Shown here: positions 1-64,000 of the stretch, piece by piece
Layout: each line of letters opens with the position of its first letter
How positions within the stretch are numbered: position 1 is the first letter of the stretch
DNA from: Flavobacteriales bacterium
GTDB lineage: Bacteria > Bacteroidota > Bacteroidia > Flavobacteriales_F > PHOS-HE28
Direction of reading: 5' to 3'
NCBI GenBank assembly: GCA_024103275.1
Contig: JAGFIV010000060.1
Location: 1 to 64,000, forward strand
DNA length: 64,000 bases
Made by a program: the position numbers and the translations under genes
The notes under the pieces: generated by a model
What the model saw: only the letters and a program-made list of their open reading frames with translations
What the model was told of the DNA's origin: nothing
The model's database searches: none

Positions 1-549
1 ATCAAGGACCGCATCCGCGAGGAGGAAAAGGACCCGCGCATGTTCTTCGACCTCACCAAGGAGCCGCTGTTCGACATCAACGACATCACCCGCATGCTGC
101 CCCACCGCTACCCTTTCCTGCTGGTGGACAAGGTGATGAGCATGGATGCCACCAGCATCGTGGGCGTGAAGAACGTGACGATGAACGAGCCGCACTTCAC
201 CGGCCACTTCCCGGACAATCCCGTGATGCCCGGCGTGCTGCAGGTGGAGGCCATGGCCCAGGTGGGCGGCATCTTCGCCCTTAGCCAGGTGCCGGACCCG
301 GAGAACTACACCACCTACTTCCTGAAGACCGACGGCGTGCGCTACCGCCGCAAGGTGATCCCCGGCGACACCCTGGTGTTCCGCCTGGAGCTGATCACGC
401 CCATCCGCCGCGGCATCGTACACATGAAAGGCATCGGCTACGTGAACGGACAACCCGCCGTGGAGGCCGAGATGATGGCCCAGATCGCCCGGGACAAGGC
501 ACCGAAGGACCAGGCGACGGAAACGAAAAAGGAAGCAAGCAAGGCATGA
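1..549 (+). CDS. lpxC/fabZ: LpxC-FabZ fusion, 3' part (3-hydroxyacyl-ACP dehydratase domain)
   Basis: The reading frame is open from base 1, so this is the C-terminal part of a longer protein. It shows a FabZ hot-dog domain: the catalytic His lies in LPHRYPFLLVDKV and the catalytic Glu in PGVLQVEAMAQ. The residues before it (IKDRIREEEKDPR) look like the linker that joins LpxC to FabZ in Bacteroidota. FabZ dehydrates 3-hydroxyacyl-ACP in fatty acid synthesis, and LpxC deacetylates UDP-3-O-acyl-GlcNAc in lipid A synthesis; the fusion balances both uses of the same acyl pool. The stop overlaps the lpxA start as ATGA, so the two genes are translationally coupled. The LpxC half lies outside the window, so the fusion itself is inferred from the open 5' frame and the linker. 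Confidence 0.9.
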   Translation: MKDRIREEEKDPRMFFDLTKEPLFDINDITRMLPHRYPFLLVDKVMSMDATSIVGVKNVTMNEPHFTGHFPDNPVMPGVLQVEAMAQVGGIFALSQVPDPENYTTYFLKTDGVRYRRKVIPGDTLVFRLELITPIRRGIVHMKGIGYVNGQPAVEAEMMAQIARDKAPKDQATETKKEASKA

Positions 550-1334
550 GCATTTCCAAGCTGGCCTCCATCCACCCGGATGCACGCATCGGAAGCGATG
601 TGGTCATCGAGCCGTTCACCGCCATTGCCGCCGACGTGGAGATCGGCGACGGCACCTGGATCGGCCCCAACGCCACCATCATGGACGGTGCCCGCATCGG
701 CAGGCACTGCCGCATCTTCCCCGGCGCCGTCATCAGCGCCATCCCGCAGGACCTGAAGTTCGCCGGCGAAAAGACCACCGCCGAGGTGGGCGACCACACC
801 ACCGTGCGCGAGTGCGTCACCATCAACCGTGGCACCGTGGACCGCAACCGCACCGCCGTGGGCAGCCACAGCCTGCTGATGGCATACGTACACCTGGCGC
901 ACGACTGCATCCTCGGCGACCACGTGGTGATCGCCAACAGCGTGAACCTCGCCGGGCACGTCACCATCGACGACTGGGCCATCCTGGAGGGCAACGTGGC
1001 CGTGCAGCAGTTCATCCACATCGGCGCCCACAGCTTCATCGCCGGCGCATCCCTGGTGCGCAAGAACGTGCCGCCTTACGTGAAAGCCGCACGCGAACCG
1101 CTCAGCTTCGTGGGCGTCAACGTGGTGGGCCTGCGCCGCCGCGGTTTTGACGACCAGGCCGTGGCCCGCATCGAGGACATCTACCGCGAGATCTTCGTGC
1201 GCAGCAACAACCTCGAGCGCGCCATGCAGAACGTGGAACAGCAATTCAACGGCACCCCCGAGTGCGCCCTGATCACCGGGTTCATCCGCAATAGCCCCAA
1301 GGGCATCATGCGCGGCCTGTCCGAGCTGAGCTGA
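546..1334 (+). CDS. lpxA: UDP-N-acetylglucosamine acyltransferase LpxA
   Basis: 262 residues, the usual LpxA length. The first two thirds are hexapeptide repeats forming a left-handed beta helix (IGDGTWIGPNATI, IGRHCRIFPGAVI and so on). The segment LLMAYVHLAHDCILG contains the catalytic His of the family, and the C-terminal helical region carries the ...FIRNSPKGIMRGL-type end. LpxA moves a 3-hydroxyacyl chain from ACP to the 3-OH of UDP-GlcNAc, the first step of lipid A synthesis in the cytoplasm. It directly follows lpxC-fabZ with a 4-bp overlap, the standard Bacteroidota order, so the start is secure. Confidence 0.95.
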   Translation: MSISKLASIHPDARIGSDVVIEPFTAIAADVEIGDGTWIGPNATIMDGARIGRHCRIFPGAVISAIPQDLKFAGEKTTAEVGDHTTVRECVTINRGTVDRNRTAVGSHSLLMAYVHLAHDCILGDHVVIANSVNLAGHVTIDDWAILEGNVAVQQFIHIGAHSFIAGASLVRKNVPPYVKAAREPLSFVGVNVVGLRRRGFDDQAVARIEDIYREIFVRSNNLERAMQNVEQQFNGTPECALITGFIRNSPKGIMRGLSELS

Positions 1335-1341
1335 CCTGACC

Positions 1342-1989
1342 ATGGCGGCAATGGTGCCCGCGGAAGGCATGCGCATCGCCCTCAACGGCGTGGCCAAGCA
1401 GTTTGCGCGGGAGAAGGTGTTCCAAGGCGTGGACCACGTGTTCAACCCCGGCAGCCGCACCGCCATCCTCGGCCCCAACGGCAGCGGCAAGAGCACCTTG
1501 CTGCAAGTGGTGGCCGGTGCCCTGGTGCCCACGGCCGGCAAGGTGGAGCACAGCGTGGCGGAACGCATGATCGGGGAGGAAAACGTGTACCGCCTGGTCA
1601 GCATCGCCGCACCCTACCTGGACCTGTATGATGATTTGCCGCTGAACGAGGCCATCGCCCTGCACGCCCGCTTCAAGCCTTTCCGCCTAGGCATCACCCC
1701 CCGCGATGTGGCCCGCACCGCCTACCTGGACCCGCACTGGGAGAAGCCCGTCAGCCACTTCAGCAGCGGCATGCGCCAGCGCCTGAAGCTCGGCCTTGCC
1801 ATCCTCAGCGACACCCCGCTGTTGCTGCTGGACGAGCCCGCCTCCAACCTTGATGCCGAGGGCATCGCCTGGTTCCGCCAACTATTGCTGCAACACCTCG
1901 ACGGCCGCACCCTGCTGGTGGCCAGTAACCGCCAGGCGGAGGAAACCTTCGCCTGCACGGAGAGCGTGGAGATCGGGCGCTGGAAGTAG
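1342..1989 (+). CDS. ABC transporter ATP-binding protein
   Basis: A single 215-residue nucleotide-binding domain. Walker A is GPNGSGKS at about residues 44-51, the signature is FSSGMRQ at 140-146, Walker B is LLLLDEP at 160-166 and the D-loop is SNLD. Where ABC ATPases normally have the switch His, this protein reads LLVASNRQAEE, with Asn at about 196. No permease is adjacent, so the partner and substrate are unknown. It sits 7 bp after lpxA in the same direction, which suggests an envelope role, but that is inference. An alternative start at 1369 (MRIALNGVAKQF) fits the domain equally well. Confidence 0.85.
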   Translation: MAAMVPAEGMRIALNGVAKQFAREKVFQGVDHVFNPGSRTAILGPNGSGKSTLLQVVAGALVPTAGKVEHSVAERMIGEENVYRLVSIAAPYLDLYDDLPLNEAIALHARFKPFRLGITPRDVARTAYLDPHWEKPVSHFSSGMRQRLKLGLAILSDTPLLLLDEPASNLDAEGIAWFRQLLLQHLDGRTLLVASNRQAEETFACTESVEIGRWK

Positions 1990-1997
1990 GCGGTGCC

Positions 1998-2564
1998 TCA
2001 CACCTTCACCCGCATGGGTGCCAGCACCCCGGCCCAACGCACGATCCCGTCCAGCATGTTGCCCGCCGACCGGGTGAGGATGTCGTTCGGCTGGAACACG
2101 CCGTCATCCCCGATGAAGTTCTGGAAGAACGGGATGGGCACTTCGCCCGCGATGGTCAGCTGGATGGCCGTCAGCGTGGGCTTCAGCGATTGCAGGCCCC
2201 GCAGGCCGCCGCTCACGCCGCCGTAGCACACGATGCCCACGGGCTTGTAATGCCACTCCTGGAACACGTGGTCGATGGCGTTCTTCAGCACGGCCGAATA
2301 ACCGTAGTTGTATTCCGGCATCACGAAGATGAAAGCATCGGCCTCGTCGATCTTGGCGCTCCACGCCTTGGTATGGTCATGCACGTAGTTGCGCATGCGC
2401 GGATGGTTGGGTTCGTCCAACAGCGGCAGGTTCACCTCGCGCAGGTCCAGCAATTCCACATCAAACCCGCCATGGGCCTGCGCCATCCCTGTGGCCCAGT
2501 CCGCAACGGCACGCCCTTTCCGCCCTTGACGGGAGCTGCCGAGAATGATCTTCAGTTTCAACAT
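1998..2564 (-). CDS. NADPH-dependent FMN reductase family protein
   Basis: 188 residues when started at MLKLKIILGSSRQGR; the upstream in-frame Met codons add an unsupported N-terminal tail. It is a flavodoxin-like fold: GSSRQGRKG is the FMN phosphate loop, and PEYNYGYSAVLKNAID is the PEYN motif of the SsuE/azoreductase-like group. Members reduce FMN or quinones with NAD(P)H in the cytoplasm. It converges with the upstream ABC gene, ending 8 bp from it, and its start faces the 9-bp repeat array. The precise substrate cannot be read from the sequence. Confidence 0.88.
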   Translation of the reverse strand: MLKLKIILGSSRQGRKGRAVADWATGMAQAHGGFDVELLDLREVNLPLLDEPNHPRMRNYVHDHTKAWSAKIDEADAFIFVMPEYNYGYSAVLKNAIDHVFQEWHYKPVGIVCYGGVSGGLRGLQSLKPTLTAIQLTIAGEVPIPFFQNFIGDDGVFQPNDILTRSAGNMLDGIVRWAGVLAPMRVKV

Positions 2565-2655
2565 GGCCGCAAAGATCGCCATCACCGCTGCCGATGCATA
2601 TTGACCCAGGGAACAAGGGAGCGGGCCGAGTGGGTTCCTGCTGCCGCTCCGCATT

Positions 2656-2745
2656 TACCCACGTTACCCACGTCACCCACGTTACCCACGTCACCCACGT
2701 CACCCACGTCACCCACGTCACCCACGTTACCCACGTTACCCACGT
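2656..2745. repeat. 9-bp tandem repeat, ten units
   Basis: Ten head-to-tail copies of YACCCACGT, varying only T/C at the first base. It lies between the FMN reductase start and efp. The unit length is a multiple of three, so all frames stay open through it (V-T-W or T-H-V repeats), but no gene is supported there. Confidence 0.95.
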
Positions 2746-2799
2746 TACTCCTTCACGCGCCATTCCCTACATTCGCGGCCTCATTCAAGCACCCTTCCC

Positions 2800-3363
2800 A
2801 TGGCCAATACCGGAGACGTCAGCGTAGGTTCCTTCATCCGCTTCAACAACGACATCTGCCAGGTGGTGGAGTGGCAGCACCGCACCCCCGGCAACCTGCG
2901 CGCCTTCTACCAGGGCAAGATGCGCAACCTGCGCACCGGCAAGCTGCTGGAGCACCGCTTCCGCAGCGGCGAGAACATGGACGTGCTCCGCGTGGAGGTG
3001 CGCGACATGCAATACCTCTACCGGGAGTCCGATTTCCTGGTGTGCATGGACCCCACCAGCTACGAGCAGGTCCATATCCCCATCGAACTCTTTGGTGATG
3101 CCCTGGGCCTGATGAAGGAAGAGGCCATGGTACAGGTCGGCTTCGAAAGCGGAACACCCATCCTGGCACGCCCGCCCAAGGTGGTGGAGCTGGAGGTGAC
3201 CTACACGGAGACCGCCGTGAAGGGCGACACCAGCAACAAGGTGATGAAGGCCGCCACGGTGGAAACGGGCAAGGAGATCCAGGTGCCCTCCTTCGTCAAC
3301 ATCGGCGACGTGGTGCGTGTGGACACCGAAACGGGTGCCTACATGGACCGCGCGAAGAAGTGA
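2800..3363 (+). CDS. efp: Elongation factor P
   Basis: 187 residues with the three EF-P domains; the C-terminal signature is recognisable in VPSFVNIGDVVRVDTETGAYM. EF-P binds the ribosome between the P and E sites and relieves stalling at proline stretches. The tip of the domain I loop reads HRTPGNLRAF, so the position that carries the modified Lys34 of E. coli EF-P (PGKGQAF) or Arg32 of Pseudomonas aligns with Asn here. No epmA/epmB or earP homologue is seen nearby. The start ATG is followed by a typical N-terminus (MANTGDVSVGSFIRFNND). Confidence 0.93.
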   Translation: MANTGDVSVGSFIRFNNDICQVVEWQHRTPGNLRAFYQGKMRNLRTGKLLEHRFRSGENMDVLRVEVRDMQYLYRESDFLVCMDPTSYEQVHIPIELFGDALGLMKEEAMVQVGFESGTPILARPPKVVELEVTYTETAVKGDTSNKVMKAATVETGKEIQVPSFVNIGDVVRVDTETGAYMDRAKK

Positions 3364-3409
3364 CCCCACGGGGTCCGGGGAGGCGATCACGCCCAACGCC
3401 GCATGCGGC

Positions 3410-3417
3410 TACATTTG
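3410..3417 (+). promoter_or_regulatory. Candidate -7 box for the lpxD-like gene
   Basis: TACATTTG matches the Bacteroidota primary sigma -7 consensus TAnnTTTG. It lies 40 bp before the chosen start at 3458 and 4 bp before an alternative in-frame ATG at 3422. Confidence 0.5.
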
Positions 3418-3457
3418 CTCCATGGTGCCTGAACGGGCACGATGCCCAAGGCGTAGC

Positions 3458-4384
3458 ATGGAACTGAAGGAACCCCTGAGCGCCGCTGCGGTGGCCGCGA
3501 TCATCCGGGCCGAGGTGCAGGGAGATGCCCAACGGTTGGTCACCGGCATCAACGAGATCAACCGGGTACGCGAGGGGGACCTCGTCTTCGTGGACCACCC
3601 CAAGTACTACCACAAGGCGCTGAACAGCGCCGCCACCACCATCCTGATCGACAAGGCGGACGTGGAGATCCCCCCCGGCAAGGCCCTGCTGGTGAGCAAG
3701 GACCCCTTCAGCGACTACAACGCCCTGGTGCGCCACTTCATGGTGCCCGGCGCATGGACGGCGGAGCCCCCGGCCATCGGGGAGAACACGGCGCTCCATC
3801 CCAGCGTGACCGTGGGCACCAACGTCACCATCGGCCGCGATTGCACCATCATGCCGGGCGTGGTCATCTATCCCAACACCTCCATCGGCGACCGCGTGAT
3901 CATCCACGCCAACGCGGTGATCGGCGGCGACGGCTTCTACTACAAGAAGCGCAACGGCACCTATGGGAAGATGGTGACCGCCGGCAACGTGGTGATCGAG
4001 GACGACGTGGAGATCGGCGCGGGCACCACCATCGACCGCGGCGTGAGCGCCGATACGCGCATCGGGGCCGGCACCAAGATCGACAACCAGGTGCAGATCG
4101 GCCACGACACCTTGATCGGCAGGAACTGCCTCATCGCCGCGCAGGTCGGCATCGCCGGCGCCTGCGTGGTGGGCGACAACGTGACGCTGTGGGGGCAGGT
4201 GGGCGTGCCCAGCAAGATCACCATCGGCGCAGGGGCCACCGTGCTGGGCCAAAGCGGCCTGATCGGCGACCTGGAGCCCGGCAAGACCTACTTCGGTTCA
4301 CCGGCCGGGGAGTGGAAGCAGAAGATGCGTGAGGCGGCCAGCCTGGGCCGGCTGCCGGACATGATCAAGGCCTGGAAGGGGTGA
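3458..4384 (+). CDS. lpxD: LpxD-type UDP-3-O-acylglucosamine N-acyltransferase
   Basis: 308 residues when started at MELKEPLSAAAVAAI. An N-terminal uridine-binding-like domain (DLVFVDHPKYYHKAL) is followed by a hexapeptide-repeat beta helix. LpxD hallmarks are VIGGDGFYYKK, EIGAGTTIDRG and the catalytic-type His in VQIGHDTLIGRN. LpxD adds the second 3-hydroxyacyl chain, on the 2-amino group, in lipid A synthesis. Bacteroidota often carry more than one LpxD-like protein, so this could be a paralogue rather than the essential enzyme. ATG codons at 3422 and 3458 are both possible; 3458 gives the better-conserved N-terminus. Its stop overlaps the GTG start of the next gene. Confidence 0.85.
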   Translation: MELKEPLSAAAVAAIIRAEVQGDAQRLVTGINEINRVREGDLVFVDHPKYYHKALNSAATTILIDKADVEIPPGKALLVSKDPFSDYNALVRHFMVPGAWTAEPPAIGENTALHPSVTVGTNVTIGRDCTIMPGVVIYPNTSIGDRVIIHANAVIGGDGFYYKKRNGTYGKMVTAGNVVIEDDVEIGAGTTIDRGVSADTRIGAGTKIDNQVQIGHDTLIGRNCLIAAQVGIAGACVVGDNVTLWGQVGVPSKITIGAGATVLGQSGLIGDLEPGKTYFGSPAGEWKQKMREAASLGRLPDMIKAWKG

Positions 4385-5613
4385 CGATGCCACAGTTCAA
4401 GAGGCTTACCGAGCGGTTGAACCTGAAGGAATTCCAGCTGCGCGCGCTGCTGGACATCACCAAGGCCATCAACAACAACGAAAGCAAGGACGACCTGCTC
4501 GCGCTCTATGCGCGCATCATCCATGATGACCTCGGCATCCAGCGGCTGGCCTATTTCGAGAACGACGGCGGATGGAGGCAGGTGCGCTCCACCGACCAGG
4601 CCGGCGAAGGGCTGGAGCAGCAGGTGGCCGCGTTCATGCAGGGCCAGCGCGACATCGAGTTCATCGGGTCGGAAGCGGGCACGGGCCTCGGCCGCTTCGA
4701 CATCGCCATCCCGGTGTTCCACCAGGAGCGCCCGCTGGCCTTGCTGCTCATCGGCGACATCGACGACGAGGAGCTGCGCATGAGCCCCACGGTGAAGCAC
4801 CTGAATTTCCTGCAGACCATCACGAACCTGATCGCGGTGGCCATGGAGAACAAGCGCTTCGCCAAGCGGGCCTTGGCCCAGGAGCGGAGCCGCAGGGAAC
4901 TGGAGCTGGCGGCCGAGATGCAGCAGATGCTGGTGCCCAAGGACCTGCCGCGCGAAGGCCGCCTCCAGGCCGCCGCCTGGTACCAGCCGCACCAGCAGGT
5001 GGGCGGCGACTATTACGATGTGATCCGAACCGGTGCCGACGAATGGGTGCTGTGCGTGGCCGATGTCAGCGGAAAGGGCATCGCCGCCGCCCTGCTGATG
5101 GCGAACTTCCAGGCCATGTTGCGCGCCTTGCTCCAGCGCGCCCGCGCCCCCTTGGATGCCTTGGTGCACGAACTCAACGGCAATGTGCGCGAACGCGCAC
5201 GCGGGGAGCGTTTCATCACCTTCTTCATCGCCCGGACGGACCTGTCCCGCGGCGTGATGGAATACGTGAATGCAGGCCACAACCCGCCACTGCTGGCGCG
5301 CCCGGGCACCGGGGTGGAAGAGCTGATGGACGGCACCATCGCGCTGGGCATGCTGGAGGACCTGCCCTTCCTGAACGTGGGCCGGGCCGACCTGAAGGGA
5401 GGCATGCTGTTATGCTATACCGATGGGCTGGTGGAGCAGGAGGATGCACAGGGCAATGCCTTCGGGACGGAACCGGTGCGCGAGGCCTTGGAGACCTTGT
5501 CCGGTGCCACTCCCGACGAGGTGAACCAGGCGCTGAAGGCCCGCTTCGAAAGCCACCGCGGCGGGTTGCCCTACCTGGACGACATCGCGCTGCTCACCTG
5601 TGCATTCCGCTGA
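4381..5613 (+). CDS. GAF plus PP2C (SpoIIE/RsbU-type) serine phosphatase
   Basis: 410 residues. The first about 160 residues form a GAF-like sensor domain, followed by a coiled stretch rich in E, R and A (KRALAQERSRRELELAAEMQQ) and a SpoIIE-type PP2C domain. The metal-binding motifs are clear: VGGDYYDV, VADVSGKGIAAALLM, NAGHNPP, CYTDGLVEQ and DDIAL. Such phosphatases dephosphorylate anti-sigma-factor antagonists in partner-switching pathways, but no antagonist or anti-sigma gene is adjacent. GTG at 4381 overlaps the lpxD stop; ATG at 4387 is the alternative. The 3' end overlaps the convergent O-antigen ligase gene by 43 bp. Confidence 0.9.
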   Translation: MTMPQFKRLTERLNLKEFQLRALLDITKAINNNESKDDLLALYARIIHDDLGIQRLAYFENDGGWRQVRSTDQAGEGLEQQVAAFMQGQRDIEFIGSEAGTGLGRFDIAIPVFHQERPLALLLIGDIDDEELRMSPTVKHLNFLQTITNLIAVAMENKRFAKRALAQERSRRELELAAEMQQMLVPKDLPREGRLQAAAWYQPHQQVGGDYYDVIRTGADEWVLCVADVSGKGIAAALLMANFQAMLRALLQRARAPLDALVHELNGNVRERARGERFITFFIARTDLSRGVMEYVNAGHNPPLLARPGTGVEELMDGTIALGMLEDLPFLNVGRADLKGGMLLCYTDGLVEQEDAQGNAFGTEPVREALETLSGATPDEVNQALKARFESHRGGLPYLDDIALLTCAFR

Positions 5614-7037
5614 GCAGGCGGATCCTTGTGCTTCAGGTCGAGCACCACGATCATGGCGGCCAGCCCCCAAAAGGGAACGCTGGCCTTGTCCAGGTCCAGG
5701 AAATTGTTGAGCGCACCGTGGATGAAATAGGTGACCAGCCCGAGGAAGGCCGCACCCACCAGCCGCCGGTCCGCACCGTCGGGCAGCCTGGACCACAGCC
5801 GCACGGCCGTCCAGCTGATGCTGCCGATCACCAGCAGCATGGCCACCAACCCGGGCAGGCCTTGTTCGGCCAGGGGCCCCAGGTACTCGCTGTGGGCATT
5901 GCCCACCAGGCCGAAGTTGGTGCTGATGATCGTGCGATCCCGCGAGGCTTGGAAAGGCGCATACTGGAACATGTAGGTGCCGGGGCCCCAGCCGGTGACC
6001 GGCCTTTCCTTGAACATCCGCAGGGCCGAGTTCCACCGGTTGATGCGCTCCAGGTTGCTCGCATCCGAGCGGATGTTGCTGATGGAGCTGACATGCTGGG
6101 CCAGGTCGTCGTGGCTTTCCGCCCGGTTCCGTTCCAGCGCGATGGTGATGCGCTCCTGGTTGGCCCATGCCAGCGACCCCGCCACCAAGGCCGTAATGCC
6201 GATGGCCCAGGCGGGGATGCGCAGGCGCATCACCAGGAAGACCGCCGCCGCACCGGCGATGCCGAGCCAGGCGGCACGCGTATAGGAGAAAAGCAGCCCG
6301 GTGGCCAGCACGGCAAGGACCAACAGGGCCCATGCCTTGCGGCCGCGTGAATAGCCCGGCAGGAAGACGGCCGCCACGGCGAACGGCAGCAGCATGGCCA
6401 GCACCGCGCCATAGCTGGTGTGGTCCTTGAAGAAGGGCGACATCACCCAGTGGGCCGGGTCTTCGGCGAAGCCGTAACGCGCATGCTGGCTGATCGTGTA
6501 CACCACCACGATCGACAGGCCCGCCGCGAAGTACCAGAAGAACCGGTGGATGTTGCCCGGGCTTCGGAACAGCCGCGTGGCCATGAAGTACATCGTACAC
6601 ACGAACCACAGGCGTGCCGCGAGGTACTTCGCGGAAACCAGGACCATGCTGCTGGGTACCACGCATACCGCCATCCAGGCCACCTGCGCGAGGATCGCGA
6701 TGGTCACCGGATGGCGCCAGACCCCGGGGGATACCACCCCGCCCTCCAAGGCCGCCTTCAACAGGAACAGCAGCATCAGCGCCACCATCAGCGGCTCGGT
6801 GGGCAGCGCCACGCCGATCCCCCCGATGTCCAGTTCCTCCAGGTTGATGGACAACGGTGTGGCGAACACGATGAAGAGCAGGAGCTTTTCCGGGGCGGCC
6901 ACCAGGGCCCAGCCGGCCAGCAGCACGAGCGGAAGCAGGTTGGGCCAAAACCGTCCTTGCACGGCCATTGCCGTGTTCAACAGCACAAAGCCCGTGCAGG
7001 CAACGGGGATCCAGTTGTTGCGCAGCAGCCCCACCAT
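5571..7037 (-). CDS. O-antigen ligase/polymerase family membrane protein
   Basis: 488 residues with about ten to twelve hydrophobic segments. The Wzy_C/WaaL signature lies in the large periplasmic loop: RINRWNSALRMFKERPVTGWG followed by NAHSEYLGPLAEQGLPG. This family ligates or polymerises surface polysaccharide at the periplasmic face of the inner membrane. It lies 3 bp after the chain-length gene, in the same operon as two Wzz-like genes and just downstream of a flippase gene, so a role in exopolysaccharide or O-antigen assembly is well supported. Ligase versus polymerase cannot be decided from sequence. Confidence 0.88.
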   Translation of the reverse strand: MVGLLRNNWIPVACTGFVLLNTAMAVQGRFWPNLLPLVLLAGWALVAAPEKLLLFIVFATPLSINLEELDIGGIGVALPTEPLMVALMLLFLLKAALEGGVVSPGVWRHPVTIAILAQVAWMAVCVVPSSMVLVSAKYLAARLWFVCTMYFMATRLFRSPGNIHRFFWYFAAGLSIVVVYTISQHARYGFAEDPAHWVMSPFFKDHTSYGAVLAMLLPFAVAAVFLPGYSRGRKAWALLVLAVLATGLLFSYTRAAWLGIAGAAAVFLVMRLRIPAWAIGITALVAGSLAWANQERITIALERNRAESHDDLAQHVSSISNIRSDASNLERINRWNSALRMFKERPVTGWGPGTYMFQYAPFQASRDRTIISTNFGLVGNAHSEYLGPLAEQGLPGLVAMLLVIGSISWTAVRLWSRLPDGADRRLVGAAFLGLVTYFIHGALNNFLDLDKASVPFWGLAAMIVVLDLKHKDPPAQRNAQVSSAMSSR

Positions 7038-7040
7038 GGC

Positions 7041-7997
7041 TCAACGTCCTTGGCCGGCCATCCGCCCCGCATTCCGTGCCTGGTCCCAGGCCACCAGGAA
7101 ATAGCAGAGCAGCAGTGCCGCGATCGTGCTGGCCAACACGATGAGCCAGCGGATGGGGTAGATCTTCTTGTCCGGCACCTCCGGCGACACCACCACGTTC
7201 GTATAGGTGATCTCCTTCCCCATGTCCAGCACTACCTGCCTTTCCTGGGAAAGCTGCTTGTTGTAGTCGGCCGACAGGTTCGCGTTCAACAACGTCAGCT
7301 GCTCGAATTCCCCGCCATGGGCCTCCAGGGCATTCAGCCTGGCCTCGATCTCCTTGGTCGTCCCCTTGCCCAGTGATTGGACGTAGCCCCGGCTGAATTC
7401 CCGGGTCTGGAGGGCATAGTCCAACAGCCCTTGTGTTTGGCGCAGTTCGTTCAGGCGCGCCTCCACGCTGTCGAGCTTCGCGCGGGTATGGGCCAGGCCC
7501 AGTTGGATCACGCCCAGCATTTCCGCCGAGGTTTTCCGTTGCAGCCTCCGGGCCAGCAGGTCGGTCTGGTGCAGGATCTCCTTCACCATGTCCCGCGCCA
7601 TCTCCGGGTCCTCGTCCTCCACGCGGATGTGTACGCTTTCGAAACGGGTTTTTTCGATGGACACCCGTTCGGCGTACAACTTGTTCAGCACGGTCCTGTT
7701 GCCCCGGACCAAGGTGTCGATGTCGTAGTGCGCGGCCAGATTGAACCGCATGATCAGGCTGTCCCGGATGCTGTTGCTCTCCAACAGTTGCAGCAACTGG
7801 TCCGTGGTGGTCTCCACGGAATAGGTGCTGATGAACACCGGGTACACCACCGCCTCGGACCGGTAGCGGGGCTTGATGAAATACGGGGTGCTGAACACCA
7901 CGGAGCAGGCGATGGCGACCAGGGCTGTGACGGCAAAGAGCCGCCAGCGTTCCCGGATGGTGTCCACCATGCGCATAAAGGTTATCGGTTCATCCAT
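7041..7997 (-). CDS. Wzz-like polysaccharide chain-length determinant protein (second of pair)
   Basis: 318 residues with a transmembrane helix near residues 20-37 and another near 285-305, enclosing a helical periplasmic domain (Wzz/GNVR organisation). The segment before the second helix contains VPDKKIYPIRW, resembling the proline-containing motif of Wzz proteins. There is no C-terminal tyrosine kinase domain. These proteins set polymer length together with Wzy-type polymerases. It overlaps the preceding paralogue by 8 bp and is 3 bp before the ligase, so all three are likely co-transcribed. Confidence 0.82.
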   Translation of the reverse strand: MDEPITFMRMVDTIRERWRLFAVTALVAIACSVVFSTPYFIKPRYRSEAVVYPVFISTYSVETTTDQLLQLLESNSIRDSLIMRFNLAAHYDIDTLVRGNRTVLNKLYAERVSIEKTRFESVHIRVEDEDPEMARDMVKEILHQTDLLARRLQRKTSAEMLGVIQLGLAHTRAKLDSVEARLNELRQTQGLLDYALQTREFSRGYVQSLGKGTTKEIEARLNALEAHGGEFEQLTLLNANLSADYNKQLSQERQVVLDMGKEITYTNVVVSPEVPDKKIYPIRWLIVLASTIAALLLCYFLVAWDQARNAGRMAGQGR

Positions 7998-9021
7998 GCG
8001 GGGAGCGGATTTTGCGAAGTTTCTCCTGAATGATAAGCAGCAGCACGGCCAAGAAGACCGTGGCGGCCGTGGTCATCGCCACCACCAGCCACCCGATCGG
8101 CCAGCTCTTGCGGTCGGCGGGATAGGCGGAATTCACGGTGAACTTGTGCGGCAGGTCGCTTTCCAGGTCGGCCTTGGCCTGCTCCAGTTTCATGCGCAGC
8201 ACGCTCAGGCGCCTGATCTCGTTGAACTGCCTGTCCTGCAAGCTCACGTACGCCCCGCCGTACTTGGCCAGGATGGCGAAGCGCCGCTCGAACTCGTTGA
8301 TCGCGCGCTGGTCGCCCTTCACGATGGCCGCCCCCAGGTATTCGTTGTACCGCTCCGCCTGGGAGTGGTAGTCCTGTACGCCCAGTGAGCGGAGCACCTC
8401 CAGGCTGTCGCCCAATTGCTGGATCTCCGCCGTCAGTGCATCCACGCTCTCCTGCACGATCCGGTATCCCTTCAATGCCCGCTCGTGGGCCATTTCATTC
8501 CACACGCTGTCCACCATCGCGCTCATGAAGTTGGCCATGTCGGCGGCCCGCTGGGGGTCTTCATCCTTCACCGTGATGTACACGCTGCCGAACCGCGTGT
8601 TCCCGAATTTCACGTGCTTCTCGAAGGCGTCGCGCAGCTCCGAATGCTTGTGCCTGCTCTCCGGCTTGATCCGGTATACCGCAGGCAGGTTGAACCGTGC
8701 CGCCGTGCGCTCGCGCACCTGGTCCGAGTGCAGCACCTGCAGCAGCTGCTCCACATCCTCCTCGTCACCCAGGGCGAGGATGTCGTCCCGCCCCGTGCTC
8801 TGCTCGCTCAACAGGGCCTTGGACACGCTGTTGGTGATGGCCGGGAAAAGGACCACCTCGCTTTTGTACAGGGAGGGTACCGCCACGGCGGCGATGATGC
8901 CGCCCAACAGCCCCACCGCCGCCATCCCCAGTACGAAGCGCCGTCGTTTCCACAGGATAAAGGCCGGCCCGAAGGCATCGTCTCCCTGCGGGGTGGTTTG
9001 TTCATTCATGCAGTCCGCCAC
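7990..9021 (-). CDS. Wzz-like polysaccharide chain-length determinant protein (first of pair)
   Basis: Up to 343 residues. It has the same design as its downstream neighbour: an N-terminal helix (FVLGMAAVGLLGGIIAAVAV), a long periplasmic helical region, then YPADRKSWPIGW and a C-terminal helix ending in basic residues. Internal phrases shared with the neighbour (for example FGSVYITVKDEDP versus FESVHIRVEDEDP) show that the two are paralogues. The second Met, at 9009 (MNEQTTPQ), is a reasonable alternative start. A candidate -7 box lies at 9034-9041. Confidence 0.82.
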   Translation of the reverse strand: MADCMNEQTTPQGDDAFGPAFILWKRRRFVLGMAAVGLLGGIIAAVAVPSLYKSEVVLFPAITNSVSKALLSEQSTGRDDILALGDEEDVEQLLQVLHSDQVRERTAARFNLPAVYRIKPESRHKHSELRDAFEKHVKFGNTRFGSVYITVKDEDPQRAADMANFMSAMVDSVWNEMAHERALKGYRIVQESVDALTAEIQQLGDSLEVLRSLGVQDYHSQAERYNEYLGAAIVKGDQRAINEFERRFAILAKYGGAYVSLQDRQFNEIRRLSVLRMKLEQAKADLESDLPHKFTVNSAYPADRKSWPIGWLVVAMTTAATVFLAVLLLIIQEKLRKIRSPHG

Positions 9022-9033
9022 GAAAAAGGACGG

Positions 9034-9041
9034 CTAAAGTA
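9034..9041 (-). promoter_or_regulatory. Candidate -7 box before the first wzz-like gene
   Basis: On the minus strand the bases read TACTTTAG, close to TAnnTTTG, 12 bp before the first possible start. It implies the wzz-wzz-ligase genes can be transcribed separately from the flippase. Confidence 0.4.
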
Positions 9042-9047
9042 ACCCGA

Positions 9048-10496
9048 TCACGCATCGCGACGCAGGCGGCCCAATGCACGGAGCTGGCCGAACGGAAGGA
9101 GCCCGGTGGCGGCCATGGCGGCCAACGACCCGGCGGCCATGAGCGCGGCCATGGCCGGGAACGGCGTCCCTGCATGCCGCAGCCACCAGGCCAGCCCCAG
9201 CAGGAGGATGACGTACGCGGCACCGCCCCGCAGGCCGCCCAGGGCAGTGCGCAACCGGTGGCGCCGCACGGCCACCACCATCTGGGCCAGCGCCATCGCC
9301 GACTGGGTGATCAGGCTCGCCAGGGCGGCGCCGTGGGCCTGGCTGCGCGGGATCAGCCACAGGTTCAACCCGATGTTGAGCACCATGCCGCCGGCCGCCA
9401 GGATGTTCAGGGCCCTTAGGTCGCCGGCGGCGGTGAGCAGCGTGCCGAAGATGTACGAAAGGCATACCCCCACGAAACACCAGGCCAGCAACGCGAAGGC
9501 CGGGGCCGACAGGTCCGTGTGCTCGTGGTAGCGCAGGTCCATGACCTCCTTGGCGCAAAAGCTGCCGAACACGGCCACGGCCAAGCTGCCCGCCAGCACC
9601 AGCCGCAGTGCCAGCCCTGTGAGCGGCGCCACGTCCTCCCCCTGCTTCAGCATGCGGCTGTACATCGGCAGCAGCAGGCCCGCCAGCAGGAAGCCCAGCA
9701 TGTTCAACGCCTCGAAGAAGCGGAAGCCCTGCGCGTAGATCCCCGCGTGCAGGTCGCCGTCGGGCAGCATCCGGTCCAGCATCACCGAGTCCGTGCGGTA
9801 GTAAAAGCTCATCAGCAGCACCAGCAGGGCATAGGGGAAGCTCTGCCGCAGCACGCTGAAGGTGAAGGCCGTATCCCAGCGCGGCCGCAGCCCGCCCGCA
9901 TGGCGCACCACCAGCGCCAAGGCCACCAGCGTCGTCGCGCCGTAGGCCGCCGTTTGCGCCCAGGCAAACCATTCGATGGGGAAGGGGCCCGCATGGTCCC
10001 GGCCCCACAGCAGCCAGGCACAGATGGCGATCAGCAGCACCCGGTCCAGCACCGACATCAGGCTGTCCTGGGCGAAGCGCTGCGAACCCGCGATGTTGCT
10101 CCGCAGGTACAGGATGGTGGCCACCAGCACCTGGTTGAGCACCAGGATGCCCAGCAGCCGCAGCTGGCCTCCCCGGTAGCCCAGCACCCAGGCCACGAGG
10201 AAGATGGCCACCGCGTACAGCATCGCCAGCAAGGTGCGCGCCCCCACGATCCCGCTCAGGTGCTTGCGCATCAAATGCGTGTGCTGCGCGATGTTGCGCG
10301 TGTTCCAGTTGGTGATGCCCAGGTCCAGCAGGATGTTCAGCAGGAAAGTGAGGCTCAGCAGCGCCGCGTAGCCCCCGTAGGCCGCCGTGCCCGCGCGCAC
10401 CTGCACCTCCGCATCGATGCCGAAGATGTAGAAGGGCTTCACCAGCAGGTTCAGCACCAGCACCAAGGCCAGGTTCAGGAGGAATTTGCGCTGCAT
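9048..10496 (-). CDS. Polysaccharide flippase (Wzx/MVF-like)
   Basis: 482 residues, almost entirely hydrophobic, with about 12-14 predicted transmembrane segments. It begins MQRKFLLNLALVLVLNLLVKPFYIFGID, typical of the polysaccharide transporter (PST/MATE-like) family found next to glycosyltransferases. It would flip lipid-linked glycans to the periplasm. It is divergent from the glycosyltransferase gene across a 139-bp gap and just upstream of the two chain-length genes and the ligase. The substrate is unknown. Confidence 0.85.
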   Translation of the reverse strand: MQRKFLLNLALVLVLNLLVKPFYIFGIDAEVQVRAGTAAYGGYAALLSLTFLLNILLDLGITNWNTRNIAQHTHLMRKHLSGIVGARTLLAMLYAVAIFLVAWVLGYRGGQLRLLGILVLNQVLVATILYLRSNIAGSQRFAQDSLMSVLDRVLLIAICAWLLWGRDHAGPFPIEWFAWAQTAAYGATTLVALALVVRHAGGLRPRWDTAFTFSVLRQSFPYALLVLLMSFYYRTDSVMLDRMLPDGDLHAGIYAQGFRFFEALNMLGFLLAGLLLPMYSRMLKQGEDVAPLTGLALRLVLAGSLAVAVFGSFCAKEVMDLRYHEHTDLSAPAFALLAWCFVGVCLSYIFGTLLTAAGDLRALNILAAGGMVLNIGLNLWLIPRSQAHGAALASLITQSAMALAQMVVAVRRHRLRTALGGLRGGAAYVILLLGLAWWLRHAGTPFPAMAALMAAGSLAAMAATGLLPFGQLRALGRLRRDA

Positions 10497-10635
10497 CGGC
10501 TTTCAGGGCGCAAGATCGGGAGACTTTGCCAGTCCGGGGGCCGGGAGGGCGGGAACCATTTTTCCGCCCGGCCCTGCACCTTGGCCCCGGCGGACGGGGC
10601 ATGAAGACTCCCGGACAATCCCGACTTTTACCCCC

Positions 10636-11775
10636 ATGCGTATCGCCGTGAACACCCGCCTGCTGCTGCCGGGCAAATTGGAGGGCATCGGCTGGTTCGC
10701 GCATGAAACGCTGCGCCGCATCACGGCCGCGCATCCCGAGCACCGGTTCATCTACTTCTTCGACAGGCCCTATGACGCGCGCTTCGTACATGGCCCCAAC
10801 GTGACGCCCGTGGTGCTGCCGCCGCCCACGCGCCATCCCATCCTGTACCGCATCTGGTTCAACCGGATGCTGCCGCGTGCCTTGCGCAAGCACCGGGCCG
10901 ATATCTTCCTTTCGCCCGACGGCTACCTCAGCCTGCGCACCCCCGTGCCCCAGGTGGCGGTGATCCACGACCTCAACTTCGAGCACTTCCCGGACGACCT
11001 GCCCCGCGCGTACAGCCGCTACTACCGCAGTTTCTTCCCGCGCTTCGCCCAAATGGCCGCGCGCATCGTCACCGTCTCCGAGTTCTCCAGGCAGGATATC
11101 ATCCGCACCTACGGGGTGCCCGGGGACAAGATTGATGTGGTATACAACGGCATCGGGGAGGCATTCGGGCCGCTGCCCGAGGCACGGCGCGGCGAGGCGC
11201 GGAAAAGGCACACGGGCGGCCGCCCCTACTTCGTCAGCGTGGGCTCGCTGCACCCCCGCAAGAACATCGCGCGCCTGCTGCAGGCCTTCGACCGCTTCGC
11301 GGAAGAACGGCCCGAGGCATGCCTGGTCATTGTGGGCGAATCCTTCTGGTGGGACGAACGCATGAAGGCGTCCTGGAAGGGCATGCGCCATGCGGAACGG
11401 GTAATCTTCACCGGCCGGCTGGGGCAGGAGGAACTGCACCAGGTGCTCGCTGATGCCTTGGCGCTGGCCTTCGTTTCCTATTTCGAGGGCTTCGGCATCC
11501 CCGTCGCGGAGGCCATGAAGTGCGGAGTGCCGGTGATCGCCGCCAACGCCACCAGCCTGCCGGAGGTGGCCGGCGATGCCGCCATCTATTGCGACCCTTT
11601 CGACGTGGGGAGCATCGCGGACGCCATGGCGCGCGCCTGGGATGATCCCGCCTTGCGGGAACGGCTTGCCGCCGCAGGATTGGCCCGGTCCGCCCGCTTC
11701 ACGTGGGAGCGCACGGCGGAAGGCCTTTGGGAGAGCGTGGGGAAAGTGGCGGGAAACCTGCAACCGGGGAATTGA
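10636..11775 (+). CDS. Glycosyltransferase family 4 type (GT-B fold)
   Basis: 379 residues from MRIAVNTRLLLPGKLEGIGW, whose GxGxx-like N-terminus is typical of GT4 mannosyl/glucosyltransferases. The donor site shows VGSLHPRKNIARLLQAF, FTGRLGQEELHQVLADA and the E-x7-E motif in EGFGIPVAEAM. It acts at the cytoplasmic side on a nucleotide-sugar donor. Context (flippase, chain-length proteins, ligase) places it in polysaccharide assembly. The upstream in-frame extension is ignored because it lacks any family similarity. rnhB starts 3 bp after its stop. Confidence 0.88.
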   Translation: MRIAVNTRLLLPGKLEGIGWFAHETLRRITAAHPEHRFIYFFDRPYDARFVHGPNVTPVVLPPPTRHPILYRIWFNRMLPRALRKHRADIFLSPDGYLSLRTPVPQVAVIHDLNFEHFPDDLPRAYSRYYRSFFPRFAQMAARIVTVSEFSRQDIIRTYGVPGDKIDVVYNGIGEAFGPLPEARRGEARKRHTGGRPYFVSVGSLHPRKNIARLLQAFDRFAEERPEACLVIVGESFWWDERMKASWKGMRHAERVIFTGRLGQEELHQVLADALALAFVSYFEGFGIPVAEAMKCGVPVIAANATSLPEVAGDAAIYCDPFDVGSIADAMARAWDDPALRERLAAAGLARSARFTWERTAEGLWESVGKVAGNLQPGN

Positions 11776-11778
11776 CCG

Positions 11779-12369
11779 ATGGCCCGGTTGGCGGCATTCC
11801 ACACCAAGGGCCTCTTGGAAGCCGGCTGTGACGAGGCCGGGCGCGGTTGCCTGGCCGGGCCGGTGGTGGCCGCGGCGGTGATCCTGCCCGAACGGGTGCG
11901 GCTGCCGGGGCTGGACGATTCCAAGAAGCTGACCCGGGCCGACCGGGAACGCCTGCGCACCCTGATCAAGAAGCACGCCTTGGCATGGGCCGTCGGCGGG
12001 GCTTCGGTGGCCGAGATCGATGAGCTGAACATCCTGCACGCCTCCTTCCTGGCCATGCACCGCGCCGTGGCAGCCCTGGCCTTGCGGCCGCAACTGCTGC
12101 TGGTGGACGGCAACCGCTTCGATGCCCACGAAGGCATCCCGCACCGGTGCATCATCGGCGGTGATGCCAAGTACCGGAGCATCGCCGCGGCATCCATCCT
12201 GGCCAAGACCCACCGCGACGACCTGATGGCCGCCCTCCACCGCGATGAACCCCGCTACGGCTGGGACGTGAATGCGGGCTACCCCACCGCCAAACACCGC
12301 GCCGCCATCGCCATCCACGGGCCCTCGGAACATCACCGGATGAGCTTCACCCTGCTGAGGGAGGCGTGA
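11779..12369 (+). CDS. rnhB: Ribonuclease HII
   Basis: 196 residues, normal for RNase HII. The metal-binding acidic residues sit in CDEAGRGCLAGPV (DEAGRG), LLLVDGNRF, and the segment GGDAKYRSIAAASILAKTHRD. The enzyme cuts RNA in RNA-DNA hybrids and starts removal of misincorporated ribonucleotides. It begins ATGGCCCGG 3 bp after the glycosyltransferase, probably in the same transcript although unrelated in function. Confidence 0.95.
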   Translation: MARLAAFHTKGLLEAGCDEAGRGCLAGPVVAAAVILPERVRLPGLDDSKKLTRADRERLRTLIKKHALAWAVGGASVAEIDELNILHASFLAMHRAVAALALRPQLLLVDGNRFDAHEGIPHRCIIGGDAKYRSIAAASILAKTHRDDLMAALHRDEPRYGWDVNAGYPTAKHRAAIAIHGPSEHHRMSFTLLREA

Positions 12370-12455
12370 GGCACCCGTGCTTCCACAAGCCGCTGTGCGA
12401 AAGGGCCGCGCCGCAGCCACGTTTCCTGCCCCGCCCGGGACCAATTTTGACCCCC

Positions 12456-15026
12456 ATGCGCCGCATCCTCACCGCGATCATCCTTACGGCCATCGTGGGC
12501 GGCACCGCCTGGTGGCTTTGGCATTGGCAGCAAGGACCGGAGAATCCCGCCGACCCTTGGGCCGCCGTGGCACCCGATGCCGTGGCCGTGCTGGAGGTGC
12601 CCGAGCCGTTCAAGGCGTGGGAACGCTTTACCGGGACCAGCCAATTCTGGGGCGAATTGGAAGCACTGCCCGCCTATGCCGCGCTGGACACGGTGATCAA
12701 GCGCCTGGGCAGGCCCCGGGCCGATGCCCGGCCGGGGGACGCACGGCCCCTGCTGATCACCTGGCGCATCAATGCGGACAACCGTGCGGTGCCCGTAGTG
12801 GCCATGGCCTGGCCCCGATCGGAGGACGCGCTGGAACGCCTGGGCACCGCGCTGGGCACCCGCCTGTCGCCGCAATTGTGGACCGGGGCGCGGCTCACCG
12901 CACGGCCGGACACGGCCTTGCCGGCCCTGGAACTCGCATGGTCCCATGGGATCCTGGTGGCAGGCACCGACGGCGGCCACGTGGATGAAGCTCGTGCCCT
13001 GATCGGTGCCGCGGCCAAGCCCGACCCGTTGTTCGCCAAGGCCAAGGCCAGCCTGAGCATGGGGGCCGATGCCCACTTGCTGGCCAGGGGCAGCATGGCC
13101 ACGCGCCTGCTGGCCCTGCCGGACCGGGGACTGCTGCCCACCGGCGCGGCCCTGTCGGGATGGTTGGCCATGGACATCCGGTTCAGGCCAGGGGCGGTGC
13201 TGATGAACGGGCTGCTGTTCCCCGAGGGAGGAAGCGCGCCCCTTTCGGCCATCCGCGGCCAGGGGGCGGCCAAGCTCGAGGTGGCCCGCGTCCTGCCGGC
13301 AACGGCCACGGACCTGATCGTGGTGCAGGTGGATGATCCGGCCGCCTACGTGCGGGCGCTGCACGGCTCATTGCCGGATGACCAGCTCTTCGGGGCCTAT
13401 GGCGCATGGGTGCGCGGCGGGGTGGGCGTGGCGCGCGGGGCCGGTCCGGAAGTGGAGCGATGGGCGGTGCTGGGCACCAGTGACCCGGCCGCCGCCTCCA
13501 CCGCCATCCGGATGCGTTGCCCGGATGGCGGATGCCCCACCACGGACTACCGGGGCATCCAGATCACGCGCCTGGCGGACCCCGGGGCGCTCGCGGATCT
13601 TTATGGCAAGGACTTCGCCGGGCTCGGCCAACCCCTGTGGGCCGTGCTGGGCGACCAGGTCGTCTTCGCCGACACACCGGCGGGCATGCGGGCCGCCATC
13701 GATGCATGGGTGGACCGCAACGCCCTCGCGCTCGATCCGCGCACCGGCGACTTCTTCGACCGCTTCGCCAGCGAGGCCGTGGTGACCGTGTGGGCCGACG
13801 TCCCCCGGTCATACCCCGACGGGACAGGCCCCTTGGGCGAGGCCCAGCGCACCATGGGCAGCGCCCTCCTGCAGTTGGCGCCCCGCCAGGACGGTGCCTT
13901 GATCGCCACCTTCTGCCTGCAACACGAACCGGGAAGCGAACAGACCGGGGGCGCCCTGTGGACGGCCGCCTTGCCCGCTCCGCTCGCGGCGCCGCCGATG
14001 CTGGTAAAGGACTACCTGAGCAAGACCCTGCAAGTCTTCACGCAGGACCGCGATGACCGCATCAGCCTGATCAGCTGCACCGGCAAGATCCTTTGGCAAC
14101 GGCAACTGGACGGGCCTTTGTTGGGCGAGGTGCGCCAGATCGACCGCTACAAGAACGGCAAGCTGCAACTGCTGTTCAACACCCGCGGCAGGGTGTACCT
14201 CATCGACCGCCTCGGCCGCGACGTGGAAGGCTTCCCCGTGGACATCAAGGCCGGGGCCGGCGCACCGCTGAACGTGTTCGACTACGAGGGCAACAAGGAT
14301 TACCGCATCCTGGTGCCGCTCGCCAACGGGCGCATCCTCAACCTGGGCCCTGTTGGCCGCCCCGTGCAAGGCTGGGAGCCCGAGGTGCTGGCCAGTCCGG
14401 CGGCGGTACCCGTGGACCACGTGCGCATCAAGGGCAGGGACTACCTGGTGGTGGTGCAGCGCAACGGCCAGGTGGCCGTGCTGGACCGCCGGGGCACCGC
14501 GCGCTACACGCCCAAACTGCGCATGCGCGGCATGCAAACCTTCCTGGACAGCCGCGACGCGATGGACATTGCGGACAGGCGGTTGATCTGGGCCGACAGC
14601 TCCGGGGCCGTGCTCAGCGGCACGCTCGGGGGCGAGGTGGACACCCTTTCACCGGCCACCAGCGGCAAGGTGGCGCTGTTCAGCCCCGGCCCCGAACAGA
14701 CCGATGCCATCCTGCGGACCACCGCCTCGGCCGTCCAAGGCGAATACAAGGGCAAGGTGCTCTTCCGCGCCAGCTTCCCCGATGCGCCGCAGGCCGTCGC
14801 CTTCGCCGTGCCCATGGGGGCCGAGGGGGACGACGTGGGACTGGTGCAGCCCGAACAGCAACAGGTGCGGCTCTACGACCCCGCCGGCAACATCCGGCCC
14901 GGCTTCCCTTTGAAAGGGGCGGTGCCCTTCCGCGTGGCGGACATCAACCTGGACGGCGTGCCGGAACTGGTGACCGCCGACCAGGACGGGGTGGTCACCG
15001 TGTACGCCCTTCCCGCCAGGCGTTGA
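12456..15026 (+). CDS. Large exported or membrane-anchored protein, DUF3352-like with propeller-type C-terminus
   Basis: 856 residues from MRRILTAIILTAIVGGTAWWL, an N-terminal hydrophobic anchor or signal. Residues about 25-530 resemble DUF3352-type proteins of Bacteroidota (VAPDAVAVLEVPEPFKAWE near the start). The remainder has repeated blade-like strands (ISLISCTGKILWQRQLDG, RVYLIDRLGRDVEGF, VAVLDRRGTARYTP) and ends with an FG-GAP-like VADINLDGVPELVTADQDG, so a beta-propeller is likely. No catalytic motif is visible and the function is unknown. It starts 86 bp after rnhB and is followed by fhs. Confidence 0.75.
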   Translation: MRRILTAIILTAIVGGTAWWLWHWQQGPENPADPWAAVAPDAVAVLEVPEPFKAWERFTGTSQFWGELEALPAYAALDTVIKRLGRPRADARPGDARPLLITWRINADNRAVPVVAMAWPRSEDALERLGTALGTRLSPQLWTGARLTARPDTALPALELAWSHGILVAGTDGGHVDEARALIGAAAKPDPLFAKAKASLSMGADAHLLARGSMATRLLALPDRGLLPTGAALSGWLAMDIRFRPGAVLMNGLLFPEGGSAPLSAIRGQGAAKLEVARVLPATATDLIVVQVDDPAAYVRALHGSLPDDQLFGAYGAWVRGGVGVARGAGPEVERWAVLGTSDPAAASTAIRMRCPDGGCPTTDYRGIQITRLADPGALADLYGKDFAGLGQPLWAVLGDQVVFADTPAGMRAAIDAWVDRNALALDPRTGDFFDRFASEAVVTVWADVPRSYPDGTGPLGEAQRTMGSALLQLAPRQDGALIATFCLQHEPGSEQTGGALWTAALPAPLAAPPMLVKDYLSKTLQVFTQDRDDRISLISCTGKILWQRQLDGPLLGEVRQIDRYKNGKLQLLFNTRGRVYLIDRLGRDVEGFPVDIKAGAGAPLNVFDYEGNKDYRILVPLANGRILNLGPVGRPVQGWEPEVLASPAAVPVDHVRIKGRDYLVVVQRNGQVAVLDRRGTARYTPKLRMRGMQTFLDSRDAMDIADRRLIWADSSGAVLSGTLGGEVDTLSPATSGKVALFSPGPEQTDAILRTTASAVQGEYKGKVLFRASFPDAPQAVAFAVPMGAEGDDVGLVQPEQQQVRLYDPAGNIRPGFPLKGAVPFRVADINLDGVPELVTADQDGVVTVYALPARR

Positions 15027-15048
15027 GCACCGGCCCGTGCGATCGCGG

Positions 15049-15056
15049 TACTTTCC
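15049..15056 (+). promoter_or_regulatory. Candidate -7 box for fhs
   Basis: TACTTTCC, close to TAnnTTTG, ends 27 bp before the fhs start. Confidence 0.35.
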
Positions 15057-15083
15057 GTTTCTTCGCGACCAGAAACAACGAAC

Positions 15084-16766
15084 ATGGCATTCCCCACAGA
15101 CCTCGAGATCGCGCAGCACGCCCGGATGCAGCCCATCACCGCCATCGGCGAAAAGCTGGGCATCCACGCCGACCGCATGGAGAACTACGGACGCTTCAAG
15201 GCCAAGCTCCCCCTGGACCTGATCGACGAGAAGAAGGTGAAGAAGGCCAAGCTGATCCTGATGACGGCCATTTCGCCCACCCCGGCGGGTGAAGGCAAGA
15301 CCACCACCAGCGTGGGCCTGTGCGACGGGCTGAACAAGATCGGCAAGAAGGCCATGGTGGTGCTGCGCGAACCCTCCGTGGGCCCCGTGTTCGGCATGAA
15401 GGGCGGTGCCGCCGGCGGGGGCTATGCCCAGGTGGTGCCCATGGAGGACATCAACCTGCACTTCACGGGTGACTTCGCGGCCATCGAGAAGGCCAACAAC
15501 CTGCTGGCCGCACTGATCGACAACAACTTGCAGAGCAAGACGCGCAACCTGCACATCGATCCCCGCACCATCGCCTGGAAACGGGTGATGGACATGAACG
15601 ACCGCTCGCTGCGCCATACCGTGATCGGCCTCGGGGGCACCGGCAACAGCATGCCCCGCGAGGATGGCTTCAACATCACCGCCGCCAGCGAGGTGATGGC
15701 CATCCTCTGCCTGGCCACCGGCTTCGAAGACCTCAAGAAGCGGCTGGGCAACATCTTCGTGGGCAACTCGCGCAACCCCGACCGCAAGTATGTCTACGCC
15801 CGCGACCTCAACGCGCAAGGGGCCATGGCCCTGCTGCTGAAGGATGCCATCAAGCCCAACCTGGTGCAAACCCTGGAGGGCAACCCGGCCATCCTGCACG
15901 GTGGTCCCTTCGCCAACATCGCCCAGGGCGTGAACAGCATCCTGGGCACCAAGATGGGCCTGAGCCTGGCCGACTACGTGGTCACCGAGGCCGGCTTCGG
16001 CGCCGACCTGGGCGCGGAGAAGTTCTACGACATCAAGTGCCGGGCGGCCGGCATCGAGCCGCACGCGGCCGTGATCGTGGCCACCATCCGCGCCTTGCGC
16101 TACCAGGGCGGCGCCACGGTGAAGGAACTCAACGAGGCCTCGGTGGAGCGCGTCACCCGCGGGTTGGCCAACCTGGAGCGGCACATCGAGAACACGGCCA
16201 AGTTCGGCGTGAAGGCCGTGGTGGCCATCAACCATTTCCCCACCGATACCGAGGCGGAGATCAAGGTGGTGCAGGACTTCTGCCGCAACATGGGGGTGGA
16301 AGCCGTGCTGGCCAAGGGATTTGCCAATGGCGGCAGCGGCATGACCGACCTGGCCGAGGCCGTGGTGCGCGTGGTGGAGCAGGGCGCGTCGAGGTTCAAG
16401 CTGCTGTATGAACTGGAACAGCCCATCGAGAAGAAGGTGGAGATCATCGCCAAGGAGATCTACCGTGCCCGCAGCGTGACATACAGCGGCACGGCCAAGT
16501 CGGCGCTGCACCGCATACACAACCTCGGCCTGGACCACCTGCCGGTGTGCATCGCCAAGACCCAGTACAGCTTCAGCGACGACCCCACCCAGCTCGGTGC
16601 TGCAAAGGATTTCGAGATCACCGTGAACGATATCGAGATCGCGGCCGGGGCCGGTTTCGTGGTGCCCATCCTGGGCAAGATGATGCGCATGCCCGGCCTG
16701 CCGGAGACCCCAGCGGCGGAAGGCATGGACATCGATGCCAACGGCGTGATCACCGGGCTGAGCTGA
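15084..16766 (+). CDS. fhs: Formate--tetrahydrofolate ligase
   Basis: 560 residues, the family's usual length. The nucleotide-binding loop is TPAGEGKTTTSVGL, and GPVFGMKGGAAGGGYAQVVPM plus EAGFGADLGAEKF are typical family blocks. It makes 10-formyl-tetrahydrofolate from formate, THF and ATP in the cytoplasm, feeding purine and formyl-Met synthesis. No Wood-Ljungdahl genes are nearby, so a general one-carbon role is the simplest reading. The gene is monocistronic in appearance, followed by a 609-bp gap. Confidence 0.96.
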   Translation: MAFPTDLEIAQHARMQPITAIGEKLGIHADRMENYGRFKAKLPLDLIDEKKVKKAKLILMTAISPTPAGEGKTTTSVGLCDGLNKIGKKAMVVLREPSVGPVFGMKGGAAGGGYAQVVPMEDINLHFTGDFAAIEKANNLLAALIDNNLQSKTRNLHIDPRTIAWKRVMDMNDRSLRHTVIGLGGTGNSMPREDGFNITAASEVMAILCLATGFEDLKKRLGNIFVGNSRNPDRKYVYARDLNAQGAMALLLKDAIKPNLVQTLEGNPAILHGGPFANIAQGVNSILGTKMGLSLADYVVTEAGFGADLGAEKFYDIKCRAAGIEPHAAVIVATIRALRYQGGATVKELNEASVERVTRGLANLERHIENTAKFGVKAVVAINHFPTDTEAEIKVVQDFCRNMGVEAVLAKGFANGGSGMTDLAEAVVRVVEQGASRFKLLYELEQPIEKKVEIIAKEIYRARSVTYSGTAKSALHRIHNLGLDHLPVCIAKTQYSFSDDPTQLGAAKDFEITVNDIEIAAGAGFVVPILGKMMRMPGLPETPAAEGMDIDANGVITGLS

Positions 16767-16771
16767 GGAAA

Positions 16772-16788
16772 CCCGCGTGAAACGCGGG
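16772..16788 (+). terminator. Small GC hairpin after fhs
   Basis: CCCGCG-TGAAA-CGCGGG forms a 6-bp stem with a 5-nt loop, 5 bp after the fhs stop. There is no clear T-run, so it may only be a weak terminator. Confidence 0.5.
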
Positions 16789-16818
16789 CGGATAAACCTA
16801 AATGATATCAGGACTGGT

Positions 16819-16890
16819 AGCCGGGTTGAGGCCCGATGGATATGCGACCGAGGGATTTCGCAATAGCGTCCATCGGGCCTCAACCCGGCT
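16819..16890. repeat. Perfect 22-bp inverted repeat
   Basis: Arms at 16819-16840 and 16869-16890 are exact reverse complements separated by 28 bp. The arm begins AGCCGGGTTGAGG. It would form a very stable hairpin. The right arm runs straight into the first copy of the 38-bp direct repeat. Confidence 0.9.
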
Positions 16891-17000
16891 TTCAGGTCAA
16901 GATCTTTGACGTGCTGTGACACCGCCGACGACGCGCACGCCGAGGACGACCTCGTTGTGAAAGGCTTTCAGGTCAAGATCTTTGACGTGCTGTGACACCG
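16887..17000. repeat. 38-bp direct repeat, two exact copies 76 bp apart
   Basis: Copies at 16887-16924 and 16963-17000 are identical and separated by a 38-bp unrelated sequence (16925-16962). Each contains GTCAAGATCTTTGAC, which is nearly self-complementary. Only two copies exist and no cas gene is near, so it is not called CRISPR. Confidence 0.9.
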
Positions 17001-17340
17001 TGGGGTGTGCTCGAAAGGGACAAAAATAGATTCCCGGGCCAAAACGGCGAGGGCGCTGTTTGTCGCATGCGAAGAGCGCGTTCTTTGTCCGCCATCCGGA
17101 CGTGGCTTGGACCAGCTACAGACCTGGCTCCTGAAATGGAAATTCGTGCTGAGGAATCGCCTATCCGTTTGCTGTTCGGCTGCAACGGTATCCTTGGCAG
17201 GCCAAGGTCCAGTCCCTCAGTACGATCCATCCATTTGCCGGATGGTGGAGGCTGTCCGTCCTTGCAAGGAAAATGACCTGCCGGGCCTCGGGGGCGCCCT
17301 AAAGTTTTTCAGGAACGGTCATTCCGGGCCCCCAATGATC
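17001..17340. other. Intergenic stretch without a supported gene
   Basis: Rest of the 609-bp gap after fhs. Short open frames occur on both strands but none shows family-like sequence or a convincing start. Base composition looks less GC-rich than the flanking genes. I see no tRNA or known riboswitch in it. Confidence 0.5.
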
Positions 17341-17348
17341 TACCTTCA
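17341..17348 (+). promoter_or_regulatory. Candidate -7 box for the small HTH gene
   Basis: TACCTTCA fits TAnnTTYG except for the last base, and lies 27 bp before the start codon at 17376. Confidence 0.45.
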
Positions 17349-17375
17349 AGGCGTCCAACCAATATCCATCCTGCC

Positions 17376-17621
17376 ATGAACATCACTTTCAACGAGCTGC
17401 GCGATATCAAGGACCGGCTTCCGGACGGCAGCATCCACCGCATCGCCAAGGAGCTGGACCTGAACGTGGAAACGGTCTGGAATTACTTCGGTGGATACAG
17501 CCACACGGACGGCAAGCCGATGGGCGTCCACATGGAGGAAGGTCCTGGCGGCGGCATCGTTTCGTTGGACGACACGCGGATCCTGGACATTGCCAAGCGC
17601 ATGCTCCAGGAGCAGGCTTGA
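17376..17621 (+). CDS. Small HTH-like protein conserved in Bacteroidota
   Basis: 81 residues. The segment GSIHRIAKELDLNVETVWNYFGG has the pattern of a helix-turn-helix: a helix with IAKEL, a turn at LDLN, then a recognition helix VETVWNYF. It is followed by a glycine-rich stretch and SLDDTRILDIAKRML. From memory, very similar short DNA-binding-annotated proteins are common in Flavobacteria; their function is not known to me. The gene has its own candidate promoter and a terminator hairpin after the stop, so it looks monocistronic. Confidence 0.8.
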   Translation: MNITFNELRDIKDRLPDGSIHRIAKELDLNVETVWNYFGGYSHTDGKPMGVHMEEGPGGGIVSLDDTRILDIAKRMLQEQA

Positions 17622-17654
17622 CCCGCGCCCTTCTCGGGGCACGGGTATTGGGCG

Positions 17655-17688
17655 TGCACGGATAACCGTGCAGAAGGGATTTATTTTT
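17655..17688 (+). terminator. Rho-independent terminator
   Basis: Stem TGCACGG/CCGTGCA (17655-17661, 17666-17672) with loop ATAA, followed by GAAGGGATTTATTTTTC. It lies after the small HTH gene and overlaps the 3' end of the convergent OmpA gene. Confidence 0.7.
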
Positions 17689-18874
17689 CGATCACCCGGA
17701 ACTCGACGCGGCGGTTGAGCGCACGGTTTTCCTCGCTGGTGTTCGGTGCGAGTGGGCGGCTCTTGCCATAGCCCTTCCAGGTGATCCGTTCCTTTTCCAC
17801 CTTCCTGTTCCGGAGGAAATCGACCACGGCCCTCGCCCGGTCCTCGCTCAAGGCCAGGTTGAAGGCTTCGCTGCCGATATCGTCGGTGTGTCCTTCCACC
17901 TCGATGCGCATGCGCGGATAGTCGATCAGCATGTCGGCCAGTTCGTCCAGTTCCTGCTTGCTCTCCGGCGTCAGCGTAGCCTTGGCGAACTCGAAGCCGA
18001 TGTTGTCCAGGCGGATGCTTTTGCCCACGGGCGGCGGCTCGATGCGGGGCAGGGCCACTTCCTTGGTGCTGGCATGGTCGGCCACCACCACCTTGGGCGC
18101 CGGGGGAATGCTCTCCTTGGGACGCGGCGTCAAGGCACTGCCCGGCGGGGCCACCCGGATGTTCACATCATCGATGAAATAATAGGCGCCGCGTTCACCC
18201 CGGTCCTGTTGCTCGAATGCCGTGGCCTCGTCGCTGTAAAAGTTGCCGATGAGCAGGAATCGTTCGTCGCCCCGGGCCTCGACCACGCCGCTGATCTTCT
18301 TCCAGCGCGTGCCCTTTACGACCTCGTCGGTGTTGACGTGCGGGGTGAAGTACAGCGGCAGGTTGTTGGTGGTCCTTACCGCCACCGGGGATAGGTACAG
18401 GCCGATGTTGTTGCAGGCATGTTCGCTGAAGTTGGCGCGCAAGGCCCAGCATTCCACGATGTAGCGGATGCCGGCTTCCAAGGGGGCCGGCAGGGTGATC
18501 TGCAGGTACTCGTGCCAGTAGGTAGGGGTATTCCCCTTGCCCCGGACCTTGATGCCCGCCATGGCATTGCCCGAACGTGGCGATGCCTGGCCACGGGTGC
18601 GCTTGGCGGGATGCGCCCAGCAATCGCGGTCGGCCTCGGTCGTGTACAGGTCAGGCGTGGTCTCGGTGGGGGAATTCCATCCCACCATCACCTCATCGTT
18701 GAACTTGCGGGCCTGTTGGGTCCAATAGCAGGGCACTTGTTTGTAGGCCTCGAACCCGGGGTTGGGCACCAGGTTGGGCATGGTGTCGTTGTTCAGCGTG
18801 CGCTGCAACACGTTTTGCGCGTGAAGGCCGGTGCCGGCGATCATGGCCAGGGCCAAGTAAACAGGACGCACCAT
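17681..18874 (-). CDS. OmpA-family outer membrane protein
   Basis: 397 residues with an N-terminal signal peptide (VYLALAMIAGTGLHAQ). The middle region (about 30-230) resembles a carbohydrate-binding or PEP-type jelly-roll (PNPGFEAYKQVPCYW at its start). The C-terminal 110 residues are an OmpA peptidoglycan-binding domain: FEFAKATLTPESKQELDELA, VEGHTDDIGSEAFNLALSEDRA and NRRVEFRV. It probably tethers the outer membrane to the cell wall. A candidate -7 box lies only 5 bp upstream of its start. Confidence 0.9.
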   Translation of the reverse strand: MVRPVYLALAMIAGTGLHAQNVLQRTLNNDTMPNLVPNPGFEAYKQVPCYWTQQARKFNDEVMVGWNSPTETTPDLYTTEADRDCWAHPAKRTRGQASPRSGNAMAGIKVRGKGNTPTYWHEYLQITLPAPLEAGIRYIVECWALRANFSEHACNNIGLYLSPVAVRTTNNLPLYFTPHVNTDEVVKGTRWKKISGVVEARGDERFLLIGNFYSDEATAFEQQDRGERGAYYFIDDVNIRVAPPGSALTPRPKESIPPAPKVVVADHASTKEVALPRIEPPPVGKSIRLDNIGFEFAKATLTPESKQELDELADMLIDYPRMRIEVEGHTDDIGSEAFNLALSEDRARAVVDFLRNRKVEKERITWKGYGKSRPLAPNTSEENRALNRRVEFRVIEK

Positions 18875-18879
18875 GGGTG

Positions 18880-18887
18880 CGAAGCTA
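18880..18887 (-). promoter_or_regulatory. Candidate -7 box for the OmpA gene
   Basis: Minus strand TAGCTTCG ends 5 bp before the ATG, so the predicted transcript would be nearly leaderless. Confidence 0.45.
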
Positions 18888-18979
18888 CCGGGCCGGCGAC
18901 CGGGGGGCCGTGGCGCCCACGGGTTTTCTTCAACGATCTCCGGGTGAAACGCAGAGGAGGGGCGACCCGTAGCCGGAGG

Positions 18980-19345
18980 TCAGCCGTCCGCTCTCCGGGG
19001 TCCGATCCAACCCAGATGGGTATGGCGAAAATCGTCGCCGTGCTTCAGTCCGAAGCCCAAGGCGCGGTCCAGGCTGGCGTGGCCGTACAGGATCACGCCG
19101 GCTACCAACGCACCGGGCACCCAGCCGAAAGCACCGAAGCTGGCCACCAGCAACGCCAGCCCCTTGTGGTGGAGCAGGTTGTACGTAAAGGCCCCGGCGC
19201 GCGGGTTGATGAGGTAGCCGACCATGCCGATGTCCGGACCCAGCAGCAGCAGCAAGTACGCCCACCACGGCACGTCGTGCATGACCAAGGTGCCGATGCA
19301 AACGCCCAATTGCGCCAGTTCCTCCACCTTGAGCAGGGTTTTCAT
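18980..19345 (-). CDS. DUF4260 family membrane protein
   Basis: 121 residues from MKTLLKVEELAQLGVCIGTL. It has about four hydrophobic segments, and the phrases LLLLLGPDIGMVGYLINP and ILYGHASLDRALGFGLKHGD match the DUF4260 pattern as I know it. The family has no established function. It is a single gene on the minus strand, with a 7-bp repeat array upstream of its start. Confidence 0.85.
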   Translation of the reverse strand: MKTLLKVEELAQLGVCIGTLVMHDVPWWAYLLLLLGPDIGMVGYLINPRAGAFTYNLLHHKGLALLVASFGAFGWVPGALVAGVILYGHASLDRALGFGLKHGDDFRHTHLGWIGPRRADG

Positions 19346-19383
19346 GGGGTTCCGCTTTGCGGCTTGCAAGGTTGATAAGGCTG

Positions 19384-19480
19384 TTCTCAGTTCTGGGTTC
19401 TCGGTTCTCAGTTCTCGGTTCTCGGTTCTCGGTTCTCGGTTCGTGGTTCTCAGTTCTCAGTTCCCGGCTCTCAGTTCTCC
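19384..19480. repeat. Heptamer tandem repeat (GTTCTCG/A)
   Basis: About a dozen imperfect 7-bp units of GGTTCTC or AGTTCTC between the DUF4260 start and the xth stop. It has no coding potential that resembles a protein family. Confidence 0.85.
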
Positions 19481-19551
19481 ATTCTTGGCCGCTGCTCGTG
19501 GCTCACAGCTCAAGGCTTCACAACTCCCAGCGGCGGTCCTTGCTTTCAGCG

Positions 19552-20313
19552 CTACCAAACGATCCCCACCGGGCAATGGTCGCTGCCCATCACCTCGTTG
19601 AGGATAAAGGCCTCCTTCACCTTCTTCTCGAAGCCCTTGCTCACCAGCACATAGTCGATCCGCCAGCCCACGTTGCGCGCCCGGGCCTGCATGCGGAAGC
19701 TCCACCAACTGTACTTCACCTCCTCGGGATGGAAGTGGCGGAAGGTATCGGTGAAGCCGGCATCGAGCAGCTTGGTCATGCCGTCGATCTCCGTTTGCGT
19801 GTAGCCGGCCGTCTTGTTGTAATTGTCCTTGGGCCGCGCGATGTCGATGGGCTGGTGTGCCACGTTGAGGTCGCCGGTGAAGATCACGGGCCGCTTGCCC
19901 GAGGCGAGCTTGGCCAGGTAGGCGCGCAGCGCATCGTCCCATTGCTGGCGGTAGTCCAGTCGGCGCAGGCCCTCGCCGCTGTTGGGCACGTAGGCGCACA
20001 CCACGATGTGGTCCTTGAAGGTGGCGGTGATCACGCGCCCCTCGGTGTCGTGCTCCGCGATGCCGATGCCCATGTCCACCCGCACCGGTTCTTCCTTGCT
20101 CAGGATGGCGGTGCCGGAGTAGCCTGCGCGTTCCGCGCTGTTGGCATGGACGTGGTAGCCCTTCACCTCGGCCAACGCCTCGGCCACCTGGGCTTCCGTG
20201 GCCTTGGTCTCCTGGAAGCAGTAGATGTCGGCGTCCAGTCCGCGGATCGTGTCCAGCAGGCCTTTTTTCACCGTGGCCCGCACGCCGTTCACGTTGAAGG
20301 AGATCAGTTTCAT
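19552..20313 (-). CDS. xth: Exodeoxyribonuclease III / AP endonuclease
   Basis: 253 residues starting MKLISFNVNGVRA, the classic Xth N-terminus. Catalytic elements are FQETKAT (metal-binding Glu), IFTGDLNVAH (Asp and Asn) and GSDHCPVG (Asp-His). It cleaves DNA at abasic sites and has 3'-5' exonuclease activity in base excision repair. The start at 20313 is supported by a -7 box 20 bp upstream. It is divergent from the DUF3365 gene. Confidence 0.95.
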   Translation of the reverse strand: MKLISFNVNGVRATVKKGLLDTIRGLDADIYCFQETKATEAQVAEALAEVKGYHVHANSAERAGYSGTAILSKEEPVRVDMGIGIAEHDTEGRVITATFKDHIVVCAYVPNSGEGLRRLDYRQQWDDALRAYLAKLASGKRPVIFTGDLNVAHQPIDIARPKDNYNKTAGYTQTEIDGMTKLLDAGFTDTFRHFHPEEVKYSWWSFRMQARARNVGWRIDYVLVSKGFEKKVKEAFILNEVMGSDHCPVGIVW

Positions 20314-20333
20314 GCGTAGAAAGGGAAGGGGAG

Positions 20334-20341
20334 CGAAAGTA
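20334..20341 (-). promoter_or_regulatory. Candidate -7 box for xth
   Basis: Minus strand TACTTTCG, 20 bp before the xth ATG. Confidence 0.45.
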
Positions 20342-20383
20342 CGGGGTGTGACAAATGTGCCTATCCGCACCGATGGGCGGGCC

Positions 20384-20391
20384 TACCTTCA
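20384..20391 (+). promoter_or_regulatory. Candidate -7 box for the DUF3365 gene
   Basis: TACCTTCA ends 4 bp before the ATG at 20396, implying a nearly leaderless transcript. Confidence 0.4.
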
Positions 20392-20395
20392 CCCC

Positions 20396-20971
20396 ATGCG
20401 CCACCTGTTTGCCATGGCCGCGTTGACGGCCCTGCTCGTTTCCTGCACCGCGCCGGAAGCTCCCTTCGATGAAGCCGCCGCCATCCAGCGCGGCCAAGGC
20501 ATCGCCAAGGCCACGTTCGAGCAATTGTTTGCCCAGGTGAAAGCGAAGATGGGATCCGTCGGCCCCACCGGTGCGGTGGAGTACTGCTCCGTGGCGGCAC
20601 TGCCCCTGGTGGACTCGCTTTCCGCGGTGCAAGGCGTGCGGATCAAGCGCACCAGCGACCGCCTGCGCGCCCCGCACGATGCCCCCGATGCCGATGAGCG
20701 CCGCCGCCTGGACCAAGTGCTCGCCATGCTGGCCGATGGGGCCAGGCCCATAGACATCCCGCCGCAAGCCCTGGTGTTGGGCGACAGCATCGCCTTCTAC
20801 CAGCCCATCCTGATCAACATGCCCAACTGCCTGAAATGCCACGGCACGCCGGGGCTGGAGGTGGACAGCGCCACCAGCGCCATGTTGGCACGGAAGTACC
20901 CTGGTGACAAGGCCACGGGCTATGCCGTGGGCGACTTCCGCGGGCTGTGGAGCATCCGCTGGAAGCGGTAG
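20396..20971 (+). CDS. DUF3365 (Tll0287-like) heme lipoprotein
   Basis: 191 residues. The N-terminus MRHLFAMAALTALLVSCTAP is a lipoprotein signal with the lipobox Cys at about 17. A single heme-binding CxxCH motif occurs as CLKCHG near residue 143, and the surrounding pattern (VQGVRIKRTSDRLRAP, FYQPILI, KATGYAVGDFRGLWSI) fits the DUF3365 c-type heme family. It is probably a periplasmic-side redox sensor or electron carrier. It stands alone; the acs tail remnant begins 18 bp after the stop. Confidence 0.85.
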   Translation: MRHLFAMAALTALLVSCTAPEAPFDEAAAIQRGQGIAKATFEQLFAQVKAKMGSVGPTGAVEYCSVAALPLVDSLSAVQGVRIKRTSDRLRAPHDAPDADERRRLDQVLAMLADGARPIDIPPQALVLGDSIAFYQPILINMPNCLKCHGTPGLEVDSATSAMLARKYPGDKATGYAVGDFRGLWSIRWKR

Positions 20972-20989
20972 GCGCTGGTCGGCAAGTGC

Positions 20990-21047
20990 GGCATTTCGCC
21001 CTCGGCGATCTTCCGTTGGATGCGGCGCATGATCTTGCCGCTGCGCG
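20990..21047 (-). pseudogene. Third, degenerate fragment of the acs 3' tail
   Basis: About 58 bp that match the acs segment encoding [17 protein letters not shown] with about three differences. On the minus strand it reads [18 protein letters not shown], including the acetylated-Lys motif. It begins 7 bp after the stop of the PIN gene at 21055. It has no start codon or gene context and is taken as a remnant left by the insertion of a toxin-antitoxin module. Confidence 0.8.
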
Positions 21048-21054
21048 CATCGCT

Positions 21055-21432
21055 TCACACCAGCGCCAGGCCCTTGATCCCCGCAAAGTGTTTCCTGTTC
21101 AGCGTCAGGACAGGGACACCGTGGGCCATGGCCGTGGCGGCGATGAGATGATCGGCCAGATGGACGTCGTGCTGGGGTGCGATGCTGGAAATGATCTCGC
21201 GGAACTTCAAGCTCACCTCCATGGTAAAGGGCAGTATGTGGAAGTTGTTGGTCATCTCACCATGGTTCCTTGTGAACTCGGCCTTGTTGCGCGAACCGGC
21301 CAGCACCTCGGCCAGGACCACATCGCAGATCACCAGCTGGCTCCCCGCGACACGTTCGGTCGCCGTGAATGCGGCTTGTTCCCGGCGCATGCGACCGATC
21401 AAGATGCTCGTATCGATCAGGACCGCTTCCAT
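21055..21432 (-). CDS. PIN-domain (VapC-type) toxin
   Basis: 125 residues. PIN acidic residues are at the usual places: LIDTSILIG near the N-terminus, a Glu in VVLAEVLAGS, and an Asp in LADHLIAATAMAHG, then VPVLTLNRKHFAGIKG. VapC toxins cut RNA, often initiator tRNA or rRNA. It overlaps the upstream antitoxin gene by 16 bp. A fragment of the acs 3' tail begins 7 bp after the stop codon. Confidence 0.88.
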   Translation of the reverse strand: MEAVLIDTSILIGRMRREQAAFTATERVAGSQLVICDVVLAEVLAGSRNKAEFTRNHGEMTNNFHILPFTMEVSLKFREIISSIAPQHDVHLADHLIAATAMAHGVPVLTLNRKHFAGIKGLALV

Positions 21433-21635
21433 GCTTTTTCCCGCAGCTGCTCCAAGGTGATATCACGGTCTTCCCAAACGCCGTCCAATCCGGCGAACGG
21501 ATCCTTCTCGCGCTTGGCCTCACGCTCCACGAACTCCACGAACAGGGCGCTGATGCTCTTCTTGCGCCGGCGGCTGAGCATGGCCGCCTTGCGCTTGAAC
21601 TTCAGCGGGACCGAGAGGGTGAGCTTGGTCGTCAT
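21417..21635 (-). CDS. Antitoxin of the PIN module (DUF6364-like)
   Basis: 72 residues from MTTKLTLSVPLKFKRKAAML, a basic N-terminus of ribbon-helix-helix type (TKLTLSVP strand then helix with RRRKKSISALFVEFVE), then an acidic C-terminal tail that would bind the toxin. It lies directly upstream of the PIN gene with a 16-bp overlap. A start at 21665 is possible but reads through the promoter region. It has its own -7 box, so the module is independent of acs. Confidence 0.82.
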   Translation of the reverse strand: MTTKLTLSVPLKFKRKAAMLSRRRKKSISALFVEFVEREAKREKDPFAGLDGVWEDRDITLEQLREKAWKRS

Positions 21636-21654
21636 CGGGTTACGTATAGACGCA

Positions 21655-21662
21655 CGAAGATA
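21655..21662 (-). promoter_or_regulatory. Candidate -7 box of toxin module 2
   Basis: Minus strand TATCTTCG, 19 bp before the antitoxin ATG at 21635 and 30 bp after the end of the acs tail copy. Confidence 0.45.
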
Positions 21663-21692
21663 CATGATCCCCGGCAGGGACGGTGACCGACC

Positions 21693-21876
<184 letters not shown>

Positions 21877-21888
21877 CTGGCCACCGGC

Positions 21889-22284
21889 TTAGGTGGTGGG
21901 GTACAGTTTGATCCCGGGAAGTGCTTCGAAATGCTTCTTGTTCAAGGTCGCCACCGGCAGTCCGGCCTCCATGGCCGTGGCGGCAATGAGCAGATCGGGC
22001 ATCGCCACCTGGATACGGCGGCGTTTGAGGTTGGCCTGTAGTGTTGCGGCCAAGCGCACTTCCCTGGAAGTGAGAGGCAGCACGTCCATGTGCTCCAACA
22101 TTTGATCCCAGTAACCAAGCTGAGCTTCGGTGGCACCGACGAACACCTCGAACTCCGTGATCACGGACAGCACCAAGGAATGATCCTCAAGGGCCAACTT
22201 CCGCAACAAGGTCCGGCTCTTGTCCTTCTTCCGGAAATACGCGATCAGTACGGAGGTGTCCACAAGAACTACCGGTCCCGCCAT
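21889..22284 (-). CDS. PIN-domain (VapC-type) toxin
   Basis: 131 residues. The catalytic pattern is [12 protein letters not shown], a Glu in ITEFEVFVG, Asp in [15 protein letters not shown] and the C-terminal [14 protein letters not shown]. It is only distantly similar to the other PIN protein in the window but ends in the same way. It overlaps the antitoxin gene by 16 bp. The acs tail copy begins 12 bp after its stop. Confidence 0.88.
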
Positions 22285-22502
22285 TGCGTGAAGGCCTTGC
22301 GGGTTTCCTGCATGCGAAGCAATTGCTCATTGGAGAACACCGGACCGTGTAACAAGAGATCAGCGAAGTTCCCTTCAACCTTGGTCGCCTTGCCGCCCGA
22401 CTTCTGTTCGAGCACGGCCTTTGCCTTCCGCCGTTGCGTGGGTGTCAATTGCGCCAATGCCCGCAACAATTGCTCGAACGGGATATTGAGCTTGATCTCC
22501 AT
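22269..22502 (-). CDS. Putative antitoxin partner of the PIN gene
   Basis: 77 residues from MEIKLNIPFEQLLRALAQLT. The N-terminal half has the periodicity of a small helical protein (TPTQRRKAKAVLEQK), followed by an acidic/hydrophobic tail. I do not recognise a named antitoxin family; the call rests on the position upstream of a PIN gene with a 16-bp overlap, the same geometry as module 2. The gene starts 31 bp after the acs stop and has its own -7 box. Confidence 0.7.
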   Translation of the reverse strand: MEIKLNIPFEQLLRALAQLTPTQRRKAKAVLEQKSGGKATKVEGNFADLLLHGPVFSNEQLLRMQETRKAFTQWRDR

Positions 22503-22506
22503 GCTG

Positions 22507-22514
22507 TAAAGGTA
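22507..22514 (-). promoter_or_regulatory. Candidate -7 box of toxin module 1
   Basis: Minus strand TACCTTTA, 4 bp before the antitoxin ATG at 22502, between it and the acs stop. Confidence 0.4.
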
Positions 22515-22533
22515 GCGAACGTGCGACCAGACT

Positions 22534-24447
<1,914 letters not shown>

Positions 24448-24466
24448 GGTATAACGGATTGAAGCC

Positions 24467-24474
24467 GCAAAGTA
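24467..24474 (-). promoter_or_regulatory. Candidate -7 box for acs
   Basis: Minus strand TACTTTGC, 19 bp before the acs ATG. Confidence 0.45.
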
Positions 24475-24634
24475 GGATGCCGTGGAATGGATCCCAAGGG
24501 GATAGGGGTCACGATCAGGTCCACCCTACACACTCACGCAGGGTCTACGCACCCGGTGATCCCATTGAGCTCAAGCGGGGCCCTGCGAATGCCTGAAGGG
24601 TTCCTTGCAGCTGAGCTGCCGCGAAGGAGCTTGT

Positions 24635-25483
24635 TCACGAACCGGACGCGGTCGATCCGCCCGGAACTGGGAACACCCAACTCGTGTATCCCTCCGGGAA
24701 TTCCAGCTTGGTCGGGGCGTGGTCAAACAGGCCGAAGACGCTGGAGCCGCTGCCGCTCATTGCCGCATATCCCGCGCCATGGGCCAGCAGCTTCTCCTTG
24801 GTCGCACCGATGGCCGGGTGCTTGGCGAAGACGTATTCCTCCATGTCGTTCACCAGCCGGTCTTGCCATTCCTTCACCGGCCGGGCGATCACGGAAAGAA
24901 GGTCCTGGTGGCCGTCGCGGAGGCGCATGCCCCGGTACACTTCAGCCGTGGGCACGTGGATGCCGGGTGCCACCAGTACCAACCAATGGCCGTGCAGGTC
25001 CACGGTGATCGGGGTGAGGCGTTCACCCCGGCCTTCGGCCAATTGCGGCCTTGGGTTCAGGAAGAACGGGCAATCGCTGCCCAGACCGGAAGCCAAGGCG
25101 TGCACCCGTTCCTGCGGAAGCCCCAGCTTCAACAGCTTGTCCAGCAATAGCAGCGTGTGCGTGCCATCGCTGGAGCCGCCGCCCAGCCCTGCGCCCATGG
25201 GGACTGCCTTGTGCAGGTGCAACCGCAGCCCGGGCAGCGGGTGGTCCTTCCGCAAGGCCACCACGGCCTTCATGCACAGGTCGTCCTCCGGCTGGCCCGC
25301 TATCGGCAGGCCCGTACGCGTGAATTTCACCTCACCGGCAGGCACCGCCGGGTCGATCACGGCCTCCAGCGCATCGCAAAGCGGGATGGGGAAGAGGATG
25401 CTGGCGATGTCGTGGTAGCCGTCCGGCCGTTTGCCCAGCACATGCAGGCCGAGGTTGATCTTGGCGTGGGGGAACACCAGCAT
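24635..25483 (-). CDS. ispE: 4-diphosphocytidyl-2-C-methyl-D-erythritol kinase
   Basis: 282 residues of the GHMP kinase family. The substrate-binding N-terminus is FPHAKINLGLHVLGKRPDGYH and the ATP loop is PMGAGLGGGSSDG at about 90-102; the C-terminal AAMSGSGSSVFGLF is the third GHMP motif. It phosphorylates CDP-methylerythritol in the MEP isoprenoid pathway. It lies 7 bp downstream of the SLC13 permease gene on the same strand and may be co-transcribed with it. Confidence 0.95.
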   Translation of the reverse strand: MLVFPHAKINLGLHVLGKRPDGYHDIASILFPIPLCDALEAVIDPAVPAGEVKFTRTGLPIAGQPEDDLCMKAVVALRKDHPLPGLRLHLHKAVPMGAGLGGGSSDGTHTLLLLDKLLKLGLPQERVHALASGLGSDCPFFLNPRPQLAEGRGERLTPITVDLHGHWLVLVAPGIHVPTAEVYRGMRLRDGHQDLLSVIARPVKEWQDRLVNDMEEYVFAKHPAIGATKEKLLAHGAGYAAMSGSGSSVFGLFDHAPTKLEFPEGYTSWVFPVPGGSTASGS

Positions 25484-25490
25484 TGCGCGG

Positions 25491-27302
25491 TCAGAAGGGA
25501 TAGAACACCGGGATCAACAGCGTGGCCAGGATCCAGAACATGAAGGCCATGGGTGCACCCACCCGGGTGAAGTCGGTGAATTTGTACCGGCCGGCGCCAT
25601 ACACCATCGTGTTGGTCTGGTAACCGATGGGGGTCATGAAGCTGAACGAGGCGGCGAAGGTGACGGCCATCACGAAGGGGATGGGACTGACATGGAGCGC
25701 CTCGCCCGCTGCGATGGCGATGGGCGCCACCACGGCGGCGGTGGCGTTGTTGGACATCACCTCGGTGAGCAGCGCGGTACACAGGTAGATGCCGCTGAGC
25801 ACGGCCACCGGCCCCCAGCCCCCGAGGGCCGATACGATGCCGTTGGCCAAGCGCTCCGAAAGGCCGCTGGCGGACATGGCCACACCCAGGCTGAGCGAGC
25901 CCGCCAGCAGGAAGACGATCTTCCAGTCGATGGCATCGTACACGTCCTTCATGGACATGCACCGGGTAAGCACCACCACGCACACGCCGAGCAGCCCGCT
26001 GACCACGATGGGGAACAGGCCGAACGCGGTGCTGAGCACCACCGCCAGCAAGGTGAGGCCGCTGATCAGGGCGGTGCGCTTGTCGTAGCCGGCCGCCCCG
26101 TCCTGCTCGGCGATGATGGCGAAGGGGCTGTCCGCGCTGCGGTCCAGTGCGCGCAGGCGTTCCACGTAGTGGCTGCGCACTTCGGCCAGGATCACGTCGC
26201 CCGCCCGCAGCACCACATCCTCCAACCGCTGGTTCACCACCGCCTCGCGCGACCGCACCGCCAGGGGCACGGCCCGGTAAATGCGCATCAGGTCGGCCTC
26301 GTGCAGCGGGCTGCCGGCCAGCGGCGAGTTGGCCGTGATCACCAGCTCCACCAGCTTGGTGCCCTGCGTGCCGGCCTCCTGGTCCGTGCGCGCCCCCGCG
26401 CCGGTGCCGTGCGCGGGATGGATCCGGATGTAGCGGCGGTCGTTCAAGGTGCGGATATGCCCGATGTCGCATCGCACCTTCAGCACGTCATGGGCCTGCA
26501 GCACCATGTCGCCCGCAGGGATGGTGAACACCTGCTCCCCGCGGCGGATCTCGATGATGTCCATGTGCATCTGCTTCACCAGCGGCGATTCCATGATGCG
26601 CGTGCCCACCGACGGCGCGTGGGGCAGCAGCTCGATCTCGCTGATGTAGTCCTTCACCCCGAAGCGTTCCTCCAGGCCCGTGGGGTCGCGGTCCTTGCGC
26701 AGCAGCTTCCGCCCGGACAGCAGCAGGTAGAGCACGCCCACCACCAGGAAGACCAGGCCCATGGGGGTTTGCTGGAACATGGCGATGGGCGGCAGGCCGT
26801 GCTCCACGGCGATGCCGCTCATGAGGATGTTCGTGGAGGTGCCGATCAGCGTGGTGGTGCCCCCCAGGATGGTGGCGAACGACAGGGGGATCAACATGCG
26901 CGAGGCGCTGATGCCGGCCTGCCGTGCCGCCTGCACCACGATGGGGATGAACACCGCCACGATGGGCGTATTGGTGAGGAAGGCCGATATCACAGGGATG
27001 CCCAGCAGCAGGATGGCCATGCCGCGCACCTCGCTGCGCCGCATGTGTTCCGACAGGGCAGGGGCCAGGGCGCGCAGCACCCCCGAGCGCAGCACCCCCG
27101 CGCTGAGCACGAACATGAACGCCACCGTCAACGTGGCCGGGTCGCTGAAGCCCGCCAGCCCCTGCTTGGGGGTAAGCACCCCGCTGATCACCAGCACCGC
27201 GATGATGGACAACGCGATCAGGTCGATGCTGAGGCGGTCGCTGATGAAAAGCCCGATGGCCACCACGATCACACCCAGCACGATCAGCTCCTGTGGACCC
27301 AT
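25491..27302 (-). CDS. SLC13/DASS-type permease with RCK_C (TrkA-C) domains
   Basis: 603 residues from MGPQELIVLGVIVVAIGLF. Two transmembrane blocks flank a central soluble part of about 200 residues with two TrkA-C-like domains (GEQVFTIPAGDMVLQAHDVLKV; RLEDVVLRAGDVILAEV). The SNT signature-like stretch GTSTNILMSG and the second repeat SNNATAAVVAPIA are typical of the divalent anion:Na+ symporter family. Substrates in the family are sulfate or dicarboxylates; here unknown. The ATG is only 4 bp after a -7 box, and the longer upstream frame runs through the 8-bp repeat array, so it is rejected. Confidence 0.9.
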   Translation of the reverse strand: MGPQELIVLGVIVVAIGLFISDRLSIDLIALSIIAVLVISGVLTPKQGLAGFSDPATLTVAFMFVLSAGVLRSGVLRALAPALSEHMRRSEVRGMAILLLGIPVISAFLTNTPIVAVFIPIVVQAARQAGISASRMLIPLSFATILGGTTTLIGTSTNILMSGIAVEHGLPPIAMFQQTPMGLVFLVVGVLYLLLSGRKLLRKDRDPTGLEERFGVKDYISEIELLPHAPSVGTRIMESPLVKQMHMDIIEIRRGEQVFTIPAGDMVLQAHDVLKVRCDIGHIRTLNDRRYIRIHPAHGTGAGARTDQEAGTQGTKLVELVITANSPLAGSPLHEADLMRIYRAVPLAVRSREAVVNQRLEDVVLRAGDVILAEVRSHYVERLRALDRSADSPFAIIAEQDGAAGYDKRTALISGLTLLAVVLSTAFGLFPIVVSGLLGVCVVVLTRCMSMKDVYDAIDWKIVFLLAGSLSLGVAMSASGLSERLANGIVSALGGWGPVAVLSGIYLCTALLTEVMSNNATAAVVAPIAIAAGEALHVSPIPFVMAVTFAASFSFMTPIGYQTNTMVYGAGRYKFTDFTRVGAPMAFMFWILATLLIPVFYPF

Positions 27303-27306
27303 GCGG

Positions 27307-27314
27307 CGAAAGTA
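27307..27314 (-). promoter_or_regulatory. Candidate -7 box for the SLC13 permease
   Basis: Minus strand TACTTTCG followed by CCGC and the ATG, so transcription would start at or near the first codon. Confidence 0.45.
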
Positions 27315-27344
27315 GGCCGGGGTGGGAAGGAAATTGAAAAGGGG

Positions 27345-27400
27345 AATTCGCCAATTCAGCAATTGGCCAATTTGCCAATTTGCCAATGGGCCGATTTGCC
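27345..27400. repeat. 8-bp tandem repeat (AATTTGCC-like), seven units
   Basis: Seven contiguous octamers of the type AATTNGCC with a few changes, between the divergent SLC13 permease and accA genes. AT-rich against a GC-rich background. Confidence 0.85.
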
Positions 27401-27501
27401 ACGGAGCCGATCCGCCGAAGGGCAATGAGGTGGGGTTGGCGGAACGCGGAACGCAGTTTTAAGGACCCGGTGGCCGGTGTTCGGGCAAATGGATGCCGAT
27501 C

Positions 27502-27509
27502 TACCTTCG
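27502..27509 (+). promoter_or_regulatory. Candidate -7 box for accA
   Basis: TACCTTCG, 21 bp before the accA ATG. Confidence 0.5.
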
Positions 27510-27530
27510 CCCCTTTGACAGCATCGCATC

Positions 27531-28493
27531 ATGGGCACTTTTTTGGAGTTCGAGGGACCGATCCAGAACGTGGTGGAGCAAATAGAGAAGTTGAAGGAAG
27601 TGGGCTCCGAGGGCGGGGTGGATGTGCAGGGCACCTTGAAGGACCTTGAAAAAAAGCTCGCCGAGGCCCGCAAGGAGGTCTATGCCAAGTTGACCCCTTG
27701 GCAGCGGGTACAGGTGAGCCGCCATCCGGACCGGCCATACAGCCTGCAATACATCAATTTCATCAGCGACAACACGTTCATCGAGCTGCATGGTGACCGC
27801 ACCGTGCGGGACGACAAGGCCATGGTGGGCGGCTTCGGCATGATCGGCGGGCGTACCGTGATGTTCATCGGCCAACAAAAAGGGGTGACCACCAAGATGC
27901 GCCAGTACCGCAACTTCGGCATGCCCAACCCCGAAGGCTACCGCAAGGCCCTGCGGCTGATGAAGCTGGCCGAGAAATTCAACAAGCCGGTGGTCACCTT
28001 GATCGATACGCCGGGCGCTTTCCCGGGCCTGGAGGCTGAGGAGCGTGGCCAAGGTGAGGCCATCGCACGCAACCTGCTGGAGATGGCGCAGCTGCGGGTG
28101 CCCATCATCTGCGTCATCATCGGTGAAGGTGCCTCGGGCGGAGCCTTGGGCATCGGCGTGGGCGACAAGGTGCTCATGCTGGAGAACGCCTGGTACTCCG
28201 TGATCTCGCCCGAGAACTGCTCCACCATCCTGTGGCGTACCTGGGACTACAAGGAGCAGGCTGCCGAAGCCCTGAAGCTCACGGCCGCGGACATGCTCAA
28301 GAACGGGTTGGTGGATGTGGTGGTGCCTGAACCCCCGGGCGGTGCCCATGCCGATCCGGATGAGGCTTGCCGCCTGGTGAAGGAGGAGGTGAAAAGGCAA
28401 TTGGACCGCCTGGTGAAGCTGGATGCCGAGAAGCGCATCGAGAAGCGCATCGCCAAGTACTGTAAAATGGGGGTGGTGAAGAAGGCGAAGTGA
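27531..28493 (+). CDS. accA: Acetyl-CoA carboxylase carboxyltransferase subunit alpha
   Basis: 320 residues, the typical AccA length. Begins [21 protein letters not shown], and the crotonase-fold core contains [41 protein letters not shown] and [15 protein letters not shown]. With AccD it transfers the carboxyl group from biotin to acetyl-CoA, making malonyl-CoA. accB, accC and accD are not in the window. The promoter and start are clear. Confidence 0.96.
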
Positions 28494-28697
28494 CCAAGGC
28501 GGCCCCGGGTCCACGGAGGCCCATACGGGCGTGTGGCGGCCGCTGTTCGAGGTCCCCGGCCCGTGGGCCATTGCGCAGTCCGTGGGCCATACGGCACCGG
28601 AGGTAGTGCTGGTGCGCTGTGACCCGCGCCCTGCTCTTCCATCCCTCCGCCCGCTCTTCCATCCCTGCGCCCTTTGCCCCCTGACCTACATCCCCGT

Positions 28698-29999
28698 TCA
28701 CCTGTTCGTCAGCGGCAGCACCTTCCGTACCTGCCCGTCCACGGGCCATCCGGGCGCGGTGGTCCCGTTCATCGGGTCGATCAGCAGCACTTGGCCGTCC
28801 GTGCCGCCGTACACCCGGCCGTTCACCGGGTCCAAGGCCATGGTGCCCAGCACCGGGGAGTTGCCGATGTGGATGGAGCCGATGGTGTTGTACGTGAACC
28901 GCTCCAGGTCGCCGTTGGCCAGCGCCACCAGCCAGGTGAGTTCCGAGAGGCGGACCACCGCCGTGATCGGCGAGGGCCAGGAGTAGGCTTCCCAGGTGCC
29001 GCCGCCGCTGAGCGTGCGGTCCAGCACGCGGCCCTGGCCGCTGCGGTTGCCAAAGATCAAGGCATGGCCGGCATCGCGCGGGAAAAGTGCCACGGGGTCC
29101 ACGTCCAAGACCTGCGTGGAGGCCATGGTGCCCGACTGCGGGTAATAGATGCCCAAGCGGTGTTCCCCGGTCACGAAGTGGCGTTCCGTGGCCAGCAGCA
29201 GGTCGCCCATGGTGACGGCCTGCAGGGCACGGAACATCTCCGGAAGGGTGCCGCCGGCACCGCCCGTGCCATTGCCGGCCAGGAAGCCTTGGATGGTGCC
29301 GTCGGCCTGGCCCACGTATACCCGGCCATCGGCGCACACATCCATGCTGGTGAACCAAGGGATGCCCGTGGAGCTGAGGTTCGGCCTGCTCCATACCGTC
29401 CCCAGCCCATCGGGCTCCAGCGCCTGCAGGTCGCCGCTGACCCCTCCGGCGATGAACAGCCTTTGCGCCGCCGCGCTGATGCCCGCCCCGGCCAGGTCGA
29501 TGGGCCACGTCCGCGCCAAGGTGGTCTGCCCCGTGCTGTCGGTGCGATAAAGCGCCACGTTCCCCGGTGCCGGCTCCGTGACGGTGAACACGGCGCGCAG
29601 GCGCAGGGGCGCGGCGGACACGTGCAGGTTGCGCCAGTCCTTGCCGATCAGCTCCCCGTCGCTTGCCGTGGCGTACAGCTTGTAAGCCCCGCTGGCGAGC
29701 TGCTCATCAATGATCGGCAGCTCCAGGGTCATCGTGGCCGAGGTGCCGTGTGCCGTCGCGGAGACCCCGGCCAGCACAGGCACGTTGTCCTGGTCCACCA
29801 GGGTCACGGCCACTTGCTGCAGCCCGCGGTCGTCGCTTGCCTCGATCTTCACCAGTAAAGTGTCCGGAATGGACACGGATGCGTTTTCCGGGGGGCTGAT
29901 GATGGCGACCTGCGGCTTCGCATTCCCCCGCTCCTTCTTGCATGCGCCGAGAATGGCCGCCAAAAGCAGCGGCAGGACCAAGGCTTGTTGATAACGCAT
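28698..29999 (-). CDS. Lipoprotein with Ig-like and propeller-type repeats
   Basis: 433 residues from MRYQQALVLPLLLAAILGACKKE, a lipoprotein signal with lipobox LGAC. Residues about 30-125 look like an Ig-like fold (AIISPPENASVSIPDTLLVKIEASD). The rest has WD/PQQ-like strand repeats (GRVYVGQADGTIQGF, GRVYGGTDGQVLLIDP), probably a beta-propeller. No enzyme motif is seen. The start was chosen because earlier Met codons give no signal peptide. It is divergent from dnaB. Confidence 0.75.
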   Translation of the reverse strand: MRYQQALVLPLLLAAILGACKKERGNAKPQVAIISPPENASVSIPDTLLVKIEASDDRGLQQVAVTLVDQDNVPVLAGVSATAHGTSATMTLELPIIDEQLASGAYKLYATASDGELIGKDWRNLHVSAAPLRLRAVFTVTEPAPGNVALYRTDSTGQTTLARTWPIDLAGAGISAAAQRLFIAGGVSGDLQALEPDGLGTVWSRPNLSSTGIPWFTSMDVCADGRVYVGQADGTIQGFLAGNGTGGAGGTLPEMFRALQAVTMGDLLLATERHFVTGEHRLGIYYPQSGTMASTQVLDVDPVALFPRDAGHALIFGNRSGQGRVLDRTLSGGGTWEAYSWPSPITAVVRLSELTWLVALANGDLERFTYNTIGSIHIGNSPVLGTMALDPVNGRVYGGTDGQVLLIDPMNGTTAPGWPVDGQVRKVLPLTNR

Positions 30000-30120
30000 C
30001 CCCACAAAGGAACGACGGACGTGCCCTTTCGCCTTCGTCAACGATCCCCCGGGGTGACGGTGTTGAAACAATGCGCATAGTTCGGCCTTCCGATGGGGGC
30101 CATTCACCTGGGTGCGGGGC

Positions 30121-30128
30121 TACCTTTG
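30121..30128 (+). promoter_or_regulatory. -7 box for dnaB
   Basis: TACCTTTG is an exact match to TAnnTTTG, 45 bp before the chosen ATG at 30174; it lies downstream of the earlier in-frame start at 30093, arguing against that start. Confidence 0.55.
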
Positions 30129-30173
30129 GCCCACTCTCCGGCCTGGCTTTTTCCACCGGCCCGAACACCTGGG

Positions 30174-31703
30174 ATGAACGAAACTTCCGCTGCCTCCACC
30201 GGCCTGCGCACCATGGACCGGAAGCGCCGGCCGGCCGCTTCCCTGATCGACCCCGCCCTGGAGGGCGGCCGCCTGCAACCCCAGGCCCCCGAACTGGAGC
30301 AGGCGGTGCTGGGTGCGATGATGCTGGAACGGAACGCGGTGAACGAGGCCATCGACATCCTCCAGCCCGAGAGCTTTTACGTGGATGCCCATCGCCGCAT
30401 CTTCGCCGCCATCCAGCACTTGTTCCGCACCGACCAGGCCATCGACATCCTTACCGTGAGCCAGGAGCTGAAGAAGCGTGCCGAGCTGGACGTGGTGGGC
30501 GGTGCCTTCTACATCAGCCAGCTCACCAACAAGGTGGCCAGCGGCGCCAACGTGCAGTTCCACGCGCGCATCATCAGCCAGAAGCACGTCATGCGGGAGC
30601 TCATCCGCATCAGCTCGGACACCATCCGCGACGCCTACGATGAAGGCAGCGACGTGTTTGAGCTGCTGGACCGCACCGAGCAGGAGATGTATGCCGTCAC
30701 CAGCGGCAACCTCAAGCGCAACTACGAGCCGATGAGCGACCTGATCCAAGGCGCCATCGCCCAGATCGAGGCCACCAAGAACAAGGGAGGCGGCATGAGC
30801 GGCGTGCCCACCGGCTTCACCCAGCTGGACAAGCTTACCGCCGGGTGGCAGCCCAGCGACATGATCATCATCGCCGCCAGGCCCGCCATGGGCAAGACCG
30901 CCTTCGTGCTCAGCATGGCCCGCAACGTGGCCGTGGAGCACAACCAGGCCGTGGCCGTCTTCAGCCTGGAAATGAGCAGCACCCAGCTGGTCACCCGCCT
31001 GATCTCCAGCGAATCCGGCATCAGCTCCGAAAAGCTCCGCAAGGGGGAACTGACCGAGAAGGAGTTCGCCACCCTGCACCAGCAGATCGGCCGCTTGGCC
31101 AACGCACCCCTGTTCATCGACGACACCCCCGCGCTCAACATCTTCGAGCTGCGCGCCAAATGCCGCCGCCTGAAGGCCCAGCACGATGTCAAGCTCATCA
31201 TCATCGACTACCTGCAGCTGATGACCGGCGCCGTGGAAGGCAACCGCGGCGGCAACCGCGAGCAGGAGATCAGCAGCATCTCGCGATCCATCAAGAGCAT
31301 CGCCAAGGAGCTCAACGTACCCATCATCGCCCTCAGCCAGCTGAGCCGTGCCGTGGAAACCCGCGGCGGGGACAAGCGCCCCATGCTCAGCGACCTGCGC
31401 GAATCGGGTGCCATCGAACAGGATGCCGACCTGGTCTGCTTCCTGTACAGGCCCGAGTACTACAAGATCTACGAAGACAGCCACGGCTCCACCATCGGCA
31501 TCGGTGAAGTGATCGTGGCCAAGCACCGCAACGGGGCAATTGACAACGTCCGATTGCGTTTCATCTCCGAACTTGCGAAATTCACCGACCTGGAGACCGG
31601 GGACATGAATTTTGGCGGGGGATTTGGACAGGAACCCGTCCAGACCATTACCCTGCCGAGCAGGATGAACGACGATGTGGACGTGGATGATCCCCCTTTC
31701 TGA
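30174..31703 (+). CDS. dnaB: Replicative DNA helicase DnaB
   Basis: 509 residues from MNETSAASTGL. The N-terminal primase-interacting domain (LEQAVLGAMMLERNAVNEAI) is followed by the RecA-like helicase domain with Walker A ARPAMGKTAF, Walker B IIIDYLQLM and the motif H4-like GAIEQDADLVCFLYRPEYY. It unwinds DNA at the replication fork. No intein or insertion is present. The 3' end overlaps the next gene's 5' end by 17 bp (with the start chosen here). Confidence 0.97.
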   Translation: MNETSAASTGLRTMDRKRRPAASLIDPALEGGRLQPQAPELEQAVLGAMMLERNAVNEAIDILQPESFYVDAHRRIFAAIQHLFRTDQAIDILTVSQELKKRAELDVVGGAFYISQLTNKVASGANVQFHARIISQKHVMRELIRISSDTIRDAYDEGSDVFELLDRTEQEMYAVTSGNLKRNYEPMSDLIQGAIAQIEATKNKGGGMSGVPTGFTQLDKLTAGWQPSDMIIIAARPAMGKTAFVLSMARNVAVEHNQAVAVFSLEMSSTQLVTRLISSESGISSEKLRKGELTEKEFATLHQQIGRLANAPLFIDDTPALNIFELRAKCRRLKAQHDVKLIIIDYLQLMTGAVEGNRGGNREQEISSISRSIKSIAKELNVPIIALSQLSRAVETRGGDKRPMLSDLRESGAIEQDADLVCFLYRPEYYKIYEDSHGSTIGIGEVIVAKHRNGAIDNVRLRFISELAKFTDLETGDMNFGGGFGQEPVQTITLPSRMNDDVDVDDPPF

Positions 31704-32985
31704 CGGCAAGGCTCCCTACCGCCTGCTGCGTACCATCCTTTTCATGACGGTCCTGGCCTGGGGCTACCCGACCGCCCGGGCGGCCAAGATCTTGATCCCC
31801 ATGGACAAGAGCCAGACCGACCACCTGAAGGCCTACGGCATCGTGTACTGGACCTTGGAGAGCGACGTGCCCGTGGAATGGCTGCTCAACTACCGCGGCG
31901 GCAGCTTCATGCTGGACCGCATCGCGGCCGTGGAGCGCGAATGCACCGTGCGCGGGGTCAGCTTCAACGTCATTGCCGATGCGCAGGCGGCCGCCATCCT
32001 GGCCGAGATCGCCGACCCCGAGGTGAACATGGAAACGGTGAAGCTGGAGAAGGCGCCCAAGATCGCCGTGTACGCGCCGGAAAGCTTCCAGCCCTGGGAT
32101 GATGCCGTGGCCCTGGTGATGACCTATGCCGAGATCCCCTACGACCGCATCTACGACCCGCAGATCCTCCAAGGCATACTGCCCAAGTACGACTGGCTCC
32201 ACCTGCACCACGAGGATTTCACCGGGCAGTACGGCAAGTTCTACCGCATGTTCCGCAACGCCCAATGGTACATCGACCAGGTGCGCGATGCGGAGGCCAT
32301 GGCCAAGGAGCTGGGCTATGCCAAAGTGAGCCAGATGAAGGGCGCGGTGGCCGGCAAGATCCGCGACTACGTGGCCGGCGGGGGCTACCTCTTCACCATG
32401 TGCAGCGGCACCGACAGCTACGACATCGCCCTGGCCGCCGAGGGCGTGGACATCTGCGACACCCCGTTCGACGGGGACCCGCCCGACCCGCAGGCCCAGC
32501 AGAAGCTGGATTACGACAAGACCTTCGCCTTCACCAACTTCAAGCTGATCATCGACCCGATGGTCTATGAGTTCAGCGACATCGATGCCACCGACATCCA
32601 CAGCCGCATCGGCGAAACCCGCGACTTCTTCACCCTGTTCGATTTCAGCGCCAAGTGGGACGTGGTGCCCACCATGCTCTGCCAGGACCACGAGCAGGTG
32701 ATCCACGGGTTCATGGGACAGACCACCGCCTTCCGCAAGGACCTGGTGAAGCCGGGCGTGACCATCATGGGGGAAAACAAGCCCCAGAACACCGTGAAAT
32801 ACATCCACGGCGAATACGGCATGGGGCAGTGGACCTTCTATGGCGGGCACGACCCCGAGGACTACCAGCACATGGTGGGCGACCCTCCGACCGACCTGAG
32901 CCTGTTCCCCAACTCACCTGGCTACCGGTTGATCCTCAACAACATCCTGTTCCCCGCAGCCCGCAAGCGCAAGCAGAAGACCTGA
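31687..32985 (+). CDS. Exported conserved protein (often annotated asparagine synthetase B in Bacteroidota)
   Basis: 432 residues from MIPLSDGKAPYRLL; an ATG at 31675 in the same frame is an alternative. A signal peptide ends near YPTARA|A. The mature part begins KILIPMDKSQTDHLKAYGIVYWTL, a phrase I recognise from Bacteroidota proteins labelled asparagine synthetase B, yet neither a glutamine amidotransferase Cys-1 nor a synthetase P-loop is visible. The label therefore looks unreliable. WLHLHHEDFTGQYGKF and GGYLFTMCSGTDSYDIALAA are conserved-looking blocks, reminiscent of a glutamine amidotransferase-like fold. Function unknown; probably periplasmic. Confidence 0.75.
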   Translation: MIPLSDGKAPYRLLRTILFMTVLAWGYPTARAAKILIPMDKSQTDHLKAYGIVYWTLESDVPVEWLLNYRGGSFMLDRIAAVERECTVRGVSFNVIADAQAAAILAEIADPEVNMETVKLEKAPKIAVYAPESFQPWDDAVALVMTYAEIPYDRIYDPQILQGILPKYDWLHLHHEDFTGQYGKFYRMFRNAQWYIDQVRDAEAMAKELGYAKVSQMKGAVAGKIRDYVAGGGYLFTMCSGTDSYDIALAAEGVDICDTPFDGDPPDPQAQQKLDYDKTFAFTNFKLIIDPMVYEFSDIDATDIHSRIGETRDFFTLFDFSAKWDVVPTMLCQDHEQVIHGFMGQTTAFRKDLVKPGVTIMGENKPQNTVKYIHGEYGMGQWTFYGGHDPEDYQHMVGDPPTDLSLFPNSPGYRLILNNILFPAARKRKQKT

Positions 32986-33042
32986 ACGCCGCATTCCACA
33001 CCCGGCAACGCACCAAGGGGCACAATACCGCCCGCGCTTCGC

Positions 33043-33050
33043 TATGTTTG
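33043..33050 (+). promoter_or_regulatory. -7 box for the DUF5606 gene
   Basis: TATGTTTG is an exact match to TAnnTTTG, 18 bp before the ATG at 33069. Confidence 0.55.
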
Positions 33051-33068
33051 TGCCGGTAAATCCCCTTC

Positions 33069-33632
33069 ATGGACCTATCAAAGATCATTTCCATCTCCGG
33101 CAAATCGGGCCTGTACCGGGTGGTGGCCCAGGGGCGGCAAGCCTTGATCGCGGAATCCCTCACCGACAAGAAGAGGATCCCGGTCCATTCCAGCGTGCGC
33201 GTGGTATCGCTGGACGAGGTGAGCATGTACACCAAGGGCGACGATGTGCCCTTGTCCACCGTGCTCGAAAACCTGCACGCCAAGGAAAAGGGGAAACTGT
33301 CCGTGGATCCCAAGGGCGACCCGGAGGCCTTGTATGAAAAACTGGGCGAGGCCCTGCCGGACTACGACAGGGACCGCATCTACTCCAGCGATGTAAGGAA
33401 GTTCTTCACCTGGTACCAAATGCTGGTGGCGGCCGGCCTGTTCGAGGAGGAGGCCAAGGAGAAGAAGGACCCGGAGGCGAAGGGGGGGAAGAAGGGCGCG
33501 GACGACAAGAAGGCCAAGGAAGGGGGCAAGGCCAGGGGCGCGGCGACCAAGCAGGCCCACTTGCCCAAGCCCAGCGGGGCCTCCAAGGCCAAGGCGCAAA
33601 CGCTGCACAAGGGATCGCAGCGCGGCGCGTGA
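33069..33632 (+). CDS. DUF5606 domain protein
   Basis: 187 residues. The first about 125 residues (MDLSKIISISGKSGLYRVVA... FFTWYQMLVAAGLFE) are a DUF5606-type domain found across Bacteroidota. The C-terminal 60 residues are low-complexity and Lys/Ala/Gly-rich (KGGKKGADDKKAKEGGKARG), probably disordered and perhaps nucleic-acid binding. It has its own promoter. The function of the family is unknown to me. Confidence 0.82.
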   Translation: MDLSKIISISGKSGLYRVVAQGRQALIAESLTDKKRIPVHSSVRVVSLDEVSMYTKGDDVPLSTVLENLHAKEKGKLSVDPKGDPEALYEKLGEALPDYDRDRIYSSDVRKFFTWYQMLVAAGLFEEEAKEKKDPEAKGGKKGADDKKAKEGGKARGAATKQAHLPKPSGASKAKAQTLHKGSQRGA

Positions 33633-33670
33633 CCGGGGCCGCCCCGTGGACTTTTTGGGTGGGGCGCACC

Positions 33671-33678
33671 TATATTGC
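33671..33678 (+). promoter_or_regulatory. Candidate -7 box for the multiheme cytochrome gene
   Basis: TATATTGC, close to TAnnTTTG, ends 20 bp before the ATG at 33699. Confidence 0.4.
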
Positions 33679-33698
33679 GGGACATTCCGGCATGTCCC

Positions 33699-35690
33699 AT
33701 GAAAAGACGTTACCCCTTGATCGCACGACCCTTGGCCTTGGCCGCGGTGGCCGCCACCGTGGCCCTCTCGGTGGCCTGGACCGATGGCAGCCGCCCGCCG
33801 GCCAGGGGCGGTTTCCATCACCACTGGAATGACCCCGCACGGGGCGGGGGATGGGCACCGCTGGATTCCACCGAGAACACCTTCTTCAAGGGCAGCGCCC
33901 ACTGCAACGGATGCCATGGGCACGACGTGGCCGGCATCTCCATGGTCACCGTCAGCGGCCAGGATGTGAACGTGGTGGACCATTGGCGCAGTTCCATGAT
34001 GGCCAACTCCGCCAGGGACCCCTTCTGGCGGGCCAAGGTGGAGCATGAAGTGGCCGTCAACCCCCAACACCAGGCCCTGCTGGAGGATAAATGCACCTCC
34101 TGCCATGCACCCATGGGCCACTTCGAGTACCACATGACCGGCCAGGGCCTGTATTCCATGGCCTACATGGAACAGGACGACATCGCCTTCGACGGCGTGA
34201 GCTGCACCCCCTGCCACATGCAAAGCGCCGACAGCACCGGCAGCTTCTTCTCCGGCGACCTGCACTTCGACACCGACGGAAGGCCCATCTACGGGCCCTA
34301 TCCCGACGACAGCATCTTCGGCGCGCCCATGGAGGCCTTCGTCAACTACACGCCCCACTTCGGGGAGCACATCCTCAGCTCGGCCCTGTGCGCGGGGTGC
34401 CATACCGGGATCGCCCAGACCATGGACCTGGACGGCAACTTCACCGGTGACGAATTCGTGTGGCAGGCCACCTACCATGAATGGCTCAACTCGGCGTTCA
34501 ACAACCTGGAATACCCCGCCACCGGAGTCACCTGCCAAGGGTGCCACGTGCCCGTGCTCGAGGATTCCATCGGCGTGTACATCTCGGCCAACTACATGCC
34601 CCCGACCATCACGCTGAAAACCCCCTTCGGCCAGCACCATTTCGTGGGCGGCAACACCTTCATGCTGAACATGCTGAAGGAGAACGGCCAGGCCCTGAAC
34701 GTGACCGCATCGCCCGCGCTGTTCGACTCCTCCATCGAGCGGACGCTGACCCTGCTGCAGCACCGCACCCTGATGCTGGAGACCAGCGTGCCGGAGCGCA
34801 ATGCGGACACGGCCTTCATCGATGTGAAGCTCACCAACCTCGCCGGGCACCGCTTCCCCAGCGGGTATCCCTCCCGCAGGGCATGGGTCCAGCTGGTGCT
34901 GACCAACGACATGGGGGACACCCTCTACAACAACGGCGCACCCGGCCTGAACGGCACCATCGCCGGCGAAGGGACCGGCTGGCTGCCGCACTACGACCGG
35001 ATCCGCGCCGCCGACCAGGTGCAGATCTATGAGCTGGTGATGGGCGACGTCAACGGCGACCTCACCACCGTGCTGCAACGCGCCAAGGAACCCTTGAAGG
35101 ACAACCGCCTGGTGCCGGCAGGGTTCAGCACCGGCAACAGCGCCTATGACACCACCCGCATCGTGGGCGCCCTGGACGACCCGGACTTCAACCACGATAC
35201 CGACGGCGTCGAGGGAAGCGGAACCGACATCGTGCACTACCACGTGCCCATGGGCGGCTACACGGGGCTGGTCAACATCACCGCACGGGTATGGTACCAA
35301 AGCGTGCCGCCGCAGCACCTGGCCGACTTGTCCACCCATGACCTTCCGCAGATCAACGCCTTCATGGACATGTTCCAGGCGGCCGACCATACGCCGGTGT
35401 TGGTGAAGGAAGCCTCGCAGACGGATGTGTCCACCGGCATCGACAACCTGCGCGAGCTGGGCGTGCTCATCTTCCCCAACCCCGTGAACAATGGCCTGCT
35501 CAACATCGTGGGCCTGGATGCCCGTGTCACCGGTATTGAGGTGTATGATGCCCGCGGCCGCAAGGTGGCCGAACGCCGGGACAACACCGGGCGGGCCTGG
35601 AACACGCGCCTGCCGGGCAGCGGCACCTACTTCGTGGTGGTGCGCACCCCGGACCGCAAGTTCGTGGAGAAGGTGGTGAGCCTGCGCTAG
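33699..35690 (+). CDS. Pentaheme c-type cytochrome with T9SS C-terminal sorting domain
   Basis: 663 residues from MKRRYPLIARPLALAAVA, a signal peptide. Five CxxCH motifs are at about residues 69, 132, 169, 231 and 279, which matches the cytochrome c554-like multiheme domain, with extra His residues available as distal ligands. The last about 75 residues are a type A T9SS sorting domain (LIFPNPVNNGLLNIVGLD ... GTYFVVVRTPDRKFVEKVV). The protein should be exported, loaded with heme in the periplasm and secreted to the cell surface. That makes it a candidate for extracellular electron transfer or surface redox chemistry. The acceptor or donor is unknown. Confidence 0.88.
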   Translation: MKRRYPLIARPLALAAVAATVALSVAWTDGSRPPARGGFHHHWNDPARGGGWAPLDSTENTFFKGSAHCNGCHGHDVAGISMVTVSGQDVNVVDHWRSSMMANSARDPFWRAKVEHEVAVNPQHQALLEDKCTSCHAPMGHFEYHMTGQGLYSMAYMEQDDIAFDGVSCTPCHMQSADSTGSFFSGDLHFDTDGRPIYGPYPDDSIFGAPMEAFVNYTPHFGEHILSSALCAGCHTGIAQTMDLDGNFTGDEFVWQATYHEWLNSAFNNLEYPATGVTCQGCHVPVLEDSIGVYISANYMPPTITLKTPFGQHHFVGGNTFMLNMLKENGQALNVTASPALFDSSIERTLTLLQHRTLMLETSVPERNADTAFIDVKLTNLAGHRFPSGYPSRRAWVQLVLTNDMGDTLYNNGAPGLNGTIAGEGTGWLPHYDRIRAADQVQIYELVMGDVNGDLTTVLQRAKEPLKDNRLVPAGFSTGNSAYDTTRIVGALDDPDFNHDTDGVEGSGTDIVHYHVPMGGYTGLVNITARVWYQSVPPQHLADLSTHDLPQINAFMDMFQAADHTPVLVKEASQTDVSTGIDNLRELGVLIFPNPVNNGLLNIVGLDARVTGIEVYDARGRKVAERRDNTGRAWNTRLPGSGTYFVVVRTPDRKFVEKVVSLR

Positions 35691-35844
35691 GGAATACGCC
35701 CGGTGGCGGGAGGGCGGCGTGGCAGGATGTTCCCGCCGCCACGGGGCCGGGTGCGCAGCGAACACCCGGTTGTTCACCGAACCTTGTCGCCGGTCCCGGA
35801 AAAGGGGGCGGTACACCCAACTTTACATCCTAAACCACGCCGAA

Positions 35845-36738
35845 ATGAAATCCATACTACTCAGTCTTCCGATCCTGGCAGCCGTGGGCACCTCGGCCCA
35901 GCCCGTGCTGCAGTACGCCAACCTCAACCTGGTCGGCAAGACCTTCCCGGTGCATGTCATGACGGATGCGGGCACGGCGGACCCCACTGCCGATGGCGCC
36001 AACGTCACCTGGGACTTCAGCAGCATCACCCTGCAGATGAATGTCGGTACGGCATCCTTCGTGGATCCGGCTTCCACGCCTTATGCCAGCTCCTATCCCA
36101 CCTCCAACCTTGCGCAGGTCGTCACCACGCCGCTGGGAACGAGCTACAACTATTTCCTGCTGACCGCTTCCAGCTTGGATATGTTGGCGGAGGATGTGGG
36201 CGGCACGAGCCCCCAGACCTACACCGACCCCAAGACGCCGCTTCAATTCCCGCTGGCCTACCAGGATTCCTACGTGGACAACTACACGTCCGGCGGTTCG
36301 TCCGGCACGGTGACACGCGTCTATTCCGCATACGGCACCGTGATCCTGCCCACCGGCACCTACACGGATGTGGTGAAGGTGACGAGTTCGAGCGGCGACA
36401 TCGACTACTATCACAGCAATCCGCTTGAACCCCTGGGCCATATCGATAGCGATGGCATGGTGATCGTCTATGGCGATGCCACGATGGGTGTTGCCGACCT
36501 GGGCCATGTCCCCGTTTTGAGCGCAATGCCCAACCCCGCCACGGACAACGTGGAGGTGACGGGCCTGGCACGCAACGCCCAATGGCAGCTGGTGGACCTG
36601 CAGGGCCGCGTGCTGTTGAACGGCACCGCGAATGCCGCACCGTTGCAGCTGAACATGGGCACGCTGGCCGCAGGCCCTTATGCACTGGTGGTGCTGGACG
36701 GCAATGCCCGCCGCAGCATCCGTGTGGTGAAGCAGTGA
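35845..36738 (+). CDS. Secreted protein with T9SS C-terminal sorting domain
   Basis: 297 residues from MKSILLSLPILAAVGTSAQP, a signal peptide. The middle is beta-rich with many Thr and Ser and no catalytic motif I recognise. The C-terminal about 75 residues (LSAMPNPATDNVEVTGLARN ... GPYALVVLDGN) form a type A sorting domain. It follows the cytochrome gene by 154 bp and has a hairpin terminator downstream. The role is unknown. Confidence 0.82.
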   Translation: MKSILLSLPILAAVGTSAQPVLQYANLNLVGKTFPVHVMTDAGTADPTADGANVTWDFSSITLQMNVGTASFVDPASTPYASSYPTSNLAQVVTTPLGTSYNYFLLTASSLDMLAEDVGGTSPQTYTDPKTPLQFPLAYQDSYVDNYTSGGSSGTVTRVYSAYGTVILPTGTYTDVVKVTSSSGDIDYYHSNPLEPLGHIDSDGMVIVYGDATMGVADLGHVPVLSAMPNPATDNVEVTGLARNAQWQLVDLQGRVLLNGTANAAPLQLNMGTLAAGPYALVVLDGNARRSIRVVKQ

Positions 36739-36763
36739 GCGATCGGGCTTCACCATTCTTGTG

Positions 36764-36808
36764 CAAGGCCCCTGGGCGCGATGGTTGACATCGCGTCCGG
36801 GGGCCTTG
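36764..36808 (+). terminator. Long GC hairpin after the T9SS gene
   Basis: Arms CAAGGCCCC (36764-36772) and GGGGCCTTG (36800-36808), with further pairing inside (GCGCGATG with CATCGCGT). No clear T-run follows. It is 26 bp after the stop at 36738. Confidence 0.6.
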
Positions 36809-36951
36809 TCATTGATGCTAGTTCAACGACCAATGGTTGAAAGACGAACGGCACCCGACTCCCTTTCGGGGGCTCGCGCGAATACCTTGCAACCATCGCT
36901 CATTCGCCGGTGGACGTTCCTTGTACCGTGCATCGGCACAACGCCAGCCGC

Positions 36952-37698
36952 ATGAACGAGAAAGACTGGGACCGCGTGGCCACCACGTTCGAGGAGGAGA
37001 TCTTCAACGTGCCCGAGAACGACACGAAGGGTTTGATCACCGATGCGATCCGCCGGCTGTCCGCGCCGGGCGCCACCGCCACCGACCTCGGCTGCGGCGT
37101 GGGCCGCACACTGCCCTTGCTGGCGGAGCACTTCGCCAAGGTGTACGCCGTGGACGTGAGCAGCCAATGCCTCGCCGTGGCGGCGGAGAGTTGCACGCAG
37201 TATGACAACATCACCTACGTCCATGCCGACCTCTCCAAGGACCGCAACGGCTACCCGGCGACGGACGTGGTGCTGTGCATCAACACCCTGCTCAACGCCT
37301 CCATCGCCGTGCGCGGGCCGCTCTTCGACCGCACCTGCCGCAGCGTGAAGCGCGGCGGCCACCTGGTGCTGGTGGTGCCCGCCCTGGGCTCGGCGCTGCT
37401 CACCACCTACCGCAGGCTGCAATGGAACCTCCGCGACGGCATGCCACCCGCCGAGGCGCAGCAGGAAGCGGCGCAGAATGATGCCGGCATCGAGCATGGC
37501 ATCGTCCACATCGACGGTGTGCCCACCAAGCACTACATGCGCGAGGAGCTCGAAGCATCGCTGGCGGAGCGCGGCTTCCGCGTGGAGGCGATCGAGAAGC
37601 TCGAATACGGCTGGGACACCGAGTTTGAGGCGCCGCCCCGCTGGATGAAGGAGCCCTGGCCGTGGGACTGGTTCGTCACCGCGCAACGCGTGCGGTGA
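36952..37698 (+). CDS. Class I SAM-dependent methyltransferase
   Basis: 248 residues from MNEKDWDRVATTFEEEI. Motif I is ATDLGCGVGRTLPLL and the acidic residue that binds the adenosine ribose is in VYAVDVSSQ, followed by VHADLS and VVLCINTLLN. It is a Methyltransf_11/25-type enzyme with no clue to its substrate. It is monocistronic and converges with the DUF3347 gene. An upstream ATG at 36910 is possible but adds 14 residues without similarity. Confidence 0.85.
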   Translation: MNEKDWDRVATTFEEEIFNVPENDTKGLITDAIRRLSAPGATATDLGCGVGRTLPLLAEHFAKVYAVDVSSQCLAVAAESCTQYDNITYVHADLSKDRNGYPATDVVLCINTLLNASIAVRGPLFDRTCRSVKRGGHLVLVVPALGSALLTTYRRLQWNLRDGMPPAEAQQEAAQNDAGIEHGIVHIDGVPTKHYMREELEASLAERGFRVEAIEKLEYGWDTEFEAPPRWMKEPWPWDWFVTAQRVR

Positions 37699-37752
37699 AG
37701 CAACTTTCCGATTGTCCAAGGGTCGCTGAAACACTTGCGCGAGGGCGACTGC

Positions 37753-38316
37753 TCACCCGATCACCTCCTTCACGCTCCCGCAGGTCATCATCGCCGCGCC
37801 GTAGAAGGGATTGCGCACCGCGCGCTCGCGGCTCAGCCAGTCCGCGCCGCCGGGGTACATGGGGCAGTGCATCAGGTACAGCGGCGCATCGAGATCGGTG
37901 AGTTGGGCCAGTTGCAGCATACCAGGGGTGAGCTGCGCGAAGAGCGCGCGTTGCTCCTTCAGCCCCTTGGTGACGCCGAAGGGATGCAGCGGCTCCATGA
38001 TGGTCGCCATCAGCTCGTCCCAAGCGGCTTGCTGCGCCGCGGACAGCTTGTTGCGGTCCATGTTGTGGAAGGTGCCGTCCAGCGCCACCGCCAGCTTGGG
38101 CACCTGCACCGAGTCCCCGGCCACCAAGGCATCCTTCAGGCGGAAGTAGGCCTCGAACGCCGGTGCGACGGGATCCGCGGCGGCTTGGGTTTGCGCCGGC
38201 GCGTCGTGCAGGTGCGCCGCATGGCCATCCCGGGCCGGGCTGTGGGTGGTTGCGGTGCCGCATGCGCCAAGCAGCAACGCTGCCAGGACGAACGAGGTGA
38301 GATGAAGGGTTTTCAT
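37753..38316 (-). CDS. DUF3347 lipoprotein, probably copper-related
   Basis: 187 residues from MKTLHLTSFVLAALLLGACGTA, with lipobox LGAC. A His-rich region follows (RDGHAAHLHDA) and then a DUF3347 domain: FEAYFRLKDALVAGDSVQV, MEPLHPFGVTKGLKEQRALF, YLMHCPMYPGGADWLSRE and NPFYGAAMMTCG. DUF3347 domains occur as C-terminal parts of CusB-type copper adaptors and as stand-alone proteins in Bacteroidota copper loci. Its promoter shares a 61-bp architecture with that of the copZ-like/copA operon 12 kb away, which supports copper regulation. Confidence 0.85.
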   Translation of the reverse strand: MKTLHLTSFVLAALLLGACGTATTHSPARDGHAAHLHDAPAQTQAAADPVAPAFEAYFRLKDALVAGDSVQVPKLAVALDGTFHNMDRNKLSAAQQAAWDELMATIMEPLHPFGVTKGLKEQRALFAQLTPGMLQLAQLTDLDAPLYLMHCPMYPGGADWLSRERAVRNPFYGAAMMTCGSVKEVIG

Positions 38317-38330
38317 GGGCTTGCTTTCTT

Positions 38331-38391
38331 GGCACAAAGCAACCGGCCCCAGCAGGCGGAGGTGTTACAACATCGTGGGGAAGGTTTGTAT
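38331..38391 (-). promoter_or_regulatory. Putative metal-responsive promoter of the DUF3347 gene
   Basis: Read on the minus strand: ATACAAACCTTCCCCA (38376-38391), 7 bp, GTAAC (38364-38368), then CTTTGTGCC (38331-38339), whose CTTTG fits a -7 box. The same parts at identical spacing occur at 50483-50543 before the copZ-like gene. The upstream box sits about 50 bp before the predicted start, typical of AraC-type activators. Confidence 0.65.
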
Positions 38392-38504
38392 GGGGGGCAC
38401 CTTACGCAAGGCACTATCAGGACATGCAGCGCCTGACCGGTATGCCCCCCGGTGAACGAACAACGCGGATAAGTCGGGAGAACTGGACCGAGGAAGCCGA
38501 ATGC

Positions 38505-38924
38505 CTACACCGCGACCAGCCTCACCGGGCCAGCCGCTTCTGCAAGGTCATCGGCGGCTTCCATCAGCTCGGACTTGTCCACCGGAAAGCCCGTGATGTG
38601 CGCGTGGTAGTGATGCCGATCGTCCGGTTCATCCGAGACCACGCCGAACTTACGGATCGACCGTACACGTTGGGTCTCCAGGATACACCATCCCTTGAGG
38701 GTGCTCCCGGCTTGTTCCACCACATGGCGCCCCAGTTCTTCCACGGCGGGTTCCGATAATGTACCTACCCTGCTTACCGAGAGCATGTTGGCCTCGCGCG
38801 GCGGCATGAACAGCACACCCCGGGCCTGCAACGTGGAAGGCTTGTACTGGCTCTTCTGCCGGATGAAGCGGGCCAATGGCTCGCCATCCGCCACTTCCGA
38901 GGGCAAGCCGGAAGGCAGGATCAT
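38505..38924 (-). CDS. Small conserved protein of unknown function (trio, third gene)
   Basis: 139 residues. The sequence has an N-terminal segment (LARFIRQKSQYKPSTLQARG), a central VLFMPPREANMLSVSRV and a C-terminal HHYHAHITGFPVDKSELMEAADDLAE. I recall this layout (AFMPP...LSV...H-x-I-x-GWP) from many short accessory proteins of unknown function; no catalytic role is established. The start overlaps the stop of the preceding gene as ATGA, so it is co-translated with the 173-residue protein. Confidence 0.78.
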   Translation of the reverse strand: MILPSGLPSEVADGEPLARFIRQKSQYKPSTLQARGVLFMPPREANMLSVSRVGTLSEPAVEELGRHVVEQAGSTLKGWCILETQRVRSIRKFGVVSDEPDDRHHYHAHITGFPVDKSELMEAADDLAEAAGPVRLVAV

Positions 38925-39442
38925 GAACGGGCGATGAACGTGGCGATGTACTCCACCAAGGCCTGAGGAATGCGGTCACCCAGCCATTCCGTGCCGTTCA
39001 TCTTGCTGGGCAGTCGACGGTAGGCATAGGTGATCCGGCCTGTGGGCCCCACGGCCAAGGAGAGCCGGTGCCCTTTGCCACCGATCCACGAGAAGGCGAT
39101 CTCTCCATCGGGATGAACCCCTGGTTCGGGTTCGGGCAATCCCATGGGCAGCGCGTCCACAAAGCGGTGCGCGGTGGCCCACGTGGACTGTTCCACCGGT
39201 GCAGCGCCTTCCCCGTCCCAATTCGGCATGCTGCAGTCCTGCGCCAGTTCATTCAGGGCCTGTTTCAGCGATCGGCGGGCCGGCGGGTCGAATATCAAGG
39301 AGCCGTTGCGCATCTGGCGCTGATCCTCATTGATCCGCCGGATGGACATGCCCGTCTGGCTGGTCAACAGGTCGTCCGTCAGGTGGTGGTCCGGACCGCG
39401 GCGCCCGCGCAGGGGCTCGGCTATTGAAAGAGCGCTTTGCAT
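38921..39442 (-). CDS. Conserved protein with NWDGEGA motif (trio, second gene)
   Basis: 173 residues. The core runs LKQALNELAQDCSMPNWDGEGAAP, then DALPMGLPEPEPGVHPDGEIAFSWIGG and ends IPQALVEYIATF. The WDG motif followed by a DGEI-x-F-x-W motif is a recurring pattern in accessory proteins, as I know them, with no known activity. It overlaps the TIGR04255-like gene by 22 bp and the 139-residue gene by 4 bp, so the three genes form one operon. A later start at 39349 (MSIRRINEDQ) is possible and would remove the first overlap. Confidence 0.78.
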   Translation of the reverse strand: MQSALSIAEPLRGRRGPDHHLTDDLLTSQTGMSIRRINEDQRQMRNGSLIFDPPARRSLKQALNELAQDCSMPNWDGEGAAPVEQSTWATAHRFVDALPMGLPEPEPGVHPDGEIAFSWIGGKGHRLSLAVGPTGRITYAYRRLPSKMNGTEWLGDRIPQALVEYIATFIARS

Positions 39443-40188
39443 TTATCGGTCAGGCTATGGTTGAACACATGCCAGCACCAGGCATGCAGGTCATTGAACC
39501 GGTGCCATGCCTCCCCGGGTTCCGCGATGTTGGCAGGGTCGAGGATGGCCTCGGTATCGAGGGCGAAGGAGAAGTGGCCGGGCTTGTTCTCCAAGGAGGA
39601 CCAGATCACCCGGGCACGGATGTCACTGGCGGGATCGTTCAGCCAATGTTGTTGATAGCAATGGTGGGTACTGAGTCCGGCGGGCATTCGCCCTGCTATC
39701 GGGAAGTATTCGCTCAGTTCCAGGTTGCCGCTGGCCGGTACAGGGATGTCGATGCGGTCGATATAACGCAGGGACAATGCGGCCATCGGTACCTCGCCCA
39801 CCGCGATCTTGTAGGCTTCCCAATGCCGCTTCAGGCGTTCCATGGCTTGGGCAAAGCCCGGATACGGGGGCAGGTAGTTGAGCACCAGGCCCTGCATCAG
39901 GTAATGCGCCACGAACTTCTTGTCGGCCGTAAGGAACCGGTAGCCGGCCACATCCATTTTCACGTTGCTGTCCGCCGTGCCGTCCGCCTTCATGGTAAAG
40001 GCCCCTTGCACGGCGTTGAACACTTGATGCTCGGCAAAGAGGTTCGGGAACGCCCCTTCCACGGCCTCGCGGAAGCGGTTCACGTCCACCGGTTCAGGAA
40101 GCGCCGCGCGGATGTTATAGATCACCTCAACGGCCGGGGCATTCCTGTACAACTCAGTGCTTTCCGGGGGGAGGGGCGGGATCGGCAT
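39421..40188 (-). CDS. TIGR04255-like protein (trio, first gene)
   Basis: 255 residues from MPIPPLPPESTELYRNAPAVEVI. The start (PP...L..APAVEV), the central ALSLRYIDRIDIPV and the C-terminal HRFNDLHAWCWHVFNHSLTD match the layout of TIGR04255, a sporadically distributed family of unknown function. No enzyme motif is visible. The gene starts 94 bp after the hsdS stop on the same strand and leads the trio. Position beside a restriction system suggests, but does not prove, a defence or mobile-island role. Confidence 0.8.
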   Translation of the reverse strand: MPIPPLPPESTELYRNAPAVEVIYNIRAALPEPVDVNRFREAVEGAFPNLFAEHQVFNAVQGAFTMKADGTADSNVKMDVAGYRFLTADKKFVAHYLMQGLVLNYLPPYPGFAQAMERLKRHWEAYKIAVGEVPMAALSLRYIDRIDIPVPASGNLELSEYFPIAGRMPAGLSTHHCYQQHWLNDPASDIRARVIWSSLENKPGHFSFALDTEAILDPANIAEPGEAWHRFNDLHAWCWHVFNHSLTDKCKALFQ

Positions 40189-40282
40189 GGGGGTGAACCA
40201 AAGTTAGACACGTTACACCGGGTGACTGATGACTTGGGAGGATTTAACGCAAGGCGGGGTGTTGATGGTGCCTGGCCATTGC

Positions 40283-41728
40283 TCATTCCTTCCCCTTCTT
40301 CCCATACTTCACCGCCCCCTCCGCCGCCATCGCCAGCCCGTTCTCCGCCGTAGCGCTTCGCGACGGCGGAACCTTCGCCACCGCAGGTGTCACGTCGAGC
40401 AATGCCGAAGGCGTAGCTTCTTCAAGCGCACCAGCGCTTGAAGAAGCCGAGACGCGCACCTGCCCGTTCATCAGCAGCGGCAGCAGCCAGTCCCGCAGCG
40501 CGGTGAGCTCCTGGTTCTCCTTGAAGGAGACGCTCTTCCTCCGTTCAATGCTCAGTACCAACGTGCCAAAGCTCTCGAGCAAGGCATCATCGGGGATGGC
40601 CGTCCGGAATGAGAGCACTCCTTGGAAGTTGAGGCCGAGTATGTTGGTGCCTGCGCAGTAGCCGGATATGTACTTGTGGAAGTACTCTGTGTTGAACAAG
40701 CAATTCAGTAGGTACTTCAAGTTAGGCTTGTTCACACCTATCGTCGTTACGTGATGTGATGACAACGCTTCCTTGTCGAAAATGTCCGGAACGAGTAGGG
40801 ACTTCCCGATGATGTCCTTCGCCGGGTCAAGCGCGGTCTGTTGCGTATTGCACATGACCAGGTCAAACGGTGCAAGGGCTTTCGAGGGGTTGAAATCCCC
40901 GGAGTAGAGCTTCAGACCTTCCGGCTTGTATGTGGAATTAGGGTTGAAGGAGTTCAAATTGATCATGGGCAGGCCCACTTCCCCGATATCCGAACTGGTG
41001 TAGGAAACGCCTCGGTTCGACTTGAGGTACTTCCTGAGTTCCGTGACCTCCCACCCCTCCGGCACCTCGCGCTTCAGCTCCGGGTTGTACACCATGGGGC
41101 CGCCGCTGCTTTTGTAGGGCCGGCCTTCCAGTTGGGCTTTGCCCAGGCGCTTGGCCTGCGCGGCGCTCATGGGGAAATCGAACTGCACGAACCAGTAGTC
41201 GTACAGCAACTTGGCCATGGCCTCCAGCTCCGCGTTGATCCGCTGGTTCAGCGTGATCTTGGCGTCCAGCGCGGAGAGGACCGCGGCGATGCGGTCTTGC
41301 ACTGGTCGTGGGAAATCTGGTATGGGGTAGCGCATTATCTGTCCCTTGTCCCCGCGAGGCATTTTAGTGCCCTTCTTGCCATTCATCATATGGCTGAAGA
41401 ACTCATCACGCAAAAGGGCGTAGTACAAGAACTTGGGGCTGTAGCCAGTCTTGGCGCGGATTACCAAGACATCGTTGGAACAGCCACCATTTCTGTCCGC
41501 ACTCCAAATTTTCTTCAGGTATGGCCTGATGTTACCAATGAGTATATCATCCTTTTCGTACGCTGGCATTGACGCTCCCGCTGGTGGCAGGCCGGATGCA
41601 TTTGTCAAACCTCCACGATTGGGCAATAGATTATCAACGGTAACGTAATTGTTCACCGAAACAGAAGTAGCAGCAACCCTTCCTGTCCCGTATGTTGCCG
41701 CGTTCGATAGGGCGACAACCTTAGTCAT
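40283..41728 (-). CDS. hsdS: Type I restriction system specificity subunit HsdS
   Basis: 481 residues with two target-recognition domains separated by conserved helices: the central one is PVQDRIAAVLSALDAKITLNQ followed by RINAELEAMAKLLYDYWFVQFDFP, and the C-terminal one is TLVLSIERRKSVSFKENQELTALRDWLLPLLMNGQ. It sets the DNA sequence methylated and cut by HsdM/HsdR. The DNA of both recognition domains is clearly less GC-rich than the flanking genes, as expected for exchanged modules. An Ala/Ser-rich 40-residue tail follows. The start overlaps hsdM by 8 bp. Confidence 0.93.
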   Translation of the reverse strand: MTKVVALSNAATYGTGRVAATSVSVNNYVTVDNLLPNRGGLTNASGLPPAGASMPAYEKDDILIGNIRPYLKKIWSADRNGGCSNDVLVIRAKTGYSPKFLYYALLRDEFFSHMMNGKKGTKMPRGDKGQIMRYPIPDFPRPVQDRIAAVLSALDAKITLNQRINAELEAMAKLLYDYWFVQFDFPMSAAQAKRLGKAQLEGRPYKSSGGPMVYNPELKREVPEGWEVTELRKYLKSNRGVSYTSSDIGEVGLPMINLNSFNPNSTYKPEGLKLYSGDFNPSKALAPFDLVMCNTQQTALDPAKDIIGKSLLVPDIFDKEALSSHHVTTIGVNKPNLKYLLNCLFNTEYFHKYISGYCAGTNILGLNFQGVLSFRTAIPDDALLESFGTLVLSIERRKSVSFKENQELTALRDWLLPLLMNGQVRVSASSSAGALEEATPSALLDVTPAVAKVPPSRSATAENGLAMAAEGAVKYGKKGKE

Positions 41729-43343
41729 GTGAGAGGTGCTTAAGGCTAACCCTTATCCGACCTTCAAGCTCCTGTCCAGTCCTGAACATTTCCTCCAGAC
41801 GCCTTGAAATACCATGCATCCGTTCGTGGTATTCAGCACGGGTGATAGGCTCATGCTTCAGGACCACGTCAAAGTACTGCCCAGCACTAAGGGAGTAGTC
41901 CTTTGCCTTGATCTCGTCGTAAGAAACGACCACCGATAGATCCTCGACAGCTTCGTGCTCGCGAAAAGTGCCTATGATGAGGTCTTCTTCTTCCTTGGAT
42001 AGCAGGGTCTTTTGGTTCTTGCCCTCTTTCACCGTGGTACCCAACTTGCTGGCATCCATCAGCACGATGTCGCCCTTGGTATTGGCCTTGTCCAGGAAAA
42101 GCACGCTCACGTTGGTTTCCGTGGTGGCGAAGATGTTGCTGGGCATGCTCACTGCTCCTCGGAGCATCCGGCGATCAATAAGGGCCTTCAGCACCCTCAA
42201 CTCTATACCATTCTTTGCTGTGAGAAAGCCCGTAGGGACTACAATTGCTGCTCTACCCTTCGGACCTAGCACATACATGATGTGCTGGATGAAGAGCAGA
42301 TAGATAGCCATCTTGTCCTTGTTCTTCTTTGGCACATTCGGAATGCCGGCGAAGAAGCGGTCCTTGAAGGCCTTGTTGCCGTCCAGCTCCTCGCGGTAGT
42401 CGCTGAAGTCGAGCTTGAAGGGCGGGTTGCTCACGATGTAGTCGAAGCGCTCGGGCCAGGTGCTGCCCGCGTAGGGGTGGCGGATGGTATCGCCCTGGAT
42501 GATGTTGGGGATGGAGTGCACCAGGTTGTTCAGCACCAGGTTGAGGCGCAGCATGCTGCTGCTCTTCTGGCTGATGTCCTCGGCGTAGAGGCTGCACTTG
42601 TCCTCGCCGATGGCGTGGGCCAGGCTCATGAGCAGCTGGCCGGTACCGGCGCTGGGGTCGTAGCAGGTCACGTCCTTCACCGGCCCGTCCACCAGGATGG
42701 CGGCCATGATCTTGGCGATGGCGTGCGGGGTGTAGTACTCGGCGTACTTGCCGCCGCCGTCCTTGTTGTAGTCCTTGATCAGGTACTCGAAGATGGTGGC
42801 GAAGAAGTCGAACTTCTGGGCGAAGATGCCCTCGAAGCTGAAGTGCACCAGCTTGTTCACGATGGCGCGGCAGAAGGCGTCGCGCTTGGCCGGGCTGGTG
42901 ATGTACTGGCTGAGGGCGTCGAAGAGGATCACCTTTTCGCCGGTCTCCTCCTTCACGCTGAAGATGTCCGTGTTCTTCACGGCGACGGCATGCAGCGTAT
43001 CGTCGAACAGCTTGTGGAACTCCTCCTTGTTCTGGTTGTGGAAGAGGTGCGTCAGGGTGTGCTCGCGCTCCAGCTTGGCGCAGTCCGGCCCCAGGCGGTG
43101 CAGCAGCTTGGCGTAGTCCTTCTCGCTGTAGGTGGCGGCCACCTTCTCCCAATCGGCGGCCTTGGCCAGCTTGGGGTCCAGCTGCTTCACCTCGTGGGCG
43201 AACTTGTCGTTGAGGAATTTGTAGAGGAAGGCCTGGGTGATGATCTTGTACTCGTTGCCATCGTTGCCCAGGCCGTAGCTGGCGCACACGGCCTTCAGGT
43301 CGTCGATCAGGGCCTTGGTCTTGGTGGTGAAGTCGGGGGTCAT
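41721..43343 (-). CDS. hsdM: Type I restriction system DNA methyltransferase HsdM
   Basis: 540 residues. The HsdM_N domain (TKALIDDLKAVCASYGLG) is followed by the N6-adenine methylase with SAM motif DPSAGTGQLLMSLAHAIG and catalytic NPPF in YIVSNPPFKLDFSD. It methylates the host site and, with HsdS and HsdR, makes the restriction complex. The 3' half is less GC-rich than the 5' half. The start is followed upstream by the REP-like cluster and the GIY-YIG gene, which separate it from hsdR. Confidence 0.95.
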   Translation of the reverse strand: MTPDFTTKTKALIDDLKAVCASYGLGNDGNEYKIITQAFLYKFLNDKFAHEVKQLDPKLAKAADWEKVAATYSEKDYAKLLHRLGPDCAKLEREHTLTHLFHNQNKEEFHKLFDDTLHAVAVKNTDIFSVKEETGEKVILFDALSQYITSPAKRDAFCRAIVNKLVHFSFEGIFAQKFDFFATIFEYLIKDYNKDGGGKYAEYYTPHAIAKIMAAILVDGPVKDVTCYDPSAGTGQLLMSLAHAIGEDKCSLYAEDISQKSSSMLRLNLVLNNLVHSIPNIIQGDTIRHPYAGSTWPERFDYIVSNPPFKLDFSDYREELDGNKAFKDRFFAGIPNVPKKNKDKMAIYLLFIQHIMYVLGPKGRAAIVVPTGFLTAKNGIELRVLKALIDRRMLRGAVSMPSNIFATTETNVSVLFLDKANTKGDIVLMDASKLGTTVKEGKNQKTLLSKEEEDLIIGTFREHEAVEDLSVVVSYDEIKAKDYSLSAGQYFDVVLKHEPITRAEYHERMHGISRRLEEMFRTGQELEGRIRVSLKHLSHD

Positions 43344-43362
43344 GGGATCAGTGCATGATCAT

Positions 43363-43680
43363 GGATCGCTTCGCTCGGGGACTCGCTCGCGATGACGTGA
43401 GCGGGCGTCACTGCGAGGAGGCTCTGCGACGAAGCAGTCCAGCAGGTGGGGTCGTGGATCGCTTCGCTCGGGGACTCGCTCGTGATGACGTGAGCGGGCG
43501 TCACTGCGAGGAGGCTTTGCGACGACGCAGTCCAGCGCGTGGATGTATGGATCGCTTCGCTCGGGGACTCGCTCGTGATGACGTGAGCGGGCGTCACTGC
43601 GAGGAGGCTCTGCGACGAAGCAGTCCAGCATGACGGGCGCACCTGGATTGCTTCGGCCCAAATGCGGCCTCGTGATGACG
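43363..43680. repeat. REP-like cluster 1: three 81-bp units plus a partial unit
   Basis: Units begin at 43363, 43456 and 43549, with a shorter variant at 43645-43680. Each unit has a head GGATCGCTTCG...GATGACG and a tail CGTCACTGCGAGG...GAAGCAGTCC; the tail is roughly the reverse complement of the head, so each unit can fold. This covers most of the 349-bp gap between hsdM and the GIY-YIG gene. Confidence 0.9.
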
Positions 43681-43692
43681 GTGGTAGGTGGC

Positions 43693-44004
43693 TCATCGTC
43701 CTTCGGCTTCTTTGACGATGTCGTCGTAAAGATCACGCCATTGCGGATTAAAACCTTCGATCAATGCAAGCTTCTTCTTTCGGCTTCCACCCTTGATCTG
43801 CTTCTCTCGTGCAATGGCCTCTTCGATGTAAGGCAAGCCCTCGTGATACACAAGCATGATCAGGTCATAGCGGGCCGTGAAACTGTTCGGATAGGCTTTG
43901 GTCCGGTGCTCCCATGCCCTTCGTATCAAGTCGCTTGTGACTCCGACGTAGAGCGTCCCATTCCGCTTGTTGGTCATAATGTAGACTGAACCGCCGCGTT
44001 CCAT
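43693..44004 (-). CDS. GIY-YIG nuclease domain protein
   Basis: 103 residues from MERGGSVYIMTNKRNGTLYVG; the GIY-YIG pair appears as VYIMTN and LYVGVT, with the catalytic Arg in SDLIRRAWEH and a Glu in YIEEAIAREKQIKG. Single-domain proteins of this type are common in Bacteroidota; activity is rarely known. The gene lies between two REP-like clusters, inside the space between hsdR and hsdM, so it appears to have inserted there with the repeats. The longer frame starts in a repeat and is rejected. Confidence 0.85.
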   Translation of the reverse strand: MERGGSVYIMTNKRNGTLYVGVTSDLIRRAWEHRTKAYPNSFTARYDLIMLVYHEGLPYIEEAIAREKQIKGGSRKKKLALIEGFNPQWRDLYDDIVKEAEGR

Positions 44005-44038
44005 TTGCAGGCCTGTTGATTGTTGATCTCGAACGTAT

Positions 44039-44221
44039 GGATCGCTTCGGCCCAAATGCGGCCTCGCGATGACGTAGTTGTGTATGGACCCGTCACTGCG
44101 AGGAGGCTCTGCGACGAAGCAGTCCAGCGCGTGGATGTATGGATCGCTTCGCTCGGGGACTCGCTCGCGATGACGTGAGCCGTCGTCACTGCGAGGAGGC
44201 TTTGCGACGAAGCAGTCCAGC
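44039..44221. repeat. REP-like cluster 2: two units
   Basis: Units at 44039-44128 (a variant with GGCCCAAATGCGGCC in the loop) and 44141-44221, the same family as cluster 1 and in the same orientation. They end 18 bp before the hsdR stop. Confidence 0.9.
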
Positions 44222-44239
44222 GATCTGGATCCCTGCGCA

Positions 44240-47200
44240 CTACCATGGGCTTCGTCCGTGGTATTCGTTCATGTATTCGCGCACCACGCAGGCGTTGATG
44301 TAGTCGGCCCCGGCGGGGTCCCAATCCAGTTTCTGCTTGTCCAGCGCGGTGGTCACCAGCTTCATCAGCAACTGGCCGAAGTAGGCCTCGTTGGCCAGGA
44401 GCTTGCTGTTGCCGCCCACCTGCGCGTCGGCCTGGCGCTTCACGTCCATCAGCAGGGTATTCACCTGGCTCTCGCGCTTGCTGATGTCGCCGCGCTCCAG
44501 GATGCGTTTGTGCACCACGGCGAACTTGCGGTCGTGCTCGTACTTGGCCTTCAGCAGGTCGTTGCGGCGGTTCAGCTCGGCCACCTTGTCGTGGATCTTG
44601 CGCAGCTCGCCGATGTTGGCCTTCATCTCGTCCTGGGTGATCTCGTCCAGGTTCTTGCGGTCGAAGAGGCGCTTCAGCTCATCGTAGAGGCTGATGAACT
44701 CCGGGTCCTTGGGGTCGAAGTTGGCGGCCAGGGCCTCGCGGGTGCGGCGCAGGGTGTTCTTCAGCTCATCGGCGATCACCATCTCGTCCTCGCTCACCTT
44801 GCGGAACATGAACAGGACGTTCTCCAGGGCCACGTTCAGCAGGTTGGTGCTGTCCACGCTGTGCTGCACGGCATCCTTCAGGTTCAGCAGGTCCAGGTGG
44901 CGGGCGGCCTCGTTGTGCAGCTGGGCCAGCTTGCGGAAGTCGAACTTCTCCACCAGCTCGTAGTGCCCCAGCAGCCGCATCAGGTTGTACAGGCTGCGGG
45001 CGTTCTCCAGCGCCTTCTTGATGGCCAGCACCTCCTTGCGGTCCTGGATGGCGCTGATCTGCTGGCTGAAGACCTCGGCGTTGGAGAGGTCGAACCGGAA
45101 CAGCCGCTCCTGGATGTCGGCCAGCTCGGCCTCGATCTCGTCCTTGCTCTTGAACAGGCTGCTGTAGGTGCCCAACTCGTCGCCCAGCTCGGCCTGCAGC
45201 TCGTCGAAGTAGGCCTTGTTGGTGGCGTCGAACTCCTTGGTGATGTCCGCGAAGTCCACCACATAGCCGTAGCGATGGGCGCCGTAGGTGCGGTTCACGC
45301 GGGTGAGGGTCTGCAGCAGGTTGTGGCTCTTCACCATGCGGGCCAGGTACAGCTTCTTCAGGCGCGGCGCATCGAAGCCGGTGAGCAGCATGTTGTACAC
45401 GAAGAGCAGGTCCACCTTGCCTGCCTTGAAGGCCTCCACTTCCTCATCGCGCGTTTCCTTGTCGCCCACATCGTGCAGGATGAGGCTGGCGGTGAGCATA
45501 CGCTTGTGCCGGGCCGTGTAGTCGCCGTAGCTGGCGGCGGGCTCGGCGGCCATGGCGTAGTCGGTCACCGGCTCCAGGGTGCGCATCGCCGGGTGGTATT
45601 TGGCCACGAAGACCTCCAGGAGCTTCCTGGCCTGGTCCGCACTGTCGCACACCACCATGCCGCCGATGCTGTGGTCGTTCAGCCGGATGCGGCTCTTCAT
45701 GAAGTCGTCCACGATGTAGTCCAGCAAGGGCTCCACGAAGCGCTCGTGCGCGTACACCTTCCTCCTGTCGCCGCTGCCCTTCAGCACCTCCAGCTCCTCC
45801 AGCGTCTTCTTCAGCTGGACCTTGTAGTTGGTCTCGATGCCTTCGCGGATCAGCTTCAGGGTGTAGCCGTCGGCGATGCTCTGGTTGTAGTAGTACTTGT
45901 GGATGTATTCGCCGAAGAGGTCCTTGCTGCGGCGGTCCTCGCCGATGAGCGGAGTGCCGGTGAGGCCGATCATGATGGCGTTGCGGTCGGCGTTCACCAG
46001 GTTGGCCAGGAAGCTGCCCTTGGGGTCGTAGCTGCGGTGCACCTCGTCCAGGAAGAACACGCGCTGGGTGTTGATGGCATAGTCGCCCCCCTTGATCACA
46101 TCCGTCTCCTCCTTGAACTTCTGGATGTTCACCACGGTGATCTCGCGCTCGCCACGGTCGTTGTGCACCGCACCGGGCTTGCTGAAGTCGCGCACCATCT
46201 CCTCCCGCGAGTTCACCACATGCACCTTCAGCCCCCGCATGCTGAATTCCCGTTTGGCCTGCTTCAAGAGGTCCAGCCGGTCCACGATGAAGAAGAACTT
46301 GGGCACCACGCCCTTGCCGTGGAAATGGTCCGTGAGGTACTGGACGTTGTAGTGGGCCAAGGCTGTTTTGCCGCTGCCCTGGGTGTGCCAGATGATGCCC
46401 TTCCGCACCCCCTGCTCCAGTTTCCGCTCGATGGCCTTGGTGGCGAAGAACTGCGGGTAGCGCATGATGTGTTTCCCCACACCCGTGCCGCCCCGCACGT
46501 ACACCAGGCCGTACTTGAGCAGGGTGGCCAGCCGCTGCTTGCTGCACAGGCTGGTGAGGATGCGGTTGGTGGGCGTGCGCGGGTCCTTGTTGGTGAGGAA
46601 CTCCGGCGAATGCTTGATCACCGCAAGGTTATTGTCCTTCAATACCAGGTCCTCCCGTTCGCCATCCTCGGTCGTGAGCAGGGCGGCCAGGTCGAGCTCT
46701 TCCACCTCGCGGAAGCGGTTGAACTGGGCATCGCCGTAGGATGCCGTGGCATAGAAGGCCCCCTGGATGGGCTCGATGTCCTCGGGGTCGTACTCCATGT
46801 TGTTGGAGAAGACCAGGAGCTGGCTGATGTTGATGAAGCGGCGGAACTTGGGGTTCCGGAACCGGGTGTTGATACGGTCGCGCTCGGCCAGCACCCCCTC
46901 GGGGTTGTTCGGCTTCTTCACCTCGATGAAGGCCAGCGGCATGCCGTTCAGCAGCAGGGTGATGTCCGGCCGGAACTCCTCCTCGCCGTTCTTGCAGGTG
47001 AGCTCGGTGACCACATGGTAGCTGTTGCGGCTGCTGTGGTTGAAGTCGAACAGCTTCACCCCGGAGGTCGAGGTGAGCATGTTGTGGAAGGCCTGGCCCA
47101 GGTCCTCGTTGTCCAGGGCCAGCTTCACATTCTCCAGGGCCCGCTTCACCTCGTCCGGGCCCAGCTCCGGGTTCAGCCGGCCCACGCTCTCCAGGAAGAT

Positions 47201-47323
47201 GTCCGTGAAGATGTTGGTGTCCGGGTCCCAGGAGGCCTGGCGCAACGGAAGGTACGTGTAGCCCAGCCGGCACAGGTGCAGGATGGCGGGCAGCTTTACC
47301 CGGGTGTTCTCGTTGAAGGCCAT
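44240..47323 (-). CDS. hsdR: Type I restriction system endonuclease subunit HsdR
   Basis: 1027 residues from MAFNENTRVKLPAILHLC. The N-terminal nuclease core has a PD-(D/E)xK pattern (FRPDITLLLNGMPLAFIEVK). The SF2 motor shows WHTQGSGKTALAHYNV (Walker A), FFLDEVHRSYDP (DExH-type) and LTGTPLIG (motif III). The C-terminal about 350 residues are helical, for binding the methylase core. It translocates DNA and cuts away from the recognition site. It is the first gene of the hsd region; the upstream frame extension lies in the GC-rich repeat and is rejected. Confidence 0.94.
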   Translation of the reverse strand: MAFNENTRVKLPAILHLCRLGYTYLPLRQASWDPDTNIFTDIFLESVGRLNPELGPDEVKRALENVKLALDNEDLGQAFHNMLTSTSGVKLFDFNHSSRNSYHVVTELTCKNGEEEFRPDITLLLNGMPLAFIEVKKPNNPEGVLAERDRINTRFRNPKFRRFINISQLLVFSNNMEYDPEDIEPIQGAFYATASYGDAQFNRFREVEELDLAALLTTEDGEREDLVLKDNNLAVIKHSPEFLTNKDPRTPTNRILTSLCSKQRLATLLKYGLVYVRGGTGVGKHIMRYPQFFATKAIERKLEQGVRKGIIWHTQGSGKTALAHYNVQYLTDHFHGKGVVPKFFFIVDRLDLLKQAKREFSMRGLKVHVVNSREEMVRDFSKPGAVHNDRGEREITVVNIQKFKEETDVIKGGDYAINTQRVFFLDEVHRSYDPKGSFLANLVNADRNAIMIGLTGTPLIGEDRRSKDLFGEYIHKYYYNQSIADGYTLKLIREGIETNYKVQLKKTLEELEVLKGSGDRRKVYAHERFVEPLLDYIVDDFMKSRIRLNDHSIGGMVVCDSADQARKLLEVFVAKYHPAMRTLEPVTDYAMAAEPAASYGDYTARHKRMLTASLILHDVGDKETRDEEVEAFKAGKVDLLFVYNMLLTGFDAPRLKKLYLARMVKSHNLLQTLTRVNRTYGAHRYGYVVDFADITKEFDATNKAYFDELQAELGDELGTYSSLFKSKDEIEAELADIQERLFRFDLSNAEVFSQQISAIQDRKEVLAIKKALENARSLYNLMRLLGHYELVEKFDFRKLAQLHNEAARHLDLLNLKDAVQHSVDSTNLLNVALENVLFMFRKVSEDEMVIADELKNTLRRTREALAANFDPKDPEFISLYDELKRLFDRKNLDEITQDEMKANIGELRKIHDKVAELNRRNDLLKAKYEHDRKFAVVHKRILERGDISKRESQVNTLLMDVKRQADAQVGGNSKLLANEAYFGQLLMKLVTTALDKQKLDWDPAGADYINACVVREYMNEYHGRSPW

Positions 47324-47331
47324 GGGGCGGA

Positions 47332-47339
47332 CGAAACTA
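47332..47339 (-). promoter_or_regulatory. Candidate -7 box for hsdR
   Basis: Minus strand TAGTTTCG, 8 bp before the hsdR ATG. Confidence 0.4.
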
Positions 47340-47354
47340 AGGAACGGTAGTATT

Positions 47355-47532
47355 GCGTGAGGGGGCGCAGCGGCAGCCCGGCGCAGGCGCGGCCCTGCGG
47401 ACGCGTGGTGCGAGGAGGCGACCGCAGGAAGCCCCCGCAGCCCCGCGACCGCTGGCCGCGACAAGTCCGGCTACAGCGGAGCACCCGACCCGTGCGAGGC
47501 GTTGCGTGTGGGGAAAGGGGCACGCCCCCCAA
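47355..47532. repeat. GC-rich dispersed element, copy A
   Basis: Shares ordered blocks with 61568-61779: GCGTGAGNGGGCGCAGCGGC at one end, then GAGGAGGC, then GCGGAGCACNCGACCC and GGGGCACGCCC at the other end. A hairpin (CGCAGG at 47382 with CCTGCG at 47394) is at the same place as a hairpin of different sequence in copy B. Located upstream of hsdR within the 400-bp gap to copA. Confidence 0.75.
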
Positions 47533-47606
47533 GCCTCCTACTACCGCGCGCTACCAGCCCCGCTCGATCCGGTTGTGCGGTGAGGGTGGTGAGAAGGGTG
47601 AAGGTG

Positions 47607-47670
47607 GTGAGAAGGCAGTACCAGTACCAGTACCAGTACCAGTACCACTCCCACTTTCTCACCTTCTCAC
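47607..47670. repeat. Hexamer tandem repeat inside an inverted repeat
   Basis: Five exact CAGTAC units at 47616-47645, bracketed by GTGAGAAGG (47607-47615) and CCTTCTCAC (47662-47670). The surroundings are purine-rich on one side and pyrimidine-rich on the other, so a larger fold is possible. It lies after the copA stop and may end transcription. Confidence 0.8.
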
Positions 47671-47723
47671 TTTCTCACTTTTTCACCCCTCTCACCACTT
47701 GCCTCCATCAATGAATCCGCCGC

Positions 47724-50216
47724 TCACAGCTTCACCCACCGCAGCCGCAAGCTGTTGCTCACCACGCTGACGCTGCTGAGGGCCATGGCGGCGCCGGCGA
47801 TCATGGGGTCGAGCAGGAAGCCGTTGACGGGGTAGAGCGCGCCGGCGGCGATGGGGATGCCGATGATGTTGTAGATGAAGGCCCAGAAGAGGTTCTGGCG
47901 GATGAGGCGCACGGTCTTGCGCGAGAGGGTGATGGCCTTGGGGATGCTGGTGAGGTCGGAGCCGATGAGGGTGACGCGGGCCACGTCCATGGCGATGTCG
48001 CTGCCCTGGCCCATGGCGATGCCGACGTCGGCCTTGGCGAGGGCTTCGCTGTCGTTGATGCCGTCGCCCACCATGGCGACGACGTGGCCCATCTGCTGCA
48101 GCCCCGCGACGAAGGCGGCCTTGTCCTTGGGCAGCACTTCGCTGCGGAAGTCGGCGATGCCCACTTCGCGGGCCACGGCCTGGGCGGTGCGGCGCGCGTC
48201 GCCGGTCTGCATGTACACGGCGATGCCGCTGGCCTTGAGGCGCGCGATGGCTTCCTTGGCGGAAGGCTTGATGCGGTCGGCGATGGCCACGGCCGCCCGC
48301 AGTTGCTTTTCGTCCGCAAGCCAGATCACCGTGTGGGCGCCTTCTTGCCAGCGCTGCTCCTGCTCGCGCCACGTGCCGGTGATGGCGATGCCGTGCTCCT
48401 CCATCAGGCGGCGGTTGCCCACGACCCACGGGGTGCCGCCGATGGTGGCCTTGGCGCCTTTGCCGGTGAGGGATTCGAAGGCGGTGGGGCTGGGCGCAGC
48501 ACCTGTTGCGTCGACCCAATGGGTCGACCTTACAGGTGCGCTGTGGCCAGCATGGTGTGCGCTGTGGCCGTCTTGCTGCGGGCTGCGGAGATGCCTCACC
48601 ACCGCCTCCGCCAGCGGATGCTCGGAGCGCGATTCGATGGCGAGGAGGGCTGCGGCGGCTTCGGGATCGTCCAGGCCGATGGCCTCGACCACGGCGGGCT
48701 TGCCTTCGGTGATGGTGCCGGTCTTGTCCAGCACGATGGCGGTGATGTGGCGCGCACGTTCGAGGCTTTCGGCGTCCTTGATGAGGATGCCGTGGCCGGC
48801 GCCCTTGCCCATGCCGGCCATGATGGCCGTGGGCGTGGCGAGGCCCAGCGCGCAGGGGCAGGCGATCACCAGCACGGTGACAAGCGCGAGCAGCCCTTGC
48901 GTGAAGGCGTGTTCACCGCCGAGGATCCACCACGCCACGGCGCTGAGCAGTGCGATGCCCATGACGACGGGCACGAAGACGGCCGCCACCTTGTCCACGA
49001 GTTTCTGCACGGGGGCCTTGCTGCCCTGCGCCTCCTGCACGGTGCGCACGATCTGCGCCAGCAGCGTGGCGGCGCCCACCTTCTGCGCCCGCATGCGCAA
49101 ACTGCCTTTCTGGTTGATGGTGCCGGCGAGAAGCGGTGCGCCTTCGGCCTTCAGCACGGGCACGGGCTCGCCGCTGATCATGCTCTCGTCCACGTAGCTC
49201 TCGCCGCCGATCACCACGCCGTCCACGGCGATGCTCTCGCCGGGCCGCACCAGCAGGATGTCGTCCACGTTCACGTCGGCGATGGGCGTTTCCATGGCGT
49301 GGCCGTCGGGACCTTCGCGCATCACGGTGTTGGGGCGCAGGCCCATGAGCTTCTTGATGGCGCTGCCGGTGCCGGCCTTGGCGCGCTCCTCCAGGAATTT
49401 GCCGAGCAGGATGAAGGTGATCACCACGGCGGCGGCCTCGAAGTACACGTGCGCCTCCAGACCGCGGCTGGTCCAGAAGCGCGGCCACACGGTGTTGAAC
49501 ACACTGAACAGGTACGCCACGCCGGTGCTGAGCGCCACGAGCGTGTCCATGTTGGCGCTGCGGTGCTTGGCCTGTTTCCACGCGTTGACGAAGAACTGCC
49601 GGCCGAAGACGAGGACCACGGGCGTGGCCAGCAGCCACTGCACCCACGGCGACCACGGCGCGTGCATGAAGCCCATGCCCACCACCATCAGCGGGATGCT
49701 CAGCGCGACGGAGGCCCAGAGGCGCCGCTTCAGCGCGGCCATACGTTCACGGGCGATCCGCTCCAGGTCGGCGGCGGCGTCGGTCTCGCTGGCCAGCACC
49801 AGGTCGTAGCCGATGCTCTGGATGGCGGCGCGCATCCGCAACTCGTCGATGACGCCGGGCACGTACTCCACCAGCACGCTGTTGGTGGCGAGGTTGACCA
49901 CGGCGCGGAGCACGCCCGGCGTGGCCTGCAGCATGCTCTCCACGCTGGCCACGCAGCTGGCGCAGGTCATGCCGGTGACGGGGAAGGTGCGTTTGAGCAC
50001 GGGCACGTCGTAGCCGTTGTCGCGGATGGCCTTCACCGCGTTGCGCACGGCATCCACGGGCCGCCCGCTCACCAGCACGGCCTGGCGGTTGTTCAGCTCC
50101 ACGTGGTGCGCCTGCACCTCGGGCACGCCGCCCACGGCCTTGTCCACGATCAGCGCGCAGTGCTCGCTGTCCATGTTCTCCACGGGCAGCAGGATGGTGG
50201 TGGTGTCGGTGGCCAT
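47724..50216 (-). CDS. copA: Copper-type P1B ATPase
   Basis: 830 residues. A degenerate first HMA-like domain (NMDSEHCALIVDKA, a single Cys) is followed by a full HMA domain with GMTCASC, eight transmembrane segments, the transport motif ACPCALGLATP, the phosphorylation site DKTGTITEG, SEHPLAEA and GDGINDSEAL. The CPC motif indicates Cu(I) (or Ag) export across the inner membrane. Between SEHPLAEA and the ATP site there is an extra stretch of about 30 residues, part of it encoded by a palindromic element (48499-48539). The gene starts 4 bp after the copZ-like gene. Confidence 0.94.
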   Translation of the reverse strand: MATDTTTILLPVENMDSEHCALIVDKAVGGVPEVQAHHVELNNRQAVLVSGRPVDAVRNAVKAIRDNGYDVPVLKRTFPVTGMTCASCVASVESMLQATPGVLRAVVNLATNSVLVEYVPGVIDELRMRAAIQSIGYDLVLASETDAAADLERIARERMAALKRRLWASVALSIPLMVVGMGFMHAPWSPWVQWLLATPVVLVFGRQFFVNAWKQAKHRSANMDTLVALSTGVAYLFSVFNTVWPRFWTSRGLEAHVYFEAAAVVITFILLGKFLEERAKAGTGSAIKKLMGLRPNTVMREGPDGHAMETPIADVNVDDILLVRPGESIAVDGVVIGGESYVDESMISGEPVPVLKAEGAPLLAGTINQKGSLRMRAQKVGAATLLAQIVRTVQEAQGSKAPVQKLVDKVAAVFVPVVMGIALLSAVAWWILGGEHAFTQGLLALVTVLVIACPCALGLATPTAIMAGMGKGAGHGILIKDAESLERARHITAIVLDKTGTITEGKPAVVEAIGLDDPEAAAALLAIESRSEHPLAEAVVRHLRSPQQDGHSAHHAGHSAPVRSTHWVDATGAAPSPTAFESLTGKGAKATIGGTPWVVGNRRLMEEHGIAITGTWREQEQRWQEGAHTVIWLADEKQLRAAVAIADRIKPSAKEAIARLKASGIAVYMQTGDARRTAQAVAREVGIADFRSEVLPKDKAAFVAGLQQMGHVVAMVGDGINDSEALAKADVGIAMGQGSDIAMDVARVTLIGSDLTSIPKAITLSRKTVRLIRQNLFWAFIYNIIGIPIAAGALYPVNGFLLDPMIAGAAMALSSVSVVSNSLRLRWVKL
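48499..48539. repeat. In-frame palindromic element inside copA
   Basis: Outer arms GCACCTGT (48499-48506) and ACAGGTGC (48532-48539) enclose inner arms GTCGACCCA (48510-48518) and TGGGTCGAC (48520-48528). It encodes roughly VRSTHWVDATGA (residues about 560-573), where other CopA proteins have no such segment. Confidence 0.8.
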
Positions 50217-50220
50217 GGGG

Positions 50221-50466
50221 TCAGGCGTGGGCGGGGATCAGCGCATAGCCGGAAGGCTTGAGGGCGGATGCCAGTTCCTCGGCGGTGATGCTGCCGCGCT
50301 CCACCTCCACCTCGGCGGTGTGGCCGGCCACGTCCACTTGCACATGCAGCACGCCGGGCAGGCGGCCCAGGATGGTGCGCACGCTGTTGGCGCAGCCGCC
50401 GCAGGTGATGCCGGTGGTGGTGAAGCGGAACCGCTCGGTGGCGGGGAGTGTGGCTTGGGTGTTCAT
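50221..50466 (-). CDS. Heavy-metal-associated domain protein (copper chaperone-like)
   Basis: 81 residues from MNTQATLPATERFRFTTTG, with the metal site GITCGGCANSVRTIL and a beta-alpha-beta-beta-alpha-beta layout typical of CopZ/HMA. It would deliver Cu(I) to the adjacent P-type ATPase, whose gene begins 4 bp downstream. The start follows a promoter region that matches the one before the DUF3347 gene. An extended frame upstream reads through that promoter and is rejected. Confidence 0.88.
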   Translation of the reverse strand: MNTQATLPATERFRFTTTGITCGGCANSVRTILGRLPGVLHVQVDVAGHTAEVEVERGSITAEELASALKPSGYALIPAHA

Positions 50467-50482
50467 GGTACTGCGTTCGAAC

Positions 50483-50543
50483 GGCACAAAGGTCCGGAGG
50501 TCTCGGGGGTGGGTCGTTACATCGCGATGGGGAAGGTTTGTAT
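50483..50543 (-). promoter_or_regulatory. Putative metal-responsive promoter of the copZ-like/copA operon
   Basis: Minus strand: ATACAAACCTTCCCCA (50528-50543), 7 bp, GTAAC (50516-50520), then CTTTGTGCC (50483-50491). The spacing equals that at 38331-38391 exactly. The only strand-specific gene start at the right distance is the copZ-like gene, but hicB begins 67 bp away on the other side. Confidence 0.65.
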
Positions 50544-50610
50544 CGGGGGGGCTTGGTGCCTCATCCGTCATCCCACGTACATTTGGAAAACGATCCGTAA
50601 ACCTCGGCGC

Positions 50611-50835
50611 ATGAAGACCAAACGGGAATTGACGGCCATCATCGAGCGTGAGGGGAACGGATATGTTTCACTTTGCCCGGAACTTGACGTGGCCAGCCAA
50701 GGTGATACGATCGAGGAGGCCCGCACCAATTTGATCGAAGCCCTGGAATTGTTTTTTGAAACGGCCTCGGAAGAAGAGTTGAAGCACAGGTTCAGTGAAG
50801 AGGTACTTGTGACGCGGGTGCAAGTGGCGGTGTGA
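50611..50835 (+). CDS. hicB: HicB-family antitoxin
   Basis: 74 residues with the HicB partial RNase-H-like fold: TAIIEREGNGYVSLCPELDVASQGDTIEEARTNL, then a helix EALELFFETAS. It neutralises HicA and may repress the operon. Here hicB precedes hicA, and the hicA ATG overlaps the hicB stop (TGATG). Confidence 0.88.
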   Translation: MKTKRELTAIIEREGNGYVSLCPELDVASQGDTIEEARTNLIEALELFFETASEEELKHRFSEEVLVTRVQVAV

Positions 50836-51044
50836 TGCGAACGCACAGCGGGCGCTCGGTGTGCGCCATTCTCCGCAATCACGGGTTTGAACAGGTCCGT
50901 CAACGGGGCAGCCACATCATCATGCAGAAGCGAACGGGCGGGACAACGATCACCGTACCTGTCCCCGATCACGATGAGTTGCGGATCGGCACGCTCATGT
51001 CCATCATCCGCCAGAGCGGGTTGGACCGTTCCCTCTTTGCATAG
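50835..51044 (+). CDS. hicA: HicA-family toxin (mRNA interferase)
   Basis: 69 residues (an in-frame GTG at 50832 would add one). The double-stranded RNA-binding-like fold is clear: ILRNHGFEQVRQRGSHIIM with the catalytic His in GSHIIM, then TVPVPDHDELRIGTLMSIIRQ. HicA blocks translation by binding or cutting mRNA. It converges with the AraC gene. Confidence 0.88.
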   Translation: MRTHSGRSVCAILRNHGFEQVRQRGSHIIMQKRTGGTTITVPVPDHDELRIGTLMSIIRQSGLDRSLFA

Positions 51045-51207
51045 CTCAATACGCTGCCGTCGTGATCCTACACTGTCGGAAAGTGTGGCTTTGCTGCTAC
51101 CGGTACTTGAACCACGCCCCGTGGAAGGGGTTCCGGGGCACGAAATGCAGGTGCATTGGCCCGCTCTCAACGGTCTCTGCCTGCTGCTCGTCGCCGTTTG
51201 GTAAAAT

Positions 51208-51222
51208 GATCTTACTAAGATC
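51208..51222. promoter_or_regulatory. 15-bp palindrome in the hicA/AraC convergent gap
   Basis: GATCTTA-C-TAAGATC, a 7-bp perfect inverted repeat with one central base. It could be a bidirectional terminator or an operator; nothing decides which. Confidence 0.3.
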
Positions 51223-51248
51223 GATCAAGTACGGCGCCCGCCCACCCC

Positions 51249-51812
51249 TCACCCCACCTTGTCCAGCTCCTTCCTCCCCTGCCCCATCTGCTTGAACGCC
51301 GAGGGCGTCATACCGGTGAGCTTCTTGAACTGGGTGCTCAGGTGGGCCACGCTGCTGAAGCCGGTGCGGAAGGCGATCTCGCTGAGGTTGAGCTCGCCGT
51401 ACTTGATCAGCTCCTTCACGCGCTCCAGGCGCTGCAGCAGGAAGTAGTGCTCGATGGTGATGCCCTCCACCTGGGAGAACAGCGCGCTGAGCGTGGAGTA
51501 GTCCTTGTGCAGGGCGTCGGACACGTGCGCGGCCAGCTTCACCCGGCCGTCGGTGTCGCCGCTGTGGTGCACCAGTTTCACGATCACGGCCTTGATGCGG
51601 GCGATCAGCGCGGCGTCGCGGTCGTCCACCAACTCGAAGCCCTCGGCCTGTAGGGCGGCGTTCAGCTTGTGCAGGTCGTCCAGCGTGGGCTGGCCGTCCA
51701 GCTCCACCTCGCCCAGCTCCACATGCCGCACGGTGAGGCCGTGGGCGGTGATCACCCGCCACACCGCCGCCTTGCAGCGGTCGCAGACCATGTTGCGGAT
51801 GGTGAGCAGCAT
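51249..51812 (-). CDS. AraC-family regulator with N-terminal heavy-metal-associated-like domain
   Basis: 187 residues from MLLTIRNMVCDRCKAAVWRVI. The first about 65 residues resemble an HMA domain with NMVCDRC, a CxxC metal site, and the C-terminal about 90 residues are an AraC HTH (LNLSEIAFRTGFSSVAHLSTQFKKLTGMTPSAFK). Fusions of this type regulate copper genes in Bacteroidota, as I recall. It is the best candidate to bind the paired boxes at 38376 and 50528. A -7 box lies 4 bp before the ATG, so the transcript may be leaderless. Confidence 0.85.
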   Translation of the reverse strand: MLLTIRNMVCDRCKAAVWRVITAHGLTVRHVELGEVELDGQPTLDDLHKLNAALQAEGFELVDDRDAALIARIKAVIVKLVHHSGDTDGRVKLAAHVSDALHKDYSTLSALFSQVEGITIEHYFLLQRLERVKELIKYGELNLSEIAFRTGFSSVAHLSTQFKKLTGMTPSAFKQMGQGRKELDKVG

Positions 51813-51816
51813 GGTA

Positions 51817-51824
51817 CGAAGGTA
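51817..51824 (-). promoter_or_regulatory. Candidate -7 box for the AraC gene
   Basis: Minus strand TACCTTCG, 4 bp before the ATG at 51812. Confidence 0.45.
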
Positions 51825-51902
51825 GTGCCAAGGGGAAGGGTGCGGTGCCAACCCGCTGCCGTTCGCACACGGATGCAGGCTCTTCGGTATTTTGAGCCCG
51901 GA

Positions 51903-52376
51903 ATGAGCAAGGAGGCCAAGGCCCGCATCAAGATCAACAAGCTGCTCGAAGAGGCGGGCTGGCGTTTCCTGGCTGATGAACATGGCCCGGCCAACATCAC
52001 GCTGGAGACCGGTGTGAGCGTGATGCCGGAGTACATGGCCGAGCAGTATGGCGACGACTTCGAGAAGACGAAGAAGGGCTTCATCGATTACCTGCTCGTG
52101 GATGGTGACGGCTATCCCGTGGCACTGCTTGAAGCGAAGCGCGAAAGCATCCACCTGCCCGCCGAGCAGGAGAACATCTCCGCGCTGCGCCACTTCTTCA
52201 AGGCCTACGTGGGGGACCAGGACGTGCGCGAGATCATCCACCAAAAGGCCTTCCAGCGCCTGGCCAACCACCCGGCCCTGTCCATGGAGGAGTTCAAAGC
52301 CCTTTCACCCGGCCGCCGCACCCTGGTGCCCGACCATGTGGACACCTACGTGCCGCTGGACGTCTATGCAGCCTGA
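51903..52376 (+). pseudogene. Internally deleted type I restriction R subunit
   Basis: 157 codons. Residues about 1-88 match the N-terminus of EcoEI-type HsdR: KEAKARIKINKLLEEAGWRF and the nuclease element in FIDYLLVDGDGYPVALLEAKR. From about 90 on (ALRHFFKAYVGDQDVREIIHQKAF ... YVPLDVY) the pattern is that of the C-terminal region. The whole helicase motor (about 500-700 residues) is missing between them, yet the frame stays open. It cannot work as a restriction subunit. The exact junction, near LPAEQENISAL, is inferred from family layout. Confidence 0.7.
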
Positions 52377-52439
52377 CGTGTAAAGATTTTGGCAAAAACT
52401 TTACACGTCGGACGGCATGTGTAAAGATCCTTTACATGT
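52375..52439. repeat. Two GTGTAAAG-type hairpins
   Basis: GACGTGTAAAG (52375-52385) pairs with CTTTACACGTC (52399-52409). A second hairpin uses CATGTGTAAAG and CTTTACATG near 52416-52438. They follow directly on the stop of the hsdR remnant. They could be operators or a terminator. Confidence 0.65.
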
Positions 52440-52525
52440 CCTTCCAAAAGGCGAAAAAACCGACCTGGGGCACCGATGCCCACTAATCTGCAATCATATT
52501 CTATTGTGTATCAGTTTGTTACGAT

Positions 52526-52571
52526 GCGATGTCGGATTAAGCATATCGCGATATGCTTAATCCGACATCGC
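52526..52571. repeat. Perfect 46-bp palindrome
   Basis: The half-site reads CGATGTCGGATTAAGCATAT and the two halves are exact reverse complements, meeting at a central CGCG. It ends 2 bp before the stop codon of the convergent-side AAA/DUF4143 gene. A degenerate copy lies at the other end of that gene (54047-54070). Confidence 0.95.
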
Positions 52572-52573
52572 CG

Positions 52574-54019
52574 TTACTGATACGTGGCCTCCACCGCCTC
52601 GATGGCCCGGACACCCCGATAGTAGACATAAAGGGCGGCCGGCACATAGCGCAGTTCCACCTCCTTGTAGGTGAGGGTAAGCGACCGGGTGCGGGTGGTC
52701 ACCACCGCCCAGGGCACCTTGTTCTGCTTGGCGAAGGCCACCAGGCTCTTCAATTCGCCGGGCTGCTCCGCGTAGCGATCGCTCCATTTCACCTCGCACA
52801 GGTGGTCTGGCTTCAGCTTCGCGTTCAGCCGCACCAGGTCCACCTCGCCTTCACCGCGCCCCTCCTTCCAGCTGGCGTAGTACACCGGCTCGCCCAGCGT
52901 GAGGTCCTGCGCGTACACCGCCGTTTCCACCAGGGCACCGAAGCCGGGGTCGTTCTCCGGCAGGGGGCCGAACAGCGCGGTGCGCAGGCTCGGGTTGGTG
53001 AGGTACACCTTGAACCCGTGCTCCCGCTCGTACCGCCTGGCGCTCATATCCAACCGGCGCAGGCGGCGGATCAGGTAGGCGGCCTCCAGGTACTCCAGGA
53101 ACTTGCGGATGGTGAGGGCGTCCACACCGCTGGTCGCGCCCAGCGAGCCATAGCTGAACACCTGCCCGCTGTTGTACGCCACCACGCTGAAGAAGCGGTT
53201 CAGCTCCTGCACGTCCGCTATGCCGTACAGGCTGGGCAGGTCGCGCAGCAGCACCTTGTCCACGATGTCGCTGCGGATGAAACGCCCGGGGTCCTTCTGG
53301 ATCAGCGGGTCGAAAAGCGCCTCCGGATAGCCCCCGAAGGTGATGTACTGCACGAAGAGCGCGTTCAGCGCATCGATGTCGATCGTATCGTGGAAAGGCT
53401 GCATGGCGCCGCCCCATTCGCGTTTTGTGCGCACCATCAATTGCTGGCGGTCCTGCAAGTGCAGGAACTCATGGAAGGTGAGCGGCGGCAACAGGAACTC
53501 CGTGAAGCGCCCCGCCCCGCTTTCCCGGCTCTTGGTCTTCAGCGCCGCCGCCGCGCTGCCGCTCACCACGAAGCGGGTGCGCGGGTAGGTGTCCACCAGC
53601 ACCTTCAGGTCGCGCTCCCAATCGGCCAGGTACTGGATCTCGTCGAAGAGCACATGGAAGCCCGCCGGGTCATCGTCCTTCAGCGCCGCGCGGCACAGGC
53701 GGAACAGGTCGTCCAGGCGCATGCGGCCGTACACCGGCTGGTCCACGCTCAGCAGGCAGATCTTCTTGGGCGGCACCCCGCTCTCGATCAGCTGCTGAAC
53801 GCATTGCTGCATCATCACCGTTTTGCCTACCCGGCGCGGGCCCAGCAGCACCACCGCCCGCCGCACCTTGGCCTGCACCAGCCGCATGAAGGGCGAAAAG
53901 AAGGCCCGGTGCCGCATGGCACGGTAAAGCTCATCCACCCCGGCACCCGTCCACCACGGGTTCTCCGTGCGGATGCGGGCCTGCACATGCTCCTCAGAGG
54001 GCGGCTTTATGCTGGACAT
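52574..54019 (-). CDS. AAA (AAA_14) ATPase with DUF4143 domain
   Basis: 481 residues from MSSIKPPSEEHVQARIRTEN; a TTG at 54037 gives six more. Walker A is LLGPRRVGKTVMMQQ, Walker B is HVLFDEIQYLADWE, sensor-like RFVVSGSAAAALKTKSRES follows, and the DUF4143 domain contains GALVETAVYAQ and LCEVKWSDR (a nuclease-like E-x-K). The family is abundant in Bacteroidota and its function is unsettled. The gene is flanked by related palindromes, and its -7 box is 4 bp before the ATG. It interrupts a decayed type I restriction locus. Confidence 0.88.
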   Translation of the reverse strand: MSSIKPPSEEHVQARIRTENPWWTGAGVDELYRAMRHRAFFSPFMRLVQAKVRRAVVLLGPRRVGKTVMMQQCVQQLIESGVPPKKICLLSVDQPVYGRMRLDDLFRLCRAALKDDDPAGFHVLFDEIQYLADWERDLKVLVDTYPRTRFVVSGSAAAALKTKSRESGAGRFTEFLLPPLTFHEFLHLQDRQQLMVRTKREWGGAMQPFHDTIDIDALNALFVQYITFGGYPEALFDPLIQKDPGRFIRSDIVDKVLLRDLPSLYGIADVQELNRFFSVVAYNSGQVFSYGSLGATSGVDALTIRKFLEYLEAAYLIRRLRRLDMSARRYEREHGFKVYLTNPSLRTALFGPLPENDPGFGALVETAVYAQDLTLGEPVYYASWKEGRGEGEVDLVRLNAKLKPDHLCEVKWSDRYAEQPGELKSLVAFAKQNKVPWAVVTTRTRSLTLTYKEVELRYVPAALYVYYRGVRAIEAVEATYQ

Positions 54020-54023
54020 GATG

Positions 54024-54031
54024 CAAATATA
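54024..54031 (-). promoter_or_regulatory. -7 box of the AAA/DUF4143 gene
   Basis: Minus strand TATATTTG is an exact TAnnTTTG match, 4 bp before the ATG at 54019. Confidence 0.5.
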
Positions 54032-54046
54032 GCCCAAAATGACATT

Positions 54047-54070
54047 TTAAGCATATCTGAATATGCCTAA
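54047..54070. promoter_or_regulatory. Degenerate palindrome upstream of the AAA/DUF4143 gene
   Basis: TTAAGCATAT-CTGA-ATATGCCTAA, one mismatch in the arms. It shares TTAAGCATATC and ATATGC(T/C)TAATC with the perfect palindrome at the other end of the gene. Centred about 40 bp before the predicted transcription start, it would be well placed as an operator. Confidence 0.6.
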
Positions 54071-54171
54071 TCTGCATGTATATGCAGGTTTATCTATTGA
54101 ACCGGTCGCACCCCCCCGGCCCGCTTCAAAAGGCCCATCTTCGGGCCTCCGCAGTTCCACTTGGATCCCCT

Positions 54172-54541
54172 ATGCTCGATTCCGTCACCAAACGCCGCAT
54201 CGACTCCTGCCGCGACATCCTCGTGGGCAAGGTGCCCGACCCCCGAAGCCAGATCGAGCAGATCACCGTGGCCCTCATCTACAAGTTCATGCACGACATG
54301 GACCAGCAGGCCGTGGACCTCGGCGGCCAACCCAGCCTCTTCGCCCGGCACAAGGTGGACGGCCGGGAGAAGGACTTCGCCCAGTACGCCTGACCCCGGC
54401 TGGCACGGCAAGGCGGCGGTGCTGGCCGCCACCGGCGTGGAGGCCGCGCAATGGCACAAGGTCATCAGCCAGCTGCTGGAAGCCGGGAAGGTGCGGCAAC
54501 AGGGCCTGAAGAAGGGCGCGAAGTACTGCGCGGTGGCGTGA
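54172..54541 (+). pseudogene. HsdM N-terminal remnant joined out of frame to a winged-helix tail
   Basis: 54172-54393 encodes 73 residues beginning MLDSVTKRRIDSCRDILVGK and ending DFAQYA, a clear match to the N-terminal domain of a type I HsdM. After the stop, the +1 frame continues WHGKAAVLAATGVEAAQWHKVI ... KKGAKYCAVA, which looks like a winged-helix domain tail. The methylase core is absent. This and the hsdR remnant point to a second, decayed type I system. The origin of the tail is uncertain. Confidence 0.7.
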
Positions 54542-54624
54542 GCCATTGGCGCTTTGGTCCCTTCCCGGCTTCCATCCGGGGTGAGCGTTCCATCGTCACA
54601 CCCACGGCCGGCTGAATGCCCGGC

Positions 54625-55080
54625 TCACTTCTTCCGGTAATCCGCCGGGAGCAGCTCGCCGGTTTCCGTGCGGATGTAGGTCTCCGCGCCGGGCACGATG
54701 TCCGTGTTCTGGGCCGAGACGCACAGCCAGCCCGCGCCGCCTTTGCGCACCACGAAGCTGAAGACCGTTTGGCGCGTGCCGGCCTTTCCGCCCAGGTCCG
54801 ATTGGCCGCTGAGGCGCATGCGCACATGCACCACCGCCACGTCGTCGGCCAGCTGCCGCACCTTCACCCGCCCCATCTTCAGCGTGGAATCCTTGAAGAT
54901 CACCTTCAGGCCGTAGTCATGCGCCGCGAAGATGTCCGCGCGGTTCTCCCACCACAGGCCCACCACGTTCACGAAGTCGGCGTCCTCCTCGAAGAGCGCG
55001 GCCATGAGGTCGGCACGCCGGGCGTTCCAGTGCTCCACGAAAAGCCGGGGTACATCCTCGGGGCGTTCGGCGGTGTTCAT
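54625..55080 (-). CDS. SgcJ/SnoaL-like (NTF2-fold) protein
   Basis: 151 residues from MNTAERPEDVPRLFVEHWNARR. The NTF2-like pattern is seen in LMAALFEEDADFVNVVGLWW and VAVVHVRMRLSGQSD, then FSFVVRKGGAGWLCVSAQNT, typical of the SgcJ/EcaC family. Members are annotated oxidoreductases without proof of activity. It is the last gene of a minus-strand run with efflux and hydrolase genes. Confidence 0.82.
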   Translation of the reverse strand: MNTAERPEDVPRLFVEHWNARRADLMAALFEEDADFVNVVGLWWENRADIFAAHDYGLKVIFKDSTLKMGRVKVRQLADDVAVVHVRMRLSGQSDLGGKAGTRQTVFSFVVRKGGAGWLCVSAQNTDIVPGAETYIRTETGELLPADYRKK

Positions 55081-55126
55081 GCTTTTGTCATGGTGCCTCA
55101 TGCCCACACTTTGCTGCACGCAAATT

Positions 55127-56335
55127 TTAGGCGCGTTCGTTGCTTGGCGTGGTCTTGGACCTTCGCGCTCCTTGCAGGATCAGGGCGGCCAGCACGCTCA
55201 TCACCGCCATGACGGCGAACATGGTGAAGGAGGAACGGGTGACCAACACGCCCACCAGCGCCGTGGTCAGCGCGCTGACGCCCATCATGCACGCACCCAT
55301 CAGGGCCGATGCCGAACCGGAAAGCGCTTTGAACGGTGCGAGGGATGCGGAAACAGCGTTGGGATAAACCAGGCCGATGGCGAAAAGGACCACGAACAGG
55401 CTGGCCACGACCCAGGAAGAGGGCAGGTCGGGTTGCACCCAGGTCAAAGCGGCCATGGCCACCGTGAGGACGACCAGCAGCAACAGGCCCCTGTCCATCA
55501 CCTTCAGGTAATGCGCCTTGCGTACCAGGCGGCTGTTCATGTAGTTGCCCAACAGCACGCCGGACGCACTGATCCCGTAAAGAAGGGCGAAGGCACCGGC
55601 ATCCACCTTGTAGTAGCCCATGAACACCAGGGGCGAGGAGGCCACGAAAGCGAAGATCACCGAATTGGACAGGCTCCCGCCGATGGCGTAGGCCAGGAAC
55701 GGCCTGGTCCGTAACACGGTCAGGTAGTTCGTGCCCGCATGGCGCAGGCCGGCATTCGGGTGGGCCTCCCCGGTTTCCGGGAGATACAGCAGCAGGGCCA
55801 GCGTGATCGCGGCCCCGAACGCGGCCAGGAAAAGGAAGTTGGCCTCCCAGTTGAATGAGGCCACGAAGTAGCTGCCCAGGCTGGGCGAAACGATGGGGGC
55901 CACACCCAGCACCAGCATCACCAGCGAGAATGCCCCGGCACGCCTGTCCGGCTTGTACACGTCGCTGATGATGGCCATGGCGGAAACCATGCCGGCACTG
56001 CCGCCCAGGGCCTGAAAGAAGCGAACCAGCGCCAACTGGTCCAAGGTGGCGGACCAGGCACAGCCCAGGGAGGCGATCACATACAAGGCCTGTGCCCACA
56101 GCAATGGGGTGCGCCGCCCGTACCGGTCGATCAACGGGCCGAACGCCAATTGGCCGATGGTGATGCCGATGAAGTAGGTGGTGAGGGTGAGTGCCACCCT
56201 TTGGGGAGCGACCCCGAATTCCGTCGCCATGTGGGCGAAGCCCGGGATGTACATGGCAATGGACAAGGGGCCCAACGCGGCCAAGAGACCGAGCAGGGTG
56301 ATCAGGAGCGTTCCGTTGATCTGCTTTTTCGCCAT
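55127..56335 (-). CDS. Bcr/CflA-type MFS multidrug transporter
   Basis: 402 residues with 12 predicted transmembrane helices. The DHA1 signature is in GPLIDRYGRRTPLLW (between helices 2 and 3), preceded by SIAMYIPGFAHMATEFGV, typical of the Bcr/CflA drug-resistance family. The protein would export drugs or metabolites with proton antiport. It lies in a minus-strand run of detoxification-type genes. Confidence 0.9.
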   Translation of the reverse strand: MAKKQINGTLLITLLGLLAALGPLSIAMYIPGFAHMATEFGVAPQRVALTLTTYFIGITIGQLAFGPLIDRYGRRTPLLWAQALYVIASLGCAWSATLDQLALVRFFQALGGSAGMVSAMAIISDVYKPDRRAGAFSLVMLVLGVAPIVSPSLGSYFVASFNWEANFLFLAAFGAAITLALLLYLPETGEAHPNAGLRHAGTNYLTVLRTRPFLAYAIGGSLSNSVIFAFVASSPLVFMGYYKVDAGAFALLYGISASGVLLGNYMNSRLVRKAHYLKVMDRGLLLLVVLTVAMAALTWVQPDLPSSWVVASLFVVLFAIGLVYPNAVSASLAPFKALSGSASALMGACMMGVSALTTALVGVLVTRSSFTMFAVMAVMSVLAALILQGARRSKTTPSNERA

Positions 56336-56417
56336 TTCGTCCTGTTGGTCATGCGGGGGTTGGTCCAGCCCGATCGGCGAGGATCGCCGGAGGCAACAAC
56401 AAACCGCAGGGGCATGT

Positions 56418-57284
56418 TCAGCGAGCGAACTGTTGCTTGTGGTCGCGCACGAATTCCTCCAAGCTGCGGGGCGGCCTGCCGGTGATCTGTTCGATCACCC
56501 CGGAGACCTTGGCGGTGGCCCCGCCATGGCGCCAATACGCGTACAGGGCAAGGGTGCCGGCGGCCAACCATACGGGCACACCGGCCTTGCGCAAACGGGC
56601 CCACGCCTCATCCTCACTTTCGCGGCGGTGCTCCACCGGGTATCCGAGCTCCGCTGAAAGCACCTTGGCCACTTCATCGTGTGTACGGCCGGCCGGCCCG
56701 GTGAGCACAAGCTTCTTGCCTTCCCAGCCGCCCCGGATGAGCACTTCAGCGGCCACCGCCGCGATGTCGCGGGTATCAACGAAGGGTACCAACCCGTCGC
56801 CGGCCGCGGACGGGAGCCGGCCCTGGCGGATGTCTTCCACCTGGCCCAGGAAATTCTGCAGGTAGGCATGGGGACGCAGCAGGGTCCAGGCCATACCGGA
56901 ACGCTCCAGTGCCTGCTCCACGAGGTAATGCCAAAGGCCGATCACCGATTTCGAATGGATGGAGGCACCCAGCGCGGAGAGCTTCACCACCCGCCGTACT
57001 CCCGCCTGTTTGGCGGCATCAATGGCGTTCAGCTGGGCGGGCACCATGTTGTCCATGTTGCCGGTGAGCAGGAAAAAACTTTCCGCCCCGGACATGAGCC
57101 GGCCCAAGCTTCCCTTGTCGGCCAGGTCGCCCGCCACCCATTCCACGCCGGGCAGGCGCGGGGCCTTGCCCGGATGCCGCGACAACGCCCGCACCTTCGC
57201 GCCACGCGCAGCGAGCAACCGCAGCAGTTCGCTGCCCACGGTTCCCGTACCGCCCGTCACGGCGATCACTCGGTCGTTGGACAT
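56418..57284 (-). CDS. NmrA-like NAD(P)-binding protein (atypical SDR)
   Basis: 288 residues from MSNDRVIAVTGGTGTVGSELL; starts at 57302 or 57308 are possible and would add a short polar N-terminus. The Rossmann motif GGTGTVGSELLRLLAARG, VRALSRHP and KLSALGAS are as in the atypical SDR/NmrA group. These act as NADPH sensors or quinone oxidoreductases (QorB-like). Substrate unknown. Confidence 0.87.
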   Translation of the reverse strand: MSNDRVIAVTGGTGTVGSELLRLLAARGAKVRALSRHPGKAPRLPGVEWVAGDLADKGSLGRLMSGAESFFLLTGNMDNMVPAQLNAIDAAKQAGVRRVVKLSALGASIHSKSVIGLWHYLVEQALERSGMAWTLLRPHAYLQNFLGQVEDIRQGRLPSAAGDGLVPFVDTRDIAAVAAEVLIRGGWEGKKLVLTGPAGRTHDEVAKVLSAELGYPVEHRRESEDEAWARLRKAGVPVWLAAGTLALYAYWRHGGATAKVSGVIEQITGRPPRSLEEFVRDHKQQFAR

Positions 57285-57449
57285 GTTCTTGTCCTCGTTC
57301 ATGGTCATATCCGGTTCTGCTTTCATCCAAGTATAGTTATGTCGGTCCGTTGTTCCGCAAGGCACGCCGATCCAGGGCCCCGCAAAGGCGTTCGGCGTGG
57401 CGGCCCCGGGGCCGCCACGCCGCTTGCGCCCTTCAACAGGAAAGGAGGT

Positions 57450-58130
57450 TCATACCTTCTCGGAGTCCAGCACCTCGTTGTTCCTCACCACGTCCTGGGC
57501 CTTCAGGTAGGCTTCGTACAGCAGCGGGTACTTGGGGTAGATGTGCGCGGTGGCCATGCCCCATTCGTTCACGTCGGGCCGGTTCAGCGTCGCCTCCAGT
57601 TCGGCCACGCATCCGCCCGTATCGATGGGCACCACGCCGGCCTGCACCAGCCGCGCGAGGGTGATCTCATAGGCCATCCGCGAGCTGGCGCCGGAGGCAT
57701 CGAACACCGCGAAGACCTGGTAGCCGTCGGCCACGGCCTGGATGGCCGGGAAGGCCATGCATACGTTGGTGAGCGTGCCGGCGATGATGAGCTGCTTCTT
57801 GCCGGTGGCCTTCACCGCGGCCACGAAATCCGCGCTGTCCCACGCGCTTAGCTCACCGTGGCGCGCCACGTACTTGGCATGCGGGGCGTACTTGTGGATC
57901 TCCGGGATCATGGGGCCGTTGGGGCCTTGCGGGGCCGAGGCGCTGGTGATCACCGGGATCTTCGCCAGGCTCGCCACCTTGGCCAAGGCCGTCACGTTCT
58001 CCCGCAGGACCCGTGCGGGCATGTCTTCCACCAATTGGAATAAGCTGCTCTGGTGGTCGATCAGCAGCATCGCCACGTTCTTGGGGTCGATCATCGGCTT
58101 ATTGCCGTTGAAGTTTGCAGGTGTGCTCAT
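57450..58130 (-). CDS. Isochorismatase-like cysteine hydrolase (YcaC-type)
   Basis: 226 residues from MSTPANFNGNKPMIDPKNVA. The catalytic Asp lies in AMLLIDHQSSL and the catalytic Cys in IAGTLTNVCMAFPA; length and the ASGASSRMAYE region fit the YcaC-like group. It hydrolyses an unknown amide or ester. Same-strand neighbours are a barrel protein and an NmrA-like protein. Confidence 0.88.
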   Translation of the reverse strand: MSTPANFNGNKPMIDPKNVAMLLIDHQSSLFQLVEDMPARVLRENVTALAKVASLAKIPVITSASAPQGPNGPMIPEIHKYAPHAKYVARHGELSAWDSADFVAAVKATGKKQLIIAGTLTNVCMAFPAIQAVADGYQVFAVFDASGASSRMAYEITLARLVQAGVVPIDTGGCVAELEATLNRPDVNEWGMATAHIYPKYPLLYEAYLKAQDVVRNNEVLDSEKV

Positions 58131-58274
58131 GGTTGTGTGATCTTGTTCCACAAAGGTCACCGGGCACAAGGCCCCTTTCCATTGATCTGGGTCACATAAT
58201 GACCGGGCTGTGAGTCCCAAGCGGATGGGGCATCCCTGTGGCAAGGTGCACAACGCCCGTTCGGGATCCTTGGC

Positions 58275-58961
58275 CTAGAACAGCAATGCCCCGAGGAAGA
58301 GGCCATACTCATCCTCGTGTACCTTGAATGGACCATAGGTGGAATAATTGGCGCCTGCCCCGAAGCGGAATGTCCGATAGCTCACGCCGAGCCGAAGCCG
58401 CACGTAGCTGAAGGCATGCATGTCCAATTCCAGGTTTTGGTTGTACAGGCCCTGCACGCGGCCGTAAAGCTTCCAATCACCCTTCAACCTGGGCGTGTAC
58501 TCCGCGAAGCCGAACAGTTCGCCATTATGCCCCTGGCTCAGGTCGATCCGTGGCGCGAACAGGATAAAGAGATCACCGGACCGCACATGGTATTGAATGC
58601 CCGCCGTGGGCCGGAATCCGTCCACATGGTCGGTGATGGCCCCCGCGTTGATGCGTAGGTTCCTCAGCAGTGCGAACGTGAGGTGGGCCTGGCCCATGAA
58701 CTGGTCCTTGCGCAGTTGCTCCTCCGGTTGATAAACCCCGTAGAACTCCGTGATGGCGAAGATGCCGAAGCGGCTGGAGGGTGCCAGCGGCTTGGAATAG
58801 TTCGTTGCGAGGAGCATGCCCCGCGTGCCGGCGAAAGGCTCCAGGTTCACTGGACTACCGGCCGGTGGCGGAGCTGGCGCAGGTGCTGCTTCCTGGCCCC
58901 GTAGCGGGGTGAAGCACATCAGGGAGAGGACGAACGGAATGAGCTTGGCGAAAGGACGCAT
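58275..58961 (-). CDS. Outer membrane beta-barrel-like protein
   Basis: 228 residues with a signal peptide (FAKLIPFVLSLMCFTPLRGQ), a short Pro/Ala linker and alternating hydrophobic strands of barrel type, ending in Phe (LFLGALLF), the usual last residue of outer membrane barrels. I recognise no named family. It may be a small porin or adhesin. Confidence 0.7.
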   Translation of the reverse strand: MRPFAKLIPFVLSLMCFTPLRGQEAAPAPAPPPAGSPVNLEPFAGTRGMLLATNYSKPLAPSSRFGIFAITEFYGVYQPEEQLRKDQFMGQAHLTFALLRNLRINAGAITDHVDGFRPTAGIQYHVRSGDLFILFAPRIDLSQGHNGELFGFAEYTPRLKGDWKLYGRVQGLYNQNLELDMHAFSYVRLRLGVSYRTFRFGAGANYSTYGPFKVHEDEYGLFLGALLF

Positions 58962-59050
58962 GGTATGTGGATGAATGGTTTTTAATGCACGCGGCCCAGG
59001 CTTTCCGACCGGGGCCGCGCATATCGGTTCCGTGTGCCGGGGAAGGATCC

Positions 59051-59515
59051 TCAGGCAACCGCCTGGGCCGTCCTCGCGGTCCGGGCGGCATCCAGGCTGC
59101 CTTTGCCGCCACCCATGATCAACGAGGCGCCGATCAGGCCGAAGAGCAGCACGAAGTATTCGATGCCCTCGCCTTGGCCTTCCACCGCGTTCCAGTTCAT
59201 GAAGAATGTGCCCAGGTCAATGGAAGTGGCCAACACCCCGATGAAATTGAAGGCGATGGCCAATGCGGCAAACCGCGTGAAGAGGCCCGCCGCCAGCAGG
59301 ATGGGCGCGAAGAATTCCACCATGATCACCAGGAACCCCAGGATCCATGGGGCGCCCACGGTCCCCGTTACATAGCCCATGAAGCCGGAGAAGCCGTAAC
59401 CGCCGAACCAGCCCAGCAGCTTCTGGGCACCATGCGGGAAGATGGCGATGGCGATGGCGAGGCGCACGATCAACGCGGCCGTGTTGTTTGCGTCCGTCCG
59501 AAGGAAGTTCTTCAT
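59051..59515 (-). CDS. DoxX family membrane protein
   Basis: 154 residues from MKNFLRTDANNTAALIVRLA, with four hydrophobic segments; FPHGAQKLLGWFGG is the DoxX signature. The family includes quinone-related oxidoreductase subunits and is common beside Crp/Fnr regulators, as here. The start was chosen to match the family N-terminus. Confidence 0.88.
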   Translation of the reverse strand: MKNFLRTDANNTAALIVRLAIAIAIFPHGAQKLLGWFGGYGFSGFMGYVTGTVGAPWILGFLVIMVEFFAPILLAAGLFTRFAALAIAFNFIGVLATSIDLGTFFMNWNAVEGQGEGIEYFVLLFGLIGASLIMGGGKGSLDAARTARTAQAVA

Positions 59516-59603
59516 GTTGAATGTGTTTTTACGCGGCAAAGGAAGACCTGCCGGCATCCCGCATCCGTTGATGCAGGTCACAAAAGGACAAGTGAAGGAA
59601 AGG

Positions 59604-60251
59604 TCAACGATCCTCGCCGAGGTGCCTGCGGACCCGGCTCAGTGTCTCGCGGCTCATGCCCAGGTACGAAGCGATCATGTACTGGGGAACGCGCTGGAAA
59701 ATGTCCGGGAAACTGGCGAGCAGGTTCTCGTATTTGGCGCGGGCATCGGTTGAGATGGATTCAATGAACCGGTTCTGGGTGCTGACCAGGTTGTTCTCCA
59801 TGATCAAAAGCTGGTAGCGCATGAACACGGGTACCTCGGCGAGTATCGTGTCCCAACCTTTGCGCGATATCTGGAGCACCTCTGAATCTTCCAGGGCCTC
59901 CACGTGGAATTTGGAAGGCTTCCCCGAGCTGAAGCTTCCCAGGTCGCCTACCCACCAGCCCGGCAGGGAGAACTGGAGGATGTGTTACTGCCCGTCACCA
60001 TCCAGCACGAACGTGCGGAACAAACCCTGCTGGACGAATGCAGCGTGAACGGCAACCTCGCCGGCCTGTAACAAGTACCCTCCCTTCGCAATTTCCAGGG
60101 GATGGAAATGGGGCTCGCAACGCGCAAAATCCTCATCGGAAAGCTTGACATGCTCCCTCATTTTGCCAAGCAGGAGATCGAACATCAGGCTGATCGGGTG
60201 GTTCAAGGTTCTTTCTCGAAGATGTTCCGCCGGGTCAATGGCTTTATGCAT
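59604..60251 (-). pseudogene. Crp/Fnr-family regulator interrupted by one in-frame stop
   Basis: The 215-codon frame reads from a cyclic-nucleotide-binding-type domain (GGYLLQAGEVAVHAAFVQQG) to an HTH (RVPQYMIASYLGMSRETLSRVRRHL). At 59985-59987 a TAA follows VLDGDGQ and precedes HILQFSLPGWWVGDLGSF in the same frame. At that point relatives usually have Glu (GAA), so one G-to-T change explains it. The true start may be further in (60185, MFDLLLGKM). It would otherwise control the DoxX-to-SgcJ run downstream. Confidence 0.85.
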
Positions 60252-60354
60252 CCATGGGGGCCAGGGTCGGCGATGCCGCTAAAGATAGCGGGCCACCCAG
60301 GACCTGGCATGCTGACGCATGCGAGGCCGACCGGTCGGTGGGCCGGGGAACGGC

Positions 60355-60362
60355 TATCTTGC
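60355..60362 (+). promoter_or_regulatory. Candidate -7 box for the M28 peptidase gene
   Basis: TATCTTGC, 3 bp before the ATG at 60366. Confidence 0.4.
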
Positions 60363-60365
60363 ACC

Positions 60366-61559
60366 ATGCGCCGTGCCCTTCTCGCAGCAGGACTGGCCGT
60401 TTGGTGGCAAGGTGTGGTTGCACAGTCCCTTCCGGTCCAGCAGGCCATCAACGCCGTGAATGCCGACTCGCTGGTGTGGCGGCTGGAGCGGCTGAGCGGC
60501 GAGGTGCCGGTGGACGTGGGCCAGGGCGATACGCTGATCCTCTCGCGGCACAAGACGCAGCCGGGGAATGTGATCGCTGCGCAGTGGATCCAGCAGGAGT
60601 TCACGCGGATGGGTTATGCGCCCGTGGTGGAACCGTTCGGGGCGTTGGGGGCGAACATCCTGGCGGAGAAGGCGGGCCTGGTACACCCGGAGCGGAAGGT
60701 GATCATCTGCGGGCACTACGACAGCATGCCCGGCGGCACCACGGCGCCCGGAGCGGATGATGACGGCAGCGGCAGCTGTGCCGTGCTGGAGGCCGCGCGG
60801 GTGCTGGCCGGCCTGGGTTTCGAGAACACCTTGGTCTTCGCGCTGTGGGACGAGGAAGAGCAGGGCCTGGTGGGCAGCGCCTACCACGCTGCGGCGGCCT
60901 TCGGGAACGACGAGGAGATCACGGCGGTGATCAACATGGACGCGATCGCCTACGACGGCGACGGTGATGGCCTGATGCGGATCCACACGCGGCCCGTGGC
61001 CAACAGCATCGCCATCAAGGATTCGGCGCTGATGGTGAACACCACGTACGGCCTGGGCCTGGACATCGCCGTGAACAACCCCGGCGAGACGTACAGCGAC
61101 CATGCCTCTTTCTGGACGCAGGGCTACGGCGCCATCCTGGTGATCGAGGATTTCGACGACGACCCGAACCCGCACTACCACACGCCGAGCGACCGCCTGC
61201 AGTACCTGGACACCGCCTACTGGCGCGGGCTGGCACGGCTGGCCATCGGCACCGCGGCGGTGATGGCCGTGCCGGTGATCGATGCGGGCATGCGCGAAAC
61301 GCGGAGCAGCGAGACCTTGGCGATCTATCCGAACCCCGCGCGGGACAAGGTGGAAGTGCGCATGCTGGTTGGCACAAAGGCCGATGTATTTCCGGTGATC
61401 ACGGACCCAACGGGAAGAGCGGTCCGTGATGTGCGGATCACGAAGGCCGCGGATAACGGCTGGACCTTGGACCTGTCCGGCCTGGCGCCGGGTGCGTACC
61501 TGCTCCGCGTGCAGGATGGTGCGAAGGTGCTGACGGGCCACATGGTGCGTTGGCCATGA
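60366..61559 (+). CDS. Secreted M28-family zinc peptidase with T9SS sorting domain
   Basis: 397 residues from MRRALLAAGLAVWWQGVVAQ, a signal peptide. Metal ligands of the M28 family are visible: His and Asp in ICGHYDSMPGG and GADDDGSGS, Glu pair in WDEEEQGLVGS, Asp in INMDAIAYD, His in HYHTPSD. The last about 75 residues are a type A T9SS sorting domain (LAIYPNPARDKVEVRM ... APGAYLLRV). It should be a surface aminopeptidase. The upstream in-frame extension is rejected because the signal peptide and -7 box fix the start. Confidence 0.9.
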   Translation: MRRALLAAGLAVWWQGVVAQSLPVQQAINAVNADSLVWRLERLSGEVPVDVGQGDTLILSRHKTQPGNVIAAQWIQQEFTRMGYAPVVEPFGALGANILAEKAGLVHPERKVIICGHYDSMPGGTTAPGADDDGSGSCAVLEAARVLAGLGFENTLVFALWDEEEQGLVGSAYHAAAAFGNDEEITAVINMDAIAYDGDGDGLMRIHTRPVANSIAIKDSALMVNTTYGLGLDIAVNNPGETYSDHASFWTQGYGAILVIEDFDDDPNPHYHTPSDRLQYLDTAYWRGLARLAIGTAAVMAVPVIDAGMRETRSSETLAIYPNPARDKVEVRMLVGTKADVFPVITDPTGRAVRDVRITKAADNGWTLDLSGLAPGAYLLRVQDGAKVLTGHMVRWP

Positions 61560-61567
61560 CGGCAGCC

Positions 61568-61779
61568 GCGTGAGCGGGCGCAGCGGCAGCTCCCGCGCAG
61601 GACGCAGCTTGCGCGGGTGTGCAATGAGGAGGCTGCGACGGCAGGAGCAGACCCCGGAGCGCCACCCGCGCGCTGCGGACCAGCGGGACTATAGCGGAGC
61701 ACGCGACCCCGCCCCTGTCCTTTGTCACTCTTCGGCTGCGCTCAGAGTGACAAAGGACAGGGGGCGGGGGCACGCCCAA
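61568..61779. repeat. GC-rich dispersed element, copy B
   Basis: Same block order as 47355-47532, beginning CGTGAGCGGGCGCAGCGGC and ending GGGGCACGCCC. The hairpin here is CCCGCGCA (61592-61599) with TGCGCGGG (61610-61617). A separate inverted repeat (61712-61763) sits inside it. It fills most of the gap between the M28 and S9 peptidase genes. Confidence 0.75.
61712..61763. repeat. Perfect 20-bp inverted repeat
   Basis: Arms 61712-61731 (CCCCTGTCCTTTGTCACTCT) and 61744-61763 with a 12-bp loop TCGGCTGCGCTC. It is of the GTCACTCTGAGC-type palindrome family common in Bacteroidota and can terminate both convergent peptidase transcripts. Confidence 0.9.
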
Positions 61780-61796
61780 AATTCGATTCTGCGGGA

Positions 61797-63986
61797 CTAT
61801 CGCGGCGTTACGCCGAGGTGCTCGTCGATGTAGTCGAGGATCTGCGTGTAGAGGTGCACGCGGTCCTTGCCGCGCACGTTGTGCTCGTGGCCGGGGTAGT
61901 AGAAGAAGTCGGGGTAGATGCCTTTGTCCACGCAGCTTTTCAGGAAGCGCTCCACGTGCTGCGGCACCACGGTCTGGTCCATGTTGTCGTGGATCAGCAG
62001 CAGTTTGCCTTTGAGGTCCTGTGCATGATCGGGCAGGTTGGTCGCGGTGTAGCCATCGGGGTTTTCCTCGGACGTGTCCATGTAGCGCTCGGTGTACATC
62101 ACCTCGTACAGTTTCCAATCCTGCACGGCGCCGCCAGCCACGCCCACCTTGAACGTTTCCGGCGAGCGCAGCATCAGCGCGGTGGTCATGTGCCCGCCGA
62201 AGCTCCAGCCGTGGATGGCCATGCGGCTGCCGTCCACGTAGGGCAGGGACTTGAGGTAGTCCGCGCCGTGCAGCTGGTCCTTGACCTCGGTAACGCCGAG
62301 CTGGCGGTGGATCACTTGCTCGAAGTCGCGGCCGCGGTTGCTGCTGCCATGGCCATCGAGCGTGAAGACGATGTAGCCGCGCTCCGCCGCCTCGAGCATC
62401 CACAGCGAGGCACCGCCGATGAAGCTGTTGGTGACCAGCTGCACGTGCGGGCCGTTGTAGGTGTACACGATCACGGGGTATTGCTCGCGGCTTTGGAAGA
62501 AGCTGGGCTTGATGATGCGCCCGTTAAGCACGTTCCCGTTCTCGCCGGTGACCTGCACGAATTCCACGGTGCCCACCTGCTTGTCCGCCAGCGGGTCCTT
62601 GCTGACGAGCAGCGTCTTCACGGGCTTTCCGCTCATGGCGTCGAGCACCTCGGTGCGGCCCGGAACGGTGAGGCTGCTCCAGCGGTCGATGAGGTGGCGG
62701 CCGTCGCCGCTGAGCTGGCCGTGGTGCGTGCCGGGCTCGCGGGTGAGGCGCACGGCCTTGCCGCTGTTCAGCTCAATGCGGTAGAGCTGCGTTTCCATGG
62801 CGCCCTTGGGGTCCTTGGGGTCGATCTCCGCCGTGCCTTCCACGTAGAGGAAGCGCTCGCCGGGATCGGTGCCGATGATGTCCTTCACCAGCCAGTTGCC
62901 GGTGGTGAGCGGCCGCACCAGGCCCAGGTTCACGTCGTAGAGGAAGAGGTGCCACCAGCCGTCGCGCTGGCTCCAGTGGATGTAGCGCGTGGGCGTCTTC
63001 TTCAGGAAGGTGAGCGGGTGCTCGGGCTCCAGCCATTTGGGGTCGCGTTCCTCGAAGAGGGTGCGCACCAGTTGGCCGGTGGACGCATCGTAGCGGTTCA
63101 CGCTGAAGTGGTCGGTCTTGCGGTCCAGCAGGATGATCTGCACATGGCGGTTATCCGGGTCCCAGCTGATGTTGGTGAGGTAGTGGTCCTTGGGGCCTTC
63201 GGGATCGATGAAGACCGTTTTGCCCGTGCGCAGGTCGTACACGCCGAGGGTGACCTGGTGGCTGGTCTGGCCGGCCATGGGGTAGCGGAACTTCTTGAAG
63301 GTGCTGGGCGTGGTGCTGATGTCCTCCACGTAGTAGGGCGTCACCATCGTTTCGTCCATGCGGTAGAAGGCGAGCTTGCTGCCGTCGGGGCTCCAGAAGG
63401 TGCCCTTGGTGATGCCGTATTCCTCGCGATGCACGCTCTTGCCGTTCACGATGCCGTCGGCGCCGTCGGTGGTCACCTGCACGATGCTGTCGCCGGGGAA
63501 GGCGATGAAGAGGTTGTTGCCGCGCGTGAAGGCCACTTGGTTGTAGGCCTTGTCGTGGTCCTCGTTCTCGGCATCGTCGGGGATGGAGAGCCGCAGGCTG
63601 CTGGCCTTCTTGCCCGTGTGGAAGGTGTACACGTGGCCGCCGCTGCGGAAGGTGAAGCGGTCGGCGTCCAGCCAGTCGATGGCCGGGATGCGGCGAAGGC
63701 TGTCCTTCGGCAGGATGCCCTTGTTGAGGTCGGCCGTGGTGGCCAGCAGGCGGTCGGCGCCTCGACCGGCGTTGCCAAGCATCAGGCTGTCGCCCTTGGT
63801 GAGGCAGTAGTTGCTGGCACCCGGCACCCATTGCAGGCCGCGCACCTGCTCGGGGTACAGGCTCCAGCCCTTGAGGATGGCATCGTTGAGGGTGAGCTTG
63901 GTCTTGGCCTCCTGGGCGGAAAGGAAAGTGCCGCCAAGCAGGGCGGCCAGCAACAAGGTGCGGCGCATCAAGCGTGAATGTTCCAT
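61797..63986 (-). CDS. S9-family dipeptidyl peptidase (DPP IV-like)
   Basis: Up to 729 residues; starts at 63986 (MEHSRLMRRTL) and 63968 (MRRTLLLAALLGGTFLSAQ) both leave a signal peptide. An N-terminal beta-propeller (residues about 40-490) is followed by an alpha/beta hydrolase domain with the nucleophile Ser in HGWSFGGHMT, Asp in IHDNMDQTVVP and His in YPGHEHNVRGKD. It removes dipeptides from peptide N-termini, probably in the periplasm. It converges with the M28 peptidase gene; together they suggest peptide scavenging. The window ends 14 bp upstream of the start. Confidence 0.94.
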   Translation of the reverse strand: MEHSRLMRRTLLLAALLGGTFLSAQEAKTKLTLNDAILKGWSLYPEQVRGLQWVPGASNYCLTKGDSLMLGNAGRGADRLLATTADLNKGILPKDSLRRIPAIDWLDADRFTFRSGGHVYTFHTGKKASSLRLSIPDDAENEDHDKAYNQVAFTRGNNLFIAFPGDSIVQVTTDGADGIVNGKSVHREEYGITKGTFWSPDGSKLAFYRMDETMVTPYYVEDISTTPSTFKKFRYPMAGQTSHQVTLGVYDLRTGKTVFIDPEGPKDHYLTNISWDPDNRHVQIILLDRKTDHFSVNRYDASTGQLVRTLFEERDPKWLEPEHPLTFLKKTPTRYIHWSQRDGWWHLFLYDVNLGLVRPLTTGNWLVKDIIGTDPGERFLYVEGTAEIDPKDPKGAMETQLYRIELNSGKAVRLTREPGTHHGQLSGDGRHLIDRWSSLTVPGRTEVLDAMSGKPVKTLLVSKDPLADKQVGTVEFVQVTGENGNVLNGRIIKPSFFQSREQYPVIVYTYNGPHVQLVTNSFIGGASLWMLEAAERGYIVFTLDGHGSSNRGRDFEQVIHRQLGVTEVKDQLHGADYLKSLPYVDGSRMAIHGWSFGGHMTTALMLRSPETFKVGVAGGAVQDWKLYEVMYTERYMDTSEENPDGYTATNLPDHAQDLKGKLLLIHDNMDQTVVPQHVERFLKSCVDKGIYPDFFYYPGHEHNVRGKDRVHLYTQILDYIDEHLGVTPR

Positions 63987-64000
63987 GCCGCGAAGGAAGG

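Follow-up and report, generated by a model that had tools for sequence, protein, structure and literature searches.

Palindromes flanking an AAA/DUF4143 gene as a putative self-bound operator and its downstream copy

An AAA/DUF4143 gene in a 64,000-nucleotide stretch of a Flavobacteriales genome (the window, by which we mean the whole stretch analysed) stands between two related palindromes. Comparison of the gene with its relatives suggests, with a probability of roughly two in three, that the upstream palindrome is an operator bound by the product of the very gene it flanks, that the downstream palindrome is a second copy of this site, and that the gene is thereby self-repressed. The first-pass annotation had set two readings side by side, a mobile unit ended by the palindromes and a self-regulated gene with an operator. 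It is the latter that gains support: the upstream palindrome is a version of a 22-bp dyad conserved at the promoters of the gene's clade and, as in autoregulated genes with palindromic operators, this dyad overlaps the gene's own promoter.

Results

Gene and palindromes in the window

The locus comprises the following features (window coordinates):
51903 to 52376, plus strand: hsdR remnant of about 157 codons (843 aa in relative L044)
52483 to 52492, minus strand: extra half-site TGCAGATTAG, kept in L014, L015, L034 and L287
52526 to 52571, no strand: downstream palindrome, 46 bp, perfect, its core kept in L015, L016, L034 and L287
52538 to 52559, no strand: 22-bp dyad TAAG-N14-CTTA (TAAGCATATCGCGATATGCTTA) inside the downstream palindrome, full consensus match
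52574 to 54019, minus strand: AAA_14/DUF4143 gene (PDC-S01 type), 481 aa from the ATG at 54019
54024 to 54031, minus strand: -7 promoter element TATATTTG of the Bacteroidota type TAnnTTTG, present in L015 too
54048 to 54069, no strand: upstream (promoter) dyad, TAGGCATATTCAGATATGCTTA on the minus strand, one mismatch to TAAG-N14-CTTA
54172 to 54393, plus strand: hsdM N-terminal remnant of about 73 codons (open full-length hsdM(S) in L044)

The gene is what it had been taken for from its sequence: Pfam finds AAA_14 (E=6e-29) and DUF4143 (E=2e-22) in its product, both above the Pfam cut-offs. The reading frame stays open up to a TTG at 54037, 5' of the -7 box; the ATG at 54019 is the likely start, and relative L015 begins at the identical ATG. 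Seven PDC-S01 profiles match the protein, the best of them at E=3e-53 over residues 59-463, PADLOC's own thresholds not having been used. Its Walker A/B and PD-(D/E)XK residues are intact: G71, K72, D132, E133 and K417 are invariant, D400 is nearly so and E415 is the majority residue. The gene is a candidate one-gene defence unit lying antisense between hsdR and hsdM.

That setting had been described as a decayed restriction locus interrupted by the gene. The decay is evident, but no gene is interrupted: the unit sits between the hsdR and hsdM remnants. L044/L015 have an 86% identical gene at the same site, antisense between an open hsdR (843 aa) and hsdM(S), from which it follows that the decay of the restriction genes was later and separate rather than a consequence of the insertion.

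The geometry of the palindromes reported earlier also stands. The downstream one consists of two 23-bp arms without a loop and ends 2 bp from the stop codon (52574-52576, minus strand), with the half-site TGCAGATTAG some 35-45 nt past it. The degenerate upstream copy lies about 28 to 50 bp 5' of the likely ATG and about 17 bp 5' of the -7 element, which runs from 54031 to 54024, so that it spans the -33 region. The 3.58-Mb genome has three copies of an 11-mer, TTAAGCATATC, all of which fall within the two window palindromes, which excludes a chance origin of the pair. The first-pass annotation had reasoned that palindromes of this type without DUF4143 genes would form a separate repeat family. 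Two of 45 genomes of the genus have the gapped palindrome pattern, the window's own and G002, where it lies next to a C-terminal remnant of the gene, 100 aa long, and no solitary copy without gene or remnant was found in the 45; among 395 Bacteroidota genomes, a clade-type 26-mer matches once, at a DUF4143 gene.

Between the end of hsdR and the DUF4143 unit (window 52366-52460) there are two more palindromes, of the type TGTAAAG..CTTTACA, which L015 and L287 have as well; they are probably another regulator's sites.

A promoter dyad conserved in the clade

Both window palindromes are versions of a site that recurs in the window clade, whose proteins share 44-86% identity with the window protein and come from Bacteroidota, Alpha- and Gammaproteobacteria and other groups. 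Promoters of this clade carry a fixed 22-bp dyad, TAAG-N14-CTTA, with a fuller form, AATAAGATCA-N6-TGATCTTATT, in many members; the upstream window palindrome departs from the dyad by one mismatch and the downstream one matches it fully. The exact dyad precedes 15 of 47 clade genes compared with 2 of 393 control genes (Fisher p=3e-14), the controls being neighbours of DUF4143 genes rather than a genome-wide sample, and spacings other than 14 nt are found in at most 5 of the 47. The motif was discovered post hoc and then confirmed on held-out genes: in an independent set collected later, from viral contigs, an Acinetobacter plasmid and further genomes, 18 genes have usable upstream DNA, of which 7 have the exact dyad and 15 have it with at most one mismatch, against 20 of 393 controls (about 5%). 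It counts against our reading that about half of the first 47 clade genes lack the site at up to one mismatch.

Inner positions of the dyad covary symmetrically (z up to 5) while the arms outside the 22-bp core do not. Because symmetric covariation ends at the edge of the core, we take the dyad to be a site for a protein dimer rather than an RNA stem, and rejected a promoter RNA hairpin on the same grounds.

A related spacing, TAAG-N22-CTTA, is also present upstream of 5 of the 47 clade genes and of none of the 393 controls. The idea that operator-like sites serve as phage targets was dropped, as TAAGATCA-N6-TGATCTTA occurs in 34 viral stretches and its scrambled control in 42, which amounts to chance. 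Three solitary matches to the longer form, AATAAGATCA-N6-TGATCTTATT, slightly above chance, lie in viral contigs without a DUF4143 gene (L312, L313 and L314), one of them directly after an apparent integrase gene.

Promoter palindromes across the family

Flanks were gathered for about 185 AAA/DUF4143 genes, 155 of them non-redundant. A palindrome scoring at least 10 within -100 to +20 of the start was found for 35% of the 155, compared with 5% of the 393 neighbours and 0.2% of shuffled upstream regions (Fisher p=6e-19), with centres mostly at -15 to -50; downstream of the genes palindromes were not enriched over neighbour genes. Other clades bear different promoter palindromes, for example TATGCAAT..ATTGCATA or ATTGAGTAAATTTACTCAAT. 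Palindrome similarity climbs with protein identity, from 0.37 to 0.67, whereas offset controls taken 45 nt to either side stay at about 0.38 up to 72% protein identity; at 40-60% identity, 21-41% of pairs exceed a palindrome similarity of 0.6 and none of the offset controls does. Each clade, therefore, keeps its own site.

Might the sites be bound by a host regulator instead of the DUF4143 protein? Operators of host regulators are common, yet several phyla share the same dyad, which plasmid and viral contigs carry as well, and the palindromes differ between DUF4143 clades in a way that tracks the identity of the protein. We consider this explanation distinctly improbable.

Individual loci add some variety. 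Two genes are preceded by promoter palindromes of great length, perfect or nearly so (58 bp in L138, 49 bp in L096); tandem copies of one palindrome stand upstream of the gene in L037 and flank it on either side in L158; and L201 has a DUF4143 gene plus a truncated tandem copy, each with a TTGAGTAAATTTACTCAAT-type promoter palindrome. A full-text search of the published literature on DUF4143 and COG1373 returned nothing on palindromes.

The downstream copy

TGCAGATTAAG-N14-CTTAATCTGCA, or a close form of it, lies at or just past the stop in the window, L015, L034, L287 and L016, so that the downstream dyad with its TGCAGAT/ATCTGCA shoulders is kept down to 65% protein identity (L016). A separate lineage, L045, has a dyad at the same distance (+13) downstream; it is the only such case among the other clade members, and the independent set has none. 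The downstream dyad may be a second binding site, perhaps for looping, and possibly also a 3' hairpin.

Two other origins have to be weighed. The palindrome could be a bidirectional terminator between the convergent DUF4143 and hsdR genes, the upstream dyad being an unrelated look-alike operator. As RNA it would form a 23-bp hairpin (-44.5 kcal/mol with flanks, z=-6.5), it sits between convergent genes in L044, and its outer arms, though not the same in L014 as in L034, form perfect pairs in each. However, it has no T-run and is absent from the output of a terminator scan, the sequence of core and half-site is conserved and common to the promoter site, and in L015 and L287 the arms are mismatched while the TAAG/CTTA half-sites at 14-nt spacing are kept. 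A terminator of this kind is, in our view, unlikely. Alternatively, the downstream copy might be the relic of a tandem duplication of promoter and gene in which the second gene was lost. Tandem DUF4143 genes do exist (L030, L139, L171 and L201), and in L041 the repeat, at 54 bp, exceeds the length of the palindrome; set against this, the stretch shared in the window, L045 and L080 is the palindrome only, the region downstream in the window holds no remnant of promoter or gene, and the dyad is conserved in five genomes, which makes such a relic quite improbable.

Mobility of the gene

DUF4143 genes spread by insertion of one gene at a time, and several of the insertions come with long target duplications. 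Pairs of genes 85-97% identical occupy unrelated flanks, and the DNA common to relocated copies is the gene with about 30-275 nt before it and 0-85 nt after it, reaching past the palindromes. Direct repeats flank 37 of 182 DUF4143 genes compared with 12 of 278 neighbours, or 29 of 183 compared with 6 of 356 when adjacency is required; after palindrome copies and tandem genes have been removed by eye, about 19 cases remain (p=1e-5). Several insertions bear flanking target duplications of 28-450 bp. In L016, a 65% relative of the window gene, the copies of the duplicated hemW 5' end begin beyond the gene's palindromes, at a distance of about 290 nt on the upstream side and about 205 nt on the downstream side of the gene. 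Among 41 genomes with the region, the hemW 5' end is duplicated only in L016, which alone has the gene at that place; many of the others have a continuous junction between kinase and hemW, an empty site of the kind that had been proposed as a check. A difference in donor between the two hemW copies was rejected, both being similar when compared with relatives. The window copy (L006/L014) has no flanking repeat other than its palindromes.

Could the palindromes themselves be the ends at which a small mobile element recombines, with the DUF4143 protein or a transposase in trans cutting and pasting it? Relocation of single genes is real, and the same palindrome stands at both ends in unrelated clades (L041, L080, L045 and the window lineage). 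A search for other DUF4143 genes with related palindromes at both ends, however, produced only a handful among about 155, and most mobile copies lack a downstream palindrome. Moreover, homology between relocated copies ends at varying positions beyond the palindromes, the L016 duplication lies outside its dyads, and Pfam detects no HUH, DDE or recombinase domain in the window protein. Since the palindromes lie inside the duplicated or relocated units, they are not the moving ends; we rejected them as transposon ends, the mobile unit ended by palindromes that had been suggested for the window is not borne out, and we regard recombining ends as very unlikely. It is more doubtful still, and indeed highly improbable, that AAA/DUF4143 genes are self-moving one-gene elements whose AAA+, winged-helix and PD-(D/E)XK protein would bind its own palindromes at one end or at both and make widely staggered cuts that give rise to long, variable duplications.

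An insertion hotspot in another genus lies where the 3' ends of ppx and a methyltransferase gene overlap (L267, L268, L270 and L278); each inserted unit is followed by a repeat of about 100 bp of this overlap, and both genes stay complete. The cargo includes DUF4143, an AbiE-like pair and RelBE-like pairs (names read from protein sequences, not profiles). Because AbiE-like and RelBE-like units insert in the same way, this style of insertion is not specific to DUF4143. Fragments of the 5' end of a lemA-like gene lie beside the DUF4143 gene in L031 and L032 and look like a second instance in which the start of the neighbouring gene has been duplicated, over 138 bp at 71% in L032.

Predicted fold of the protein

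A structure model of the window protein (pLDDT 89, pTM 0.88) predicts an AAA+ domain, a winged helix and a C-terminal region with the PD-(D/E)XK residues, in that order. The predicted winged helix, at about 276-346, is a helix-helix-helix-hairpin. Foldseek places DNA-bound Cdc6/Orc1 (2qby) at the top, and the best VIA-align matches, mainly over residues 17-359 (the AAA+/winged-helix part), are STAND NTPases and archaeal AAA+ ATPases with a winged helix (Z 14-15, rmsd 4.4-5); a sequence search of the PDB with the window protein found no relative. The likeness to DNA-bound Cdc6/Orc1 and to the archaeal ATPases speaks for our reading. The resemblance of the modelled winged helix to that of STAND NTPases such as CED-4 and the NLRs counts against our reading: in those proteins the winged helix is not a DNA reader.

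Discussion

How might such a gene control itself? Only the gene and short flanks are common to unrelated sites, which makes the gene product the simplest candidate for the cognate binder. We propose that the DUF4143 protein, as a dimer or higher oligomer, would bind the upstream dyad over the -33 region and, once bound, would repress transcription of its own gene. The downstream dyad could add cooperative binding or looping and may also supply a 3' RNA hairpin, and the palindromes would travel as cargo of the gene, not as its termini.

According to the passages on PDC-S01 in PMC12988326, this ATPase plus PD-(D/E)XK system is the fourth most common defence across prokaryotes, and experimental validation is pending for most PDCs; the same passages make no mention of an operator, a palindrome or a mode of insertion. 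The window gene may share this defensive role. A clade-specific site that travels with a PDC-S01 protein is a candidate ready-made binding substrate, and such sites could serve to classify the family by specificity. PDC-S01 would probably be controlled by self-repression, which would be lifted once the protein is titrated or engaged. Movement as single genes, some with long target duplications, groups the family ecologically with restriction-modification and toxin-antitoxin genes.

Where does the unit stand among known systems? It matches the PDC-S01 profile, an AAA ATPase fused to PD-(D/E)XK and COG1373-like. Toxin-antitoxin modules and restriction-modification controller proteins form self-repressing operons with a palindromic operator over their own promoter. 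The DUF4143 gene likewise has a palindromic putative operator over its own promoter, but its product is a single large ATPase/nuclease, and neither a small antitoxin nor an HTH controller gene accompanies it. For restriction-modification genes, insertion with long target duplication is on record (Nobusato et al. 2000, as related in PMC1643837 and PMC3031569). DUF4143 genes resemble those insertions in the long, variable direct repeats of the target and the empty site in relatives, and differ from them in being a single AAA/nuclease gene without a methyltransferase and, in the window copy, in lacking such a duplication. In IS200/IS605 and REP/RAYT elements, too, a single gene has palindromes close to its two ends; the window protein, in contrast, has no HUH (Y1) transposase, Pfam finding AAA_14 and DUF4143 only, and the DUF4143 dyad is a conserved 22-bp promoter-centred site, in most cases at just one end. 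The window protein, finally, shares with Cdc6/Orc1 initiators and archaeal AAA+ ATPases (2qby, 2fna and 2qen) the order of an AAA+ module followed by a winged helix, and is set apart from them by an extra C-terminal nuclease-like domain and a sequence identity of 8-17%.
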